DNA of 64,000 nt, from positions 1 to 64,000 of the forward strand of contig NZ_VBWP01000007.1 of NCBI RefSeq assembly GCF_005771635.1. Reading direction: 5' to 3'. The DNA comes from Culicoidibacter larvae (GTDB lineage: Bacteria > Bacillota_I > Bacilli_A > Culicoidibacterales > Culicoidibacteraceae). The position numbers and the translations under genes were made by a program. The notes below the pieces were generated by a model, which searched no databases, was not told the origin of the DNA, and saw only the letters and a program-made list of their open reading frames with translations. Below are positions 1 to 64,000 of the stretch, piece by piece; within the stretch, counting starts at the first letter, position 1; each line of letters opens with the position of its first letter.

Positions 1-76
1 GTGTACGTACGGTTCGGAGGGGAGTTCACGGAAACCTAATATGGTAACATATCAAGGCGCCGGGTGCTTACCCTAC
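1..76 (+). mobile_element. 3' end of a group II intron (domains V-VI), truncated by window edge
   Basis: The first bases read GTACGTACGGTTCGGAGGGG, which matches the 3' half of group II intron domain V (GUACGGUUC) and the V-VI linker. A domain VI-like stretch follows, ending in TTACCCTAC at 76, a typical intron 3' end. From 77 the sequence becomes exon: read on the minus strand it is the InlB-repeat reading frame of the neighbouring surface gene. The intron lies on the plus strand, antisense to that gene, so it could not splice out of the gene's mRNA. The ribozyme core and any reverse transcriptase ORF lie left of the window. Known of the family: bacterial group II introns are retroelements with conserved domain V. 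The assignment rests on this short 3' end only. Confidence 0.75.
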
Positions 77-3000
77 ACTATTGATAATGAACTGTGCATA
101 CAAAATTGTGTTTGCCGCTGGCATCGTTGTAGTCGCAAAATCCCATTTGTTGCCTCCGGTTACCGCATCATACCAACCGGTAAATGTATAGCCGGTTTTC
201 ACAGCATCTGCCGGAGCAGTTGCTGTGCTATTATAATTGATAGTTTGCGCTGCCGGCTTGGATCCTTCACCGCCGTTGCTGGCAATATCGAAACTCAATG
301 TGTATTGATTTACTGTATATTGAGCAAATAACGTTAAGTTATTTGCCGGCATTGTTCCAATAGTAAAATTCCACTGATTTCCGCCAGTTGCTGCATCATA
401 CCAACCATTGAAAGTATAACCAGTCTTCACTGGTGCCGCTGGCTCAGTAATTGTGTCACCATAAGTAACTGAAGAAGTAGTTTCAACGCCATCATTATTG
501 AATGTTAACGTGTAATTATTAATAGTAAATTGGGCATATAGGGTAACATTTGTTGCCGGCATTGTGTTGGTAGAAAAATTCCACTGATTTCCACCAGTTG
601 CTGCATCATACCAGCCGGTAAAAGTATATCCGGTTTTTACCGGCGTGGCAGGTGTCGACGCTGTATTACCATAATTAATTGTCTGCGTAGTTGGTGCTAC
701 GCCTTCACCACCATTGCTGGCAATATCAAATGTTAACGTATACTGGTTTACAGTATACTGCGCATATAGTGTATCATCTGCTGCACCTACAGTATATGGA
801 AAAGCAACTTTGCTACCGCCGCTTGTTGCGGTAAACCAACCATTATAAGTGTACCCTTCGCGGATTACCTCAGGTTCAGTCATAATCTGCTCACCAGGAT
901 ATCTTTTTATTGTTGTTTCTGCTGTACTTCCGCCTTGCGCATTCATTGTTACTGTTGTTGGGGTAATAATCCCGGCATTAACAACGATACTGCTTGCACT
1001 ACTTGGTGTAATACTAGCCGTTTTCGCACTCTTATGATCACTAGTTTCAGTAGGCGTTGAACCACCGCTAGTCACCGGACTAAAACGAGTTGAATCATCA
1101 GTATTAGGATTAGTAAATACAATATCAACATTTTGATTCTTATCCAGTCCGAAGAACTCATAAACACCATCTACACCATTTTTTTCATGACTGACAACTG
1201 TATCAAGCAAATTGCTAGTTCCCGCTTCATACACACGCACCGTCACACCATTGCGTCCGGATTCACCAGCATCTTGGAGCCCATTCCGGTTTAGATCATT
1301 AAATACCGTTCCGGTAACGATTCCGGTTTTCAGGCGAATCGCTACTGGTTCACTTGGATTATAACCAGCACTGCCATCAATCACGCGGTGAATCCGCGCT
1401 GAATAAATATTTGTCTTCCCGGCATTAGCTTCAGGATTTGGATCAGTCAATGCTAACGGGAACTCAACAACATCATTCGTGCCATCAACAATACTGTCAG
1501 TAGTAGTAATTTTTACCATACGAATATCATTTTTATCAGCAATAGCATCCCACGAAACAAATTCGGACGAGTCCTTATTTGTTTCGTAACTTGTTGCATA
1601 TAGAATCTGGTAATTTAAAGCATTAACATCTGTGTTTAGTTCTTCTAAAAGTGACACTGTCCACTCAAATGGTGTTTTCTGCAAATGAATTCCGGAATTG
1701 AAATCCGCTGGATTATCTGGCATTAAGTTTGTTGCTTCGCCAGCTTTTGGTATTGGTACCAAGGCCGTGTAACCATCAATTGTTTGTCCGGAATTATTAG
1801 TCACTGTTAATTGATATTTAGCATTTCCCTCAGGATTTAAATTAATAATTTCTTTTTGCGTCATATAATCATAGCTGACCCATGGACCATCATTTAAGTT
1901 TGCCGCACTGGTAACCGTAAAACTTTTTTGCGCCTGAATTTTTAATGTTGTTGTTGATGATGGAGTACCAACTGCTTTGATAGTATTACCACTTCCATCA
2001 ACATTGAAAATATTGGCATTATTATATTGATTATTACCACCATTGCCACCAACCGCTACAACACTCATTCCATTCATTGGTAAAATTTGAGCGATATCTT
2101 TACTCGGAATGCTGGTTGTTGGTGCTGTCGGTTTTATTTTTACACTATAATCAACCTGAATGGCTGGGTAATAATTTAAAGTACTATTAAAACTTCCTAA
2201 CTTAACTTCCGGAAGCGTCAGTCTGTAAACCCGATTTCCAGTATTATCAGTTGTTGGTGTTACCGTCATTTCGGCACTATCCACTGTATATACTTCATTA
2301 CCCCAAGTAACCTTGATTGAACTCTGATCAACGATTAAATATTCACCTTCACGCAAATAGATTTCAAACCCGGTAACTACTCCAGCACTATCATAAGTAT
2401 AAATATATGAATTTTTATTAAACCTTATACTCATCGGAACTATTGTTCCTGAACTTTTTACCGTGCTGCTAAAGCTTTCAGTTGTACTAAAAGTAATCTT
2501 CTTAGCATCGACAACAGTCATTGTATTGGTAGCATGCTTGGCACTTGCATCGGTAAATGATTTATCACTATCAACCATTGATGCAGTCGCAGTGAATTTA
2601 TTAGTTGCCGGACGACTAATCATGTGCCCAAAATATTCCAACACTAATGCGTAGTAATCTGTTAAAGGTCCAACGCTGCCATTCATACTATCTGGAGCAT
2701 TAGTTCCGGCCGGAATAGTATCAGCTGTATAAGTAATATCAGCTATATACTCATCGTCAGTTATAGTCCCCAAATTCGCCAAAACAATATTTGCCAACCT
2801 GATTCTTCTAGTTGAATTATATGTTCCAGTCAATTCATTAATTGTGAAAGTCTGCCCTTTATTAGTTGTAATTACGATATTTGTCGCTTTGGCGCCAAAT
2901 GCGATACGTACTGCCTTAACACCATAAGAAGCATCATCGAATTTCATTTGAATATTCTGTGCTGCAGAGTCATTAGGAGTTAAATTAGTAAGTGCAAATC

Positions 3001-4369
3001 CACCTAAGGGAACAATATCTTCACTATCTTGCAATGGATTATAGGCAAAATTAGTGTTGCCTGATATACCGGCTAAAGCAACATTACTGGCAGTTGATGA
3101 ACTTACAATAATTGTCGGCCATGCTGCTGTTGCCGTTGGATATAGAGCAAAATTAGGATAGTTAATATATTCACTATGTCCATATAATTTTGTTTTTGAA
3201 TCCACTAACAACAATTGATAGGTTCCATCTGCGGCGTCTGCCGGTGGTTGGAACTGAAATGAAAAATATTGATTGCCGACCGGTGCCTTATCCAAAGTCA
3301 TAGTAACCAGATCATATTGACTGTCACTCGTGCGATCAACAGCAACAATCATATTGCTAGTACTATATTTTCCATTGGGTTTAATCCCTTGCAGTCCGGC
3401 ATTTTTATCAATCTTCCAAGTAAAGGTAATCTCTTCATATAAAACATCTTTGTACTGATTAAGCGGAACTGATGCTCCAGCCTGATCAAGAAAATTGTTA
3501 ATTGCCACTGTTTCTCCAGGTTTTACGTACATTGATTGGGTACTGCCATGCGAATAGATAACCGGACGATATAATCCACTGATTGTATAATTTTCTAACT
3601 TCTCTTCAGTCACTACACTGCCATTTTCCAGTTTCTGTACTGTAATTGGATTTGTATAACTTATTTGACTATCAGTAAGATTGAAACCAATATCCGACTT
3701 AATAGCTAATGATAGATTAATCGCTGTTGTCCCCGGAGCAATATCATATGTTAATGTTCCGCTGGCTGGCTGATAAAATCCTTTAATTATTGGATCCGGT
3801 GTCCAAGTCGCGCCGATAATTTTCCCTTGCAAATCATCCGGCAATGTCGGTGAACTAGCATCAAATATCCATTTTACTGTATTCCCGTTGTAAGCTCCAT
3901 TTGATTTTAAACCTGGCCCGGATTCAATCGCCAAACCATTTTCAATCCGGATAACCAATTGATGACTGGTAATTGTTGGTGAATCAGTAATTGGTGCACT
4001 GATTTCCAATGTCTGTGAACTAATTGAAGACGTATAATTCTGATAAGTCACACTATTGTCAGCTGTACTTAAATCCTGTCCATCGAATGTCGCGAATGGC
4101 TTTACCTCTGCCCTCAACAAGCTTCTGGTAGCTGCTGCGCCATTACCTACCTCAACAGCCTCAACCGCGTTTTCTCCTGCAACCTCTGTATCATCAGTTG
4201 TTGCTTCCTGCTCATTAGCATTCGCCGCGCTCTCATCCTGATTCGCATCTGCTTCCGTAATCGTATCATTTTCTCCGGTAAAAGCACTCACCGGTATATT
4301 AATTTGTGCACTCAGCACCAGCAGGGCAATTGCCACTGCAAAGAATCGCTTAAAAATATTTTTACTCAT
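68..4369 (-). pseudogene. Giant InlB-repeat surface protein A, 3' end cut off by group II intron
   Basis: Exported surface protein of 1433 residues as it now reads. A signal peptide covers about residues 1-29, followed by an Ala/Glu-rich linker to about 85 and a long adhesin-like region. An SdrD/Cna-B-like domain (TVFNDLNRNG motif) lies at about 1015-1130, then four Listeria-Bacteroides (InlB) repeats with GYTF.GW motifs to the end. The last codons before the intron junction encode FIINS; intron bases add VG and a stop. There is no LPXTG signal, transmembrane segment or basic tail, although paralogue B (11164-16452) has all three, so this gene has most likely lost its 3' part to the left of the window. 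The start is the ATG at 4369 behind AAGGGGGA. It forms module A with the genes at 4514-7345 but has its own promoter. A truncated product would be secreted rather than wall-anchored. Confidence 0.85.
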
Positions 4370-4407
4370 TTTAAGTGTCCCCCTTAACCTATTTTTATAT
4401 CAAATTA

Positions 4408-4436
4408 ATTTTATCAATCCGCCGAACCTGTATCAA
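4408..4436 (-). promoter_or_regulatory. Promoter of surface gene A
   Basis: On the minus strand: TTGATA (4431-4436), a 17-base spacer, then TAAAAT (4408-4413), about 40 bp before the start codon at 4369. It lies 14 bp downstream of tandem repeats that also occur before surface gene B. Confidence 0.6.
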
Positions 4437-4450
4437 AGAACTACGGCATA

Positions 4451-4483
4451 ATTTTTGTGAACTTTTGTGATAAGTTTATGTGA
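4451..4483 (-). promoter_or_regulatory. Tandem TCACAAAA repeats, putative response-regulator site
   Basis: On the minus strand TCACATAAAC, TCACAAAAGT and TCACAAAAAT follow one another. The last two are exactly 10 bp apart and end 14 bp upstream of the -35. OmpR/PhoB-type regulators bind direct repeats of this spacing, and the adjacent operon encodes one. Binding by that regulator is inferred. Confidence 0.5.
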
Positions 4484-4494
4484 AAACTCATGGA

Positions 4495-4524
4495 AAAGAG
4501 AGTGATCCCCCAATCACTCTCTTT
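4495..4524 (-). terminator. Rho-independent terminator of module A regulatory operon
   Basis: GAGAGTGAT and ATCACTCTC form a 9-bp stem followed by TTTT on the minus strand. It overlaps the stop codon of the gene at 4514 and separates the regulatory operon from surface gene A. Confidence 0.8.
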
Positions 4525-5242
4525 TCTTATTGTTTTTATCCATGAAATCAAGAACCGCCCGCATTGCTTTGGAAGTCCACAAGTATTGGATAATTAAAAA
4601 TAATAATGGTATCAGTAACATGAAGATGGCCGAAACCTTTAAGATATCGAAAAATATTGCTTCCGAACCGAGAAATTCCTGACTTCCGGGATTATCGTAA
4701 TAAGTTTCAAACCACACATCATTTACACTTGATATTTTATTGTCTTCTGAAGTTGAAGCCATCACAACTGTCGCCTTCACTTGTATTGTAATTGACTCAT
4801 TGGCACCAAACATCACCCAGTACTCGCCCGGTTCAGTCTTCACCTGCCCATGATCAACAATCGCAATTGGAATCTCCGCTCCTGTATCCGTCTGCCAAGC
4901 ATATGCTTGTGCCCGCTCAATCCAATCTGCATCAGTAAAACTCGCAGCCTCTGCTACAGTTACCATAAATGAATGCGCATCGATCACAATATTTCCAACC
5001 ACAACCGCCGCATCACTCTTCACTGTCACCATAACATCCCTAGTCATGACTGCGCCATTTACCCGATACGATATCGTTACCGGATAACTCCCCGGTTTAT
5101 ACCGATTCTCAACCAGCCGTTCCGTCTCTGCCTGAATCGCTTCGCTCTCAGAACCATATACCGGCTCATATGCCGATACTCGCGGCGCAGCCAAAAGCAA
5201 CAATAGTACAGCAGTCAGTCCGACAAACAATTTGCGCATCAT
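4514..5242 (-). CDS. Small membrane-anchored exported protein, module A
   Basis: A 242-residue protein with a signal peptide (about 1-24), an extracellular part, and one C-terminal transmembrane helix (about 200-225) followed by a short basic cytoplasmic tail. The extracellular part has an Ig-like strand pattern (SYPVTISYRVNG, about 53-65) and then a domain with IDAHSF, AYAWQTDTGAEI and GEYWVMFGA. Its paralogue is at 16609-17325. The second domain resembles the region just before the LPTTG motif of surface protein B (shared pattern I.AN.., AW...TG, VG.Y). The gene overlaps the kinase gene by 4 bp (ATGA), so translational coupling is likely. I do not recognise a named family. A role as extracellular partner of the kinase or of the surface protein is inferred from position. 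Confidence 0.8.
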   Translation of the reverse strand: MMRKLFVGLTAVLLLLLAAPRVSAYEPVYGSESEAIQAETERLVENRYKPGSYPVTISYRVNGAVMTRDVMVTVKSDAAVVVGNIVIDAHSFMVTVAEAASFTDADWIERAQAYAWQTDTGAEIPIAIVDHGQVKTEPGEYWVMFGANESITIQVKATVVMASTSEDNKISSVNDVWFETYYDNPGSQEFLGSEAIFFDILKVSAIFMLLIPLLFLIIQYLWTSKAMRAVLDFMDKNNKKRE

Positions 5243-6693
5243 GCTTTCACCGCCTTGTCAGCGGAGTTCGTTTTTACAGCACTTGTCGTATCAGCAAGTA
5301 TTGGTAAAACTACATTCAACTGCACACCATTACCAATCGCTTCAAAACTGCATGTACCTTTGTACTCTTCAGCCATACTTTTAATCGTATGCATCCCGAC
5401 GCCGCTGCCAAATACATTATTTCCGTTGCTGTCCGCCCGATAAAACAAATCAAAAATGCGGTCAAAGTCAATGTTTGAACGATCCTGCTTATCATTATAA
5501 GCAATAATTTTCAAAGCATTATCTTTTGTATCAATAAATAATTCAAATTTACCATTGCCATCTGCATATTGGCTGGCATTAGAAATAATATTATGGATAA
5601 TTTGCTTAAATTCGAGTCTTACTGCATGCACTATCAATGACTGTGGTGTTTCTAAAAACACTTCAATATTATGTTGTTCAAAAAATGGTGTAAATAATGC
5701 TAAAGTTTCACGGACTACCGGAACAACATCAAAATCTTCAGCCCTACCAACCATATCCATTGCCTCGGTGTTAATAACCTGTAAAGTTTCATTCACTTGA
5801 TTCAAAAGCAGTTCATCATTTTTAACTAACCGCTCCAGCAATCGACTTATCTCTGGATTATCATCAATATTATCCTGAATTCGTTCAACATACAACATTG
5901 AAACATTAATCGGTGTTTTTAAATCATGCACCAGCGCACTACCTAACTTGCTCTGGTAAATAATCCGCTCCTGACGCCTCTGCAACTCTAACTCAAGCCG
6001 AGTATATTTCTCATCAATACTCTCAATTTTCTCCTGCAAATCTTCACTGAATTCGCCAAGATCCTCCGAAAGAGAATCATACTCGGTACTGCTATCTGGA
6101 GCAGCAACCTCTGAAAAACGATACTCTTTTAGATTCAGAATATTTTTCTGCAAGCGTCGCAACGGCATAATTAATTTACGAAAAATAATCACTACCAATA
6201 TCGTGATAATTAAACATAAGATGATTACCGTACCAATAACTATTGACATAATCAGTTCAAAAAATCCCTGTGACTCGAATTTATAAATGCCCAGCCAAAC
6301 TTGATATGTTCCAGAATCTGAATTAATCTGGAAGGCACTCTGGTAACTTAAAGAGTCTTCGCCAAGGACTTTGCTTAACTCAGCAAAATTAGTTTCCTCA
6401 TTAGTCGAGAACACCAAGTTATTTCCCTGCTTTACAACAAGTTCAATACTATTCTTTTGGTCAATAAGTTCAAATGCCGAGGCTAAAGCCGCAGCATCTG
6501 AAATTTTAAAGGCATCCTCTACTTCATTTCTGATTACATCAATCCTTTGCGAACTGAAATAAGCATAGATTCCAGGAATGTTATATATCACTGTAGCTAA
6601 AACCATTACCAGCAGTAAATAGAAAACACTAATCGCATAGAACCCAGTCCGCCACTTTTTACTGCGTCTTTTGTTTTTATTCTGCCCACTCAT
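5239..6693 (-). CDS. Sensor histidine kinase, module A
   Basis: Membrane histidine kinase of 484 residues. TM1 (about 15-40), an extracellular sensor of about 100 residues, TM2 (about 147-172), a linker with coiled-coil character, then the catalytic core. The H-box is LVHDLKTP (His near 256), the N-box IISNASQYA (near 373) and the G-box GSGVGMHTIKSM (near 431). The signal is probably passed to the regulator at 6677-7345, whose 3' end overlaps this gene by 17 bp, and the gene at 4514 overlaps its end. It is paralogous to the kinase at 17318-18718; both have a short sensor domain and the same neighbours. The signal is unknown. Given the genes around it, a cell-surface cue is the most reasonable guess. 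Confidence 0.92.
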   Translation of the reverse strand: MSGQNKNKRRSKKWRTGFYAISVFYLLLVMVLATVIYNIPGIYAYFSSQRIDVIRNEVEDAFKISDAAALASAFELIDQKNSIELVVKQGNNLVFSTNEETNFAELSKVLGEDSLSYQSAFQINSDSGTYQVWLGIYKFESQGFFELIMSIVIGTVIILCLIITILVVIIFRKLIMPLRRLQKNILNLKEYRFSEVAAPDSSTEYDSLSEDLGEFSEDLQEKIESIDEKYTRLELELQRRQERIIYQSKLGSALVHDLKTPINVSMLYVERIQDNIDDNPEISRLLERLVKNDELLLNQVNETLQVINTEAMDMVGRAEDFDVVPVVRETLALFTPFFEQHNIEVFLETPQSLIVHAVRLEFKQIIHNIISNASQYADGNGKFELFIDTKDNALKIIAYNDKQDRSNIDFDRIFDLFYRADSNGNNVFGSGVGMHTIKSMAEEYKGTCSFEAIGNGVQLNVVLPILADTTSAVKTNSADKAVKA

Positions 6694-7345
6694 AGCCTAC
6701 TCCTCGAATTGAATACACACAAGTTAGCTTTAGCTTTGCCCGCAACTTTTTTAAGTGAGTATCAACTGTTCGTATGTCGCTAAACTGCTCATTGCTCTGC
6801 CAAACCTGCTTGAAAATCTGTTCGCGTGTCAGCACTGTGCCTTTATTCTCTAAAAAAAACACCAATAAATCAAACTCGCGCATTGTTATATTCACCAATT
6901 CACCATCTTTATATACCCGGCGATTGCGGATCTCTACCAAAATATTTTGGCTGCGACTAAAAAGTTCTTCTTCCACAACAAATTTATTTTTCTTTAGAAC
7001 CCGTTCAATACGAGTTAATAACACTTTCAGTGAAACTGGTTTTTTTATAAAATCACTCGCATGAAGTTCAAGTCCGCGAACTTCATCATCCTCATCATTT
7101 GAACCAGTTAACATAATAACTTTAGCACTATTGTCTAGTTTCCTGATTAATGTTAGCAACTGTAATCCGTCAATTGACTCCATTTTCACATCACTGATAA
7201 TCAGGTCAAACTGTTCTGCCTTGAATAATTTCAATCCATCACTGGCATTATCAGCAACACGCACTTGATATCCTTCTATTTCAAGAAATTCAGCAATTAC
7301 ATCACGGAAATTAGTGTCATCATCGACAAAAAGAATTTTCGGCAT
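6677..7345 (-). CDS. OmpR-family response regulator, module A
   Basis: 222-residue regulator with an N-terminal receiver (FVDDD acidic pocket near residues 6-10, phospho-acceptor in LIISDVK, Lys in KKPVS) and a C-terminal winged-helix DNA-binding domain ending RTVDTHLKKLRAKL...IRGVGYEW. I chose the ATG at 7345 because GGGGGGAAC sits just upstream; an upstream in-frame start at 7372 has no good ribosome binding site. It is the first gene of the operon with the kinase and small membrane protein. A likely target is the tandem-repeat promoter of surface gene A (4408-4483). Confidence 0.93.
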   Translation of the reverse strand: MPKILFVDDDTNFRDVIAEFLEIEGYQVRVADNASDGLKLFKAEQFDLIISDVKMESIDGLQLLTLIRKLDNSAKVIMLTGSNDEDDEVRGLELHASDFIKKPVSLKVLLTRIERVLKKNKFVVEEELFSRSQNILVEIRNRRVYKDGELVNITMREFDLLVFFLENKGTVLTREQIFKQVWQSNEQFSDIRTVDTHLKKLRAKLKLTCVYSIRGVGYEWAE

Positions 7346-7470
7346 AAAGTTCCCCCCATTCAATATACACAATACTTTACCATATCGCTCAACAAAATGC
7401 CAAATATTTTTAATAATAATATAATCAGTTTCTATTATATCATTAGTGTCAATAAAGTTTTATTGTTTAA

Positions 7471-7503
7471 AAAAAAGCCTATCATTTATAATAGGCTTTT
7501 CCA
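7471..7503 (-). terminator. Terminator of amino-acid ABC transporter operon
   Basis: AAGCCTAT and ATAGGCTT form a hairpin followed on the minus strand by a run of eight T, just after the stop of the ATPase gene at 7509. Confidence 0.85.
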
Positions 7504-7508
7504 TATTT

Positions 7509-8237
7509 TTATACCCGTACCCGTGATAAAAATTCTTTCGTACGGTTATGTTGCGGATGTAAGAAAATTTGCTCCGGTTCGCCTTCTTCAACAATCACAC
7601 CGCCGTCCATAAAGACAACTTTATTTGATACCGAGCGGGCAAAATCCATCTCATGAGTAACTACTAACATCGTTAATCCCTCAGTAGCTAAGTTCTTCAT
7701 AACCTCAAGAACTTCACCGACCATTTCCGGGTCAAGCGCGCTGGTTGGTTCATCAAACAGCAATACTTCCGGATTCATTGCCAATGCCCGAGCAATCGCA
7801 ACCCGTTGCTTTTGCCCGCCGGAAAGTTGCTCAGGAACAGCATCTTTGAATGAATCCATACCGACTTTTTCTAACAATTCAAGAGCTATTTGTTCAGCTT
7901 CTTCACGGCTCTTTTTCAGTACCTTACGTTGTGCTACCACACAGTTTTCTAATACAGTTAAATGTCCAAAAAGGTTAAATGATTGGAAAACAATACCAAC
8001 CCGAGTGTGTAAATCTATTGGGTTCATCTCTTTAATACTTGTTCCTTCGATTTTTACATCACCTGATTCAAATGTTTCTAAAGTGTTGATGCAGCGAAGC
8101 AAAGTTGATTTTCCTGATCCGGAAGAGCCAATAATTGAAACAACCTCACCTTTATTAACGGTAAAATCAATACCTTTTAATACTTCAATATCACCAAAGG
8201 ATTTGTGCAAGTCCTGAATTTCGATAATAATACTCAT
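7509..8237 (-). CDS. glnQ: Polar amino-acid ABC transporter ATP-binding protein
   Basis: 242-residue ABC ATPase that energises amino-acid import at the inner face of the membrane. Walker A is GSSGSGKST (near 37-45), the Q-loop VFQSFNLF, the ABC signature [15 protein letters not shown] (near 138), Walker [15 protein letters not shown] and the H-loop VVTHEM. Its length and motifs fit the GlnQ/ArtP/HisP group. Its start overlaps the last base of the permease gene at 8237-9907, and a terminator follows. It is the last gene of the riboswitch-controlled operon. The symbol reflects family resemblance; the real substrate is more likely lysine or another cationic amino acid, given the leader. Confidence 0.92.
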
Positions 8238-9907
8238 TATTTTTCCCCCTTCGGATTAAAGTGATGCGGAGTTGTTGTTGACATCGGTAAACTTACTTTT
8301 CGTTTTTTAGATTTCGGATCAATTCGCCGTTCAACAATTTGCAGAATATATGCAACAATCATGGTTAAAACAAGATAAATAATACTTGTAATACAGAATG
8401 TTTGGAAGACTTTATATGTACTTCCGGCAATACTTTGTGAAGTAAAGAATAACTCCATAACTGAAATAACACTCAATACAGATGTATCTTTAATATTAAC
8501 AATCAATTCATTACCGATTGCCGGAATTGCATTGCGGACTGCTTGAGGCAAAATAATACTAATCATTGTCTGCCACTGTGTCATCCCTAAACTCTTGGCT
8601 GCTTCAAACTGGCCATCATCCAAAGACTGGATACCGCCACGAATAATTTCCGCCATATACGCCCCGGTATTAATAGTAACAACGATAATCCCGGCAATAA
8701 TATTCCCAAAGATAATATTTGACCAAGAGAACCCCGGTAACATCATCGAAACGCCATAATACACAATCATCGCTTGCACCATCATCGGTGTTCCCCGGAA
8801 GATAGTAATATAAATATTAGCAATAACTTTACCAACTCTGCCCATCCGAATAATTGATACCAACAAACCAATTAAGAAACCAAATACAGTCGCAAAAATT
8901 GAAATAATTAAAGTGACAATAACCCCATTTAAAAATGCATATGCATTATCTTGAGCAATTTGTCCAACCTGTGCAAAAAATGTTCCAACCCCATTAAAGA
9001 AACCAATAACCGGATTTACATCTTCGGTAGCAGTTGCCGGCTCATCACTATCTGCAGCTCCCTGACGATCTACCGCTTCAGTCATAAGCTGTTCCCGATC
9101 TGCTAAAGTAATTGTAGCTAAGGCACTGTTGACTTCGCTTAGCAACGCTTCGTTACCTTTGGCAATCCCTACCGATACCGCTGTTAATGATTCATCAACA
9201 ACCATATCATCAAGGCGAATATAAACAACATCCGGATTCGATTTCGGAATTGTTTGTCCGGTTGAATCCTCAGCAATAAATGCATCGATTTCTCCCGACT
9301 GTAAAGCCACTGTCATTGTTGGAAAGTCTTTCATAGGTGACAACTTTGATGCCCCAGTTAACTGATCCATCAAAGCCACATGCGATGTCCCCATCTGTGC
9401 AGTTACTTTTGCATCTGCAAAATCTTGCACACTCGTTCCGCCAGCATACTTACCATCTTTTTTAACAATAACGCCAAATTTACCAATATAGTATGGATCG
9501 CTGAAATTAATTTCTTGTTTACGCTCATCAGTTGGTGACATCCCGGCAACAATTGCATCAATTTCGCCAGCTTGTAACGCTAGAATTAATCCATCCCAAG
9601 AGGTTTTTTTAATAACTAATTCTTTGCCCAAGTTATCGGCAATCTTCTTAGCGATTTGTACATCATAACCGTCGCAATACTGTCCGCCATCAATACTTAC
9701 TGCTGTTGCACTAGGATCTGACTGAGTCCAGTTCCACGGTGCGTAATTACATTCCATACCGACAACAAATGTTGAATCATCGGCAGCAGTAACTTGAATT
9801 GCTTGACCTAATGAACTGACTGCCCCAAATACCAGCGTTGTCAATACAATAAAGGCAACTATAAATTTATTAAATTTCTTATTACTCGTTCGAATTTGCT
9901 CAATCAT
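8237..9907 (-). CDS. Fused substrate-binding/permease protein of amino-acid ABC transporter
   Basis: 556 residues. A signal/anchor segment (about 12-42) is followed by a type-3 periplasmic-binding-protein domain (about 45-275, with [11 protein letters not shown] and [10 protein letters not shown]), then a permease domain (about 330-535) with the inner-membrane loop [14 protein letters not shown]. Such SBP-permease fusions are known in Gram-positive GlnP/GlnPH importers. The binding domain is nearly the same as the free lipoprotein encoded just upstream at 9910, so each transporter may have two sources of bound ligand. AAGGAG precedes the ATG at 9907. The ATPase gene follows with overlap. The N-terminus lacks a lipobox, unlike the free copy. 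Confidence 0.92.
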
Positions 9908-9909
9908 TT

Positions 9910-10722
9910 TTATTCTCCTTGACTCTGACGGTCAATTGCGGCATCCATCAATTGCGACCGTTGCTCTGTTGTAATTTTTGATAATGCTTCATTTACTTGA
10001 TTTAATAATTCTGTATTTCCTTTTTTAATACCTACCGAAACTGCCGCCATTGACTCATCAACAACAAAATCAGCAATTGGAACATATTTTAAATCCGGAT
10101 TGGTTTTAGGAATTGTTTTACCAGTTGACTCCTCAGCTACATAGGCATCAATTTCGCCAGCCTGCAAAGCAACTGTCATCGTTGGGAAGTCTTTCATTGG
10201 TGCTTGCAATGATGCACCGGTTAATTGATCCATTAACTCAACATGGAAAGTTCCCATTTGCGCCGTTACTCTGGCACCACTGAAATCCTTAACCGAAGTA
10301 GCATCTTTATACGGACCATCTGCCTGAACCATCATTCCAAAACTACCTAAGAAATACGGATCACTGAAATCAATTTCTTCTTTACGTTCAGCTGTCGGTG
10401 ACATCCCGGCAATAATCGCATCGATTTCACCAGCTTGCAACGCAAGAATTAAACCGTCCCAAGAAGTCTTTTTAATAACTAACTCTTTACCCATGCTCTC
10501 AGCAAGCTGGCGAGCAACTTGCACATCATAACCATCACAGTATTGACCACCATCGATTGCTACGGCAGTATCACTTGCCACTGACTGGGTCCAGTTCCAC
10601 GGCGCATAATTACATTCCATACCGACAACAAATGTATCGCTGCTTGTGCCATTATTAACACAGCCAGTCAATATACCTGCTCCCATTACCAAAACTGCTA
10701 AACAACTTAAAATCTTTTTCAT
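9910..10722 (-). CDS. Substrate-binding lipoprotein of amino-acid ABC transporter
   Basis: 270-residue lipoprotein. The signal peptide ends with lipobox LTGC, so the mature protein is lipid-anchored. The solute-binding domain is very similar to the N-terminal domain of the fused permease downstream (shared [25 protein letters not shown] and [19 protein letters not shown]). I took the ATG at 10722, which has a strong AGGAGG and gives a proper signal peptide; the reading frame stays open to 10782 but that part has no signal-peptide logic. It is the first gene of the operon, behind a probable lysine riboswitch and terminator, so the ligand may be lysine. Two Cys in the binding domain (ECNY, QYCDG) are conserved between both copies. 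Confidence 0.92.
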   Translation of the reverse strand: MKKILSCLAVLVMGAGILTGCVNNGTSSDTFVVGMECNYAPWNWTQSVASDTAVAIDGGQYCDGYDVQVARQLAESMGKELVIKKTSWDGLILALQAGEIDAIIAGMSPTAERKEEIDFSDPYFLGSFGMMVQADGPYKDATSVKDFSGARVTAQMGTFHVELMDQLTGASLQAPMKDFPTMTVALQAGEIDAYVAEESTGKTIPKTNPDLKYVPIADFVVDESMAAVSVGIKKGNTELLNQVNEALSKITTEQRSQLMDAAIDRQSQGE

Positions 10723-10751
10723 CTTAGTTCCTCCTAGTTTTCGTAAACAAA

Positions 10752-10792
10752 TAAAGAAAGAGCCCTGAAATAGCAAAACCACTCAAGACTCA
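10752..10792 (-). terminator. Leader terminator, expression platform of riboswitch
   Basis: On the minus strand GAGTCTTGAG pairs with TTTCAGGGCTC across a 14-base loop and is followed by a T-rich tract. It lies between the aptamer and the first gene, as expected for transcription attenuation. Confidence 0.75.
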
Positions 10793-10802
10793 TATTGTCA
10801 AT

Positions 10803-10959
10803 AATAGTACCATTCCACACTGGAACGAGTGGTAGTGATATTCTCACTACCCCCATGCAAAACTTATGCCTAAGCTGTACATTCGGCGATGGTTACCTTT
10901 GGGAAATCTCTTTGCATGCCTGCTCAATCTCTTACTCTGATACATCGCTACCTCTATTT
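10803..10959 (-). promoter_or_regulatory. Probable lysine riboswitch (L box)
   Basis: The 5' leader of the transporter operon has an L-box-like arrangement on the minus strand. AAATAGAGGTAGCG at the 5' edge pairs through AATAG with CTATT at the 3' edge (P1). Between them are an AGAGTAA segment, GCCGAA, a GGGGGTAGTGAG...CTACC arm and a GTGTGGAATGGTAC close. These follow lysine riboswitch landmarks (AGAGGUNGCG, AGUA, GCCGAA, GGGG, UGGAG.G.UACUAU) in order. L boxes are known before lysine transporters and lysine biosynthesis genes. I could not run a covariance model; the call rests on order and sequence of core motifs. This, with the terminator and promoter around it, accounts for most of the 440-bp gene-free stretch. 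Confidence 0.72.
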
Positions 10960-10981
10960 GTTTATTCAATTGATTATTGTT

Positions 10982-11010
10982 ATTCTAACATGTTCATTTG
11001 TGAAAGTCAA
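10982..11010 (-). promoter_or_regulatory. Promoter of lysine-type ABC transporter operon
   Basis: On the minus strand TTGACT (11005-11010), a 17-base spacer, then TAGAAT (10982-10987). It starts transcription shortly before the aptamer. Confidence 0.75.
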
Positions 11011-11054
11011 CGGAGAACATCCGGAATGGCGCAGCTGTTCCGGAATTCGCAAAG

Positions 11055-11136
11055 AGCCCACACAACTATTTATCGGAACAGCATTTTAAAAATCGGGGGG
11101 CGATTTGTATGTTGCTCGTTAAATAGATGTGTGGGC
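11055..11136 (-). terminator. Long hairpin after surface gene B, probable terminator
   Basis: GCCCACACAACTATTTA and its partner TAAATAGATGTGTGGGC form a 17-bp stem with one mismatch. The loop holds a second small hairpin around a run of six G (AATCG / CGATT). It lies 28 bp after the stop of surface gene B. The T-run after the stem is weak (CTCTTTG), so it may also act as an mRNA-stabilising structure. Confidence 0.55.
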
Positions 11137-11163
11137 ATTGCTTAACTATTGGTGAAGAAGGGC

Positions 11164-14100
11164 TTAGGCCTCTTCTTCACTCTTGCGTTTTCCCACTAAG
11201 AAGATAAACACACCACCAATTGCCAAGCTGCTTGTTCCGATAAGCACGCCATAAAGCAATGAATCGTCGCCGGTAGTCGGCAGTGTTGATGTATCATCCA
11301 CAACGGTTACTACAAATGTGGTTTGCAGTGTTGTTGAAGTTGTTGCTTCTTGTGCCAATAATTCACTGTTTGCAGCAAATGTTTGTGGCATTGTTGTTGG
11401 ACTGTTCGGATCTTCATAAGCAACTGTTGCATTATAATCACCTACTGCCGGATTATCCAGCAATGTGCTAAGTCCCAGTGTAAGCGGTGTTAGTAACGTT
11501 CCATTTTCAGTTTCCCAAGCTTGGGCATTACTGCGAGATAATATTTCATCTTTTAATGTTCCCGCCTGAATATGATTGTTTACTTCGCTTAATTTTATTT
11601 CGAGGTTATTGGCACTGATATTCCATACTCCGGTTGCAACTAAATCTTGCCATTGAGCAACTAGTTGCAGCCCGCCCGCAGGCATAGTAATTGTACCAAA
11701 TACATGGGTATCACCATCATACCAACCTAAGAACTTATGGCCAAACCATGTTGGTGTTACCAAAGCATTAATATCAACAGTGCTATCAGTTGGTTGAATC
11801 AAATCTGCAGGTTGCGAACTGATATCGCCACCATTTACATCAAAAGTAATTGTTTGGTCCAGTGCCGTCCAATGAGCCTCTAATGTTAACCCTCCAGCAG
11901 GTACCGTAGTAATTCCGCTGTATTGCGTATCAGCAACAAACCAGCCATCAAATTGGTATCCAGGTTTTGAAGTAATTGCTTGATCTAAGTCAACAGTGGT
12001 ATCTGTTTTAGCTGTAATTGAAGCTACACCGCTGCCACCCTTACTGTTGAAACTGATAACTTGATCATCAGCAGTCCATTTTGCCTGTAATGCCAAGCCG
12101 CCAACCGGCATTGTAATAGTTCCGCTATGTTGAACATCACCACTATCAAACCATCCAACAAATGAATACCCTGCACGAGTCGGTATTGCTACCGCATCTA
12201 AATCAATACTTGAATCAGTTGGTTGTACAATATTTGCCGGTCTACTTGTCATCAAACCGCCATTTACATCAAAAGTAATTGTTTGATTATCAGCACTAAA
12301 TTGAGCATATAAAGTTTTGTTTGCCGCAGGCATTTTATGGCTATTAAACAACCATTTTGTGCCGCCGGTTGCCGCATCAAACCAACCGGTAAACGTATAT
12401 CCAGATTTAACCGGAATCGTTGTTGGTTCAATGATTAATGCATCATATTCAACCGTAGTCGTTGTCTCTGTTCCTTGGTCATTATATGTCAATACATAAC
12501 TATTTATAGAATACTGAGCATATAAAGTTATATCATTTGCTGGCATTTTATCTACCGCAAAGTCCCACTCGGTACCACCGCTTGTTGCGTCAAACCAACC
12601 AGTAAATGTATATCCGGTTTTGCTTGGTGCAGTTGGCTCAGTTACCAATTGATCATAAGTCACACTCAAAGTTGAAGTTGCACTATCATTATTGAAAGTA
12701 ACCATATAGTTATTAATAGTAAATTGAGCATACAGTTTTACATCGTTTGCCGGCATTTTATTGGTTGAAAAATTCCACTGTGTTCCGCCGCTCGCCGCGT
12801 CGAACCACCCGACAAATGTATAGCCGGTTTTTACCGGTACAGCAGGTAATGTCGCTAAAGTATTATATGTTACTTGCTCATTAGCTGGCGCTGTTCCTTG
12901 CCCGCCATTAGTTGCAATATCATAACTTAACACATATTTATTTGCAGTATATTGCGCATACAAAGTAGTATCCAACGTTCCCACTGTGTATGGGAACGCC
13001 ACCTTACTTCCGCCAGTGCTAGTTGTAAACCAACCATTGAAAGTATAACCTGTAGCTGTTGCCGCAGGTTCCGCTACAATTTGCTCACCAGGATATTTTT
13101 GTACGGTTGCATTCGCACTCGTACCAATACCTGGGTTCAAAGTAATCGTAACCGGGGTAATAATTCCGGCGTAAACTGTATCAAACCCAGTTGCACTTGG
13201 TGCAATTCCTGCAGTTGTCGCCTTACTGTTATCCACTGCTGGTGATGGTGTTGAACCACCACTTGTTACCGGTGAAAAACGTGTAGAATCATTTGTGGTT
13301 GGATTAATAAATACAATATCAACATTTTGATTTTTATCTAATCCTAAGAACTCATATTGACCGTCAACACCATCAATTGTTTTTGTTGTAGTTGTTTCAA
13401 TAACCGTTGTTGTTCCTGCTGCATAGGCAATAACAGTTATACCGTTACGACCAGTTTCAGTGCCATCTTTAACACCATTGCGGTTTAAGTCATTAAACAC
13501 ATTCCCTTTAACAACTCCGGTTTTTAAGCGAATTGCAATTGGTTCACTTGGTTTATATCCAGCTGTTCCTAAAATCTCACGATAGATACGTGCTGAATAA
13601 ATATTAGTGTTTCCGGCATGTAAGTCTGCATCGGTATCAGTTAATGCCAACGGGAAACTCAATGCTTCACTAAAGCCGTCAGCAACTGCATCATTGGTTA
13701 CTATTTTTACCATCCGAATTTCATTTGGATCAGTAATTGCACTCCATGAAACGAAATTAGCTGAATCTTTATCAGTTTCATATGTTGTTGCATATAAAAC
13801 TTGATAATTCAGTGTTCCTGCTGGAACGATTTCTGCTAATAATGAAGCCGTCCAAGAGAATGCCTCTTTTTGCAAGTCAACACTAGCATCAAAATTTGCC
13901 GGCGTACTAGGTGTCAAATCAGTTTTCTCACCATATTTAGGAATTGGAATAAGTGCGGTATAGCCATTAATCGTGCTTCCTGAATTGTTTGCAACCGTTA
14001 ATTGATATTTTGCATCTCCACTTGGATTTAAATCAATAATTGATTGATTAGACGCATAATCATAACTTACCCATGAACCATCATTAAGATTCGCAGCTGT

Positions 14101-16452
14101 AGTAACGGTAAAATCCTTTTGTGCTTGTATATTGATATAAGTATCTTTGCTTAGTGTTCCAACACTTTTTGTAAGATTACCACTGCCATCAACATTAAAT
14201 TTATTAGCATTATTGAAGTATGCCGTGTTTCCGTTACTGGTTACCTTGACATCATTAGTTGGTACAACCATTAATAAGTCTGCTGCATTAACCGCAACTG
14301 TCGGTGCACTATTAGCTACTTTCATTTCATAGGTAATTTCCATATTACTATATGCGCTTCCATTCGGTTTAAACTTTCCAATAGCAATATCATCAACATT
14401 GATTTTCCATGTCTTCAGGCCCTGATTGTCTGTTCCCGCAATCGGAATTAAACTCCCATCAGCTGTCGAATAAGTAATTCCTTCCCAAACTATTTTAATA
14501 CTTGAAGTATCAATTTGGAAATACTTATCTTCACGCAAATAGATATCAAATCCGCGTTTCAACATCATCGTACCGGCAACCTCTGAAGACAATGTAAAAG
14601 AACCATGAACCGGTATTGTATTACCAGCTAAATAAGGTTGTGTACTTAAAGTATTACCACTATAAAACGAAATTGCTCCGCCAGTTGTTATCATTGACAT
14701 TGTTAAAACTTTATTTTGAGCATCACTCGCTGAAAAGTCCCCGACCGCACTTGGCACCACTTCGATTATTGCGTTGTACTTTTTAGTTGCTGGTACATCT
14801 CTAATTACTCCTGAAAAAAGACCTGGACTTAAATCCCAACGTTCATATACGATTGTTGAATTACCGGCACCACGACCAGATCCACTTAAAAACCCCGTTG
14901 ATTCATAGGTAATGTTGACAATATAATCATCTGCATCAACATCGCCATAACTACTCAAATTAAATGTTGCATAACTTGTATTCGTGTTAATCCCGGTAGA
15001 AGTAATCGATGGAATGGTAATAGTTTTTCCCTTTTCAGTATGCACAACTACATTGGTAGCTGGCATGCCATAACCGGTAACTAAACGCACCATCCGTACA
15101 CCAATCGTTGGATCATTAAATGTAAGTCTTATCATCTGATCATCAACGTTTTTAGCAAAATTATTTGCTAATGAGTAAATACCCAACGGTTGTAACTCTT
15201 CATTGGTTAAATCTGGATTAATATAAATATTGCCATTTACACCATCAATTGCTAACTTATTCTCAAATGGTTCAGTAATAATAATGTTTTGCTTATGAAC
15301 ATATCCATTATTCATGACTTTATCAGTTCCAAATGCAATTGCTCCACCAGATACGCCGTTAATAGCATATGTCCCCGGTGTTGCTGTTGCAGAGCTTGCA
15401 AAATTAATTTTCACTTTTTGGCCGTCAATTCTTATTTCTGAAAAAGTTATTGTTAAAATATCTTTTGTTGAACTAGAAGTTGAATCAATTGCATAACTTA
15501 ATTGTGAGCTATTTAATCTGCCATCACTGCTGGTGACGCTTTGTACACCAAGAGCTTTATCGATTTCAAATACCAATACCTGTTTTTTGAGCAACACATT
15601 AGCTGCAAAACTATTTGTATATGATGACCCAGCTGTAGATAAGTAATATTCAGTACTTACTGAATCTCCAGCATCAATATATTGAGTAATGATTCCACTA
15701 GAACCACCAACAGAATAAAACTGCATTTGAATTGTTCCGGTAATTGTATAGTTCTCTAAAACTTCTTCATCAATAATTGTCTCAGTTCCACCAACATTAG
15801 CACTTGTTGTTACTGTCAACATGTCAGTAAATGTTCGACTACCGTCATTTGCGCCAAAAGCTAGATCAAAAGCTGTTTGTATTGATAACGACACATTCGT
15901 TGCACCCGGTGCAACATCCAGCACTAAAGTCCCGCTTTTAACCCCATATTCATATACCATCGGGTCAAGCGTAAATGTCCCATTAGTAATAATTCCTTGT
16001 AATTGTGTTGGCAAAGCATTCGCATCAAATATCCATGTACGATAGTTATTACTCATCACCATACCGGGTATTGAATGAAAGCGCAAGCCATTTTCAATAC
16101 GGATTGTAATCTTGCGATTTGTAGTTGTTCCGCTGCCATCAAAACTTGCTAATACATCCAAAGTTCTTGGTTGATTCGTTGCATCACGAACATCATAACT
16201 AACATCTGTGTTGCCGCTTAAGTCGGTTCCATCAAAGCTCGCTAATCCCACAGAGAATGGTGAAGCAACACCTTGCTGCGCCATTGCTGCAGCTTCGCTG
16301 CTTTCTTCCTCAACACTACTGCCCTCGTTATTCTCAGTAGTTTCTACTGTAGTATTCTCACTTGTTAGGGCAAATACCTGCCAATTATTTTGTGACACCA
16401 ATAAAAGCATCACAGCTAGAATGGCTATACTCCCTTTAATCCATTTTTTCAT
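11164..16452 (-). CDS. Giant LPXTG-anchored InlB-repeat surface protein B
   Basis: Wall-anchored adhesin-like protein of 1762 residues. A signal peptide (about 1-29) and an acidic linker precede a long N-terminal region. An SdrD/Cna-B-like domain (NVFNDLNRNG) lies at about 980-1100, then seven InlB/Listeria-Bacteroides repeats (GYTF.GWF) at about 1100-1605. A separate domain follows at 1605-1715, then LPTTGDD near 1722, a hydrophobic helix and the tail KRKSEEEA, so a sortase would join it to peptidoglycan. The first part is homologous along its length to protein A. The domain before LPTTG resembles the extracellular part of the small membrane proteins at 16609 and 4514. I chose the ATG at 16452 (GGGAGG upstream, good signal peptide) over the open frame to 16527. 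Ligand unknown. Confidence 0.9.
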   Translation of the reverse strand: MKKWIKGSIAILAVMLLLVSQNNWQVFALTSENTTVETTENNEGSSVEEESSEAAAMAQQGVASPFSVGLASFDGTDLSGNTDVSYDVRDATNQPRTLDVLASFDGSGTTTNRKITIRIENGLRFHSIPGMVMSNNYRTWIFDANALPTQLQGIITNGTFTLDPMVYEYGVKSGTLVLDVAPGATNVSLSIQTAFDLAFGANDGSRTFTDMLTVTTSANVGGTETIIDEEVLENYTITGTIQMQFYSVGGSSGIITQYIDAGDSVSTEYYLSTAGSSYTNSFAANVLLKKQVLVFEIDKALGVQSVTSSDGRLNSSQLSYAIDSTSSSTKDILTITFSEIRIDGQKVKINFASSATATPGTYAINGVSGGAIAFGTDKVMNNGYVHKQNIIITEPFENKLAIDGVNGNIYINPDLTNEELQPLGIYSLANNFAKNVDDQMIRLTFNDPTIGVRMVRLVTGYGMPATNVVVHTEKGKTITIPSITSTGINTNTSYATFNLSSYGDVDADDYIVNITYESTGFLSGSGRGAGNSTIVYERWDLSPGLFSGVIRDVPATKKYNAIIEVVPSAVGDFSASDAQNKVLTMSMITTGGAISFYSGNTLSTQPYLAGNTIPVHGSFTLSSEVAGTMMLKRGFDIYLREDKYFQIDTSSIKIVWEGITYSTADGSLIPIAGTDNQGLKTWKINVDDIAIGKFKPNGSAYSNMEITYEMKVANSAPTVAVNAADLLMVVPTNDVKVTSNGNTAYFNNANKFNVDGSGNLTKSVGTLSKDTYINIQAQKDFTVTTAANLNDGSWVSYDYASNQSIIDLNPSGDAKYQLTVANNSGSTINGYTALIPIPKYGEKTDLTPSTPANFDASVDLQKEAFSWTASLLAEIVPAGTLNYQVLYATTYETDKDSANFVSWSAITDPNEIRMVKIVTNDAVADGFSEALSFPLALTDTDADLHAGNTNIYSARIYREILGTAGYKPSEPIAIRLKTGVVKGNVFNDLNRNGVKDGTETGRNGITVIAYAAGTTTVIETTTTKTIDGVDGQYEFLGLDKNQNVDIVFINPTTNDSTRFSPVTSGGSTPSPAVDNSKATTAGIAPSATGFDTVYAGIITPVTITLNPGIGTSANATVQKYPGEQIVAEPAATATGYTFNGWFTTSTGGSKVAFPYTVGTLDTTLYAQYTANKYVLSYDIATNGGQGTAPANEQVTYNTLATLPAVPVKTGYTFVGWFDAASGGTQWNFSTNKMPANDVKLYAQFTINNYMVTFNNDSATSTLSVTYDQLVTEPTAPSKTGYTFTGWFDATSGGTEWDFAVDKMPANDITLYAQYSINSYVLTYNDQGTETTTTVEYDALIIEPTTIPVKSGYTFTGWFDAATGGTKWLFNSHKMPAANKTLYAQFSADNQTITFDVNGGLMTSRPANIVQPTDSSIDLDAVAIPTRAGYSFVGWFDSGDVQHSGTITMPVGGLALQAKWTADDQVISFNSKGGSGVASITAKTDTTVDLDQAITSKPGYQFDGWFVADTQYSGITTVPAGGLTLEAHWTALDQTITFDVNGGDISSQPADLIQPTDSTVDINALVTPTWFGHKFLGWYDGDTHVFGTITMPAGGLQLVAQWQDLVATGVWNISANNLEIKLSEVNNHIQAGTLKDEILSRSNAQAWETENGTLLTPLTLGLSTLLDNPAVGDYNATVAYEDPNSPTTMPQTFAANSELLAQEATTSTTLQTTFVVTVVDDTSTLPTTGDDSLLYGVLIGTSSLAIGGVFIFLVGKRKSEEEA

Positions 16453-16526
16453 GATATTATTGTCCTCCCTTGCGTACAAGCATTGTGCCCATACCACAAT
16501 AATTAATTGAATCTCTATTCCTTTCA

Positions 16527-16556
16527 ATCATATCAAAACAGTACTTCTGAAAGCAA
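16527..16556 (-). promoter_or_regulatory. Promoter of surface gene B
   Basis: On the minus strand TTGCTT (16551-16556), an 18-base spacer, then TATGAT (16527-16532). An inverted repeat CAGTACTT/AAGTACTG (16539-16563) straddles the -35 region and may be an operator. Confidence 0.55.
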
Positions 16557-16570
16557 AGTACTGTCGCGTA

Positions 16571-16590
16571 AGTTCTGTGATTTTTGTGTT
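16571..16590 (-). promoter_or_regulatory. Tandem 10-bp repeats before surface gene B
   Basis: On the minus strand AACACAAAAA is followed directly by TCACAGAACT. The pair ends 14 bp before the -35, exactly the distance seen at surface gene A (4451-4470). Likely recognised by the response regulators of the two modules; this is inferred. Confidence 0.5.
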
Positions 16591-16608
16591 ATAATTACTT
16601 TTTTCACA

Positions 16609-17325
16609 TTATCTTGTCGTTATATGAATGACCTGTCTCACCATTTTACTCGTAACAAAATACTGCACCACCAAAATAATCAAAGGAATAATTAAAATCA
16701 ATAACATGAGCATTTCCAAAAAGAAATACATAAAGTTTGTCCAAAAGCTTGACGATAAACCCTCATTGATGTAAAGCTCCTCAGACCAACCACCTGTATG
16801 ATTGGTCTGAAAATAATTTGCTATCACACTTGGCTCAACAACATGCACCTGAACTTGCGTCTGCAAACCAGCATCCACAGCAAAAAAGAGCGGGTAAACT
16901 CCCAACACCGATTTTACCTGACTGCTATTCACCGAAGTAACCATAACTTGCTGTTGTGTCTGAATATCCCAGGCAACAGCATGAGCAGCAGCAATCCAAT
17001 CTGCCGCCTGCATTCCGGCAACCTGGTCACGACTAATGGTAATATCATTGGCATCAATAGCCATGTTATCAACAATCACCGTATGCTCGCCACTTATCGT
17101 CAGCAAAACTGTTTCCTCAACAACCTTACCATTTGCCTCATAACTGATAGTAATTGGGTAAGTCCCTATACCTACCCCTTGTTCCTTCAGCTTCGCCAAC
17201 TCCGCCTGCTCCGCCGCCTCGCGATTCGGATACGGCGTCGCCACTTTGGCAAAAACACCCTGCGTCATTGCCCAACTCAACAAGACAACCGCAAATGCCA
17301 TCACTAAAAATTTACATCTACGCAT
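16609..17325 (-). CDS. Small membrane-anchored exported protein, module B
   Basis: 238 residues from the ATG at 17325 (GGTGG upstream; the frame is open to 17340). Signal peptide to about residue 26 (GVFA), an Ig-like strand region (TYPITISYEANGK), then a domain with AIDANDITIS, AVAWDIQTQQQ and GVYPLFFAVDAG. One C-terminal TM helix and a short basic tail follow. It is the paralogue of 4514-5242. The second domain looks like the pre-LPTTG domain of surface protein B (ISANNLEIKL, AQAWETENG, VGDYNATVAY). Its start overlaps the end of the kinase gene. No family name recognised. It may present or sense the matching surface-protein domain at the membrane; that is inferred. Confidence 0.8.
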   Translation of the reverse strand: MRRCKFLVMAFAVVLLSWAMTQGVFAKVATPYPNREAAEQAELAKLKEQGVGIGTYPITISYEANGKVVEETVLLTISGEHTVIVDNMAIDANDITISRDQVAGMQAADWIAAAHAVAWDIQTQQQVMVTSVNSSQVKSVLGVYPLFFAVDAGLQTQVQVHVVEPSVIANYFQTNHTGGWSEELYINEGLSSSFWTNFMYFFLEMLMLLILIIPLIILVVQYFVTSKMVRQVIHITTR

Positions 17326-18718
17326 GCTGTTCACCACCATTCAAAGGCAGCTCAATAATCAACTGCACACCTTCATCGAAAGCCTCGAAACGACAAGAAC
17401 CCCGATGCTGCTCAACCATACTCTTAATCGTATACATGCCAACACCGCTGCCAAAAGCATGCTCGTTATTCCCGGCCCGATAAAATAAATCGAAAACCTG
17501 ATCAAACTGAATCTGCGACACATCAGCCTTGTCATTGTATGCGCGAATCCAAACCATACCATCCAACTGATCAATCTCCAACTCAAAACTACCACCAATA
17601 TCAGCATACTGCGAAGCATTTGAAATAACATTATGCATAATCTGCTTAAACTCAATTTCATTAAACTGCATCAACAAAGACTTCGGCGCATCAATAAATG
17701 ACGCAATATCCCGCTTCTGAAACATAGGTTGAAACAGCCGTAAGGTGGCACGGCTGATTTCAACCACATCAATCTCCCTCGACTCTTGCAGTTTACTCAC
17801 TTCATCCATACGTAAAACTGTCAGCACCTCATTGACATCATTCAACACCCGATTATTATTCCGCAGCAAAACATCAAAAGCATCCGCGTCCGACGCCGGA
17901 GCAGATTGTGCCATCTTCTCAGCTTGAATCGAAGAAATATTAAGCGGCGTTTTCAAATCATGTACCAAAGCAGTAACCAACTGCTCCTTGTAGTTGCTGC
18001 GCTCTTGCCGCGCTTGAAGCTCTTGCTCAAGACCAGTATAGCTAACTGTAAACGACTGCAGTTTCCCTTGCAAATCTTCAGTAAACTCAGTTAGTTCTTC
18101 AGAAAGCAAATCATAATCTGAAATTTCCTGACTGCTGGCAACTTCATTCAAGCGATATGATTTCAGTTTGAAAATATTATCGCGCAAGCGTTTAAGCGGA
18201 CTGACCAATTTACGGAACATATAAAACAATAAACCGGTCATAATCGCACATAACAAGACTGCTCCGCCAAAAGTAATTAGCATAGCAACGATAAAAAATT
18301 GTTGAAAATCAGTTTTGTAAATAGCCATCCAGACCTGATAAACCTGATTATCAACTTTTGTTTCGTAAGCCGCTGAATAAGATAAAGCACGTGTATCAAT
18401 TGTTTCCTTCAATACTGAAAAGTCAGTTGTTGGCATCGTATTAAATACCACATTAGTTTCAGTTACCACAACTAACTCCATTGCCGTATCATTAACAATC
18501 GCTTCTAAAGCTTCAGCATCATTATCAGCAAGCGCCTGATTGACACTTGCCACAGTATTCTCAATGTTCGTTTTGGTTAGCTGGTAGTAAAAGGTAGGTA
18601 TATTAAAAATAAAAATTCCTAATAACAAAACAACAGCTGCATAGGCAACCCCAACAATAATGATTGTTCGTTTCCACTGTATCCTCTTGGATGAAGTCTT
18701 ACTATTCAACCCATTCAT
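17318..18718 (-). CDS. Sensor histidine kinase, module B
   Basis: 466-residue membrane kinase, paralogous to the one at 5239. TM1 about 15-38, a short extracellular sensor of about 100 residues (ends YQVWMAIYKTDFQQF, matching the module A kinase), TM2 about 145-170. The H-box is LVHDLKTPLN (His near 254), the N-box VISNASQYA and the G-box GSGVGMYTIKSM (near 420). It overlaps the regulator gene by 17 bp and the small membrane protein gene by 8 bp. The conserved YQVW.(G/A)IYK segment before TM2 in both kinases suggests the two read a similar cue. Confidence 0.92.
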   Translation of the reverse strand: MNGLNSKTSSKRIQWKRTIIIVGVAYAAVVLLLGIFIFNIPTFYYQLTKTNIENTVASVNQALADNDAEALEAIVNDTAMELVVVTETNVVFNTMPTTDFSVLKETIDTRALSYSAAYETKVDNQVYQVWMAIYKTDFQQFFIVAMLITFGGAVLLCAIMTGLLFYMFRKLVSPLKRLRDNIFKLKSYRLNEVASSQEISDYDLLSEELTEFTEDLQGKLQSFTVSYTGLEQELQARQERSNYKEQLVTALVHDLKTPLNISSIQAEKMAQSAPASDADAFDVLLRNNNRVLNDVNEVLTVLRMDEVSKLQESREIDVVEISRATLRLFQPMFQKRDIASFIDAPKSLLMQFNEIEFKQIMHNVISNASQYADIGGSFELEIDQLDGMVWIRAYNDKADVSQIQFDQVFDLFYRAGNNEHAFGSGVGMYTIKSMVEQHRGSCRFEAFDEGVQLIIELPLNGGEQHA

Positions 18719-19373
18719 ATCCTACACCCCGTACTGAATAAATTGATGTCAAATGCAACTTAGCACGAATCTTCTTAACATGTGTATCAACTGAACGTAA
18801 ATCTACAAAGCCATCATAATGACGCCAAACTTCATGTAATATTGCTTCACGCGAGTGAACAATATTACGATTTTGCAAAAAGAAAACCAGCAAATCAAAT
18901 TCTTTCTTAGTTAAATCAACCGCCTCATCATTACGAAAAACTTTTCGCGGCAATATCTCCACCACAATATTTTCCGTAAGACTCATTAGCTTATCGCTGC
19001 CCGCCTGTTGCTGTTCGCGTAATACTCTGGCGATTCTGGTTAAAAGCACCTCAATCGATACCGGTTTTTTGACATAATCATTAACCATCATCTCTAATCC
19101 GCGAATCTCATCATTATCATGATTTGAACCAGTAAGAACGATAACCCGTACTAAAGGATCTAATCTACGCAACAACGAAAAAAACTGCAAGCCATCAATA
19201 GCTCCCATTTTCAAATCAGTAATAACCAGATCAAAAATGTCAGTCTTAAAAATTTCTAATCCCTCTGTTGCATTGCTGGCTTTTACAACCTCATAGCCCT
19301 CATGCGTAAGAATTTCTCCAATAAAATCCTGATACTCGCGCTCATCATCCACAAACAAAATCTTGTATCCCAT
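18702..19373 (-). CDS. OmpR-family response regulator, module B
   Basis: 223 residues. The receiver has FVDDE at 6-10, LVITDLK as phospho-acceptor region and KKPVS. The winged-helix domain ends RSVDTHVKKIRAKL...VRGVGYEW. It is paralogous to 6677-7345, including the DNA-contact segment, which fits with both regulators reading the similar repeats before the two surface genes. The start is the ATG at 19373 preceded by ACGGGGGAA. It is the first gene of the module B regulatory operon. Confidence 0.93.
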   Translation of the reverse strand: MGYKILFVDDEREYQDFIGEILTHEGYEVVKASNATEGLEIFKTDIFDLVITDLKMGAIDGLQFFSLLRRLDPLVRVIVLTGSNHDNDEIRGLEMMVNDYVKKPVSIEVLLTRIARVLREQQQAGSDKLMSLTENIVVEILPRKVFRNDEAVDLTKKEFDLLVFFLQNRNIVHSREAILHEVWRHYDGFVDLRSVDTHVKKIRAKLHLTSIYSVRGVGYEWVE

Positions 19374-19469
19374 ATTTAATTCCCCCGTAACATGTTTTCC
19401 ATTAAAACTTTATCATAGAAACATCACACTTGGCAAATCACGATTGTTTAATTTCATTGGGGAAAATAG

Positions 19470-19499
19470 AAAAAAGCTTGAAACATCAAGCTTTTTTTA
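19470..19499. terminator. Bidirectional-looking terminator
   Basis: AAAGCTTGA and TCAAGCTTT form a 9-bp stem with T-runs on both strands. It lies between the DUF2000 gene and the module B regulator. On the minus strand it would act on nothing inside the module, so it more likely insulates the two loci. Confidence 0.7.
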
Positions 19500-19553
19500 T
19501 CTAATAATATTTCTCTAGACATACTGCTAACAACCAATTTTTATGCTATATTT

Positions 19554-19982
19554 TTAACCCCAAAGTTGAAATCTGCCAGTTATCGCATTAATTGCTTCAC
19601 TGGTTCCACATAGAATTACACCGAGATATTCAAGATCAGATTCTTCAACATTCGAAAGCACTTCAACAAGCTCATCATCATGACCGGTTACAAGCATTTC
19701 TTTAGGGTAATCAGCAATTAATATACTGCCATTTTCTCTGGCAGCATCAATGACTTTTCTAAGCTTATTCTGCCTTACTTTCGTAGTTATAAAAGGATAC
19801 TTTGCAATACCTAAATGTTGCGTACCACTCTTATCAAACAAAGGGTTCTCCCCCATAAATTCTCTATTAATATTAGCCCCGATTGCCAGCGCTAAATGAC
19901 CAATCACATTACAGGCAATACCACTCTCTAGATTTGATGCCAAAACCGCAACAATCTTCTTGTCTTTGTAATTATAACTCAT
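19554..19982 (-). CDS. DUF2000 family protein
   Basis: 142 residues, cytoplasmic, no signal peptide. The sequence (VAVLASNLESGIACNVIGHL at the start; GIAKYPFI and GVILCGTSEAI further in) matches DUF2000, a small family with a peptidyl-tRNA-hydrolase-like fold and no settled function. It stands alone, with GGGAGAAA before the ATG and terminators or tRNA genes on both sides. The family assignment is by recognition of the pattern. Confidence 0.75.
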   Translation of the reverse strand: MSYNYKDKKIVAVLASNLESGIACNVIGHLALAIGANINREFMGENPLFDKSGTQHLGIAKYPFITTKVRQNKLRKVIDAARENGSILIADYPKEMLVTGHDDELVEVLSNVEESDLEYLGVILCGTSEAINAITGRFQLWG

Positions 19983-20189
19983 ATTTTTCTCCCTTATTTA
20001 TTTTTATAATAAAGGAGGAAATCTCTGTGCAAGAACCTCAATTTTCGCCCAAAGCACCCCACCATTTTTATCCCTGGAATAATTGCACATAAATCTCACC
20101 ACCCTGTATTTCGTCATAGATATTGTTATTATTATACCATACTTACAACAAACAAAAAAACATCTCCGAAGAGATGTTTGTTTTTCTAA

Positions 20190-20266
20190 TGGGGCGACCG
20201 ACGGGAATCGAACCCGCGGATGTCGGAACCACAATCCGATGTGTTAACCACTTCACCACGATCGCC
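20190..20266 (-). tRNA. tRNA-His (GTG)
   Basis: Complete cloverleaf with encoded CCA and anticodon GTG in loop TTGTGGT. It has the extra 5' G paired to C73 that is typical of tRNA-His. Cotranscribed with tRNA-Trp just upstream. Confidence 0.95.
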
Positions 20267-20284
20267 ATATTATAAATATTTTAT

Positions 20285-20358
20285 TGGCAGGGGCAGTAGG
20301 AATCGAACCCACAATGACGGTTTTGGAGACCGTAGTTATACCGTTTAACTATGCCCCT
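20285..20358 (-). tRNA. tRNA-Trp (CCA)
   Basis: Acceptor AGGGGCA pairs with TGCCCCT; anticodon CCA in loop CTCCAAA; G73 and encoded CCA. Confidence 0.95.
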
Positions 20359-20510
20359 AAATGTACTGCCTGGGCCTATCCGCAACCAACAATTCAAACC
20401 ATATCAGCCAATTGTCACTGCTCTTACTATTCTATCATAACCACACTATCGCTGACAAGTATTTTTTCACGAAAACGCCTATAAAAATCAGCACTTCATT
20501 TTAGCTCCAA

Positions 20511-20550
20511 AAAAGCAAAACCGGTCGCGAACTTGATTCGCGACCGGTTT
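20511..20550 (-). terminator. Terminator of beta-glucoside operon
   Basis: AACCGGTCGCGAA and TTCGCGACCGGTT form a perfect 13-bp stem, followed on the minus strand by TTTTGCTTTTTT, 8 bp after the GH1 gene. Confidence 0.9.
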
Positions 20551-20557
20551 CCCCTTC

Positions 20558-23325
<2,768 letters not shown>

Positions 23326-23386
23326 AATAAATCACTCCTTATATCTTCATTATCAGATACTCAAAGCAATAACTCAAGGAAGTGTA

Positions 23387-23412
23387 TTTTCCAAATTTGG
23401 AAAACGGTTTCT
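23387..23412 (-). promoter_or_regulatory. 18-bp palindrome and overlapping cre-like site
   Basis: TTTTCCAAATTTGGAAAA at 23387-23404 is a perfect palindrome, a candidate operator for the RpiR-type regulator encoded next door. On the minus strand AGAAACCGTTTTCC at 23399-23412 resembles a CcpA cre box. Both lie 60-90 bp before the EIIC start. Confidence 0.5.
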
Positions 23413-23441
23413 AAAAAATGCCTCAGCTATAAAGCCGGGGC
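23413..23441 (-). terminator. Terminator of the RpiR gene
   Basis: GCCCCGGCT and AGCTGAGGC pair with one mismatch and are followed by TTTTTT on the minus strand, overlapping the last codons of the regulator. It makes EIIC transcription depend on its own promoter. Confidence 0.7.
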
Positions 23442-24236
23442 ACTAAAGATTATTGTCATAAACAAAAGGGTTAAATACTTATACGATATATAATTTGATT
23501 GAAAAATGCTCTCTGGAGTTCCTAAGGAAACAACCTCATCAAAAAGTTCAGCTTCCTGAATATCATCCTCTTTACCACAGACAGCTACCATGTAAATTTC
23601 TTGTTCTCGAATATGGCGCAGCATATCAATATTATCATTGATCCACTTGCCAGTCAGTGAGAGAAAGAAAATAAACCGTGAATCCCGGCATAAGTTATAA
23701 ACAACATCTTGCTCTGCATGGCGTGATAACTTGAATACATTAACATACCTTTCTTTAGCAATCTCTTGAAATAAATTACTTGGTCCAAGTGCATACGATG
23801 GCGTAATAACAACCCCATTACAATCACTACCGATAGCACCACTGATTTGCTGCATCTGCTGTTGGTCCAAACGTGAATAAATCTGCTTAGTCAGTTGCTG
23901 GTCCTGTTCCATCAAAAGAGAAAAAATATCACTCTGTTGCTGCTCTTCCGATAATTGCCGCATCTTGGCAAAAGTATCCCACCCAGAATACACCTCAATA
24001 TCATTGCGCAACTCATAGAAGCTCTTATAGCCAATCTTTTTGCAAAACTTAGTAACACTTGCCGGTGTCGTCATTGCTTCCTTAGCCACATTCTCAATTA
24101 ATATCTCAGGAAACTCATTCCGCTTTTCCATAAGCACCTTAGCAATCATGTAATCAGTTCCCATTTTAGTACAACGAAATAAAAACTCAGACAATTTATT
24201 ATATACGTGAGTAGGATCTTCCCTGTATTGATTCAT
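23427..24236 (-). CDS. RpiR/MurR-family transcriptional regulator
   Basis: 269 residues. The N-terminal RpiR helix-turn-helix (about 1-80) contains the family pattern IAKVLMEKRNEFPEILIENVAKEAMTT and SVTKFCKKIGYKSF. The C-terminal part (about 110-265) has the place of a SIS sugar-phosphate domain but is diverged. These proteins sense a phosphosugar and repress or activate the linked PTS genes. It sits directly upstream of the EIIC-GH1 operon in the same direction, separated by its own terminator. The palindrome at 23387 is its likely operator. Confidence 0.88.
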   Translation of the reverse strand: MNQYREDPTHVYNKLSEFLFRCTKMGTDYMIAKVLMEKRNEFPEILIENVAKEAMTTPASVTKFCKKIGYKSFYELRNDIEVYSGWDTFAKMRQLSEEQQQSDIFSLLMEQDQQLTKQIYSRLDQQQMQQISGAIGSDCNGVVITPSYALGPSNLFQEIAKERYVNVFKLSRHAEQDVVYNLCRDSRFIFFLSLTGKWINDNIDMLRHIREQEIYMVAVCGKEDDIQEAELFDEVVSLGTPESIFQSNYISYKYLTLLFMTIIFSAPAL

Positions 24237-24351
24237 TCTAATCGCTCCCGCCTCTGTCCTGATATCACAAGTATAACATTGTTTCCATTGCTTTTATAGA
24301 GGAAGAAAGCTGCACACTGCTGCCAAGCAGCAGTATGCAGTCTCCCTGAAA

Positions 24352-24397
24352 ATAAAAAAGCAACAAGTATAAAGTCAGAAACCTCATATTTGTTGCG
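24352..24397 (-). terminator. Displaced terminator of the tRNA-Tyr operon
   Basis: On the minus strand GCAACAAATAT pairs with (one mismatch) ATACTTGTTGC and is followed by TTTTTTATTTT. It lies just outside the left attachment site. Without the mobile element it would follow tRNA-Tyr directly. A second hairpin, CTGCACACTGCTGC/GCAGCAGTATGCAG (24310-24340), follows. These two hairpins, the att repeat and the arm-type repeat fill the gene-free stretch 24237-24668. Confidence 0.65.
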
Positions 24398-24408
24398 ATT
24401 AATTTTAG

Positions 24409-24462
24409 ATGGTGGGCGGGGACGGATTCGAACCGCCGAACCCTAAGGAGCGGATTTACAGT
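24409..24462. repeat. Left attachment site (attL), 54-bp copy of tRNA-Tyr 3' end
   Basis: Identical over 54 bp to 33322-33375, the 3' part of the intact tRNA-Tyr, then diverges to GCTAGTTTA. It is a tRNA remnant, not a working tRNA. Confidence 0.92.
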
Positions 24463-24555
24463 GCTAGTTTATATAACATTACAGCTACTTTATAGCCACT
24501 TGAGTAAGTTTCAACTTACTTTTATACCTTATAATACCATTTAATATCACTAAGA

Positions 24556-24573
24556 TGTGATAAATTTGTGATA
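24556..24573 (+). repeat. Left arm-type integrase repeat
   Basis: TGTGATAAATTTGTGATA, about 94 bp inside attL. A near copy lies about 86 bp inside the right end (33219-33236). A likely integrase arm-binding site. Confidence 0.5.
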
Positions 24574-24596
24574 ATTATCAACCTGTATTAAAACAA

Positions 24597-24628
24597 TAAA
24601 AGCAACCATATAATTACGGTTGCTTTTG
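24597..24628 (-). terminator. Terminator of the mobile-element cargo operon
   Basis: AAAAGCAACC and GGTTGCTTTT form a 10-bp stem, with T-rich sequence after it on the minus strand, about 40 bp after the last cargo gene. Confidence 0.75.
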
Positions 24629-24668
24629 TAACGTCAAAATTTCTATAAAAAATAAATCAATACTATTT

Positions 24669-25070
24669 TCACTTGTACCCGTCTGTTCTATTCTTATCAA
24701 CTATATATCTTTTCAATCGCTTATTCACCAAAACCCCTAAATAACCACTACCAAAAGCTATTAATGGATATAGCAATACATAAAACCAAATTGATAGCAA
24801 ATATGGGTAGGTTATTAGAAGTAAGATTCCAAAGGCAAACGGTGCGAGTATTGGAATTATCATAATTTTTTTACTATTGATACATCCATAAATAAAAGTT
24901 GCAATAATTGTGTATATTGGAATAAAAAATGTCATTAAGAATGCAAACCCAAACCCAGCACTAGATGACGAAATAAAGCTAAGAGGGGAAAATATACATA
25001 GTGCAATATATCCTAATAGTAAAAACAAAATTGATACACCGGCAATTAATAATGACTTATATTCTTTCAT
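24669..25070 (-). CDS. Hypothetical membrane protein of the mobile element
   Basis: 133 residues with four hydrophobic segments (about 8-30, 38-62, 70-88, 92-115) and a basic C-terminal tail (NKRLKRYIVDKNR). No recognised family. AGAGAGGTAATGAA precedes the ATG. It is the last gene of the cargo strand, 74 bp after the PTS permease gene, and ends just before a terminator. It is A+T-rich like the rest of the cargo. Confidence 0.7.
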   Translation of the reverse strand: MKEYKSLLIAGVSILFLLLGYIALCIFSPLSFISSSSAGFGFAFLMTFFIPIYTIIATFIYGCINSKKIMIIPILAPFAFGILLLITYPYLLSIWFYVLLYPLIAFGSGYLGVLVNKRLKRYIVDKNRTDGYK

Positions 25071-25144
25071 TTCATTACCTCTCTCCCTTTATAAAAATAT
25101 CATCATATATAAAACTATTCAAACACAATCTTCCCACTATCATT

Positions 25145-26488
25145 CTAGCATATGTTAGCATGTATGTCTTGAGAAGAAAGTTGGGCTTGCTCATTATCTA
25201 CAATTAAATATTGATTATCAATTTTTTTAATGAAAGGAAAGTAGATGAGCATTCCTATTAAAATTAATATTACTTGTAAAACACTGCCACTCCATCCGTG
25301 TAACAAAAAACCAGATATTATTGGTGGCGTTGTCCATGGAATTTGAATTCCATTTGTACATGGAACAAAGTTAAAATATATTGCAAAGTAGGAAATAATA
25401 GTGTTAACTAACGGAACTAAAATAAACGGAACCAATAACTTTGGATTCAAAACGATTGGTAGACCAAATAGTATTGGTTCATTAATTCCAAAAATACTAG
25501 GAACAATAGCCAATTTGATTAGCTCCCGCAACTCTTTACTTTTACAAAAAAATATAATTACTAAACAAAGAGACAAAGTAGCACCAGCTCCACCAATCAC
25601 TACTAGCGTTCCCTGAAATTGTCCTGTAACAATATTACTTGGAATTCCCCCTGACTGAAATACTTCAAGGTTCTCAATTGATAGCACACTCAATATTGGA
25701 CCATAAACACTACTCACAATACTTGTTCCATTTATTCCAAGGAACCAAAAAACATGAACAATAAGAACAGATACTAAAACCATAGGCAAAGAACTACCAA
25801 CTATTAGCAATGGTTGCTGTAATAAACTATAAATCAATTGATGCAAAGTTCCAAAAGGTGTCAAGGTCATTAAAAATCCACATATCGTAAATACAATTAT
25901 GATTATTCCACAAGGAACAAGCGCAGTAAACGAATTTGCTACTTCTTTCGGAATATTACTAGAAAGCTTAATAGTAATATTCTTTTCTTTTAAAAACACA
26001 TACAAATTAGTCGTTACTATAGCAATTATGATTGCTAAAAATAATCCGTTAGCACCAATCCACTTTAAAGGGAGACTATTAATTTTATCAACTATACTTC
26101 CCTGATCATCAAAAATTTCTGTAAAAAACGGGGTTACTATCAGAAATGCTACAAGTGCAGTAATTGCTATTTGAAAAGAATCACTCTTCTTTCTATCTGC
26201 TAGCTTAAAGGAAATACTTAACACTGCAAGTAAAGCAATAATATTTGTTATTGCGTTTACAGGAGCACTAAAAATCACTTTCCAATTATCACCTAGAATA
26301 TTACTCATTAATTCATTCCAATTCGGCAATGGGAAATTAATAAACAACAAAAAAAACGAACTAATTATTATTAATGGTGTCGCATATAGAAATCCATCTC
26401 TAATTGACAAGATATAGATATTACTACTTACAACATCGCCACCTTTAGCAATTTGTTGCTTAATCTTTATGAAAAAATTATTCTGCAT
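25145..26488 (-). CDS. PTS lactose/cellobiose-type EIIC permease of the mobile element
   Basis: 447-residue EIIC with the family loop FGINEPILFGLPIVLNP. It is related to the chromosomal EIIC at 22009 but clearly diverged. I chose the ATG at 26488 because GGAGGT lies just upstream; the longer frame to 26512 would include that site. It has no EIIA or EIIB partner on the element, so it would have to borrow the host's. It lies between the glycan genes and a small membrane protein on the same strand. It could import a disaccharide or amino-sugar for the glycan pathway; that is a guess from position. Confidence 0.88.
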   Translation of the reverse strand: MQNNFFIKIKQQIAKGGDVVSSNIYILSIRDGFLYATPLIIISSFFLLFINFPLPNWNELMSNILGDNWKVIFSAPVNAITNIIALLAVLSISFKLADRKKSDSFQIAITALVAFLIVTPFFTEIFDDQGSIVDKINSLPLKWIGANGLFLAIIIAIVTTNLYVFLKEKNITIKLSSNIPKEVANSFTALVPCGIIIIVFTICGFLMTLTPFGTLHQLIYSLLQQPLLIVGSSLPMVLVSVLIVHVFWFLGINGTSIVSSVYGPILSVLSIENLEVFQSGGIPSNIVTGQFQGTLVVIGGAGATLSLCLVIIFFCKSKELRELIKLAIVPSIFGINEPILFGLPIVLNPKLLVPFILVPLVNTIISYFAIYFNFVPCTNGIQIPWTTPPIISGFLLHGWSGSVLQVILILIGMLIYFPFIKKIDNQYLIVDNEQAQLSSQDIHANIC

Positions 26489-26518
26489 ATCCTTACCTCC
26501 AATATTCACCAAAAATTT

Positions 26519-27694
26519 TTAAGATTTATTTTGCTCTCTATAATATGTGAGCACTCTTTTTTTTCTTTTCTTAATCCAATGTGAGTTAGGAAATAATTTA
26601 CTTATAAGATATAAAACTGGAGCATAATTTGGACCAATTATAAGAAAATATTCAATTAGCACTTCTGCGATAACCACAGTTAAAATAACTAATAATATTC
26701 CTACAGTTTTCGAAACACTATATGCAATTGATGAGAAAGAAAAAGCTATACTTATTCCAAAAATAACAACTAAACTTTTTGTAGTAGACTTTGTTGAACG
26801 AAGCAGTCTATGATGCAGATGGTTTGCATCTGGTGCATGTGCTGGTATTTTATTTATGATTCTTCTAAAAAAAGCAAAACAAATATCAAAAATTGGAACA
26901 GCTAAAATTACAATTGGAATCAAAAAGGAAGTAAAGGCTGCCTGTTTATATCCTAATATTGAGATAGCGCCTATCATAAACCCAATAAACTGTGACCCAG
27001 TATCTCCCATAAAAATTTTTGCAGGTGGAAAGTTAAAGGGAAGAAACCCAACAATCCCCCCTGCAAGTATTAAAGATATAAACACTACAATTACTGAATA
27101 ATATGAATTCTCTACCAAACCAATAGTTGCAATTGTAACCAATGTAATTAATGATATCCCTCCTGCTAAACCATCTAATCCATCGCTAAAATTAATTGCA
27201 TTAGTAATACCAATTATCCATAAAACCGTAATTATTTCGGCAATTATCGGTGGCAAAGATATAGATAAAATAATATTAATTTCATTTATAACAAATCCAC
27301 CACGTAACACAATAATTAATGCAGCTATTATTTGAATAATAAATTTATTTTTTGCATTAATAGGGTATATATCATCAACGATACCCATTATCAATATCAA
27401 GAATCCAGCTACTAATAATGATTCCAACTGTACTAATAATTGTATATGTGCATCTACTTGATAGTTACTTGAGATTAAAATATTACTAAAAACTATGTAG
27501 GCTAAAATAAATCCTAAGTATATTGCTAGACCTCCAAGCCTTGGCATAATTTTTTTATGAATCTTTCGTTCATTTTCATTAGGATCATCAATAGCTTTAA
27601 TTTTATTCGCAATTTTTTTTACTGCCGGCACTGCAATATAGCTAATTATTACACTTGTTGCAAATGCTAAAATATATATTATATAATTATTCAT
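26519..27694 (-). CDS. TagO/WecA/MraY-family undecaprenyl-phosphate sugar-1-phosphate transferase
   Basis: 391 residues, about ten TM helices. Members move a sugar-1-phosphate (often GlcNAc-1-P) from UDP-sugar to undecaprenyl phosphate and so start a lipid-linked glycan. Seen: the N-terminal PRLGG loop, NAINFSDGLDGLAGG (metal/substrate Asp), MGDTGSQFIG and the HAPDANHLHHRL loop typical of the WecA/TagO branch. The ATG at 27694 is preceded by GTGAG; a TTG at 27700 is in frame too. It follows the PIG-L gene by 26 bp. Carried on a mobile element, it may compete with or replace the host initiating enzyme. Confidence 0.88.
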   Translation of the reverse strand: MNNYIIYILAFATSVIISYIAVPAVKKIANKIKAIDDPNENERKIHKKIMPRLGGLAIYLGFILAYIVFSNILISSNYQVDAHIQLLVQLESLLVAGFLILIMGIVDDIYPINAKNKFIIQIIAALIIVLRGGFVINEINIILSISLPPIIAEIITVLWIIGITNAINFSDGLDGLAGGISLITLVTIATIGLVENSYYSVIVVFISLILAGGIVGFLPFNFPPAKIFMGDTGSQFIGFMIGAISILGYKQAAFTSFLIPIVILAVPIFDICFAFFRRIINKIPAHAPDANHLHHRLLRSTKSTTKSLVVIFGISIAFSFSSIAYSVSKTVGILLVILTVVIAEVLIEYFLIIGPNYAPVLYLISKLFPNSHWIKKRKKRVLTYYREQNKS

Positions 27695-27720
27695 GTTCAA
27701 CTCACTTTCATAAAATCAAT

Positions 27721-28350
27721 TTATCTTATACTATCTAACAAACATTTCCTAGCATAGAACCCCTCTGCGAACTCAACTCCCGATTTAATTCCATTGAGTT
27801 TGTCTTTCGCGCTAGAATATTCAATTAAATTATGTTTTCTTTTATTGTATTTTTCAAGCTGTGATTCAAAACATGTAAGTACAGCTTTCTTATTTTCACT
27901 ATATTTAGAAATATCTGAATAGCAATTGGGATGAAAATTTATACTAGTCAGTGATTCATACATAAAGTAATTTATACATCTTCTTGAAGCTACTTGGACA
28001 CTTTTACTTAGTTCAACATGGTCTTGATGTGAATCTTCAAAGTAATGAGAAAATACTGTATCAATATTATTTTCAATAATAATCTTTTCAATTGCATCAT
28101 TTAGTCTAGGGGAAGCCTTTATCTCGCCATCTTTTTGTCCTAAAAAAATTACATCTTTAATATTAAGTTTATCACAAGCTTTCTTTTGTTCCTCAATTCG
28201 CACATTCGGGTTCTTCCCCTCCCAATTCTGACCATTAGAAACTATAAGCATCATGACATAATAACCTTTTGTAATAAGTTTAGTTAACGTTCCACCACAT
28301 CCAATCTCAATATCATCTGGATGAGCACCTATTGCTAAAATTCTTTCCAT
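27721..28350 (-). CDS. PIG-L family sugar N-deacetylase
   Basis: 209 residues. The start ILAIGAHPDDIEIGCGG contains the AHPDD zinc motif of the PIG-L/LmbE family, and HYFEDSHQDHVE (near 108) holds the second metal/catalytic histidines. Family members remove acetyl groups from GlcNAc-containing substrates. It is 10 bp from the acetyltransferase gene upstream and just before the TagO-like gene, which fits modification of an amino sugar in a surface glycan. The exact substrate is unknown. Confidence 0.88.
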   Translation of the reverse strand: MERILAIGAHPDDIEIGCGGTLTKLITKGYYVMMLIVSNGQNWEGKNPNVRIEEQKKACDKLNIKDVIFLGQKDGEIKASPRLNDAIEKIIIENNIDTVFSHYFEDSHQDHVELSKSVQVASRRCINYFMYESLTSINFHPNCYSDISKYSENKKAVLTCFESQLEKYNKRKHNLIEYSSAKDKLNGIKSGVEFAEGFYARKCLLDSIR

Positions 28351-28360
28351 TATTCTCTCC

Positions 28361-28867
28361 TTAAACCCTTACTAATTTATTTTTTATTAAATCTTCTCTA
28401 GTGACTTCAAACGTCACAAAATTATTATTTTCAATATTCAATAATTCTTTAAATTTAAATTTTCTATACATATTTATGCTATATTCATTACCTTTGTGTA
28501 CGGAAAACCTTAAGTATGGTAGTCTTGAATTGATAAAAATTTCCACTAAAAGTAATGATAACTTTTTCATTAAGAATAAATTTGATTGATAATTTTCATC
28601 AATATTTAGGTTTTTTATATATACATTATTATATTCTGTATCTTCCATAAAAATAAAATACATGATTATCTGACTATTCTTTTTTATTATTACAATTTTC
28701 GCACCATTATCCAAATTTGATTTTATTGATTCTTCCCATTCACTTTTTAATATTTGCTTTTTTTCATACTCAAACTTCAGATTCTTATCCAATATATATA
28801 ATTGTTCCACATCAATTATTTGTAACCTTTGAAAATCGGCAGTACTTTCCACTCTTAGTTCTTCCAT
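28361..28867 (-). CDS. GNAT-like N-acetyltransferase
   Basis: 168 residues, A+T-rich. The C-terminal half has the GNAT-like pattern (YLRFSVHKGNEYSINMYRKF, the N...Y..F end of the fold); the acetyl-CoA loop is weak. It might re-acetylate or differently acylate the amino group freed by the neighbouring deacetylase. Family placement is moderately sure, function is inferred from the operon. Confidence 0.6.
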   Translation of the reverse strand: MEELRVESTADFQRLQIIDVEQLYILDKNLKFEYEKKQILKSEWEESIKSNLDNGAKIVIIKKNSQIIMYFIFMEDTEYNNVYIKNLNIDENYQSNLFLMKKLSLLLVEIFINSRLPYLRFSVHKGNEYSINMYRKFKFKELLNIENNNFVTFEVTREDLIKNKLVRV

Positions 28868-28881
28868 TTAACTTCTCCCCT

Positions 28882-29598
28882 TTAAACATTTGTATTTATA
28901 ACGCTCGTTTGTAAATATTTTTTTAAGCTTTCAAAGCCGAATCTTGCAATAAAATCAATATATGATATCTTATTCCAATCTAAATCTTCGGCACAATTAG
29001 GGCATGTCCAAGGATGCCAATACAGCGTCACCTCATTGTTTGCAAACTCACCAATATCCATATAATTTTTCCCACCTAACCCAGATAAGTAATTTTTATA
29101 CCCAAGCTTCTTACATATATTAATGAGCCTTAAAGTACTTTTTTCTTTAATTCCTAGATCAGATGAATAACTTATATCTATATTAATACCTAAATACTTA
29201 AATAATTCCAGCGTTGAAGCAACTGAAAAATCAGAAATATTACTGTACTCTTTCTTGCTAATTAAAATATTTATAAACTTTAGTAGTTCATCATAATAGT
29301 CAGATTCTGAATAAAGATATGTTAAGCTTCCTTTTAGCTTTGAAATAAATGTCTGATAATCAGAGAATTGCAACTCATTGATATTCTGTATTTTTCTTGT
29401 ATTTTTAATACTAGCAGTTAACCAATAAACCTGATGCGGATTTGTCAGATGCCTAATCTTTACTCTATTTTGAACATCATTTCTTACAAATTGTACGTCA
29501 TCTAAAATATTCAAGTGGTTTGAAATAGCTATCTTATTTAAAACTTTTATGTTTGGAAATAAATTTGGTTGGTGAATTGCTAAAATATCTTCTCTCAT
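28882..29598 (-). CDS. WbqC-family protein
   Basis: 238 residues. The N-terminal LAIHQPNLFPN and DDVQFVRNDVQNR, and later YLSGLGGKNYMD, are hallmarks of the WbqC family, found mostly in O-antigen and surface-polysaccharide gene clusters. Its chemistry is not settled. There are two Cys close together (WTCPNCAED, near 202). It is in the same operon as the glycosyltransferase (18 bp) and acetyltransferase. Confidence 0.8.
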   Translation of the reverse strand: MREDILAIHQPNLFPNIKVLNKIAISNHLNILDDVQFVRNDVQNRVKIRHLTNPHQVYWLTASIKNTRKIQNINELQFSDYQTFISKLKGSLTYLYSESDYYDELLKFINILISKKEYSNISDFSVASTLELFKYLGINIDISYSSDLGIKEKSTLRLINICKKLGYKNYLSGLGGKNYMDIGEFANNEVTLYWHPWTCPNCAEDLDWNKISYIDFIARFGFESLKKYLQTSVINTNV

Positions 29599-29616
29599 AC
29601 TATATTTTTCCCTTCT

Positions 29617-30480
29617 TTATTTTTCAAGCAATAATTTATTTAGTTGCCAAGGACCAACTTTATGATAAAGTTCAACTTCACTTATTGGGTATTTCGTAAT
29701 CCTTCTATTTCTTCCTAATTCAGCCATAAATTCTAGTTGAGTTGGTGTATATGTATTTATGAATTTTTCATGCGGATAATGAATTGTAAGAGCCTTTTTA
29801 TTAACTCTGATGGAATATCCTTTAGTATAAGCTGACAAAGCAAAATCTGTGTCTTCGCCACCATATTCTGTATACCATTCGTCAAATCCACCGATAGTGT
29901 GAAAATTTTTATACGATACACTGAAACAAGCTGTCCAAAATAATGCCCACGGTGCCGGCCACTTTGTTAAGTCATCCCCTATGTCACTGTATACAACTTC
30001 CCTCATATCATTAATTGATAAATCTTTTAATTTTTTTATACTCTCTTCTAAATTATTTAAATCAACAACTTCTTTTATTACCTTTTCATTTTCATTATTT
30101 TTATCAAAACCCAACACATATGCTAAACAAAGGTCGTCATAATTAAGAATATGCTGATACATCTGGATACCAAGCTTTGCATCCGCAATTATACCACTAT
30201 CTAAAAATATCAATACTTCCCCTTCTGCCACTTTAGCCCCAAGATTTCTAGCCCGACCAATTCTCACTCTTCTCTTCTTTTGGTAAATATATTTTATATT
30301 CAAAAACTCCCAATTTTTTACTAAATCTGCTGTATTATCTGTTGAACCATCATCAACAACAATGATTTCATATTCACCTAACTGTAAATCTATCTGTTTC
30401 ATCAAACTCAATAGCGTTTTTTTCAATAGCTCTTCCCTATTATAAGTAGGTATAATAAATGACACTTTATAACTAGACAT
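29617..30480 (-). CDS. Family 2 glycosyltransferase
   Basis: 287 residues, GT-A fold. FIIPTYNREE at the start, IVVDDGSTD (near 40), a metal-site-like IFLDSG (near 91) and GGFDEWYTEYGGEDTDFAL (near 200, acceptor/catalytic region as in GT2/GT7-C enzymes). It would add a sugar to the lipid-linked acceptor made by the TagO-like protein. It is the first gene of the cargo operon, behind promoter 30516-30544, with AGGAGAG before the ATG. Confidence 0.88.
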   Translation of the reverse strand: MSSYKVSFIIPTYNREELLKKTLLSLMKQIDLQLGEYEIIVVDDGSTDNTADLVKNWEFLNIKYIYQKKRRVRIGRARNLGAKVAEGEVLIFLDSGIIADAKLGIQMYQHILNYDDLCLAYVLGFDKNNENEKVIKEVVDLNNLEESIKKLKDLSINDMREVVYSDIGDDLTKWPAPWALFWTACFSVSYKNFHTIGGFDEWYTEYGGEDTDFALSAYTKGYSIRVNKKALTIHYPHEKFINTYTPTQLEFMAELGRNRRITKYPISEVELYHKVGPWQLNKLLLEK

Positions 30481-30515
30481 TACTTTATCTCTCCTATTTT
30501 AAATATACATTTTTC

Positions 30516-30544
30516 ACATTATCAAGAAACCGTTCTCATGTCAA
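30516..30544 (-). promoter_or_regulatory. Promoter of the cargo glycan operon
   Basis: Minus strand TTGACA (30539-30544), 17-base spacer, TAATGT (30516-30521). The 240-bp gap to the plus-strand mobility genes also holds an extended -10 (TGTTATACT, 30651-30664 area) and a CCAAAGG/CCTTTGG hairpin at 30672-30698 for the opposite unit. Confidence 0.65.
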
Positions 30545-30720
30545 TGAGTAACAGAAAATATGCGTAAACAAATGTTTTTTTCACTATAAAACTTTTTCAT
30601 TATAATTAGTGACTAATACTAGTCTCAAACCTGACAACTTATCCTACTTTTATCATGTTATACTAAGTATCCAAAGGAATAACTGATATACCTTTGGAGA
30701 AAGGAGTGCGGTGATGTAAT

Positions 30721-30972
30721 TTGAATCATTTGAACCTAGTAACAATGACTAAAGATGATTTAATCAACCTTGGCTATTCCCCTGCTTCTAGTTCAGCGAT
30801 TATTCGCCAAGCTAAAGCATACATGGTCAACCTTGGATTTGAATATTATAATAATCGCCGATTAGGGAGAGTTCCTTCATCGGCGATTTGTGCTATCCTC
30901 GGCATTGGGTTGGAACAACTTTGTTCATCATCTACTAATACCAGTACATCTTCTAGTATTACAACTGGCTAA
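30721..30972 (+). CDS. DUF3173 family small protein (putative excisionase/regulator)
   Basis: 83 residues or fewer. The core TKDDLINLGY...AIIRQAKAYM and RLGRVPSSAI is the DUF3173 pattern, seen in integrative elements beside rep and integrase genes and taken to act like an excisionase. The frame opens with TTG at 30721; an ATG at 30745 would give a shorter protein. AAAGGAG lies 14 bp before the TTG, so the start is unsure. The C-terminus is Ser/Thr-rich. Confidence 0.75.
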   Translation: MNHLNLVTMTKDDLINLGYSPASSSAIIRQAKAYMVNLGFEYYNNRRLGRVPSSAICAILGIGLEQLCSSSTNTSTSSSITTG

Positions 30973-31049
30973 TTATCTGTATAACAGTGTCGGTAATTGT
31001 ACCGATAATAATATTGGGAAAGGAGATTGCTTGTATGTGTCTATTGTTC

Positions 31050-31136
31050 GGCACCCGTAGCGTGCTTTCCGCTTGCGGAAGTAGCACAGCTTTCGGAGTG
31101 CCTGCAAGGAAACACAGGCGGAGCCTGTGTCCTTGC
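31050..31136 (+). other. Two GC-rich hairpins, possible replication or transfer origin
   Basis: Hairpin 1: GGCAC...GTGCC (31050-31102) enclosing GTGC-TTTCCGC-TT-GCGGAA-...GCAC. Hairpin 2: GCAAGGA..CACAGGC / GCCTGTGTCCTTGC (31104-31136). They are far more GC-rich than their surroundings and lie between DUF3173 and the Rep start. HUH Rep proteins nick next to such hairpins, so this is the best candidate for the element's origin. Not coding: the frame through it lacks a ribosome binding site. Confidence 0.5.
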
Positions 31137-31173
31137 TCCTATACTTGATTATAAGATACACATTACAAGAAAA

Positions 31174-31944
31174 ATGAATATGCAGAAAAAAGCAGTAGTT
31201 GTAAAAACAAGAAAAACAGTCAGTGGTGATTATGTAGAATTATTTCAATATTATGTTCCGTATCTATTAGGCGGAAGTAGCAAAAACGGCAGTTCATCAG
31301 GAAAATTAAAAAGTGAACAGAAAATATTTGAAGAACGTATTTTAAGTGAACGCTTATCTGCAAGGCGAGCTAAAAATCAATTAGAACGATTAATCCTCTG
31401 CAACATAGGTCAATATCATACATCAGATAAATTCTTAACTGTTACATTTGCAGAAAATATCCAAGACAGAGAAATAGCCAATTACCTCTTTATGAAATTT
31501 ATCCAGAGACTTCGCTATCATTTTGGAACTTTTGAATATTTAGCAGTTCCCGAATTACAAAATAGAGGGGCTATTCACTATCATATATTACTTTTTGGTT
31601 TACCCTTTATCAGCAAAGACCATTTAGCTGATATTTGGAAACACGGATATATCAAAATAAACGCTGTAGAGCGTTACTATAATCTTGCTCATTACATTGC
31701 GAAATATATTAATAAGGACTTTGAAACAGGCAGAAAAAAGGCGCAGAAACGATATATGAGTAGCAGAGGACTGAAAAAACCAATTATTGAGTACAATATT
31801 GATCTTGAAGTTGAAAAACAGAACGGAATTATTTTATATGAAGATACATTTGATACTGAACATGCAGGTGTGATTCGTTTGATTAAATTAAAAAGAGAGC
31901 CAACTCACCAAATAGTTAACTCTCAAAAACATGAAAAAATATAA
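31174..31944 (+). CDS. HUH-type rolling-circle replication initiator
   Basis: 256 residues from the ATG at 31174 (a longer frame from 31027 runs through the hairpins and is unlikely to be used). KFLTVTFAEN (motif 1), the metal-binding HUH motif IHYHILLFG (near 130) and the tyrosine motif AHYIAKYINKD (near 173) define a Rep nuclease. It would nick the excised circle and start rolling-circle replication, and may double as a relaxase for mobilisation. A hairpin (TAAGCTAAG/CTTAGCTTA) after the gene may be its terminator. Confidence 0.85.
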   Translation: MNMQKKAVVVKTRKTVSGDYVELFQYYVPYLLGGSSKNGSSSGKLKSEQKIFEERILSERLSARRAKNQLERLILCNIGQYHTSDKFLTVTFAENIQDREIANYLFMKFIQRLRYHFGTFEYLAVPELQNRGAIHYHILLFGLPFISKDHLADIWKHGYIKINAVERYYNLAHYIAKYINKDFETGRKKAQKRYMSSRGLKKPIIEYNIDLEVEKQNGIILYEDTFDTEHAGVIRLIKLKREPTHQIVNSQKHEKI

Positions 31945-32090
31945 ATGTCTAAGCTAAGAAAAGTTGAAGAATTCCCTTAGCTTACTTATAAATATACCAT
32001 ACTTTTATCCATTTTAAAAATACTTATTATTTCATTTACAATTGTTTTATATTATAATGATACTGTTTTAGTACAGGGAAAGGAGTACAA

Positions 32091-33182
32091 TTGAATATAA
32101 AAAGACATGACAACGGCTCATATTACTTTTCCATTTCCTTAGGTGTTAATCCATTGAATGGAAAGCGCAAGCAAACGATGCGCTCTGGCTTCAAAACTAA
32201 GCGTGAGGCGCAGAATTGTTATATAGAACTAAAAGCCAAGGCTTATAATAAACCTGAACTTGTGAAAGCAACTTTTGACTTTCAACAGTTAATCCACGAT
32301 TTTCTACACACACATAAAAAGAAAGTTCGAACTTCAACTTATAATGACAATGAAAGTAAAATCAATAGACACATTGCTTCATACTTCGAAAAAGCAATTC
32401 CTGATAAGTTGACCTTTGATGATGTTGAAGCCTTTCAACAAGTGTTAATGAACAAAAGCTTATCTGCGAATACCGTGAATAAAATCATCTTGTTGTTGAA
32501 ACAAATGTATGAACACGCTATTACTCATCATAAACTGGAATACAATCCTTGTGAGCATATAGTACCTTTAAGTGTTGACAAACGAATTATGAAAATTTGG
32601 ACACCACAACAATTTGATATATTTATTACGGCGCTATCCAAAAAGGAAAACATTCAAGATATTTTGTATTTTACAATGGCTTATGCGACTGGTGCCAGAC
32701 GTTCAGAGTTACTCGCCTGTTCATTTGACGATATTGATTTTCATTTAAAGCAATGGCGGATTCACAGAACATTACAATGGGATAAAAAGTTAAAACAGTT
32801 TTATTTCAGTGATACCAAAAATCAAAGTAGCAGACGGACAATAACCTTACCAGATAAAGTACTGACTATGTTGAAACAAGTTCAAGCTGAATATCCAAAT
32901 AACTTACACCAATTAGTATTTGCGAATCCTTTTGATTTTCCTCCGATGCGTCATTATCAAGTATTACTTGATAAGTATATTAAAGAAACAAAGCTAGAGC
33001 CAATCCGTTTTCATGATTTTAGACATTCTCATGCATCATTATTAATTCACTTGCGACAAAGCGAGTTAGTCCTAAAAGAACGTTTAGGACATTCTAGTAT
33101 CAAAACAACGTATGATGTTTACGGTCATTTATTCCCTAATCAGCAACATGAATTAGCTCAATCTTTGAATGAACTATTATAA
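32091..33182 (+). CDS. int: Tyrosine-family integrase
   Basis: 363 residues, full length. N-terminal AP2/arm-binding-type region (GSYYFSISLGVNPLNGKRKQ), SAM-like core-binding domain about 60-165, catalytic domain with Arg in ATGARRSEL (near 205), HDFRHSHAS (His and Arg near 310), LGHSSIKTTYDVYGHL (His and Tyr near 335-345). The start is TTG at 32091, 5 bp after AAAGGAG. It lies 140 bp from attR and is transcribed towards tRNA-Tyr. It inserts and excises the element. Confidence 0.95.
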   Translation: MNIKRHDNGSYYFSISLGVNPLNGKRKQTMRSGFKTKREAQNCYIELKAKAYNKPELVKATFDFQQLIHDFLHTHKKKVRTSTYNDNESKINRHIASYFEKAIPDKLTFDDVEAFQQVLMNKSLSANTVNKIILLLKQMYEHAITHHKLEYNPCEHIVPLSVDKRIMKIWTPQQFDIFITALSKKENIQDILYFTMAYATGARRSELLACSFDDIDFHLKQWRIHRTLQWDKKLKQFYFSDTKNQSSRRTITLPDKVLTMLKQVQAEYPNNLHQLVFANPFDFPPMRHYQVLLDKYIKETKLEPIRFHDFRHSHASLLIHLRQSELVLKERLGHSSIKTTYDVYGHLFPNQQHELAQSLNELL

Positions 33183-33218
33183 ATAACATTCTTTTTATCA
33201 CAACAAAGTTATTTCAAG

Positions 33219-33236
33219 TGTGATAAAATGTGATAG
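33219..33236 (+). repeat. Right arm-type integrase repeat
   Basis: TGTGATAAAATGTGATAG, matching the left arm site in sequence, direction and distance from the att core. A reverse single copy TTTATCACA is at 33194-33202. Confidence 0.5.
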
Positions 33237-33321
33237 ATTTGAGCATCAAACTATTTTACTCAAAAGAAAAAAGCAGTTACTCAATCAGCGTTTAGCCTTA
33301 TGGTTACTGCACTATCATCAC

Positions 33322-33375
33322 ATGGTGGGCGGGGACGGATTCGAACCGCCGAACCCTAAGGAGCGGATTTACAGT
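33322..33375. repeat. Right attachment site (attR) within tRNA-Tyr
   Basis: 54 bp identical to 24409-24462. It covers the 3' half of tRNA-Tyr from the anticodon loop through CCA, so the element restores the gene it entered. Confidence 0.92.
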
Positions 33376-33406
33376 CCGCCGCGTTTAGCCACTTCGCTAC
33401 CCGCCC
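33323..33406 (-). tRNA. tRNA-Tyr (GTA)
   Basis: Acceptor GGGCGGG/CCCGCCC, anticodon GTA, long variable arm, A73 and encoded CCA. It is the last tRNA of the cluster and the insertion target of the mobile element. Confidence 0.95.
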
Positions 33407-33441
33407 AAAAGATACTCTACGTTATCTACTATTAAAATAAA

Positions 33442-33518
33442 TGGTGACCCGTACGGGATTCGAACCCGTGTATGCATGCGTGAAAGGCATGTGTGTTAAA
33501 CCGCTTCACCAACGGGCC
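33442..33518 (-). tRNA. tRNA-Glu (TTC)
   Basis: Anticodon TTC in loop CTTTCAC; acceptor GGCCCGT/ACGGGTC; encoded CCA. Confidence 0.95.
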
Positions 33519-33535
33519 AAAATTGTTAAATAAAA

Positions 33536-33626
33536 TGGCGGAGCAGGAGGGATTTGAACCCTCGCGCCAGTTTCCCGACCTACACCCTTAGCAGGGGCGC
33601 CTCTTCAGCCTCTTGAGTACTGCTCC
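33536..33626 (-). tRNA. tRNA-Ser (GCT)
   Basis: Anticodon GCT in loop CTGCTAA; long variable arm; acceptor GGAGCAG/CTGCTCC; encoded CCA. Confidence 0.95.
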
Positions 33627-33670
33627 AGAATAGCTTTTATCACCATTATGTCTAATATATTTATTTAAAA

Positions 33671-33747
33671 TGGCGCCTTATCTAGGACTCGAACCTAGGA
33701 CCCCTTGATTAACAGTCAAGTGCTCTAACCAACTGAGCTAATAAGGC
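33671..33747 (-). tRNA. tRNA-Asn (GTT)
   Basis: Anticodon GTT in loop CTGTTAA; acceptor GCCTTAT/ATAAGGC; encoded CCA. Confidence 0.95.
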
Positions 33748-33768
33748 AAAATACTTGTAAAATTTAAA

Positions 33769-33844
33769 TGGTGGAGCATAGCGGGATCGAACCGCTGACC
33801 TCCTGCGTGCAAAGCAGGCGCTCTCCCAGCTGAGCTAATGCCCC
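33769..33844 (-). tRNA. tRNA-Ala (TGC)
   Basis: Anticodon TGC in loop CTTTGCA; acceptor GGGGCAT; encoded CCA. Confidence 0.95.
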
Positions 33845-33857
33845 ATTTAAACTTGAT

Positions 33858-33970
33858 TATTTTTCCATTCTCTTCGTCAAACCTGCGTCTCCTCAGTCGT
33901 CACTTACCGAAGTAAGCCCTCCCTCATCGCTTGCTTTTCCTTGATAATGAAAAAATCCTCTGCGTTTAAT
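33858..33970 (-). repeat. tRNA-spacer repeat, copy 1 (between Val and Ala)
   Basis: About 110 bp closely matching 34061-34175: shared blocks CTGCGTCTCCTCAGTCGT, then CCTCCCTCATCGCTTGC and TTTTCCTTGATAATGAAAAA. It lies after tRNA-Val in transcription order. Function unknown. Confidence 0.8.
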
Positions 33971-33974
33971 AAAA

Positions 33975-34050
33975 TGGTGGAGGATGACGGGCTCGAACCG
34001 CCGACCCTCTGCTTGTAAGGCAGATGCTCTCCCAGCTGAGCTAATCCTCC
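33975..34050 (-). tRNA. tRNA-Val (TAC)
   Basis: Anticodon TAC in loop CTTACAA; acceptor GGAGGAT; encoded CCA. Identical to the copy at 51380. Confidence 0.95.
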
Positions 34051-34060
34051 AAAACTTGTT

Positions 34061-34175
34061 ATATTTCCCATTCTCTGTGTCAAATCTGCGTCTCCTCAGT
34101 CGTTACGTATCCAAATACGCTCCTCCCTCATCGCTTGCTTTTCCTTGATAATGAAAAATATTCCTACGTTTTCCA
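34061..34175 (-). repeat. tRNA-spacer repeat, copy 2 (between Thr and Val)
   Basis: Near copy of 33858-33970. A shorter diverged relative (GTCTGCGTCTCATCAGTCGG) lies between tRNA-Val and tRNA-Thr at 51235-51312. Confidence 0.8.
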
Positions 34176-34213
34176 AATTGCGATATTCAGAAAACTCTGG
34201 GTATAAAATTGAA

Positions 34214-34289
<76 letters not shown>

Positions 34290-34310
34290 GCGAAATCGCA
34301 TATAAAATTA

Positions 34311-34387
<77 letters not shown>

Positions 34388-34525
34388 ATAATCACATACA
34401 GCGACCTTTATATAATAGCATCTGTGTCATTTTTAGTCAATATAATACAAGTGAAAAAGCTATTTTTTTTGCAAAATCACAAAAAAAGCTCAAAAGCATT
34501 AATTTTTACTAAATTTTTAATAAGA

Positions 34526-34557
34526 AAAAGGCTTAAAAACTCCTTTTTAAGCCTTTC
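34526..34557 (-). terminator. Terminator of the YitT-like gene
   Basis: AAAGGCTTAAAAA and TTTTTAAGCCTTT form a 13-bp stem followed by TTC-rich DNA on the minus strand, 11 bp after the stop codon. Confidence 0.8.
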
Positions 34558-34567
34558 ATATTCTTCC

Positions 34568-35491
34568 CTAAAGCATCTCTAAACGTTGATCATCATCAAG
34601 CTCGCGTTCTTCTTTTTTATGTCGGTTCAAGAACCCCTCACCATGCACTTCGCTTACTGAACTGATAATCACAAATGAGTTTGGATCAATTTGATCAACC
34701 AACTCTTTCATTGCTTTAACCTGACGCCGATTGATAACACAAAGCAACATCGGTCGCGGATCTTTGGCATATGCCCCTTTGGCTTCAATATAAGTTGCTC
34801 CACGACCAATTTTTTCAAAAATCATATCGCGAATATCATCTGCTTTATTACTGATAATATAAACTGCGCTTGAACGGGTAAGACCAGTTTCAAAGTAGTC
34901 AGTGACGACTTTGATAATCACAATCGAGACCGTAGCATACAGCAACATCTCAAACTCTAGTTTACCAATTGCTACTAAGAATATTGCCGATGTCATAACC
35001 GCCGCATCACACAGCATAACACCGGTAGCAAACTTCATTCCGAAATACTTATTGAAAATCATCGGTGGTACGGTTGTTCCACCGGTAGAACCATTAGCAA
35101 AGAAAACCAAAATGATACCTACGCCGGTAATTAAAGCACCAAAAATAACTGCCGTTAATGTGTCATCCGGAACAACATTATATGCCGGAATAATTCCCAT
35201 AAAAAATGGCAACAAAACGCTTCCCAATAAGGTTTTAGCTAAAAATTCTTTACCCAGCATAAATGAACCGATAACCAGCAATACCGCATTCACAATCAAA
35301 GTAAAGGTGGCAATATTCCATTGAAATAAAATATTAAATACGATTGCCAGCCCAGATACACCACCGGCAACAATATTATGTGGTACATAAAACAATTGAA
35401 TTGCCAAAGCAATCAAAAAAGTTCCGAAAACTAATATAGCTAAATTCCAAGCCATGTCTACCCATTTATTTTTATGTGTTTCAAATATCAT
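34568..35491 (-). CDS. YitT family membrane protein (DUF161/DUF2179)
   Basis: 307 residues. Five or six TM helices in the first 190 residues with the family motif VAGGVSGLA (near 42), GSTGGTTVPP (near 130), then a soluble C-terminal DUF2179 domain (about 200-290; GRGATYIEAKGAY). Function of YitT proteins is not established; membrane location is clear. It stands alone with AGGAGGC before the ATG. Length is normal for the family. Confidence 0.88.
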   Translation of the reverse strand: MIFETHKNKWVDMAWNLAILVFGTFLIALAIQLFYVPHNIVAGGVSGLAIVFNILFQWNIATFTLIVNAVLLVIGSFMLGKEFLAKTLLGSVLLPFFMGIIPAYNVVPDDTLTAVIFGALITGVGIILVFFANGSTGGTTVPPMIFNKYFGMKFATGVMLCDAAVMTSAIFLVAIGKLEFEMLLYATVSIVIIKVVTDYFETGLTRSSAVYIISNKADDIRDMIFEKIGRGATYIEAKGAYAKDPRPMLLCVINRRQVKAMKELVDQIDPNSFVIISSVSEVHGEGFLNRHKKEERELDDDQRLEML

Positions 35492-35531
35492 AAAAAGCCT
35501 CCTTGCTTAGTGCAAATCTATTTTGTATTTT

Positions 35532-36639
35532 TTAATCGATGTCATTGATGAATTTTAGATACTGATCAATAAATTGATCAATATCTCCGTCCATAACCGC
35601 ATTTACATTTCCGGTCTCGGCATTAGTACGGTGATCCTTTACCATTGAATATGGATGAAAAACATATGAACGAATTTGACTGCCCCAAGCAATATTCTTT
35701 TTCTCCCCCGCAATTGAAACAAGCTCTGCTTCTTGCTCCTCAACTCTTTTCTCATAAATCTTTGAACGCAACAACTTCATTGCCATCTCGCGATTTTTAA
35801 TCTGTGAGCGCTCATTTTGACAAGTGACAACAATTCCGGTTGGAATATGAGTGATTCTCACTGCCGAATCGGTCGTATTCACTGATTGACCACCGGCACC
35901 TGAAGACCGATAAGTATCAATTTTTAAATCGTTTTCATCAATATCCAGTGAAATCGTATCATCAATTTCCGGCATAACCGCAATTGAAGCAAAAGAAGTA
36001 TGTCGTCGTCCGGAAGAATCAAACGGCGAAATCCTAACCAAACGATGCACACCTCGCTCACTGCGTAGGTACCCATAGGCATTAAATCCGGCAATTCGCA
36101 AGGTCGCGCTTTTCAAACCAGCTTCATCACCGGCTAAATAATCAAGAATCTCAACCTTATAATTATGACTTTCAGCCCAGCGTGTATACATTCGCATTAA
36201 CATCTGCGCCCAGTCTTGCGACTCAGTTCCACCAGCACCGGGATGAATCTCAAGAATAGCATTTAAACTGTCATATGGCCCGCTCAATAAAGTATCTAAC
36301 TCAAAAGCAGTAAACTTTTCCATAAACTCGGTCAACTCATCAGCCAATAACTCTTGCATTTCATCATCCGGTTCTTGCTTTATTAACTCCAGTGTTTCCT
36401 GCATGCTGCTGACTTCATCCGTCATAGCTTCAAATTGTTGTACTTGTTTTTGGATAGCTGCATGTTTACTGGAAACATTTCGGGCACTATCAGCATCATT
36501 CCAGAAATCCGGTGCACTCATCTCAGTGTCAAGCTCTTTTAATTCGGCAAGCTTGCCTGCTATGTCAAAGTGACCCCCTAAATTGCTCAAGTTTTTCTGA
36601 AATAGTCTCAAGTTCACGACGAATTTCAAATAATTCCAT
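35532..36639 (-). CDS. prfB: Peptide chain release factor 2, with programmed +1 frameshift
   Basis: Recognises UGA and UAA and releases the finished peptide at the ribosome. Translation starts at the ATG at 36639 (GGAGTGAG upstream), reads 24 codons ending RGSL, then meets in-frame TGA at 36565-36567. Skipping one base (36567) continues as DIAGKLAEL to the stop at 35532, 368 residues in all. The site has the classic form: internal AGGGGG, three bases, CTT TGA C. The stop-codon-reading loop [11 protein letters not shown] (SPF motif) and the catalytic GGQ ([10 protein letters not shown]) are intact. Low RF2 lets the ribosome slip and restores RF2. The frame simply extended upstream to 36659 has no RF2-like N-terminus and is not used. 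secA lies upstream on the same strand. Confidence 0.95.
36564..36582 (-). promoter_or_regulatory. RF2 programmed frameshift site
   Basis: AGGGGGTCACTTTGAC on the minus strand: a Shine-Dalgarno-like AGGGGG, slippery CTT and the UGA stop followed by C. This is the autoregulatory +1 site of prfB. Confidence 0.95.
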
Positions 36640-36765
36640 AATCTCACTCCTAATTTCATTATTTAATCAGAAAGAATGGACCCAAGGGAATATGCACTCG
36701 CTCAGATCCATTCATTATAGATAAGTTTACCTTCCGCAAACTATCTTTTGTTTTATATTTTCTAT

Positions 36766-39324
36766 TTACTCGTTTTTACCATGGCAGTGTTTATATTTTT
36801 TTCCGCTGCCACATGGACAAGGCTGGTTACGGCTAATTGGTTTTTCAAAATTAGTTTCATCAGTCTCTACCATAGATTCTTCAGTAACGCTTGGTGCATC
36901 TTTTTCAGCTCTCAATTCGCTTTTTGCTCCACCACGTTGTGCTGATTGTCCTTTAACCGCTTCCTCACGTTTCAAGTGATCAACAATTTGTGCGCGCATA
37001 ACATACAATGTCGTCTGTAATGCAATATTCGCATTCAATTGTTCAAACATACGGAATCCTTCTTCTTGGTATGCATGAACCGGATTTTGTTGGGCATATG
37101 AACGCAAGTGAATACCATCACGCAAGTGACTCATTGCATCAATATGTGCCATCCAGTACTCATCAATAACCCGTAAGGCAATAACTTTTTGGAACTCATT
37201 AAATGCTACTGTATCAGTTTGTTCTTGTTTTTCAACGTAGAACTTATTGAATTGTTCTTCAATCCAAGCTGCCGCTTTTTCACCATCGGTACAGTTCTCT
37301 TTAGCTGCTTCAATAGTTACATATTCACGACCAAAGAATGTTTTATTTAAATCAGTAACTAATGGTTCAAAATCGAATTTATCATCCACTTTACCAATTA
37401 AATCATATTTTAAACATAAATTTTTAGCTGTTGCGGTAATCATTTTATGAATTAACTCATTAATTTCTTCTGCATACAGAATCATATCCCGTTGTGCATA
37501 CATGATTTCCCGTTGACGACGCAATACATCATCATAATCCATCAGTTGTTTACGAATGTCATAGTTGACACCCTCAACCCGTTTTTGTGAAGATTCAACT
37601 TGTTTTGAAATCGTTTTACTTTCTAAGGCTTCATCACCTAAAGCACCATTCAATAAACGTTGTACGCGATCTCCACCGAAACGACGCATTAATTCATCTT
37701 CCAATGAAATATAGAATCGAGAATATCCTGGGTCACCTTGACGTCCAGAACGTCCACGCAACTGATTATCAATACGACGTGACTCATGACGCTCAGATCC
37801 AAGTACAGCTAAACCGCCTAAAGCAGCAACACCTTCACCTAATTTAATATCAGTACCACGACCAGCCATGTTGGTTGCCAAGGTTACTGAACCTTTTTCA
37901 CCGGCTTTAGCAATAATTTCTGCTTCACGGCCATGGTTTTTCGCATTTAAAATCTCATGCGGAATATTACGATTTTTCAAAAGTTGAGAAATATGTTCAG
38001 AAGTCTCAACCGCAACCGTACCAATCAATACTGGTTGCCCGGCTTCATGACGTTGTGCAACATCATCAGCAAGGGCATTAAACTTAGCATCTAATGTTCC
38101 ATAAATATAATCTACCGAGTCATCACGAATAACTGGTTTATTAGTTGGGATTTCAATAACCCGCATGTTGTATGTATTCAAGAACTCTTCTTCTTCAGTT
38201 TTCGCAGTCCCGGTCATCCCAGAAAGTTTTTCATATAAACGGAAGAAGTTTTGGAATGTAATTGTTGCCAGCGTAACTGTTTCTTCACGAATCTCAACGC
38301 TTTCTTTTGCTTCAATTGCTTGATGCAAACCGTCGCTATAAGCACGACCTGGCATAATCCGTCCGGTAAATTGGTCAACAATCAGAATTTCACCTTTTTG
38401 AACAACATACTCAATGTCGCGCCCCATAATATAGTTTGCACGTAATGCTTGTTGAATACGGTGAACTAATTCTGTATTAGCTAAATCAAATAAGTTATCA
38501 ATCTTGAAGACCTCTTCAGCTTTGGCAACACCCTCAGGAGTTAACTGAACTGTTTTAGACTCAATATCAACAAGATAGTCTTGCTCTTCTTTTAAACCTT
38601 TAGCAAAAGCATCAGCAGACATATACAATGGCGCCGTTTGCTTTTTACCACCAGAAATAATTAACGGTGTACGAGCCTCATCAACTAAAATTGAATCGAC
38701 CTCATCAATAATTGCATAATTTAATGGTTTTTGCACTTTATCTTTACCATACAGAACCATGTTATCACGCAAATAATCGAACCCTAACTCATTATTAGTC
38801 GTATAGGTAATATCGCAGTTATATGCCGCTTGTTTTTGTTCAGCATTCAATTCGTTTAGGTTTAAACCAACAGTCAAACCTAACCAACCGAAGATTTCCC
38901 CCATCTCACGAGCATCACGACCAGCAAGATACTCATTGACAGTAACAATATGAACACCTTTGCCGCTTAACGCATTCAAATACGCCGGCATTGTCGATGT
39001 CAAAGTTTTCCCTTCCCCAGTTTTCATCTCGGCAATATCACCGCGATGTAAAGCCAAGGCTCCAAGAATTTGCACATAGAAAGGTTTCATGCCAGTTACC
39101 CGGAATGCCGCCTCACGAACTGTCGCGAATGCTTCCGGAAGAATATCGTCCAACGATTCCCCGGCATCCAAGCGCCCTTTAAATTCTTCAGTTTTTGTTT
39201 TTAATTCCTCATCACTCAAAGCCTGCATTTTTGCGTCTAATGCATCGACCTCTTTAGCGATTTTATCTATCTTTTTCAATTCACTGCGACCTTCATCAAA
39301 CAGTCCAGTCAGTTTCTTAATCAT
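36766..39324 (-). CDS. secA: Preprotein translocase ATPase SecA
   Basis: 852 residues. Motor ATPase that drives unfolded preproteins through SecYEG; here it would export the LPXTG proteins and lipoproteins of this window. Seen: Walker A MKTGEGKT (near 100), DEVDSILVDEARTPL (Walker B region), GMTGTAKTEEEEF, AGRGTDIKLGEGV and the C-terminal zinc motif CPCGSGKKYKHCHG that binds SecB or phospholipid. Length fits bacterial SecA1. GGGAGC precedes the ATG. The gene order hpf-secA-prfB is common in Bacillota. Confidence 0.98.
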   Translation of the reverse strand: MIKKLTGLFDEGRSELKKIDKIAKEVDALDAKMQALSDEELKTKTEEFKGRLDAGESLDDILPEAFATVREAAFRVTGMKPFYVQILGALALHRGDIAEMKTGEGKTLTSTMPAYLNALSGKGVHIVTVNEYLAGRDAREMGEIFGWLGLTVGLNLNELNAEQKQAAYNCDITYTTNNELGFDYLRDNMVLYGKDKVQKPLNYAIIDEVDSILVDEARTPLIISGGKKQTAPLYMSADAFAKGLKEEQDYLVDIESKTVQLTPEGVAKAEEVFKIDNLFDLANTELVHRIQQALRANYIMGRDIEYVVQKGEILIVDQFTGRIMPGRAYSDGLHQAIEAKESVEIREETVTLATITFQNFFRLYEKLSGMTGTAKTEEEEFLNTYNMRVIEIPTNKPVIRDDSVDYIYGTLDAKFNALADDVAQRHEAGQPVLIGTVAVETSEHISQLLKNRNIPHEILNAKNHGREAEIIAKAGEKGSVTLATNMAGRGTDIKLGEGVAALGGLAVLGSERHESRRIDNQLRGRSGRQGDPGYSRFYISLEDELMRRFGGDRVQRLLNGALGDEALESKTISKQVESSQKRVEGVNYDIRKQLMDYDDVLRRQREIMYAQRDMILYAEEINELIHKMITATAKNLCLKYDLIGKVDDKFDFEPLVTDLNKTFFGREYVTIEAAKENCTDGEKAAAWIEEQFNKFYVEKQEQTDTVAFNEFQKVIALRVIDEYWMAHIDAMSHLRDGIHLRSYAQQNPVHAYQEEGFRMFEQLNANIALQTTLYVMRAQIVDHLKREEAVKGQSAQRGGAKSELRAEKDAPSVTEESMVETDETNFEKPISRNQPCPCGSGKKYKHCHGKNE

Positions 39325-39472
39325 AATTAATTGCTCCCTTTTTACTCTTTTTGCTAAAAATGAGTTTTAACCTATTATATTCTACCATATTTTGTATAAT
39401 TGTTAAAGCATTTTTAACTTATAGTTACGGGATAAATCCACAACTGCGAAAATATTCACCAACATCAAAAAT

Positions 39473-39497
39473 AAAGGTGCCCCGGAAGGGCACCTTT
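39473..39497 (-). terminator. Terminator of hpf
   Basis: AAAGGTGCC and GGGCACCTTT pair around CCGG, with T-rich DNA on both sides, between hpf and secA. Confidence 0.75.
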
Positions 39498-39515
39498 ATT
39501 ATCTTTTTATTCATT

Positions 39516-40064
39516 TTAAAGTGGCTCAATAATTGCATATTTGCCATCTTTACGACGGTATAAAACACAAATTTTGCCGACTTCCATATCGCGATACACG
39601 AAGAAGTCATGACCTAATAAATCCATTTGCATCATTGCTTCTTCAGCATCCATTGGCTGAATTTCCATTTGTTTAACCCGAACAATATCATCTTTATTTT
39701 CAGACTCAGCAATTGCTTCGTCTTCAAAATAAGTAAAGAATTCCGGATAATCATGCAACTCATGCGCGCGTTTATTGAAACGACTTTTATTTTTACGGAT
39801 TTGTCTTTCAAGCTTATCTACAGCAAGATCAATTGCTGCATATAAGTTTTCTTGTTTTTCATCAACACGCAAAATGTACTTATAAGCATGAATAGTTGCT
39901 TCGATACGTTGGAGATGATGGTAGACTTTGATTAAGACTTTTGCCTCAACTTCATCTGGGTTGTGGAAGTGTTTATCAAGTTTTGAAAACTTATCCTCCA
40001 CATAATCCTTAATAGCTGGTGTAATTTCTACGTTTTGACCACGAATACTATATCTCATATTCAT
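39516..40064 (-). CDS. hpf: Ribosome hibernation promoting factor, long form
   Basis: 182 residues. The N-terminal domain (about 1-105; MRYSIRGQNVEITPAIKDYVEDK) binds the 30S decoding region. The C-terminal domain (about 125-182; VRVKQMEIQPMDAEEAMMQMDLLGHDFFVY) makes the dimer that joins two ribosomes into 100S particles. The length marks it as the long HPF of Gram-positives. AAGGAAGGCG lies before the ATG. It is between comFC and secA, its usual place in Bacillota. Confidence 0.95.
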   Translation of the reverse strand: MNMRYSIRGQNVEITPAIKDYVEDKFSKLDKHFHNPDEVEAKVLIKVYHHLQRIEATIHAYKYILRVDEKQENLYAAIDLAVDKLERQIRKNKSRFNKRAHELHDYPEFFTYFEDEAIAESENKDDIVRVKQMEIQPMDAEEAMMQMDLLGHDFFVYRDMEVGKICVLYRRKDGKYAIIEPL

Positions 40065-40103
40065 CGCCTTCCTTTCTGTATCTTAATTTTATTATAGCAT
40101 AGT

Positions 40104-40745
40104 TTACCTAAAGATTGAAACCGTTTGCAGTACTTTGCACTGATTTTTTTCACAGAGCTTTCGCGCCTGTAACATCGTCGCTCCGCTTTGATAAATATCA
40201 TCAACTAAAATCACTTGTGCATGCATTTGACCACAGAACAAAAACTGTCTGCCGGCCGGCAAATTATCGGTTTCAAAATTTCCTTGTTCAGCACCATTTT
40301 CACCTGCCTGCAAAAATAACGACGGCATAAATCCAGCCATTCCAAGCAGACACTCCATCAGTTCAAATCCACAAGCATGCACAATATCTGCGCGCTTAGG
40401 AATAGGCACCAAACAAATATTTCCTTGCCCCGCATTGCTTACCATAGGTTGCAAAAAATGCTTGAGTGATTGTGCGGCGGGCAACGCCGCCGCGCAATCA
40501 CCATATGTGTTTAACTGCGATAAGTAATTACGAGTATATTTATTATAAGTGAATAATCCTTTGTGTTCAACTAAAACAGATTGCTTTAAAGAATATTTTC
40601 CCGCTTGCATTTCTTCTTGATTTGGTAGTTCAAAAATTTTCTGACAAGTTTTACACAAATGATAATCCACCGGCAGCATCAGTAAATCTGCAAGTTGAAA
40701 ATCAACAGTTATCGGGCATAGACAAATATGACAAAATTCATTCAT
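40104..40745 (-). CDS. comFC: ComFC-like phosphoribosyltransferase-fold protein
   Basis: 213 residues. The N-terminal CHICLCP...CKTC zinc-finger pattern is followed by a PRTase-like domain with the pyrophosphate-binding VILVDDIYQSGATM (near 185). ComFC is needed for DNA uptake in competence. The ATG at 40745 overlaps the end of comFA by 8 bp; a second in-frame ATG at 40757 exists but would begin inside comFA with no ribosome binding site. A short MLPVDYHLCKTCQ block shows the second Cys pair. Confidence 0.85.
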   Translation of the reverse strand: MNEFCHICLCPITVDFQLADLLMLPVDYHLCKTCQKIFELPNQEEMQAGKYSLKQSVLVEHKGLFTYNKYTRNYLSQLNTYGDCAAALPAAQSLKHFLQPMVSNAGQGNICLVPIPKRADIVHACGFELMECLLGMAGFMPSLFLQAGENGAEQGNFETDNLPAGRQFLFCGQMHAQVILVDDIYQSGATMLQARKLCEKNQCKVLQTVSIFR

Positions 40746-42036
40746 GCAACATCTCAAGCTTTCTGGCCTTGCGATTCATTTCTTTAATATGCCAACAGGC
40801 TCTCAACATTTGATAGGAACAGGCACTGGCAAAAAATACAATCTCACCGGTTGGAAACTCAATCTTTCTACCAACCCGTCCCGCTATCTGCACCAGTGCC
40901 GCCTCATCAAAAATTGCTTCCTGACTGTTGAAAACGCCAACAGCAACATTAGCAATGGTAATTCCGCGCTCCAAGATTGTAGTCGTCACCAGAATAGCAA
41001 TTGCTCCATCACGAAAATCAGCAATTTTTTGATTCCGGTCTTCATCTTGTGAGTGAACTGATTCGACTGCTGAAAATTGTGGCTGCAATACACGTTGCAG
41101 CCACTCGGCGCTTTTAATTGACGGTGCAAACAAAAGAATCGGTCGTTTGCTGGCAAGCTGTTTTTGCAGCCAGCGCCGTACAATTGCCGGCACTTTATTC
41201 GCCGGTAAAGTATAGAGTTTTATTCTAGGTTCCGGTAAGGCAAAGCCATGGTATCTTGCAGGCAGAATATGAAACTGGTAACCGACATTGCGTAGTTGGC
41301 GGCGCACTTTCGATGAGGGTGTTGCCGAAAGCAAGACGATGCTCCCCTCAGGAGCCAGTGATTGCTGGACAGCATATTCAAGAAAGTCAGTGCCTTTGTA
41401 CGGAAAGGCATCGTGTTCATCAACGATGATGAGATCAAAAGCCTGATGGAAGTGCAGCAATTGATGGGTTGTTGATACGACTAGCGGTGCGAACTGCTTA
41501 TTCATTGGGCTACCGCCGTAAAGCGCAATGATATCCACACCTATGAAGGCAGCTTTAAAGCGTTCATATATTTCAATAACGATATCGCGCCGCGGTATTG
41601 CCCAGCAGATATTTTTTCCTTGCTGCAATGCGGCTATTACCAGCTGGAAGGTCATTTCTGTTTTACCGCTGCCAGCGACACTCCATATAAAATGTTTCTG
41701 AGCGCCGTGTAGGCTGGTCAGAAGGGCATCAGATATTTTCTGCTGAGCAGCGGAAAGTTTGAGATTGATGCCGAGGTGCACTTGCTGTTTTATATGTGGC
41801 GGCGTTTTAACGTAGAGCTGGCTGCATTCCCGAATTTTACCGAAAGCAATGCACTGCCGGCAATACAGGCATTGCTTTTCGCACCGCAGACAATAGTGCG
41901 CGCCAAACAAAGCTTGGTTCTGATTCCCGCAGCGTCTGCAAATATAGTGTCCTGACTTATTTTCCACTCGGATATCAATTGCTTGCGCTCCATAATCTGC
42001 AGTCTCACTTAGGCGCCCATAGCTTATTTCTCCCAT
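40738..42036 (-). CDS. comFA: ComFA-like DEAD-box ATPase of DNA uptake
   Basis: 432 residues from the ATG at 42036, which follows AGGAGG; the frame is open to 42159 but that part reads through the ribosome binding site. Four-Cys zinc cluster at the N-terminus (ICRRCGNQ...CLRCEKQCLYCRQC), Walker A SVAGSGKTEM (near 115), DEAH-type IIVDEHDAFPY, motif III SATPS, and C-terminal helicase motif VQIAGRVGRK. ComFA is the ATPase that helps pull single-stranded DNA into the cell in competence. comFC follows with overlap; tRNA-Gly is divergent upstream. Confidence 0.92.
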   Translation of the reverse strand: MGEISYGRLSETADYGAQAIDIRVENKSGHYICRRCGNQNQALFGAHYCLRCEKQCLYCRQCIAFGKIRECSQLYVKTPPHIKQQVHLGINLKLSAAQQKISDALLTSLHGAQKHFIWSVAGSGKTEMTFQLVIAALQQGKNICWAIPRRDIVIEIYERFKAAFIGVDIIALYGGSPMNKQFAPLVVSTTHQLLHFHQAFDLIIVDEHDAFPYKGTDFLEYAVQQSLAPEGSIVLLSATPSSKVRRQLRNVGYQFHILPARYHGFALPEPRIKLYTLPANKVPAIVRRWLQKQLASKRPILLFAPSIKSAEWLQRVLQPQFSAVESVHSQDEDRNQKIADFRDGAIAILVTTTILERGITIANVAVGVFNSQEAIFDEAALVQIAGRVGRKIEFPTGEIVFFASACSYQMLRACWHIKEMNRKARKLEMLHE

Positions 42037-42081
42037 AAAAAAAGTCCTCCTGTAGCTTATTTCGCGCAATTCACAAAACTC

Positions 42082-42110
42082 TTGACAAAAAACCGAAAAA
42101 TTAGTAATAT
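42082..42110 (+). promoter_or_regulatory. Promoter of tRNA-Gly
   Basis: TTGACA (42082-42087), 17-base spacer, TAATAT (42105-42110), 13 bp before the tRNA. Confidence 0.8.
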
Positions 42111-42122
42111 ATTTACTGTACT

Positions 42123-42196
42123 GCGGGTGTAGTTTAATGGTAGAACAAGAGCCTTCCAAGCTTTTAGCGTGAGTTCGATTCTCATCACCCGCTCCA
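42123..42196 (+). tRNA. tRNA-Gly (TCC)
   Basis: Acceptor GCGGGTG/CACCCGC, anticodon TCC in loop CTTCCAA, T73 and encoded CCA. Confidence 0.95.
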
Positions 42197-42210
42197 TTTT
42201 AATGATTAAA

Positions 42211-42259
42211 AACAGTTGTTCGGTTGAACAATTTTCGGGTGTTGACATTGTCAGCACCT
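42211..42259 (+). terminator. Two hairpins between tRNA-Gly and sugar permease
   Basis: TTGTTC-GGTT-GAACAA followed by TTTT, then GGTGTTGAC-ATT-GTCAGCACC followed by TATTTATTTTATA. The first could end the tRNA transcript; the second sits just before the permease ribosome binding site and could act as an attenuator. Confidence 0.55.
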
Positions 42260-42285
42260 ATTTATTTTATATAAGGGGTTTTATT

Positions 42286-43152
42286 ATGGCTATTATGATC
42301 GCTCTGCTACCGGCATTGCTTTGGGGAATTATCCCGCTGCTTATCACCAAAATCGGTGGTTCAATCCGCCAACAAATTATTGGTATAACCAGTGGCGCAC
42401 TTATTTTTGCAGGTATTACTTTTTTCTTTACTAGTCCTGTATATACTTTGCAAATTATATTAATCAGCTTCCTTACCGGATTCATGTGGACGGTCGGCCA
42501 GATTTACCAATTAAAGGCTTTCAAATTGATTGGTGTTTCCCGAGCGATGCCACTTTCAACCGGTATGCAGCTTATCGGTACAGCTTTAGTAGGTGTGGTA
42601 GCATTTGGTGAATGGAATACTCCTTTTCGCTTGATAACCGGAGCAATAGCCATCTTACTAATCATTGGCGGTGTCTTTTTAACTGCTTTTACTGAAGCCA
42701 GCCAAAGTGAAACCAGCGGCTTGATGCGACGTGGCTTAATGATGTTAGCATTGTCATCACTAGGTTATATTTTATATGTGGTAACCTTGCAAGCCTTTGC
42801 TATCGATGGTATAAGTGCAATTCTGCCGCAAGCAATCGGTATGGTGGTCAGTGCTTTCTTGATGACCATGAGAAACACTGAGGAAAATACCGAGGCTATT
42901 TTCACCAAAAGAACGCTGCTGCTTACCTTGCCTGGTATTTCATGGGCAAGCGGGAATATAGCAATGATTTATGCTAATAGTCTGGTAGGGGTTGCAACCG
43001 GATTTTCACTTTCGCAACTTGGAGTTATTATCTCAACCTTAGGCGCAGTGTTCCTCTTTAAAGAAGAAAAAACTAAAAAGGAATTACTTTTCGTAATTGC
43101 CGGTGTGCTGTTAGTTGCCATTGGCGGAGTAGTTATCGGACTTACTAAATAA
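42286..43152 (+). CDS. GRP-family sugar permease (GlcU/RhaT-like)
   Basis: 288 residues, ten hydrophobic segments of the drug/metabolite transporter fold. The start MIALLPALLWGIIPLLITKIGG is the GlcU (glucose uptake) pattern, and the C-terminal half repeats the five-helix unit. It would import glucose or a related sugar by proton symport. I chose the ATG at 42286 with AAGGGG just before it; the longer frame to 42169 begins inside the tRNA. Cotranscription with tRNA-Gly is possible but two hairpins lie between. Confidence 0.88.
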   Translation: MAIMIALLPALLWGIIPLLITKIGGSIRQQIIGITSGALIFAGITFFFTSPVYTLQIILISFLTGFMWTVGQIYQLKAFKLIGVSRAMPLSTGMQLIGTALVGVVAFGEWNTPFRLITGAIAILLIIGGVFLTAFTEASQSETSGLMRRGLMMLALSSLGYILYVVTLQAFAIDGISAILPQAIGMVVSAFLMTMRNTEENTEAIFTKRTLLLTLPGISWASGNIAMIYANSLVGVATGFSLSQLGVIISTLGAVFLFKEEKTKKELLFVIAGVLLVAIGGVVIGLTK

Positions 43153-43159
43153 AAACTAA

Positions 43160-43192
43160 AAAAGCTCAGAAGCAAACTTCTGAGCTTTTTGT
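43160..43192. terminator. Bidirectional terminator
   Basis: AAAAGCTCAGAAG and CTTCTGAGCTTTT form a 13-bp stem with T-runs on both strands, between two convergent genes. Confidence 0.85.
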
Positions 43193-43231
43193 TATTTTTG
43201 AGCAATTTCTACGAAAAGATAAATGCAAGCA

Positions 43232-43993
43232 TTATAGGCGGCGATTTCGATAAAGTGCGACCGCCAAAACAATGCCTGATACTGCGGCCAGGAAAATCAT
43301 TGATTGCAAAAATGGCATGAAATTGTAGCTTGTGCTCTGCCATATTTTAGGGAAATCTTGTGCAATATGAGCTGTTGGTAATAAGTTGGCCAGAAACTTC
43401 ATTGGTGCCGGCATCATTTCTTGAGTAAGTCCCATCATTCCCGAAAGAATCATTGAGCTAAAGTAGATAGTCATCGTGATTGCATAGCATGGACCAAATC
43501 TTTTGGTAAGCATAGCAATCCCGTATGCCAGCACAAAAAATAAAATCGTCATTATATAAAGTGAAGCAATTAATAGCACCGCACTGAATACTGTTGGCGC
43601 AAGTACTGGAAAGGCCAGGCAAACTACTAATGTATAAAGGATGTATCCGATTGTAACTACAATTAGGTTAGCAATTAATTTAGCTGATAACATTGAAACA
43701 TTACTGTAGCCAAATAAATTCATTCTTTGCGTGACACCTTGTTCCAGTTCTTGCGAGAATGTTGACGAAAATCCTACGAACACTAATGCTAAAGGAATCA
43801 TCGAAGCATTGCTGATAAATATCTGCGTTGCTAATGCATCTTTAAAGGCTCCCGCTTGCGAACTAAAGGCAGCAATAAAGATAATTGTCATGACGATTGG
43901 AAATATCCCGCCGAAGAAAACGGCAAAGAAATTACCAAATGTATTATAAAGTTCGTAAATGATTAAGTTTTTTTGGAAAAGTTTAGTTTTCAT
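43232..43993 (-). CDS. ABC-2 type exporter permease
   Basis: 253 residues from the ATG at 43993 (GGAGG 8 bp before; the frame is open to 44008). Six TM helices with the ABC-2 pattern (long TM1 region, QRMNLFGYSNVSMLSAKL coupling loop). Together with the ATPase gene, which it overlaps by 11 bp, it forms an exporter. Similar RR-HK-ABC operons often respond to antimicrobial peptides, so defence against a cell-envelope compound is plausible, but there is no direct evidence. Confidence 0.88.
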   Translation of the reverse strand: MKTKLFQKNLIIYELYNTFGNFFAVFFGGIFPIVMTIIFIAAFSSQAGAFKDALATQIFISNASMIPLALVFVGFSSTFSQELEQGVTQRMNLFGYSNVSMLSAKLIANLIVVTIGYILYTLVVCLAFPVLAPTVFSAVLLIASLYIMTILFFVLAYGIAMLTKRFGPCYAITMTIYFSSMILSGMMGLTQEMMPAPMKFLANLLPTAHIAQDFPKIWQSTSYNFMPFLQSMIFLAAVSGIVLAVALYRNRRL

Positions 43994-44861
43994 AACGTTT
44001 ACCTCCATTGTTATTCAAGATTGCATTGTACGACATGATTTCAATATCGCTGTTAGAGCGTTTAAAGTTAATGTTTTTATCAATGAGATGCTTGGCGATT
44101 TCTTGTTCATGGTCTTTATCTTGACAGCCAAGTACAATCAGATGATCCGGTCCATAAATTTCATCACGCTTATTAATTTCTGCCTCATGCTTTGGTGTAC
44201 GGTCTAAAACAATAACCGAATACCCACAATACTTCGCAAAAAGCTCTGTTGTATAATCGAAATCAACAACCTTACCTTTATCCAAAATCAAGATTTTATT
44301 AACTAATTGTTCTAATTCATCATAGTAATGCGAGACCAGGCAAATAGTCGCATTCTTACCTTGATACCATGCTCGAACTTTTTGCATTAATTGTTGCCGG
44401 GTTTCAAAATCAAGGCCTGAAGTTACCTCATCAAAGAAAGTAATCGGGGCATCTTGCATAAGTACCAAAATCAATGTGAGCCGTTGTTTTTGTCCACCAG
44501 ATAAATTTTTATACTTCTTTTTAAGTGATGCCTCAAAATCGAAGAAAGCAATTAATTCCTGAAGTTTCTCATTGTTCTTAATTTTAGTATTTAAAATTGT
44601 TTCTATAACTTTAGATATCGGCATAAGTTCACTATAAGTATTTGCTTGTAGATGGACTGCCATTTGTTCCGGCCGTACACTTGAATCAATACTTCCTGAA
44701 TATGGTACTAAACCAAGACAAGCATTAATCATTGTGCTTTTCCCGGCACCATTGGCGCCAATTATACCAATTCTATCACCAGAGTTAAAAGTGATTGGTC
44801 GTTGGATATCTAATGCTTTTTGATCTTTAAATGTAACGGTTAAGTTTTGAATAGTAATCAT
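43983..44861 (-). CDS. ABC exporter ATP-binding protein
   Basis: 292 residues. Walker A GANGAGKST (near 36), signature [12 protein letters not shown] (near 122), Walker B ITFFDEVTSGLD, H-loop VSHYYDE. An extra C-terminal part (about 210-292) ends NNNGGKRYEN. It is ABC-2 family and acts with the permease downstream. Its start overlaps the kinase gene by 1 bp, so RR, HK and transporter are one operon. Confidence 0.92.
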   Translation of the reverse strand: MITIQNLTVTFKDQKALDIQRPITFNSGDRIGIIGANGAGKSTMINACLGLVPYSGSIDSSVRPEQMAVHLQANTYSELMPISKVIETILNTKIKNNEKLQELIAFFDFEASLKKKYKNLSGGQKQRLTLILVLMQDAPITFFDEVTSGLDFETRQQLMQKVRAWYQGKNATICLVSHYYDELEQLVNKILILDKGKVVDFDYTTELFAKYCGYSVIVLDRTPKHEAEINKRDEIYGPDHLIVLGCQDKDHEQEIAKHLIDKNINFKRSNSDIEIMSYNAILNNNGGKRYEN

Positions 44862-46444
44862 TATTCATTATCCTCTCTGAAGTTAATACAGGCTAATACT
44901 CCCGCATCATGGTTTTGTATTGTTAATTCTATGTTTAAAATATTGCTGTAATACGCTGCTATATAGAGCCCTAAACCATGCCCTTTTACGGTTGTCACTT
45001 GCGATCTGATAAATGGTTCGAAAATATTTTTCAACAAACTTTCCGGTATTGTCTCACCAGAGTTAAAGATACATAATTTTCGACCGCTTTGATATATTTT
45101 AATTATTCCTTTGCTTTCAGTATATTTCACCGCATTAGTCAGGACATTATCAATAATCTGAAACAATAGCGTTGGGTCTGATACTACTTGCAAGTTCATC
45201 TCATCTTGTTGAACTACAAGTTGCTTATCTTTGATTTGGGTTTCGTGTTGTTGAATAATTGTTGTTGTAAATTCAGCAACTTTAATATCAACCGCTTCAA
45301 CTTGATTTTGTTCTACTTGGGTGAGCGACAAAATTTCATCAATAATCTTACGCATTGACAAGAGTTCCCGCTTCACTTCACCAAGATATTGTTCTTTATC
45401 TTTGTATTTACCTACACCATCGATCATACCGTCAACAAGTAATAAGGCTGCCGCTACCGGGGTCTTCAATTGGTGTGAAGAAGCCATAACAAATAATTGT
45501 TGCCGTTCTTTTTGTTCAAGCAATAATTCATTTTGCACCTGCAGTTCTTGAATTGATTTACCAAGATGGGTATATAATTGATTCAAGGTTCGTGCCAACG
45601 TGCCAAATTCATCATCTTTTCCTTCAGGAATAAGCGGGGCATTACTAACATCATTTTGCATCGTTTTCGCGTACTTCGCCATTCGCTCAATCGGCTTAGC
45701 CAATAACCGACTAAAAATAAAGGCACTGATAATCACCAGTAAAATTACTAAAAGGGTAATCATTGGCAAGCTCTGAATAATAATTGGCATCAGTTCAGTC
45801 AGCTGCGGTGTTACTGTTGATGACATTGTTAAGAACATAGCATCATCACTACTGGTCATACCGACATAATTGGTATAGCCCACAGTGTCCGATTTCACCC
45901 CGGATTCCATAACAAAACTCGATGCACTTGAACTATGAATAATTGTCGTGCCTTCACTAAAATCTTCAATAGCGAATCCTTGTTTAAATTCCGAAAATTC
46001 AACACCAAATTCGGCACCGCTAAAGTTAAATTTATTTTGCAGGTTATCCAATTTTAAATCACTTTTCAGCGTTTCAAAATCAATATTATCTAAATCAAGA
46101 TCTTTATATGGATAGCTGCGGATTGCGTCAAAAGTAGCTTTTAAATCCTCATCGGTAAGGGTTACATTAAATGAACCGAATGCCGAGCAAACCGCTACTG
46201 TATAACCGGCTTTAGGGATACGGGCAGTAAAATAGTTTGTGTTCCCGACCTCAACACCGGATACAATACAAGAATCATTGGTTTTATATTGTTCCTGCAA
46301 GTCATAAACTGTTTGCAAATCTTGAGTATGGCGATAGTCAACATATAAAGATGGAAGCATCAATATAAAGTAAGCAATAATGAAAGTTGAAATAATCATC
46401 GCCATCAAGCCACTATATAGAAATACTCGTTGTGATAATTTCAT
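44861..46444 (-). CDS. Sensor histidine kinase of the ABC-exporter operon
   Basis: 527 residues. TM1 about 8-30, a large extracellular sensor of about 190 residues with two Cys (CIVSG, VCSAF), TM2 about 220-245, HAMP (KPIERMAKYAK...LNQLYTHLG), H-box SSHQLKTPVAA (near 325), N-box NVLTNAVKY (near 440), G-box GHGLGLYIA. It phosphorylates the regulator at 46447. Unlike the surface-module kinases it has a HAMP domain and a long sensor. Confidence 0.93.
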   Translation of the reverse strand: MKLSQRVFLYSGLMAMIISTFIIAYFILMLPSLYVDYRHTQDLQTVYDLQEQYKTNDSCIVSGVEVGNTNYFTARIPKAGYTVAVCSAFGSFNVTLTDEDLKATFDAIRSYPYKDLDLDNIDFETLKSDLKLDNLQNKFNFSGAEFGVEFSEFKQGFAIEDFSEGTTIIHSSSASSFVMESGVKSDTVGYTNYVGMTSSDDAMFLTMSSTVTPQLTELMPIIIQSLPMITLLVILLVIISAFIFSRLLAKPIERMAKYAKTMQNDVSNAPLIPEGKDDEFGTLARTLNQLYTHLGKSIQELQVQNELLLEQKERQQLFVMASSHQLKTPVAAALLLVDGMIDGVGKYKDKEQYLGEVKRELLSMRKIIDEILSLTQVEQNQVEAVDIKVAEFTTTIIQQHETQIKDKQLVVQQDEMNLQVVSDPTLLFQIIDNVLTNAVKYTESKGIIKIYQSGRKLCIFNSGETIPESLLKNIFEPFIRSQVTTVKGHGLGLYIAAYYSNILNIELTIQNHDAGVLACINFREDNE

Positions 46445-46446
46445 AA

Positions 46447-47106
46447 CTATACCTCACTTTGAAATTGATAACCAATTCCGGTTATTGTTTTAACAAAATT
46501 ATATGGCAGTTTTTTACGCAGATTCTTAATGTGCGCGTCAATAACCCGATCATTGGCAAAATAGTCATCAGGAAAAATTCGTTCTAATAACATTTCTCTT
46601 GAAAAAACTCGTTTGGGCTGACTGTTAAGTGTCTGTAATAACAAAAACTCTGTTAATGTCAGCTGCAAATTTTCACCATCATAATAAGCTTGATAGCCAA
46701 GTTCATCAATAACTAAACCATGCTCATCAATGACTGCACTCTGTTTACCCCGTCGTAAAATCGCCTCAATTCGCTTTAATAAAACAATCGGTGAGAATGG
46801 CTTGATAACATAATCATCCGCATATAAATTAAACGCCTTAATTTGCGTTTGTTCATCTGCCAGCGCGGTTAACATAATAGTTAATGTTTCCGGGAACTGC
46901 TCTTTAATATATTGCAACACTTCTAGCCCACTTTTTTCTGGAACCATAATATCCAAAACTGCGACATCATAACGACTCTTTTTCAATGCCTCAATAGCAC
47001 TAGTCCCATCAGCAACATGGTCTACTATATAATCTTGCATCTTCATATATTCGAGCGTCACATCAGCAATAGTAGGCTCGTCCTCTAAAAATAAAACTCT
47101 TGTCAT
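46447..47106 (-). CDS. OmpR-family response regulator of the ABC-exporter operon
   Basis: 219 residues from the ATG at 47106 (GGAGGGAAT before it; the frame is open to 47196 but unlikely to be used). Receiver with FLEDE near 7-10, VAVLDIMVPEKSG (phospho-Asp) and YVIKPFSP (Lys), then a winged-helix ending VIDAHIKNLRKK...GIGYQF. First gene of the RR-HK-ATPase-permease operon, 2 bp from the kinase gene. Confidence 0.95.
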   Translation of the reverse strand: MTRVLFLEDEPTIADVTLEYMKMQDYIVDHVADGTSAIEALKKSRYDVAVLDIMVPEKSGLEVLQYIKEQFPETLTIMLTALADEQTQIKAFNLYADDYVIKPFSPIVLLKRIEAILRRGKQSAVIDEHGLVIDELGYQAYYDGENLQLTLTEFLLLQTLNSQPKRVFSREMLLERIFPDDYFANDRVIDAHIKNLRKKLPYNFVKTITGIGYQFQSEV

Positions 47107-47185
47107 ATAAATTCCCTCCAACTTACATTTATTATGCCATATAGTTATGAATTTTTTATGAATTTTTTGCAGAAATGTTATGAAA

Positions 47186-47220
47186 AAAATAAGCAATCAA
47201 ATTAAATTTGATTGCTTATT
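47186..47220 (-). terminator. Terminator after degV
   Basis: AATAAGCAATCAAATT and AATTTGATTGCTTATT form a perfect long stem just after the stop of the DegV gene. Confidence 0.8.
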
Positions 47221-47224
47221 CAGC

Positions 47225-48061
47225 TTACTTTTTATATAAAATTCCCAGTCCGCATGCATGTGGACCAATATGTACGCCAACAACCGGACTTAAATCGGCA
47301 ACTTCATAAGTGATATCCGGATAGACTTCTTTAAAGCTGGCTTCAATCGCCTGCAATAAATCATCCTTACTTGAATGCAGTAAAACCACTTTTTCAATTG
47401 GTCGTTTCTCCGATAATTCAACAACCTTGCGAATTGCTTTCTTAAAAGTACGCTCCTTCGTCGCGACTTCAATAACACCATTATTTACAGACAGCAATGG
47501 CTTAATTTGCAATAAGCCGCCGATTGCTGCCTGGGCTGCGCTAATACGTCCGCCACGCTTTAAAGCATCTAAGTTATCTACATAGACAAGTATTTCTACC
47601 CGATCAAATGCATCATGAGCGTAATCAATAACCGCTTGCGGGTCTTGATTACTTTCCGCAAAAGCAATAACATCTTTTACAACAAGCGAACCAATAGCCG
47701 TTGTTGTATTGGTATCAATCACATGAATATTAATACCGTCAATCATACTTTGTGCTGATTGCGCTGATTGATTTGTTCCACTCAATTTTCCCGCGATAGT
47801 AAAAACAAAAATATCGGTATAACCATCAGCCTTTAATCGCTCATATGTTTCTAAGAACTCTCCTGCTGATGGTTGAGAAGTCGAAGCCAGAAGCCCTTCT
47901 TCCAACGCTGAGTAAAATTCTGTAGCTGATATTTCATATAAATCCTTTGAAGGTTGATTATTTACAATAACGTATAATGGCTGGACGGTAACATTTAAAT
48001 CAGCAAATTGATCTGGTGATACTGCCAGTGTTGAGTCCATAATATATGCGAATTTTTTCAT
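47225..48061 (-). CDS. DegV family fatty-acid-binding protein
   Basis: 278 residues. N-terminal YIMDSTLAVSPDQF (the DegV DST motif), TSQPSAGEF (near 63), and C-terminal IGPHACGLGIL (family glycine-rich end). DegV-type proteins such as FakB bind fatty acids and hand them to FakA kinase for phospholipid synthesis. It stands alone here. GGAGTTGAAAAA precedes the ATG. Confidence 0.92.
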   Translation of the reverse strand: MKKFAYIMDSTLAVSPDQFADLNVTVQPLYVIVNNQPSKDLYEISATEFYSALEEGLLASTSQPSAGEFLETYERLKADGYTDIFVFTIAGKLSGTNQSAQSAQSMIDGINIHVIDTNTTTAIGSLVVKDVIAFAESNQDPQAVIDYAHDAFDRVEILVYVDNLDALKRGGRISAAQAAIGGLLQIKPLLSVNNGVIEVATKERTFKKAIRKVVELSEKRPIEKVVLLHSSKDDLLQAIEASFKEVYPDITYEVADLSPVVGVHIGPHACGLGILYKK

Positions 48062-48157
48062 TTTTTCAACTCCTTATTTTGATACTCTAAGTATAATCTA
48101 TATCCCTAAAAACTGCAATCAAATTTACAATGTTACAAAAATATAAGCCATAATAAA

Positions 48158-48186
48158 TTGCATTGACCAGTAATTCATTTTATAAT
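48158..48186 (+). promoter_or_regulatory. Promoter of LCP gene
   Basis: TTGCAT (48158-48163), 17-base spacer, TATAAT (48181-48186), 37 bp before the start codon. Confidence 0.7.
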
Positions 48187-48222
48187 AGACAAGAACCTAT
48201 TTTTAAACTAGGAGGATAGCGT

Positions 48223-49434
48223 ATGCGAAATCAAAGAAACTTCGAAGAAGATCATTACAATGATCAGCCAAGACGACCTAAAAAAACGCGGGTCCGCAAA
48301 GGCCGAGTATTCTTTACTATATTATCATTAATACTTGTTGTTGGTATTTTTTCTGCCGGTGGTTTTATTGCTTATACGGCATACAACGCCTGGTCAACTT
48401 GGCAAGGTATTGTCGATCCTAATCAGACCAGTCCCAATATTGACGTCAGTAATGAACCGTTTACTGTTTTATTCATTGGTGTAAACACCACTGAAGAAGG
48501 CAGTACTTTAGAGAATGGATTAGCTGACTCATTGATTCTGGCGGCAATTAATCCCCAAACTAAGCAGGCTGATTTAATCAGTATTCCGCGGGATACTTAT
48601 ATGCAAATAACTTGTGAAGACAATTACCGCGATAAAGTGACTCACAGCGGCGCCGGCGGTACTCAGTGTATTGTAGACACCTTAAGTCAGTTCTTCGAAA
48701 TTCCGATAGATTATTATTTCAAAATTGACTTCGCCGGCTTTATGTCGATTGTTGATGCCTTAGGCGGCGTTGAAATGGATGTCCCGGACTTGCGCGAAGG
48801 ATTTGCCCAATGGCCAGGAATGGACGACTATCCACCGCCACCGGATGAAATGATTGATGGTCAGCAGTGGTGTGAACAAAACAGTAAAGGCGAAATCTAC
48901 ACGATTTGTTTCAACCAATTTGGGATGCAGACGCTTGATGGCGAGCATGCCTTAGCAGTGGCACGGACCCGTCATTACGATAATGACCAAGGACGAAGCG
49001 CACGGCAAGCAGAACTAATTAAAGCGATTGCTAAAAAGATGGTCAGTTTTAATGGAATTGCTAACCTCAACTCAGTATTGAACACAGCAAAGGACTACAT
49101 GTCAACCAACATTGGTCCTAATCAAATCGCTAACTTCTTCAGTCTTGCTCAGCAAGTGTTGAGTGACTCGGGAAATGATGCTGATAACTTCGCAATGCGC
49201 ACATTACAAGTTCAAACCAGCGATTATATGTTCTACGGTGATATGGGCTATGCGTCATATGGCGAACCCAACCTCGCCAATGTGCAGGCAATCATTGATG
49301 AGCTGAACATTATTCTTGGCAAATCACCACTAGTGATTGATCCGAATTTTAAATACAATGTAAATACTGATTATCCGCAACCACTTATCTACGAAGATTT
49401 TAATGATACTAGTAGTTCTGATGATTATGAATAA
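48223..49434 (+). CDS. LytR-CpsA-Psr (LCP) family protein with four Cys
   Basis: 403 residues. Basic cytoplasmic N-terminus, one TM helix (about 28-52), then an extracellular LCP domain (about 80-310) with SIPRDTYMQ and the YYFKIDFAGF...DALGG and VARTRHYDNDQGR motifs. LCP enzymes transfer lipid-linked glycans such as teichoic acids or capsule to peptidoglycan. Four Cys lie in the domain (near 128, 147, 226, 236), conserved in the second LCP protein at 51585. AGGAGG precedes the ATG. Confidence 0.93.
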   Translation: MRNQRNFEEDHYNDQPRRPKKTRVRKGRVFFTILSLILVVGIFSAGGFIAYTAYNAWSTWQGIVDPNQTSPNIDVSNEPFTVLFIGVNTTEEGSTLENGLADSLILAAINPQTKQADLISIPRDTYMQITCEDNYRDKVTHSGAGGTQCIVDTLSQFFEIPIDYYFKIDFAGFMSIVDALGGVEMDVPDLREGFAQWPGMDDYPPPPDEMIDGQQWCEQNSKGEIYTICFNQFGMQTLDGEHALAVARTRHYDNDQGRSARQAELIKAIAKKMVSFNGIANLNSVLNTAKDYMSTNIGPNQIANFFSLAQQVLSDSGNDADNFAMRTLQVQTSDYMFYGDMGYASYGEPNLANVQAIIDELNIILGKSPLVIDPNFKYNVNTDYPQPLIYEDFNDTSSSDDYE

Positions 49435-49445
49435 AAGGTGATACT

Positions 49446-49480
49446 CGCCAGGCCGCAAAGGTCCTGGCGGGTATTTTTTG
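49446..49480 (+). terminator. Terminator after LCP gene
   Basis: CGCCAGG and CCTGGCG form a hairpin around a ten-base loop, followed by TATTTTTTG on the plus strand. Confidence 0.85.
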
Positions 49481-49491
49481 TGTAACAAAAC

Positions 49492-49531
49492 AAAACCCCA
49501 TCCGGCCATGTTGCCGGATGGGGTTATTTTT
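49492..49531 (-). terminator. Terminator of PH-domain gene
   Basis: AACCCCATCCGG and CCGGATGGGGTT form a 12-bp stem with A/T-runs on both sides, just before the stop of the minus-strand gene at 49536. Confidence 0.85.
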
Positions 49532-49535
49532 TTCG

Positions 49536-51020
49536 CTATGCGGTAAAGTAATCTGCTAACATAATTAGTAATGAAACGTCCCGTACTTTATCAATAAAAT
49601 TGCGATAGATAATGTTTTGATTTTTTACTTCAACGAGGACTTCACTTTTTACGACTTCAACCCGGGCTACTTCGCTCCAGAGTATCAATGTACCTTCGCA
49701 GTTGATACCACGCTCAGTAACCGTTAGTGCATCTGCAAAACTAAGTTGTTTGTTATCAGCAATTTTATTGAGTGCACGAGTCATTTTATATTCAAGCCAA
49801 GCATCATCAAATGCTGAAAGGGCATTTTGTAAGCCTACGTAGCGCATTCCCAGAAGATGGTATTTTTTATCTTGGTTAATAATAACCACTTCATAGTAGT
49901 TACGAATCGGGATTAAGAATCCAGCGTAATAAACGCGTTTAATCCAACGAATATCTTGTACTTCTTTAATATTGAAGTGACGTTCCCAAAAGAAGTATTT
50001 CTTAATAACAATATGATTTTTATATACTTTAATTGTATTAAACATAGCAACAATTTGCGATATAATGACTAATACAATTGCAAACATAACCAGATTGTGA
50101 GCCATCATTGCAAGTCCATAATACGATGGCATTTTCTCTTCAGCTGCTGCCAGCAAATCTTGTGGGAAGAACGACAACGCAATAGCCACAAAATACAGGA
50201 CGATTACTAAAATCACAATGCGAATGGCATAGAGAAAATAATTACTGCGAACAATAATCGGGTCTTTTTCATCCAGGGTAATTTTGCTATCCACCTTGCC
50301 CATGCCAGTGTCCTCCATTGCTGTTGCTTTTTTCAAAGAAACTTTTTCATTTACTGGTTTATCTGTTTTATCCTCTTTTTTCTTTTCTGCTTCTGTCACA
50401 GCTTTCGCCTCAGTCACTGGCTTTTCAACAGTGTTGCCGGTAGTTTGGGCTTCTGCTGCTTTCTTGGCAGCACGTTCATCTTGGAATTGTTTATATTTAT
50501 TCTTAGCATTTGCAGCCAATTCTTTAGTTTTGTTACTTGTAGTCGCCGCCAGTTCTTTGGCTTTTTTACCGGTAGTTGCAAAGAACACTGCTACTGCAGA
50601 CGGTTCTATCTCATCGGTTGTTTGCTTCTGTTCAGCCGAACTTTCTTTCACTTCAGCTTTTGCTGATGTCCCTACTGCTTCCTTAGCCGCTGGCTTAGTT
50701 TCCGCTGCTTCAGTGGTAGTCACAACACCTTTTGCATCGGTTACTTGTTCATCCGTCTTTTCAGTTATATCAACAACTTTTTCTGGTTCATCCGCTTTTG
50801 TTTTTTTTGTAGCGGCTTTACCCGGTGCTTTAGCTTTTTTAGTAGCATCAGACTTGGTTGCTTTCTTCTGCGCCGGCTTCTTCGTTGTTGTTTTCTTAGT
50901 TGTTTTTTTTGTACTTGTCGACGTTTTTTTGCTTTCTTTATTTTCTACCGTTTCTTTTGCAGTTGATTCAGTTTTAGCAACTGACTCTTTTGTATCAGCT
51001 GCTTTTTTATCCTCAGCCAT
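49536..51020 (-). CDS. PH-domain membrane protein with histone-H1-like tail
   Basis: 494 residues in three parts. Residues 1-95 are Lys/Thr/Ala-rich with KKTTKKTTTKKPAQKKATK-like runs, as in bacterial histone H1-like tails. Residues 95-260 are charged and Ala/Glu-rich, with coiled-coil character. Two TM helices (about 270-295 and 305-330) follow, then a bacterial PH domain (about 340-485) with KNHIVIKKYFFWERHFNIKEVQDI. The tail is expected inside the cell. It could bind nucleic acid or a negatively charged polymer near the membrane; I know of no described protein with this exact make-up. Monocistronic. Confidence 0.75.
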   Translation of the reverse strand: MAEDKKAADTKESVAKTESTAKETVENKESKKTSTSTKKTTKKTTTKKPAQKKATKSDATKKAKAPGKAATKKTKADEPEKVVDITEKTDEQVTDAKGVVTTTEAAETKPAAKEAVGTSAKAEVKESSAEQKQTTDEIEPSAVAVFFATTGKKAKELAATTSNKTKELAANAKNKYKQFQDERAAKKAAEAQTTGNTVEKPVTEAKAVTEAEKKKEDKTDKPVNEKVSLKKATAMEDTGMGKVDSKITLDEKDPIIVRSNYFLYAIRIVILVIVLYFVAIALSFFPQDLLAAAEEKMPSYYGLAMMAHNLVMFAIVLVIISQIVAMFNTIKVYKNHIVIKKYFFWERHFNIKEVQDIRWIKRVYYAGFLIPIRNYYEVVIINQDKKYHLLGMRYVGLQNALSAFDDAWLEYKMTRALNKIADNKQLSFADALTVTERGINCEGTLILWSEVARVEVVKSEVLVEVKNQNIIYRNFIDKVRDVSLLIMLADYFTA

Positions 51021-51098
51021 TGCGCACCTCTTCCAATTGTAATATTCTTCCTATATTGTATCAATAAACGCCCAGTCTTTCAATATTATTTATATAAC

Positions 51099-51123
51099 AA
51101 AAAAGACACCTTAAAGGTGCCTG
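51099..51123 (-). terminator. Terminator of tRNA-Val-Thr unit
   Basis: GGCACCTT and AAGGTGTC followed by TTTTTTG on the minus strand, downstream of tRNA-Thr. Confidence 0.65.
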
Positions 51124-51134
51124 TAGTTTCTGAA

Positions 51135-51210
<76 letters not shown>

Positions 51211-51379
51211 AAATATACTTGAACAATTATCCAATTTCATTGTCAAGTCTGCGTCTCATCAGTCGGCGCTTATCTTTCCGCGAACTTGAATAATTCTTCT
51301 GCGTCTATTATTCTGATACTTATTATAACTATCAAAACTCAGCTTATTATATTATGTCAACACAGCCATAAAATAAAAA

Positions 51380-51455
51380 TGGTGGAGGATGACGGGCTCG
51401 AACCGCCGACCCTCTGCTTGTAAGGCAGATGCTCTCCCAGCTGAGCTAATCCTCC
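51380..51455 (-). tRNA. tRNA-Val (TAC), second copy
   Basis: Same sequence as 33975-34050; anticodon TAC; encoded CCA. Val then Thr order here is the reverse of the main cluster. Confidence 0.95.
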
Positions 51456-51550
51456 GCTTTGTCGACAAGATTTATTATATCAGAAAGCCAAAAGTGAAGC
51501 AATATAAAAATGCTATTTTTATTGTTTTTTAATCTTTATTGTGAAAAATA

Positions 51551-51583
51551 ACAAAACCGCAACTCCATGGAGTTGCGGTTTTG
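51551..51583 (-). terminator. Terminator of second LCP gene
   Basis: AAAACCGCAACTCC and GGAGTTGCGGTTTT form a 14-bp stem, 2 bp after the gene. Confidence 0.85.
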
Positions 51584-51584
51584 C

Positions 51585-52703
51585 CTATTCATGAAAAATT
51601 TCGTTACGAATAATGTTTGTTTTCTCAGCCCGATCGGCTTCATCAACGAATTCACGCCAGCCACCTTCAGTTAAAGCGTTCTGTCCTTGAATAACATCTA
51701 AACGCTCCATATCAAACTTGTCGCTGAAGATATCAGCAATGTTAAATATCTCGGTTAAAGGAATGTTCGTTTTTACTGCACCGCTTAAAGACGGAACCGC
51801 CCGAACATAACACTTGGCAACATTATCCATACATTCATTCTTAAGTGCCATAATTAATTCTAGCTGGCGATTGGCACGGTTCTCACCATTAGATGCCCCG
51901 CGATAGCGAATATAAGCCAGTGCTTGCGGACCGCTCATACGCATTTCCTCACCAGCAGTAAAACAATAATTTTGGTCATCCTTACCATAATCACTGCAGA
52001 AGGTACCGGTTGGTACAATGTCCACGCCACCTAAAGCATTAACAATATCAATAAGTCCATCCATAGTAATCAGTGCATAATAATCCACTGGCAACCCGAG
52101 GAATGCCGACGTGCTTTCCGCCAGGCAGTCGATACCGTTTTGCATATATATACGGTTGATGTTTTCCTGCCCGCCGGTACAAGTAACCGGTATGTAAGCA
52201 TCACGATAAATCGGTAATGCGTATGCTTTTTTATCTTTAAAGTTTGCCCCAACATAAGTGATTGAATCAGTGTATGCTGAATTAATATCCGCATGACTGT
52301 TGTTATTATCATCAAGACCGAGAATCAAAATACCTTTAGTATTAGGAATATTCGAAGCAGTTGAGAAGGTACGCCACTCAAAAGCAGAAAATAAGCCGAT
52401 GATTGCCGGCAACTGGGTCAATAACAAAATTGCCAGCGCTGCTGCTACAATATTACGCATACGAAAGAAACGGCGCTTCTTCTTTTTCTTAGGTTCAACA
52501 TATTGCTTGCTGTTATGAGTACGGTTTTCTTTGCGTTTTCCGGATTTGCGTGAGCGTCGTCCGCGCGACTCATAAATTTCATCTTCTAATTCATCGAGTT
52601 CGTCATCATCTAATTCATCCAAATAGAAAGCAACATTCAAATCATCATGATCTTCATATTGGTTTGACTTTCGGTTTCTGCGACTCATATTATTTTTAGC
52701 CAT
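51585..52703 (-). CDS. LytR-CpsA-Psr (LCP) family protein, second copy
   Basis: 372 residues from the ATG at 52703; the start could also be at 52727, whose ribosome binding site is poor. Long basic/acidic cytoplasmic N-terminus (SRKSGKRKENR...KKKKKRRFFR), a TM helix (about 85-108), then an LCP domain with LPIYRDAYIP in place of the usual PRDTY and YIRYRGASNGENRANR near the end. Four Cys are at positions matching the first LCP protein. It may attach a different glycan. Single-gene unit. Confidence 0.9.
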   Translation of the reverse strand: MAKNNMSRRNRKSNQYEDHDDLNVAFYLDELDDDELDELEDEIYESRGRRSRKSGKRKENRTHNSKQYVEPKKKKKRRFFRMRNIVAAALAILLLTQLPAIIGLFSAFEWRTFSTASNIPNTKGILILGLDDNNNSHADINSAYTDSITYVGANFKDKKAYALPIYRDAYIPVTCTGGQENINRIYMQNGIDCLAESTSAFLGLPVDYYALITMDGLIDIVNALGGVDIVPTGTFCSDYGKDDQNYCFTAGEEMRMSGPQALAYIRYRGASNGENRANRQLELIMALKNECMDNVAKCYVRAVPSLSGAVKTNIPLTEIFNIADIFSDKFDMERLDVIQGQNALTEGGWREFVDEADRAEKTNIIRNEIFHE

Positions 52704-52808
52704 GGAATTAATACTCACATCCTTCATTTTTTACGCTAACTTAATCATTTTACCACATTCCAAATTTGATGGCAAAATCGTTTGTTTTTGATGAATTTTT
52801 GGAAAAGC

Positions 52809-52830
52809 AGCGAGCCGCGGTGCTCGCTAC
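52809..52830. terminator. Hairpin between LCP and NUDIX genes
   Basis: AGCGAGC and GCTCGCT around CGCGGT, followed by ACTTTT on the plus strand. A candidate terminator for an incoming transcript; the LCP gene itself starts to the left on the other strand. The NUDIX gene has an extended -10 (TGCTATACT) at about 52908-52916. Confidence 0.45.
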
Positions 52831-52938
52831 TTTTCTGACTTTCTCCCCCTAAAAATTTTCTATATATATGTATTTAGTCAAATTGTACTTTCTTCATTTA
52901 TAAATAATGCTATACTATGTTGGAAAGGATTTGAAGTT

Positions 52939-53364
52939 ATGGATCGCAATATTTATTTGGCTGTTTTTTTGATTTTGATTGAGGATGGGCGGATTTTGTT
53001 GTTGCAACGCGACAATACCGGCCACGAGGATGGCAATTGGTCGTTGCCTGCCGGGCATGTGGAACATGGCGAGTCTGCAAGTGCGGCAATGATACGCGAA
53101 GCACGTGAGGAAATTGGCATTGAGTTAGTGCCGGAAGAATTGCAGCAAGTGTTTACTATGCATCGGCAGTCTTCAGACCGGACATATATTGATTTATACT
53201 TTACTGCCGGCAGTTATGTCGGTAAGGCACACAACTGTGAGCCAGAGAAGTGCAGTAATCTTTTGTGGTTTGAACGAAATAAATTACCGCTCAACACTAT
53301 TGATTATGTTCACGAGGTGCTTAACGCCTTGCCTAAAGGCTCTTTTTCTGAGCATGGGTTTTAA
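52939..53364 (+). CDS. NUDIX hydrolase
   Basis: 141 residues. The NUDIX box is GHVEHGESASAAMIREAREEIGI (about 36-58), matching G.5E.7REU.EEXGU in full. Such enzymes split nucleoside diphosphates linked to another group, often as housecleaning. AAAGGA lies 13 bp before the ATG. Alone in its unit, with a terminator at 53414-53447. The substrate cannot be told from sequence. Confidence 0.92.
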   Translation: MDRNIYLAVFLILIEDGRILLLQRDNTGHEDGNWSLPAGHVEHGESASAAMIREAREEIGIELVPEELQQVFTMHRQSSDRTYIDLYFTAGSYVGKAHNCEPEKCSNLLWFERNKLPLNTIDYVHEVLNALPKGSFSEHGF

Positions 53365-53413
53365 TTATTAGTCTACTATTATTGTAGATTTACCTGTTTC
53401 AAACTATTTTTAA

Positions 53414-53447
53414 ACAAGCTATTTCAGTGAAAATAGCTTGTTTTTTT
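53414..53447 (+). terminator. Terminator after NUDIX gene
   Basis: AAACAAGCTATTT and AAATAGCTTGTTT form a 13-bp stem followed by TTTTTA. Confidence 0.85.
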
Positions 53448-53470
53448 ATTTTTTTACAAAATTACTTTAC

Positions 53471-53527
53471 CTGTCGTAGTAATTGTAGTATACTAGTTTT
53501 AGAATTACTACGGCAGTCGTAGTAAAG
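53471..53527 (+). promoter_or_regulatory. PadR operator over its promoter
   Basis: CTGTCGTAGTAATT (53471-53484) and AATTACTACGGCAG (53503-53516) form an inverted repeat, 13 of 14 bases. A third half-site, CAGTCGTAGTAAAG, follows at 53514-53527. The -10 TATACT (53489-53494) lies inside, so a bound repressor would block RNA polymerase. Likely autoregulation by the PadR protein. Confidence 0.7.
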
Positions 53528-53547
53528 TGCTGAGAGGAGTGAATATT

Positions 53548-53874
53548 TTGATTAGCAGTGATGTGATGCGCGGATATAATGATACGATTATTCTGGCAAT
53601 CTTGGCCCATGAAGATTCGTATGGTTATGAGATCAGCAAGCGAGTTGAAGATGAATCTGACGGTAAATATATTATCAAGGAGACGACACTTTACTCTGCG
53701 TTTGCACGTTTAGAAAAAAATGGTTATATAATGTCCTATTCCGGCAGTGAAACGAATGGTCGGGCGCGAACATATTATCGGATTACCCCGACCGGGCGGA
53801 ATTACTATCAGGAAAAATGTCATGAGTGGGAATTAACAAAAGAGGTTATTAATAAGTTTACTTTGGAGGTATAA
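53548..53874 (+). CDS. PadR-family transcriptional regulator
   Basis: 108 residues from TTG at 53548, 7 bp after AGGAGTG; the family often begins M-I-SSDV-RGYNDT, which fits this start. A longer frame from GTG at 53527 would cross the operator. Winged helix with HEDSYGYEISKRV and KETTLYSAFARLEKNGYI, then a short C-terminal dimer helix. It ends 2 bp before the membrane-protein gene, so the two are one operon. PadR proteins repress genes for stress or compound export; signal unknown. Confidence 0.9.
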   Translation: MISSDVMRGYNDTIILAILAHEDSYGYEISKRVEDESDGKYIIKETTLYSAFARLEKNGYIMSYSGSETNGRARTYYRITPTGRNYYQEKCHEWELTKEVINKFTLEV

Positions 53875-53876
53875 AT

Positions 53877-54806
53877 ATGGAAACGATTCAAAATTATGTA
53901 GAGGTTATGTTTAAGGATTTTCCTAGAACCAAAGCTATGGTTGATTTGAAATCAAATATTCTGGATACAATGGAAAACAAGTATCAGGCTTTACTTGCTG
54001 AGGGTAAAAGCGAAAATGAAGCTGTTGGTATGGTAATCAGCCAGTTCGGTAATATTGACGAATTGAAAAAGGAATATGGTATTCTTGATGAGCAAGATGA
54101 TACCGTTGCTTACGATTACTTAACACATGACGAAGTGGCCGGATATATTAAGTTTCAAAAACTATTCGGTAAAATGCTGAGCCTCGGTGTGGCTCTGATT
54201 TTGCTCGGGATTATGATAATGATTTTTTCAACATCAACTTGGTTCGAAAATATGGCTGCGCTTTGCTTTTTCTTATTGCTGGCTTGTGCGGTTGCCCTTT
54301 TCATTTTCTTCGGTATGCAGTCGGGACGTTACAAAAAAATTGATCGCTTCGAGTTTCGCTTAACTGGTGATGATATTGTTTGGGTAACTGAACTTAGTGA
54401 AAAGTTCCGAACTTATTTGCAAGCGGCAATTACAATCGGCACAACTATTATTATTTTAGGTGTAGCACTCACAGTTTTCTTTACAACAATTTATCCAGTT
54501 GCTGATAATCTCTCAACGTTACCATTGTTTACTACAATAATTATTGGTGTATATTTCTTTATTACTGCCGGGATTGGCGATTCAGCTTATAAAAAGTTGT
54601 TGCAGGATAAAGAGATGCGCGAAGAGGCTGAGCGTGAAGCAAGATTTGGCTGGCTCTTCGGGATAACAATGCCACTTGCTGCAATGTTGTTCTTAGTTCT
54701 TGGTTTGGCCTTCAATCTTTGGTATATTGCCTGGATTGTGTTCCCGATTGCTGCTATCGGAACAACTGCGGTGGTACAAATTTTAAATCATACCATTCGC
54801 TCTTAG
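53877..54806 (+). CDS. PadR-linked membrane protein with permease-prefix (HAAS) domain
   Basis: 309 residues. The N-terminal HAAS/permease-prefix-type domain (about 1-72; ENEAVGMVISQFGNIDELK) is followed by TM helices at about 103-125, 128-148, 188-212, 220-240 and two near the C-terminus (about 265-305). Such genes pair with PadR regulators in Bacillota and their function is not settled. TTTGGAGG precedes the ATG. Ends before a bidirectional terminator. Confidence 0.82.
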   Translation: METIQNYVEVMFKDFPRTKAMVDLKSNILDTMENKYQALLAEGKSENEAVGMVISQFGNIDELKKEYGILDEQDDTVAYDYLTHDEVAGYIKFQKLFGKMLSLGVALILLGIMIMIFSTSTWFENMAALCFFLLLACAVALFIFFGMQSGRYKKIDRFEFRLTGDDIVWVTELSEKFRTYLQAAITIGTTIIILGVALTVFFTTIYPVADNLSTLPLFTTIIIGVYFFITAGIGDSAYKKLLQDKEMREEAEREARFGWLFGITMPLAAMLFLVLGLAFNLWYIAWIVFPIAAIGTTAVVQILNHTIRS

Positions 54807-54818
54807 GGGTGAAATTTA

Positions 54819-54850
54819 AAAGGCCGCGAGCTTAGCTCGCGGCCTTTTTT
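54819..54850. terminator. Bidirectional terminator
   Basis: AAAGGCCGCGAGC and GCTCGCGGCCTTT form a 13-bp stem with a T-run, between convergent genes. Confidence 0.9.
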
Positions 54851-54853
54851 CCT

Positions 54854-55864
54854 TTATCCGATAACCTCAATATTTTCCAGGCCGCCATAAATTGTCCACC
54901 ATGGAACTGCGCCTTTTGCCAACAGCTCATTAAGGGCAGTAATGTTGTAGGTACCTTCTTTTTTCAACCAAGTATCCAGTGCGGCATCGCTTAAGCCGTA
55001 GGCGGCAACGCCGTTTTGCCAAGTCGCGCGGCCACAGAGCACACCTGAGAATGGTGTGCCGGCTTCGGTCGCCAGAGTGATGGTGTCGCGGAACTGCTCA
55101 GCAGTGACGCCAGCGCTGAGGTAGATAAATGGTAGTTTAGCTAAGTCAGCTGCCGCGTGGAAGTGTTTAATGGCTTCTTCTTTGGTGTAGGCAAATTCAC
55201 CTTCGGCATAGCCTTCAACGTATTTGATGTTAATTGGCACTTCCAGTTTTAAAACATCTACACCGTAACGTGGTTTAGAAAACTCTTCAATAGCCGCATT
55301 GACATATTGCGGTTTTTTTTGCGCATATTCAATGCCTGACATGTCATCCATTTGGTGATCATAAGTGATTGGTTCTAAGAAGAATGGAATATCAACCGCT
55401 TTACATTCAGCACCAATTCGTTCAATCCAGGCATGTTTTAATTCCAGGATATCTTGTGGTTCATATGGATCATAATAAATTAATATTTTAACTGCGTCGC
55501 CATGATGCTCTTTAATGCGCAGTGCTGAAAGATCATCAATTAAGTCCGGTAAGCGCCCCGGGGTTTCAACATCATAGCCGGTTTTCTGATAAGAAAGCAG
55601 CAATCCGGTTTGTTCATGGCGAGCGGCAATTGCCGGGGTGCCATATTGTAAGTCCAATAAAATTGCTGACGCATATGGCGTCAGTTCGCGTGACACCGCG
55701 GTTTTAAAATATTCTACTTCTTCAACACTCGCCTCGTGGCCTTTTGCTTTGCTGATCATTTTCACCATTGAACCACGTTGGTCAATAGCAAGTGCGGCAA
55801 TAACGCCGTTATCATCTGATAATCGTTGCAAACCGGCAAATTTTCCTTTAGTCATGGTAATCAT
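54854..55864 (-). CDS. lacD: Tagatose 1,6-diphosphate aldolase
   Basis: 336 residues. Class I aldolase of the LacD family that splits tagatose 1,6-bisphosphate into glyceraldehyde-3-P and dihydroxyacetone-P. AALAIDQRGSMVKM (near 25-38), VKILIYYDPYEP, DVLKLEVPIN (the Schiff-base Lys region, near 203) and IYLSAGVTAEQF near 247. The ATG at 55864 has AGGAGG 9 bp before it. No other tagatose-pathway gene is nearby, so it may serve a pathway coded elsewhere. Confidence 0.92.
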   Translation of the reverse strand: MITMTKGKFAGLQRLSDDNGVIAALAIDQRGSMVKMISKAKGHEASVEEVEYFKTAVSRELTPYASAILLDLQYGTPAIAARHEQTGLLLSYQKTGYDVETPGRLPDLIDDLSALRIKEHHGDAVKILIYYDPYEPQDILELKHAWIERIGAECKAVDIPFFLEPITYDHQMDDMSGIEYAQKKPQYVNAAIEEFSKPRYGVDVLKLEVPINIKYVEGYAEGEFAYTKEEAIKHFHAAADLAKLPFIYLSAGVTAEQFRDTITLATEAGTPFSGVLCGRATWQNGVAAYGLSDAALDTWLKKEGTYNITALNELLAKGAVPWWTIYGGLENIEVIG

Positions 55865-55897
55865 TTTAGTATCCTCCTATGCTATCTCTTGTTTTAA

Positions 55898-55926
55898 TTG
55901 TATCGTTGTTTTTAGGTGGTGTAAAG
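55898..55926 (-). promoter_or_regulatory. lacD promoter
   Basis: Minus strand TTTACA (55921-55926), 17-base spacer, TACAAT (55898-55903). Confidence 0.65.
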
Positions 55927-55941
55927 GATAAGGCTCAAAGA

Positions 55942-55973
55942 AAAAGGCGGTCCGAGCCGGACCGCCTTTTTCA
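55942..55973 (-). terminator. Terminator upstream of lacD
   Basis: AAAAAGGCGGTCCG and CGGACCGCCTTTTT form a 14-bp perfect stem. It ends the short transcript described at 56019-56135 and insulates lacD. Confidence 0.85.
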
Positions 55974-56018
55974 GCATTTGAATAAAAACTTACGGGAATA
56001 GGTGTTCATTCTTGCTTT

Positions 56019-56066
56019 TCATTTAGTCGTATCGCTTGTAGGCAAAACGTCTTTTTCTACTTCCAT
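56019..56066 (-). other. Short ORF or small RNA with its own promoter
   Basis: Between 56135 and 55942 there is a complete small unit on the minus strand: TTGTAA (56130-56135), 17-base spacer, TATATT (56107-56112), then AAGGAGG touching an ATG at 56066, a 15-codon frame (MEVEKDVLPTSDTTK) ending at 56019 with TAAATGA, and the strong terminator. The ribosome binding site is too close to the ATG for normal start, so a small RNA or sequestering leader is as likely as a peptide. No other gene is seen in 55865-56246. Confidence 0.4.
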
Positions 56067-56230
56067 CCTCCTTATTTGTTAAATTGTGTTATTCATCCAC
56101 GATAAAAATATAAATCTAAATGTGATTTTTTACAACTAATATGTTCTAAAAAAGTGATATAAAATTTAATAAAGCATATTGGTTGTTTGCCAGCAAAAAC
56201 GAGTATATAATTTTAGTTCATTTTTTATGT

Positions 56231-56262
56231 AAAAAGCAGACAAGTGTTACTTGTCTGCTTTT
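56231..56262 (-). terminator. Terminator of the two-gene membrane-protein operon
   Basis: AAAAGCAGACAAG and CTTGTCTGCTTTT form a 13-bp stem overlapping the stop at 56247. Confidence 0.75.
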
Positions 56263-56660
56263 GCTTTCTTCTCAAAAAAGAATCGGCGTTCTTCTATATT
56301 ATAATTAATTTTGTATACATAGCCATAGTCTAATTGTGTACGAAGTTTCTGCTTCTTTGTAGTTATAGTTTCGCTGCCACGGGTCATAACTCCGGCTCTG
56401 CTGTATTGATGCGATACTTCGAAGACATAGGTGCCGCTTGGAAGTATATATACATAGCCACCATTGCGTGTAACTACATTCTGCGGTTCCCGGTCATCAA
56501 TCGTGTGAATAGTAACACCTTTACCGTCTAATACTTCAACAGCTAAAGGTGTTTCGGTTTTCAACTTTTGTTTTTTATTACGATTGTGTATTGCAAAACC
56601 AATACCTACTATAACCACGCCGACCATAACAATACCATATATAATAAAATAATATTCCAT
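56247..56660 (-). CDS. Hypothetical membrane protein
   Basis: 137 residues. One N-terminal TM helix (about 5-24), a basic stretch (HNRNKKQKLK) and a C-terminal beta-rich domain with GGYVYILPSGTYVFEVSHQY, a pattern seen in small lipid- or cell-wall-associated beta domains, but no family is recognised. It lies 1 bp from the next gene (56662), so the two are made together and may act as a pair. No catalytic motif seen. Confidence 0.7.
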   Translation of the reverse strand: MEYYFIIYGIVMVGVVIVGIGFAIHNRNKKQKLKTETPLAVEVLDGKGVTIHTIDDREPQNVVTRNGGYVYILPSGTYVFEVSHQYSRAGVMTRGSETITTKKQKLRTQLDYGYVYKINYNIEERRFFFEKKAKADK

Positions 56661-56661
56661 G

Positions 56662-57153
56662 TTATACTTCCTTCACATCGGCATCAAATACTTCAGTACT
56701 TGCCGATTCATGAGTTTCTAATAAAGAGAACATTCTATGGAATTGAGTTGGACCTAAGGCTTCGCAATCCAAAACGGTTTCTTCTCCGGTTTGTAAATTT
56801 ATCATTCTTAAATTGATTGTATCGGTTGTTGAACCTTGTGATACGGTACGGTATCCAAAAGAATAATCAGCTAATTTATAAGTTCCTTTTAGGTGATTGC
56901 GTTTGTAATAGCGTAATTCTGCGTTATCAATTTCAATGCGAATATTCTTGCCAATAATCGCATCATAAATGAAGTATACCATGATTAACAGCGCAATTGC
57001 TGCGATTGCCAATAGCGCCATGTTGTTACTGCCAATTTTCGGAAAGAAGATTGAAAGCACAATATAAGCTATGATTGCCAGAGCAATCGGTCCGAGAATT
57101 CCGTAGAATAAATTTTTCACCATGTTCATTGGTGTTCTTTTAAATGTTTGCAT
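56662..57153 (-). CDS. Hypothetical two-TM membrane protein
   Basis: 163 residues. TM helices at about 15-35 and 42-62, then a soluble part (about 72-163) with strand pattern IRIEIDNAELRYYKRNHLKGTY and INLRMINLQTGEETVLDCEAL, like small PH-type domains. The ATG follows AGGGGTAACC. First gene of the operon with 56247. Family not named. Confidence 0.68.
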   Translation of the reverse strand: MQTFKRTPMNMVKNLFYGILGPIALAIIAYIVLSIFFPKIGSNNMALLAIAAIALLIMVYFIYDAIIGKNIRIEIDNAELRYYKRNHLKGTYKLADYSFGYRTVSQGSTTDTINLRMINLQTGEETVLDCEALGPTQFHRMFSLLETHESASTEVFDADVKEV

Positions 57154-57277
57154 GTCTGGTTACCCCTAACTTTTTCTTATATTTCCTTAATAATAGCAAA
57201 TAACCAATGTAAAAACAATTGTTAATCTGATGAAAAATGTGAAGATTATGAATAGGCAAAAAGGACTTTATAGAGCG

Positions 57278-57312
57278 GCGAAAAAGCAACTATATTTTAG
57301 TTGCTTTTTCGC
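57278..57312 (-). terminator. Terminator of giant DUF11-repeat gene
   Basis: GCGAAAAAGCAACTA and TAGTTGCTTTTTCGC form a perfect 15-bp stem, 12 bp after the stop codon at 57324. Confidence 0.85.
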
Positions 57313-57323
57313 TGCATTTTATA

Positions 57324-60300
57324 CTACTTTTCCTTATTATTATTCAATCGGGGGTTTGATTTTTTATAGATAATAAGGCCAAGTGCTAAGAGTATCATTG
57401 GCACACCAATAATTAATGCGGTGTCGCTGCTTCCGGTAATCGGTAATTCCGGTTCCGGAGTAACTGGATCTACCGGATCAATCGGTATTTCCACTGGTGC
57501 CCAAACTGCATATAGCGTGGTATCGCTAGTAATCGTAAAGTTATCATTTTCATTATAAATAATTGCACGGGTATTTTGACTTGGCGTCATTGACCACCCT
57601 ACAAAGATATATCCATCTTTTTCAAGCGTGTGTTTGCCTAAGATGGTTACTAGTGCATCACAGTCATACAAGTGCGCATCAGTTGGTGCTTCTCCGGCAG
57701 TATGACCATTACCATCGTAGAATACTTGGTATTGCACCGGTAATTCTACTTCGGTACCACCACCATCATTAACAGTGGCGATATTTTTCAGTGTTCCGTC
57801 TCCGGCAGGAAGCGGCGTTGCCAAAGTAACATCAAAGGTTACTACAACTTCTTCATCTACATCAAGGCTGGCAATAGTAATTCCAGCTTTAATATCACCG
57901 GCAAATGCTACGCCATTTACTTGCAGATTAGTAATTGTGCTACCGGCAAATTCAGTATCAGCCAACTCATCTTTAATGATAATATCACTACCGGCAGTAT
58001 CGCCAATATTTTTGTAGGTAATTGTATATGTCAACGTTTCGCCGGCACTCGCTTTGCCATCACCACTTGGTTCGCTCACTTCTTTTTTACCAGTATATTC
58101 CGGTCCTTTAGAAGTTATTGGTCGCTCAATTGGAATTTCAGTTTCAGCTTCAAATCCATTTGCCGTCGCAATATTAGTCAGTACGTAGTCACCAACAGCG
58201 AGCGTATCTGCCAAAGTTACTTTAAAACTTACGGTAACACTTGCGCCCGGCGCGAGAGTTCCGACATTTATCCCGGCTTTTATATCACCGGTATCAGCAG
58301 TACCATTTACTTGAAGATCACTGATTGTGCTGCCGCTAAATTCAGTATCGGTTAACTCATCTTTAACAATAACATTTTCAGCATCTTTGTTGCCTTCATT
58401 AGTAAAGGTAATGGTATACTCAAGGGTTTCGCCGGCATTCGCTACGCCATCACCACTTGGTTCAACTACTGTTTTGGTTCCAGCAAGACGCGGTGCAGCA
58501 TCAGTTGGAATTTCTTTTTCAGTTTCTTCACCGTTTGCAGTTGCAATGTTTCTAAGAATGCCATCGCCATTTGGTAATGGATCACTTAAGGTAACATTGA
58601 AGGTTACAATAACTTCTGCTCCGGCTTCAACCGTACCAACATTAATTCCCGCAGTAATGTCACCACTATGGGTAGCACCATTGACAACTAAGTCGGTAAC
58701 TGTGCTGCCGGCAAACTCATCATCTGCCAATTCATCTTGAATGATAACATCAGTTGCCGCAAGGTTTCCATTATTTCTATACGTAATTGTATAAGTTAAT
58801 GTTTCCCCGGCATCAGCTACACCGTTGCCATTAGCGTCAACAACATCTTTAGTACCAACTAAAATTGGTGCTGCATCTGTTGGGATTTCTTTTTCGGTTT
58901 CAGTTCCGTCTCCAGCAGTAGCAATATTTTTCAATACGCCATCACCAGCCGGTAGTGGATTTGCCAAGGTAACATCGAAAGTAACTGTCACTGTTTCGCC
59001 AACAGCAATTTCGGCAATTACTAAACCAGCTTTAATGCTGCCGCTGTTTGCTGCACCATTAATCATCAAGTTGCTCACTATGCTGCCGGCAAATTCTGTA
59101 TCTGACAACTCATCTTTAATAGTTACATTCGTTGCTTTAACATTACCTTCATTGGTGTAGGTAATTGTGTATGATAATGTTTCACCAGCGTTCGCCTTAC
59201 CATCACCGCTTGGCTCCACAACATCTTTAGTACCGACTAGGTTTGGTGCTCCATCAGTTGGAATTTCAACCTCTGGCTCGTTGCCACCGCCAGTTGCGAT
59301 ATTTTTCAATACCCCATCACCGGCAGGAAGCGGATTAGCGAGTACAACATCGAAGGTAACCACAACAGCTACACCCGGTTCAATTGTACCGACATGAATT
59401 CCGGCAGTAATATCACCGGCATGATCAACACCATCAACTTTCAAGTTAGTTACTGTGCTGCCAGCAAATTCAGTATCACTTAAAGCATCAGTAATCACAA
59501 CATCAGTTGCCGCAAGGTTTCCGTTATTCGTATATGTAACTGTATATGATAATGTTTCGCCAGCATTCGCCTTGCCATCACCGCTTGGTTCCACAACTGA
59601 CTTAGTACCAACTAAGTTCGGTGCTGCATCAGTAGGAATTTCTTTTTCGGTTTCAGTTCCGTCTCCGGCAGTAGCAATATTCTTCAATACGCCATCACCA
59701 TTTGGAAGCGGGCTCGCAAGTGTCACGTCAAAGGTGATCGTTACACTTGCTCCTGGCGCGAGTTCACCAACATTGATTCCGGCTTTAATATCACTGTTAT
59801 TCGCTACGCCATCAACTTTCAAGTTAGTTACTGTGCTGCCAGCAAACTCGGTATCATTAAGTTCATCCTTAACAACAACATTTTCTGCTTTTAAAGCACC
59901 CGTATTCGTATAAGTAATTGTATACGATAATGTTTCACCGGCATTGGCTTTACCATCGCCACTTGGTTCCACAACATCTTTAGTACCAACTAAGTTTGGT
60001 GCGGCATCAGTTGGAATCTCAGTTTCGGTTTCATTACCGTTTGCCGTGGCAATATTTTTCAATACGCCATCACCAGCAGGTAATGGATTTGCCAAGGTAA
60101 CATCAAAGGTAACTGTTACCGTTGCTCCCGGCGCTAACTCACCAACATTGATTCCGGCTTTAATATCACCAGCATGAGCTGCACCATCTACCATTAAGTT
60201 TGAAACTACGCTGCCAGCAAACTCGGTATCAGCCAATTCATCTTTAACAATAACATCTTCAGCTTTTAAGCTACCGTTGTTAGTGTAAGTAATTGTGTAT

Positions 60301-63300
60301 GATAATGTTTCACCAGCGTTGGCTTTGCCATCACCACTCGGTTCAACAACTGCTTTAGTACCATCTAATTTCGGTGCGGCATCAGTTGGAATTTGGGTTT
60401 CCGTCTCAGTTCCATCACCGGCAGTCGCAATGTTTTTCAACATTCCGTTCCCAGCAGGAAGCGGGTCGGCAAGAGTAACGTAGAACACTACGCTTACGCT
60501 TGCTCCAGGGTTTAAGTCACCAACGTTAATTCCCGCTTTGATGTCACCGCTGTTCGGAATTCCATCAACTTGCAAATTACCAACGCTGCTGCCGGCAAAC
60601 TCAGTATCAGCTAATTCATCTTTAATAACAACATCTTTAGCAACCAAGTTTCCGGTATTGGTATAAGTGATTGTGTATTCGAGGGTTTCTCCGGCATTTG
60701 CTTTGCCGTCACCACTCGGTTCAACGACCGCTTTAGTACCACTTAAAATTGGTGCTGCGTCAGTTGGAATCTCAGTTTCAGTTTCTTTATCACCAGCAGT
60801 TGCGATATTTTTCAATACGCCATCACCAGCCGGCAACGGATTCGCTAAAGTTACATCGAAGGTAACTGTTACTGTTGCACCTGCCGCTAAATCACCAACA
60901 TTGATTCCTGTTTTGATATTACCACTATTGGCAACACCATCAACAAGCAAGTTAGTAATTGTACTTCCGGCAAATTCAGTATCAGCCAACTCATCTTTCA
61001 CTACTACATCTTGAGCAGCTAGGTTGCCATTGTTTGTATATGTAATTGTATATGCAAGGGTTTCGCCGGCATTTGCTTTGCCATCACCACTTGGCTCAAC
61101 TACCGACTTACTACCAACTAAGTTTGGTGCCGCATCAGTTGGAATTTCAATTTCCGGCTCATTATCACCACCGGTTGCAATGTTTTTCAACACGCCATCG
61201 CCGGCAGGAAGCGGATTGGCAAGGGTTACATCAAAAGTAACCACTACGCTTGTTCCCGGTGCTAATTCACCAATACTAATTCCCGCTTTGATATCACCAC
61301 TATGAGCAACACCATCTACTTGTAAATTAGTCACTGTACTTCCGGCAAATTCAGTATCAGTTAAAGCATCTTTAGCAATAACTTCTGCTGATTTCAAGTT
61401 TCCGGTATTCGTATAAGTCAATGTGTATGTCAAAGTTTCTCCGGCGTTCGCTTTACCATCACCACTTGGTTCTACAACCGACTTAGTATTTTGCACATAA
61501 GGAGCTGCATCAGTAGGAATTTCTTTTTCGGTTTCAGTTCCGTCTCCGGCAGTAGCAATATTCTTCAATACGCCATCGCCATTTGGAAGCGGGTCCGCAA
61601 GTGTCACGTCAAAGGTGATCGTTACACTTGCTCCTGGCGCGAGCTCACCAATATTAATTCCTGATTGAATACTTCCATTACTATCCACACCATCAACTTT
61701 TAAGTTAGCAATCGTGCTGCCAGCAAATTCAGTATCAGCCAATTCATCCTTAATAACAACATTTTCTGCTTTAACGCCGCCGTTATTTGTATATGTGATT
61801 GTGTAGCTTAAAGTTTCCCCGGCGCCCGCTTTGCCATCGCCGCTTGGCTCAACAACATCTTTAGTACCAACTAAATCTGGCGTTGAATCAGTAGGAATTT
61901 CTTTTTCAGTTTCAGTTCCGTCCCCGGCAGTAGCAATATTTTTCAATACGCCATCGCCAGCAGGAAGCGGATTAGCAAGGGTTACATCAAAAGTAATCGT
62001 TACAACCGCACTTGGCGCTAATTCTGCAATCACAATTCCGGTTTTAATGTCACCAGCATTGGCAACACCATCCACTTTCAAGTTGCTCACTGTACTACCA
62101 GCAAACTCAGAATCATCTAGAGCATCGCTTATAGTAAAGTTTTCTGCTTTTAAGTTACCGCTATTTGTATAAGTAATTGTATAGCTTAGCGTTTCACCAG
62201 CATTTGCTTTGCCATCACCACTTGGTTCAACTACTGATTTAGTACCAGTAAGAACCGGTGCTGCATCGGTAGGAATCTCAGTTTCGGTTTCATTACCGTT
62301 TGCCGTAGCAATATTTTTCAATACGCCATCACCAGCTGGTAACGGATTAGCAAGCGTTACGTCAAAAGTAACGGTAACGGTTGCACCTGGTTCCAATTCA
62401 CCAACGTTAATTCCGGTTTTAATATTACCAGCGTTAGCAACACCATTTACTTTTACATTAGCAACCGTACTACCAGCAAATTCACTATCAGCTAAAGCAT
62501 CTTTAACGACAACATTTTCAGCTTTCAAGTTACCTGCGTTGGTATAAGTAATTGTATATGCTAACGTTTCGCCGGCATTTGCTTTGCCATCACCACTTGG
62601 TTCTACAACTGTCTTAGCACCACTCAATTCAGGTGCACCATCAGTTGGAATTTCTGTTTCAATCTCTTCGCCATTAGCTGTTGCAATGTTATTCAACACT
62701 CCGTCTCCGGCAGGTAATGGGTCGGCAAGTGTCACGTCAAAGGTGATCGTTACACTTGCTCCAGGGATTAACTCACCAACATTGATTCCGCTTTGAATAT
62801 CTCCGGCAGTATCAACGCCGTTTACTTTCAAATTGGTAACCGTGCTGCCAGCAAATTCATCATCCGCAAGCGCATCTTGAACAATAACATCTGTTGCTTT
62901 TAAATTACCATTATTCGTGTAGGTTATCGTGTAGCTTAAAGTCTCACCAGCATTGGCTTTACCGTCACCGCTTGGTTCAACTACCGATTTAGTACCGGTT
63001 AAGTTTGGTGCCGCATCAGTTGGAATCTCAGTTTCGGTCTCTTCACCATTAGCAGTGGCGATATTTTTCAATACGCCATCACCAGCAGGAAGCGGACTTG
63101 CTAAGGTTACATCGAAAGTGACTGTTACTGTTGCTCCGGCAGCTAAATCACCAGTGTTGATACCTAGGGTAATATCGCCAGCGTTTGCCACACCGTCAAC
63201 TTTTAAGTTCGTAATTGTGCTACCAACAAATTCAGTATCACTCAATGTATCTTTAACAATGACGTCTTTCGCAGTTAAGTTTCCATCATTTGTATAAGTA

Positions 63301-64000
63301 ATTGTATAGCTTAAGGTCTCACCAGCATTCGCTTTACCATCACCGCTTGGTTCAACCACTACTTTCGTACCGCTTAAGTTCGGTGCTGCATCAGTTGGAA
63401 TCTCAGTAGTTGTGTCTTCACCATTTGCAGTTGCAATATTTCTTAATACTCCGTCTCCGGCCGGAAGCGGATCAGCTAAGGTAACTTCAAAAGTTACAAT
63501 TACATTTGCACCCGGTGCAAGCGTACCAACATTAATTCCAGTTTTGATATCGCCGCTGTTATCAATACCGTTTACTTTTACATTAGCAATCGTGCTGCCA
63601 GCAAATTCAGTATCTAATAATTCATCTTTAACAATAACATCAGTTGCTGCTAAGTTTCCGTTATTGACAAAGTTAATAGTATAACTTAAAGTTTCTCCGG
63701 CATTGGCTTTACCGTCACCGCTTGGTTCAACAACAGTTTTGGTTCCTGCCAAATCAGGAGCTGCATCAGTTGGAATTTCAGTTTCGGTTTCATTTCCGTT
63801 GGCAGTGGCAATATTTTTCAACACGCCATCGCCGGCAGGCAATGGATTAGCAAGCGTCACATCAAAAGTAACTACTACAGTTGCTCCAGCTGCTAATTCA
63901 CCAACATTAATACCTGTCTTAATATTACCAGCATTATCTGCGCCGTTTACTTTCAGATTAGTAACAGTGCTGCCAGCAAATTCAGTATCACTTAAAGCAT
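57324..64000 (-). CDS. Giant LPXTG surface protein of DUF11-type repeats, 5' end outside window
   Basis: The open frame runs through the right edge with no real start; at least 2225 residues are visible. From the C-terminus: tail KKSNPRLNNNKEK, TM helix, LPITGSSD sorting motif, Pro/Glu linker, one InlB-like repeat (GYIFVGWSM), then sixteen complete repeats of about 125 residues and a part of another. Each has VVEPSGDGKANAGETLSYTITYTN, EFAGST(V/I)(T/S)NL, GDIKAGI and PLPAGDGVLKNIATA. DUF11 domains are Ig-like and build long stalks, so the protein probably projects an unseen N-terminal domain far from the wall. Sortase would anchor it. Several repeats share long near-identical DNA blocks. Confidence 0.9.
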   Translation of the reverse strand, partial: ALSDTEFAGSTVTNLKVNGADNAGNIKTGINVGELAAGATVVVTFDVTLANPLPAGDGVLKNIATANGNETETEIPTDAAPDLAGTKTVVEPSGDGKANAGETLSYTINFVNNGNLAATDVIVKDELLDTEFAGSTIANVKVNGIDNSGDIKTGINVGTLAPGANVIVTFEVTLADPLPAGDGVLRNIATANGEDTTTEIPTDAAPNLSGTKVVVEPSGDGKANAGETLSYTITYTNDGNLTAKDVIVKDTLSDTEFVGSTITNLKVDGVANAGDITLGINTGDLAAGATVTVTFDVTLASPLPAGDGVLKNIATANGEETETEIPTDAAPNLTGTKSVVEPSGDGKANAGETLSYTITYTNNGNLKATDVIVQDALADDEFAGSTVTNLKVNGVDTAGDIQSGINVGELIPGASVTITFDVTLADPLPAGDGVLNNIATANGEEIETEIPTDGAPELSGAKTVVEPSGDGKANAGETLAYTITYTNAGNLKAENVVVKDALADSEFAGSTVANVKVNGVANAGNIKTGINVGELEPGATVTVTFDVTLANPLPAGDGVLKNIATANGNETETEIPTDAAPVLTGTKSVVEPSGDGKANAGETLSYTITYTNSGNLKAENFTISDALDDSEFAGSTVSNLKVDGVANAGDIKTGIVIAELAPSAVVTITFDVTLANPLPAGDGVLKNIATAGDGTETEKEIPTDSTPDLVGTKDVVEPSGDGKAGAGETLSYTITYTNNGGVKAENVVIKDELADTEFAGSTIANLKVDGVDSNGSIQSGINIGELAPGASVTITFDVTLADPLPNGDGVLKNIATAGDGTETEKEIPTDAAPYVQNTKSVVEPSGDGKANAGETLTYTLTYTNTGNLKSAEVIAKDALTDTEFAGSTVTNLQVDGVAHSGDIKAGISIGELAPGTSVVVTFDVTLANPLPAGDGVLKNIATGGDNEPEIEIPTDAAPNLVGSKSVVEPSGDGKANAGETLAYTITYTNNGNLAAQDVVVKDELADTEFAGSTITNLLVDGVANSGNIKTGINVGDLAAGATVTVTFDVTLANPLPAGDGVLKNIATAGDKETETEIPTDAAPILSGTKAVVEPSGDGKANAGETLEYTITYTNTGNLVAKDVVIKDELADTEFAGSSVGNLQVDGIPNSGDIKAGINVGDLNPGASVSVVFYVTLADPLPAGNGMLKNIATAGDGTETETQIPTDAAPKLDGTKAVVEPSGDGKANAGETLSYTITYTNNGSLKAEDVIVKDELADTEFAGSVVSNLMVDGAAHAGDIKAGINVGELAPGATVTVTFDVTLANPLPAGDGVLKNIATANGNETETEIPTDAAPNLVGTKDVVEPSGDGKANAGETLSYTITYTNTGALKAENVVVKDELNDTEFAGSTVTNLKVDGVANNSDIKAGINVGELAPGASVTITFDVTLASPLPNGDGVLKNIATAGDGTETEKEIPTDAAPNLVGTKSVVEPSGDGKANAGETLSYTVTYTNNGNLAATDVVITDALSDTEFAGSTVTNLKVDGVDHAGDITAGIHVGTIEPGVAVVVTFDVVLANPLPAGDGVLKNIATGGGNEPEVEIPTDGAPNLVGTKDVVEPSGDGKANAGETLSYTITYTNEGNVKATNVTIKDELSDTEFAGSIVSNLMINGAANSGSIKAGLVIAEIAVGETVTVTFDVTLANPLPAGDGVLKNIATAGDGTETEKEIPTDAAPILVGTKDVVDANGNGVADAGETLTYTITYRNNGNLAATDVIIQDELADDEFAGSTVTDLVVNGATHSGDITAGINVGTVEAGAEVIVTFNVTLSDPLPNGDGILRNIATANGEETEKEIPTDAAPRLAGTKTVVEPSGDGVANAGETLEYTITFTNEGNKDAENVIVKDELTDTEFSGSTISDLQVNGTADTGDIKAGINVGTLAPGASVTVSFKVTLADTLAVGDYVLTNIATANGFEAETEIPIERPITSKGPEYTGKKEVSEPSGDGKASAGETLTYTITYKNIGDTAGSDIIIKDELADTEFAGSTITNLQVNGVAFAGDIKAGITIASLDVDEEVVVTFDVTLATPLPAGDGTLKNIATVNDGGGTEVELPVQYQVFYDGNGHTAGEAPTDAHLYDCDALVTILGKHTLEKDGYIFVGWSMTPSQNTRAIIYNENDNFTITSDTTLYAVWAPVEIPIDPVDPVTPEPELPITGSSDTALIIGVPMILLALGLIIYKKSNPRLNNNKEK
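57790..64000 (-). repeat. Tandem array of about 375-bp DUF11 repeats
   Basis: At least sixteen direct repeats, period about 375 bp (125 codons), start near 57790 and run past the right edge. Repeats nearest the C-terminus (57790-59000) are the most diverged (EPSGDGVANAG, DANGNGVADAG, EPSGDGKASAG), the inner ones the most alike. Confidence 0.9.

Follow-up and report, generated by a model that had tools for sequence, protein, structure and literature searches.

A probable integrated mobile element of rolling-circle type in a tRNA-Tyr gene of Culicoidibacter larvae, with a predicted glycan operon as cargo

In the genome of Culicoidibacter larvae, an array of eight tRNA genes ends in a tRNA-Tyr, directly beyond which lie genes for integration and replication together with genes of glycan enzymes. 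This locus raises the question of whether these genes form a mobile element and, if so, of what kind and with what effect on the host. The window, i.e., the whole stretch of 64,000 nucleotides of contig NZ_VBWP01000007.1 that was analysed, contains the entire locus, and its features are collected in Table 1. Two direct repeats of 54 bp each, 100% identical and 8913 bp apart, enclosed 8.9 kb of DNA with low G+C; the element genes had G+C contents of 23–34% (39% in the case of DUF3173), compared with 35–41% for the flanking genes. ARAGORN and Rfam agreed on a tRNA-Tyr with the anticodon GTA, and the right repeat corresponded to positions 32 to 84 of this tRNA, starting in the anticodon loop and running through the terminal CCA, as is typical of tyrosine integrases that use tRNA genes. 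The left repeat alone was not recognised as a tRNA and represented an orphan piece of the tRNA-Tyr 3' part. When the outer flanks were joined in a script, a single intact tRNA-Tyr was obtained, with a terminator hairpin and T-run within approximately 10 nt. The RNA fold of this terminator was -16.3 kcal/mol (z = -5.5), followed by TTTTTT. Because a good rho-independent terminator lay directly beyond the left repeat, the order before insertion was read as tRNA array, tRNA-Tyr and terminator, and the element was inserted between the tRNA-Tyr and the terminator of the array. The perfect 54-bp repeats, the size of about 8.9 kb and the tRNA-Tyr site had all been proposed in the first-pass annotation, and the repeats were recovered at exactly the coordinates proposed there, with the tRNA searches in agreement. 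A third genomic match to the repeat, 56 bp long, was considered as another element and was ruled out; it was a second tRNA-Tyr of identical sequence, near 87.7 kb on the same contig, which was unoccupied and was followed at once by a hairpin and T-run of its own.

Table 1. Coordinates of the element, its predicted genes and signals, and the adjoining host features.
Feature	Position	Strand	Basis
Host sequence, probably the former tRNA-array terminator, separated from tRNA-Tyr by the element	24345-24408	-	Fold and T-run
att repeat distal to tRNA, orphan tRNA-Tyr 3' part	24409-24462	-	100% identity to 33322-33375
Probable terminator of the cargo operon	24598-24627	-	13-bp stem, T-rich tail
Small membrane protein, 133 aa, no family match	24669-25070	-	Open frame, family searches
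PTS EIIC, lactose/cellobiose family, full-length, related to ChbC (PDB 3qnq)	25145-26512	-	PF02378 1e-51, TIGR00410 357 bits
TagO/WecA-type polyprenyl-phosphate sugar-1-phosphate transferase	26519-27700	-	PF00953 2.5e-42
PIG-L/LmbE deacetylase, BshB1-like, HPDD and HxDH motifs	27721-28350	-	PF02585 3e-24; PDB 2ixd 3e-17
GNAT-like acyltransferase, weak match	28361-28867	-	TIGR01575 7e-4, PF00583 5e-3
WbqC family protein	28882-29598	-	PF08889 2e-39
Family 2 glycosyltransferase, cargo operon gene 1	29617-30480	-	PF00535 4e-27, Glyco_transf_7C
Promoter-like site of the cargo operon, TTGAGA-18-TATAAT	30599-30628	-	Consensus scan, 11/12 positions; predicted from sequence
DUF3173, probable excisionase or directionality factor	30721-30972	+	PF11372 1e-22; flanked by Rep and Int in relatives
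Two G+C-rich hairpins, candidate origin (dso/oriT)	31050-31137	+	DNA fold, shuffles
Candidate nick site ACTTG^ATT, predicted cut 31147/31148	31143-31150	+	Motif in relatives
HUH rolling-circle Rep, putative non-canonical relaxase	31174-31944	+	PF23343 3e-21
Tyrosine integrase with Arm-DNA-bind_4	32091-33182	+	PF00589 5e-20, PF14657 3e-12
att repeat within intact tRNA-Tyr	33322-33375	-	Repeat and tRNA search
tRNA-Tyr (GTA), target, left intact; last of eight-tRNA array	33323-33406	-	ARAGORN, Rfam

The mobility module occupied 30.7 to 33.2 kb, entirely on the plus strand, and consisted of DUF3173, an HUH Rep and a tyrosine integrase; this trio had also been claimed from the first reading, and Pfam confirmed all three. 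For DUF3173 as an excisionase, nothing usable was found in a literature search. The Rep belonged to the ORF2/G2P family, and its HYH and Tyr-Lys motifs were invariant in an alignment of plasmid, Enterococcus and inovirus relatives (A1). Its open frame starts at TTG 31027, while the part conserved in this alignment begins at about 31174; a good ribosome-binding site precedes the former and a weak one the latter. Some of the longer frame is thus probably non-coding, and the start codon is uncertain. The closest named Reps found were those of small plasmids (pGTG5 and others) and of inovirus/microvirus phages, an inovirus replication protein being 40% identical. In IMG/VR, neither the integrase nor the Rep gave a match when scanned as a single protein, and no defence genes were found by PADLOC. 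When all open frames of at least 60 aa between the repeats were considered, no type IV secretion component was found among the assigned genes. As is characteristic of integrative and mobilisable elements (IMEs), the element had its own integration/excision module (integrase and DUF3173) between att repeats in tRNA-Tyr and had no mating-pair formation genes of its own.

A candidate origin was found beside the conserved part of rep. Two strong G+C-rich hairpins gave a DNA fold of -32.7 kcal/mol (z -7.4), with none of 200 shuffles as good, and ACTTGATTATA stood directly 3' of them (region 31050-31157). Of 79 relatives, 48 had ACTTGATW on the Rep strand upstream of the gene, compared with a mean of 2.0 and a maximum of 5 in shuffled sequences; on the opposite strand, it was present in 2. 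The region before Rep often contained strong hairpins in the relatives too. In the case of the hairpin sequence itself, matches in plasmids were not above chance, none was found in IMG/VR, and the rest of the genome contained only a 17-bp match. The conservation of the origin was limited to structure and the ACTTGAT motif and did not extend to the hairpin sequence. The phage phiX174 is nicked at a similar site. As in pC194- and phiX174-type origins, CTTG^AT was located next to a hairpin and 5' of rep, and CTTGATA is the nick sequence of pC194-type double-strand origins (PMC10378824). The Rep of the element differs in belonging to the ORF2/G2P family (PF23343) and not to Rep_1 (PF01446). Because of the conserved ACTTGATW, the hairpins and the likeness to the pC194 and phiX174 nick sites, a nick was predicted between 31147 and 31148, and ACTTG^ATTATA 3' of the hairpins is the probable nick origin. 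As the element is cleanly bounded and its nick site is predicted to the base, its excision, nicking and mobilisation are directly testable. Moreover, the recurring origin motif provides a simple marker for small elements that are easily missed in genome annotation.

The distribution of this arrangement was evaluated by a single scan in which the Rep alignment was run against 84,980 named genomes; it yielded 80 loci, many of them from Patescibacteria, Clostridia and Enterococcus; the scan pattern favours HYH-bearing Reps, and the loci are not independent. Of the 56 loci with at least 3 kb of sequence beyond Rep, 34 had a minus-strand tRNA in that 3-kb interval downstream, and none had any tRNA within 3 kb upstream. 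This asymmetry is clear despite the non-independence of the loci. In 29 of the loci, a same-strand integrase followed Rep, as determined with our own integrase profile. Several related elements were bounded by exact tRNA 3'-end repeats of 19–59 bp. Small Rep-Int elements of Clostridia, Bacilli and Patescibacteria (e.g., L066, L086, L087 and L127) resembled the present element in having Rep and then integrase on one strand, in reaching up to the 3' end of a tRNA on the other strand, with tRNA-derived repeats, and often in having cargo on the opposite strand beyond Rep. They differed in length, 2.6–7.1 kb compared with 8.9 kb here, and in cargo, which included DpnII restriction-modification, DHFR and a TipAS regulator; among the related elements examined, the cargo of the present element is unusual.

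Gene orders in other relatives were DUF961-Rep-DUF3173-Int in Enterococcus, DUF961-TcpA-Rep-DUF3173-Int in Neobacillus and TcpA(-like)-Rep-HTH-Int in genome G010, where DUF961 and HTH were named by reading of the sequence. Enterococcus faecium pNUITM-V19_1 (AP031256, L043) and Neobacillus sp. (L088) shared with the element the grouping of Rep, DUF3173 and tyrosine integrase, as well as hairpins and/or the AACTTGAT motif before Rep. In contrast to the element, they had DUF961 (and TcpA in Neobacillus), the order Rep-DUF3173-Int and other cargo. The tRNA-linked layout and the origin motif, both conserved across phyla, are the most interesting results. We tentatively propose, at somewhat less than even odds, a cross-phylum family of tRNA-targeting integrative rolling-circle elements ranging from Patescibacteria to Enterococcus and the present Bacilli host. 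Its members would share an ORF2/G2P-type Rep and an origin resembling those of pC194 and phiX174 (hairpin plus ACTTG^ATW), and this small general cargo vehicle would here have been turned into a glycan-modification island.

The vehicle is of a known and widespread kind, namely, an IME with a rolling-circle-type relaxase or an integrative rolling-circle plasmid. IMEs with such relaxases and the compact order relaxase-excisionase-integrase were described by Coluzzi et al. (2017; PMC5357655), and streptococcal examples were reviewed in PMC5704250. Within the available text of the former, the features shared with streptococcal Rel_PHA00330-type IMEs were a rolling-circle Rep as putative relaxase, a tyrosine integrase, a small accessory gene, integration in tRNA 3' ends and a compact module, the Reps being likened by description. 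Within the same text, the order DUF3173-Rep-Int of the element differed from that of the compact class, tRNA-Tyr was not among the sites named for streptococcal IMEs, and TcpA, although optional, preceded the module in 83 of 118 streptococcal elements of the class, unlike here. Overall, we consider it probable that the locus is an integrated mobile element of IME or integrative rolling-circle type with a seven-gene glycan cargo operon. The idea of an IME-like element in tRNA-Tyr, put forward in the first-pass annotation, stood up well, with att repeats, integrase, DUF3173, HUH Rep, a candidate nick site and a layout found in many genomes. The Rep-DUF3173-Int modules in Enterococcus, and in Neobacillus with TcpA and DUF961, speak for this reading, while the missing TcpA and the order DUF3173-Rep-Int, unlike the usual Rep-DUF3173-Int, speak against it. 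From this anatomy, we infer that the integrase, probably steered by DUF3173, would recombine the element's att sequence with the 3' portion of the tRNA-Tyr gene, by which the tRNA would be restored. The excised circle would be nicked by Rep at ACTTG^ATTATA, 3' of the two hairpins, and rolling-circle replication from the nick would maintain it. If a conjugative helper were present, the same nick could initiate transfer.

The Rep may, however, act as a replication initiator instead of a relaxase. The strongest alternative is an integrative rolling-circle plasmid that is not mobilised, in which Rep only replicates the circle and spread occurs by transformation, transduction or chance. We give this alternative a substantial chance, of roughly one in three. 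The small-plasmid and phage origin of the closest named Reps, the absence of an FtsK/TcpA coupling protein from the element, and the likeness of the origin to the pC194-type double-strand origin are all consistent with it. However, members of this Rep family are accompanied by TcpA and DUF961 in Neobacillus and by a TcpA-like protein in G010, which points to conjugative mobilisation, and a conjugative-type contig exists in the same genome. This contig (C15, 36.9 kb) encoded VirD4/TraG, a MobL relaxase, an actin-like segregation protein, ParA and M23, along with a VirB4-like frame recognised by reading of the sequence. It looks like a fragment of a conjugative plasmid or ICE and is a possible helper for the element. 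No TcpA-type protein was found in the genome, in which one full-length FtsK-type match and one below the cut-off were obtained.

The cargo comprised seven minus-strand genes, in the order GT2, WbqC, GNAT-like, PIG-L, TagO/WecA-like, PTS EIIC and small membrane protein, with successive intergenic gaps of 18, 14, 10, 20, 6 and 74 bp. With gaps of 6–74 bp, one promoter-like site and one terminator, these genes likely form one operon. The cargo families listed in the first-pass annotation were upheld by Pfam for the TagO/WecA-like enzyme, GT2, PIG-L and WbqC, while its acetyltransferase was reduced to a weak GNAT match. The TagO-like enzyme, which shares 50% identity with a copy encoded by the host on contig C11, supplies the initiating polyprenyl-phosphate transferase (PF00953) expected of a Wzx/Wzy- or ABC-dependent surface polysaccharide locus. 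No flippase, polymerase or ABC exporter was found among the seven genes. WbqC and the GNAT-like protein had no sequence match among solved structures; the structure model of the latter (pLDDT 49) was too poor to use, and that of WbqC (pLDDT 77) had no convincing match among solved structures. A literature search on WbqC function found nothing usable.

Judging by these families, the cargo probably builds or modifies a lipid-linked sugar. We infer that the TagO-like enzyme would load a GlcNAc-type sugar phosphate onto undecaprenyl phosphate, after which GT2 would add a sugar. PIG-L would then remove an N-acetyl group, freeing an amine on the sugar, on which the GNAT-like protein and/or WbqC might place another group. 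The lipid-linked glycan product would depend on the host for export, and a host-exported lipid-linked glycan or glycan decoration is the likeliest product. The first-pass annotation had suggested that the element could change the surface polysaccharide of its host. The initiator-type enzyme, glycosyltransferase and modifying enzymes are in line with this suggestion, but because the cargo has neither flippase nor polymerase, such a change is plausible and not firm. Provided that the cargo acts in this way, the host could gain a glycan modification from one integration event, with consequences for phage adsorption and for how other cells recognise it.

Alternatively, the cargo may make a small secreted glycoconjugate or metabolite and not a surface polysaccharide, which we regard as the less likely reading. 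The best plasmid matches of both WbqC and PIG-L were in one locus, on Virgibacillus halodenitrificans plasmid NZ_CP033050, where WbqC (41%), a GNAT-like protein (23%) and PIG-L (48%) occurred in the same order as in the element. There, the trio was surrounded by NRPS, phosphopantetheinyl transferase, ATP-grasp and MFS genes, whereas in the element it stands among GT2, TagO and EIIC. That the closest WbqC-GNAT-PIG-L arrangement found was an NRPS cluster also counts against the glycan reading, and PIG-L resembles the bacillithiol deacetylase BshB1. However, NRPS, ATP-grasp and exporter genes are absent from the operon, which does have a TagO-type lipid-linked initiator. Moreover, relatives were located in polysaccharide loci: two WbqC genes lay within a capsule-type locus of a genome of the same class (G407), and PIG-L and WbqC were near each other in a glycan island of a viral contig. 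The seven-gene cargo was not found on other vehicles among those searched. Occurrence of the same genes at this site in distant relatives without att repeats had been named earlier as evidence against the IME-like reading, and this was checked for WbqC: with one query sequence at E<=1e-10, it was absent in 392 sampled genomes of the phylum, and a profile search gave distant relatives only, in 3 other genomes of the class.

That the glycan-bearing element is a dead remnant no longer able to excise is unlikely; it is present as a single copy, but its mobility and cargo genes are all intact, and the att copies are still identical over 54 bp. An integrated filamentous phage (inovirus) or inovirus satellite, to which the ORF2/G2P family of the Rep and its identity to an inovirus protein might point, is very improbable, as no Zot/pI ATPase, coat or assembly gene was found in the 8.9 kb (Pfam for all ten genes, PHROGs for eight) and the PHROGs matches were limited to Rep, integrase, GT2 and weak metabolic ones.

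The PTS EIIC and the small membrane protein were missing from the cargo list of the first-pass annotation. No EIIA or EIIB partner of the EIIC was found in the element, which does not hold a complete PTS uptake system. When the EIIC was aligned to ChbC (3qnq), Glu334 was kept, while His250 was replaced by Asn. This replacement was considered as a sign of lost PTS function and was dropped, since Asn occurs at the same position in 2 of 18 other EIICs of the genome. The presence of about 18 other EIICs in the genome suggests that EIIA and EIIB partners could be borrowed.

Contig C15 of the Culicoidibacter larvae genome was 36.9 kb long and encoded VirD4/TraG, a VirB4-like frame and a MobL relaxase, together with ParA, an actin-like ParM relative, an M23 peptidase and a large protein that resembles a cell-wall fibre. 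This contig is probably a conjugative plasmid or an ICE. The repeats adjoining its parA, when translated, gave KLNIKVDI-type units one way and ILSFISTF units the other, and may represent iterons or a centromere.

In the window, a short frame (MCLLFGTRSVLSACGSS...) overlapped both hairpins of the candidate origin and terminated where the nick is predicted. It might encode a leader peptide or have arisen by chance. With regard to the PTS cargo, about 19 lactose/cellobiose-type EIICs were found in the 2.5-Mb genome, whose beta-glucoside PTS set is unusually large.

Rep-Int elements of the same kind elsewhere carried other genes (see table). Adjoining guaA at L034 (G010:C12), the order was Int-DUF3173-TcpA-Rep, the Rep being read as having a helicase-like domain, and by the same reading this insertion represents a second IME type.

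Coordinates of the features discussed
Location	Feature	Setting
Window 31035-31150	Short frame	Candidate origin
L166:1592-2138	Short-repeat array	C15
L127:6250-6744	Dihydrofolate reductase gene	Distal end of element, Blautia
L087:4084-5866	DpnII-type restriction enzyme and its methylase	Element in a Falkowbacterium
L005:3098-4584	Small secreted metalloprotease-like protein (HExxH); another secreted protein	Next to the unoccupied second tRNA-Tyr
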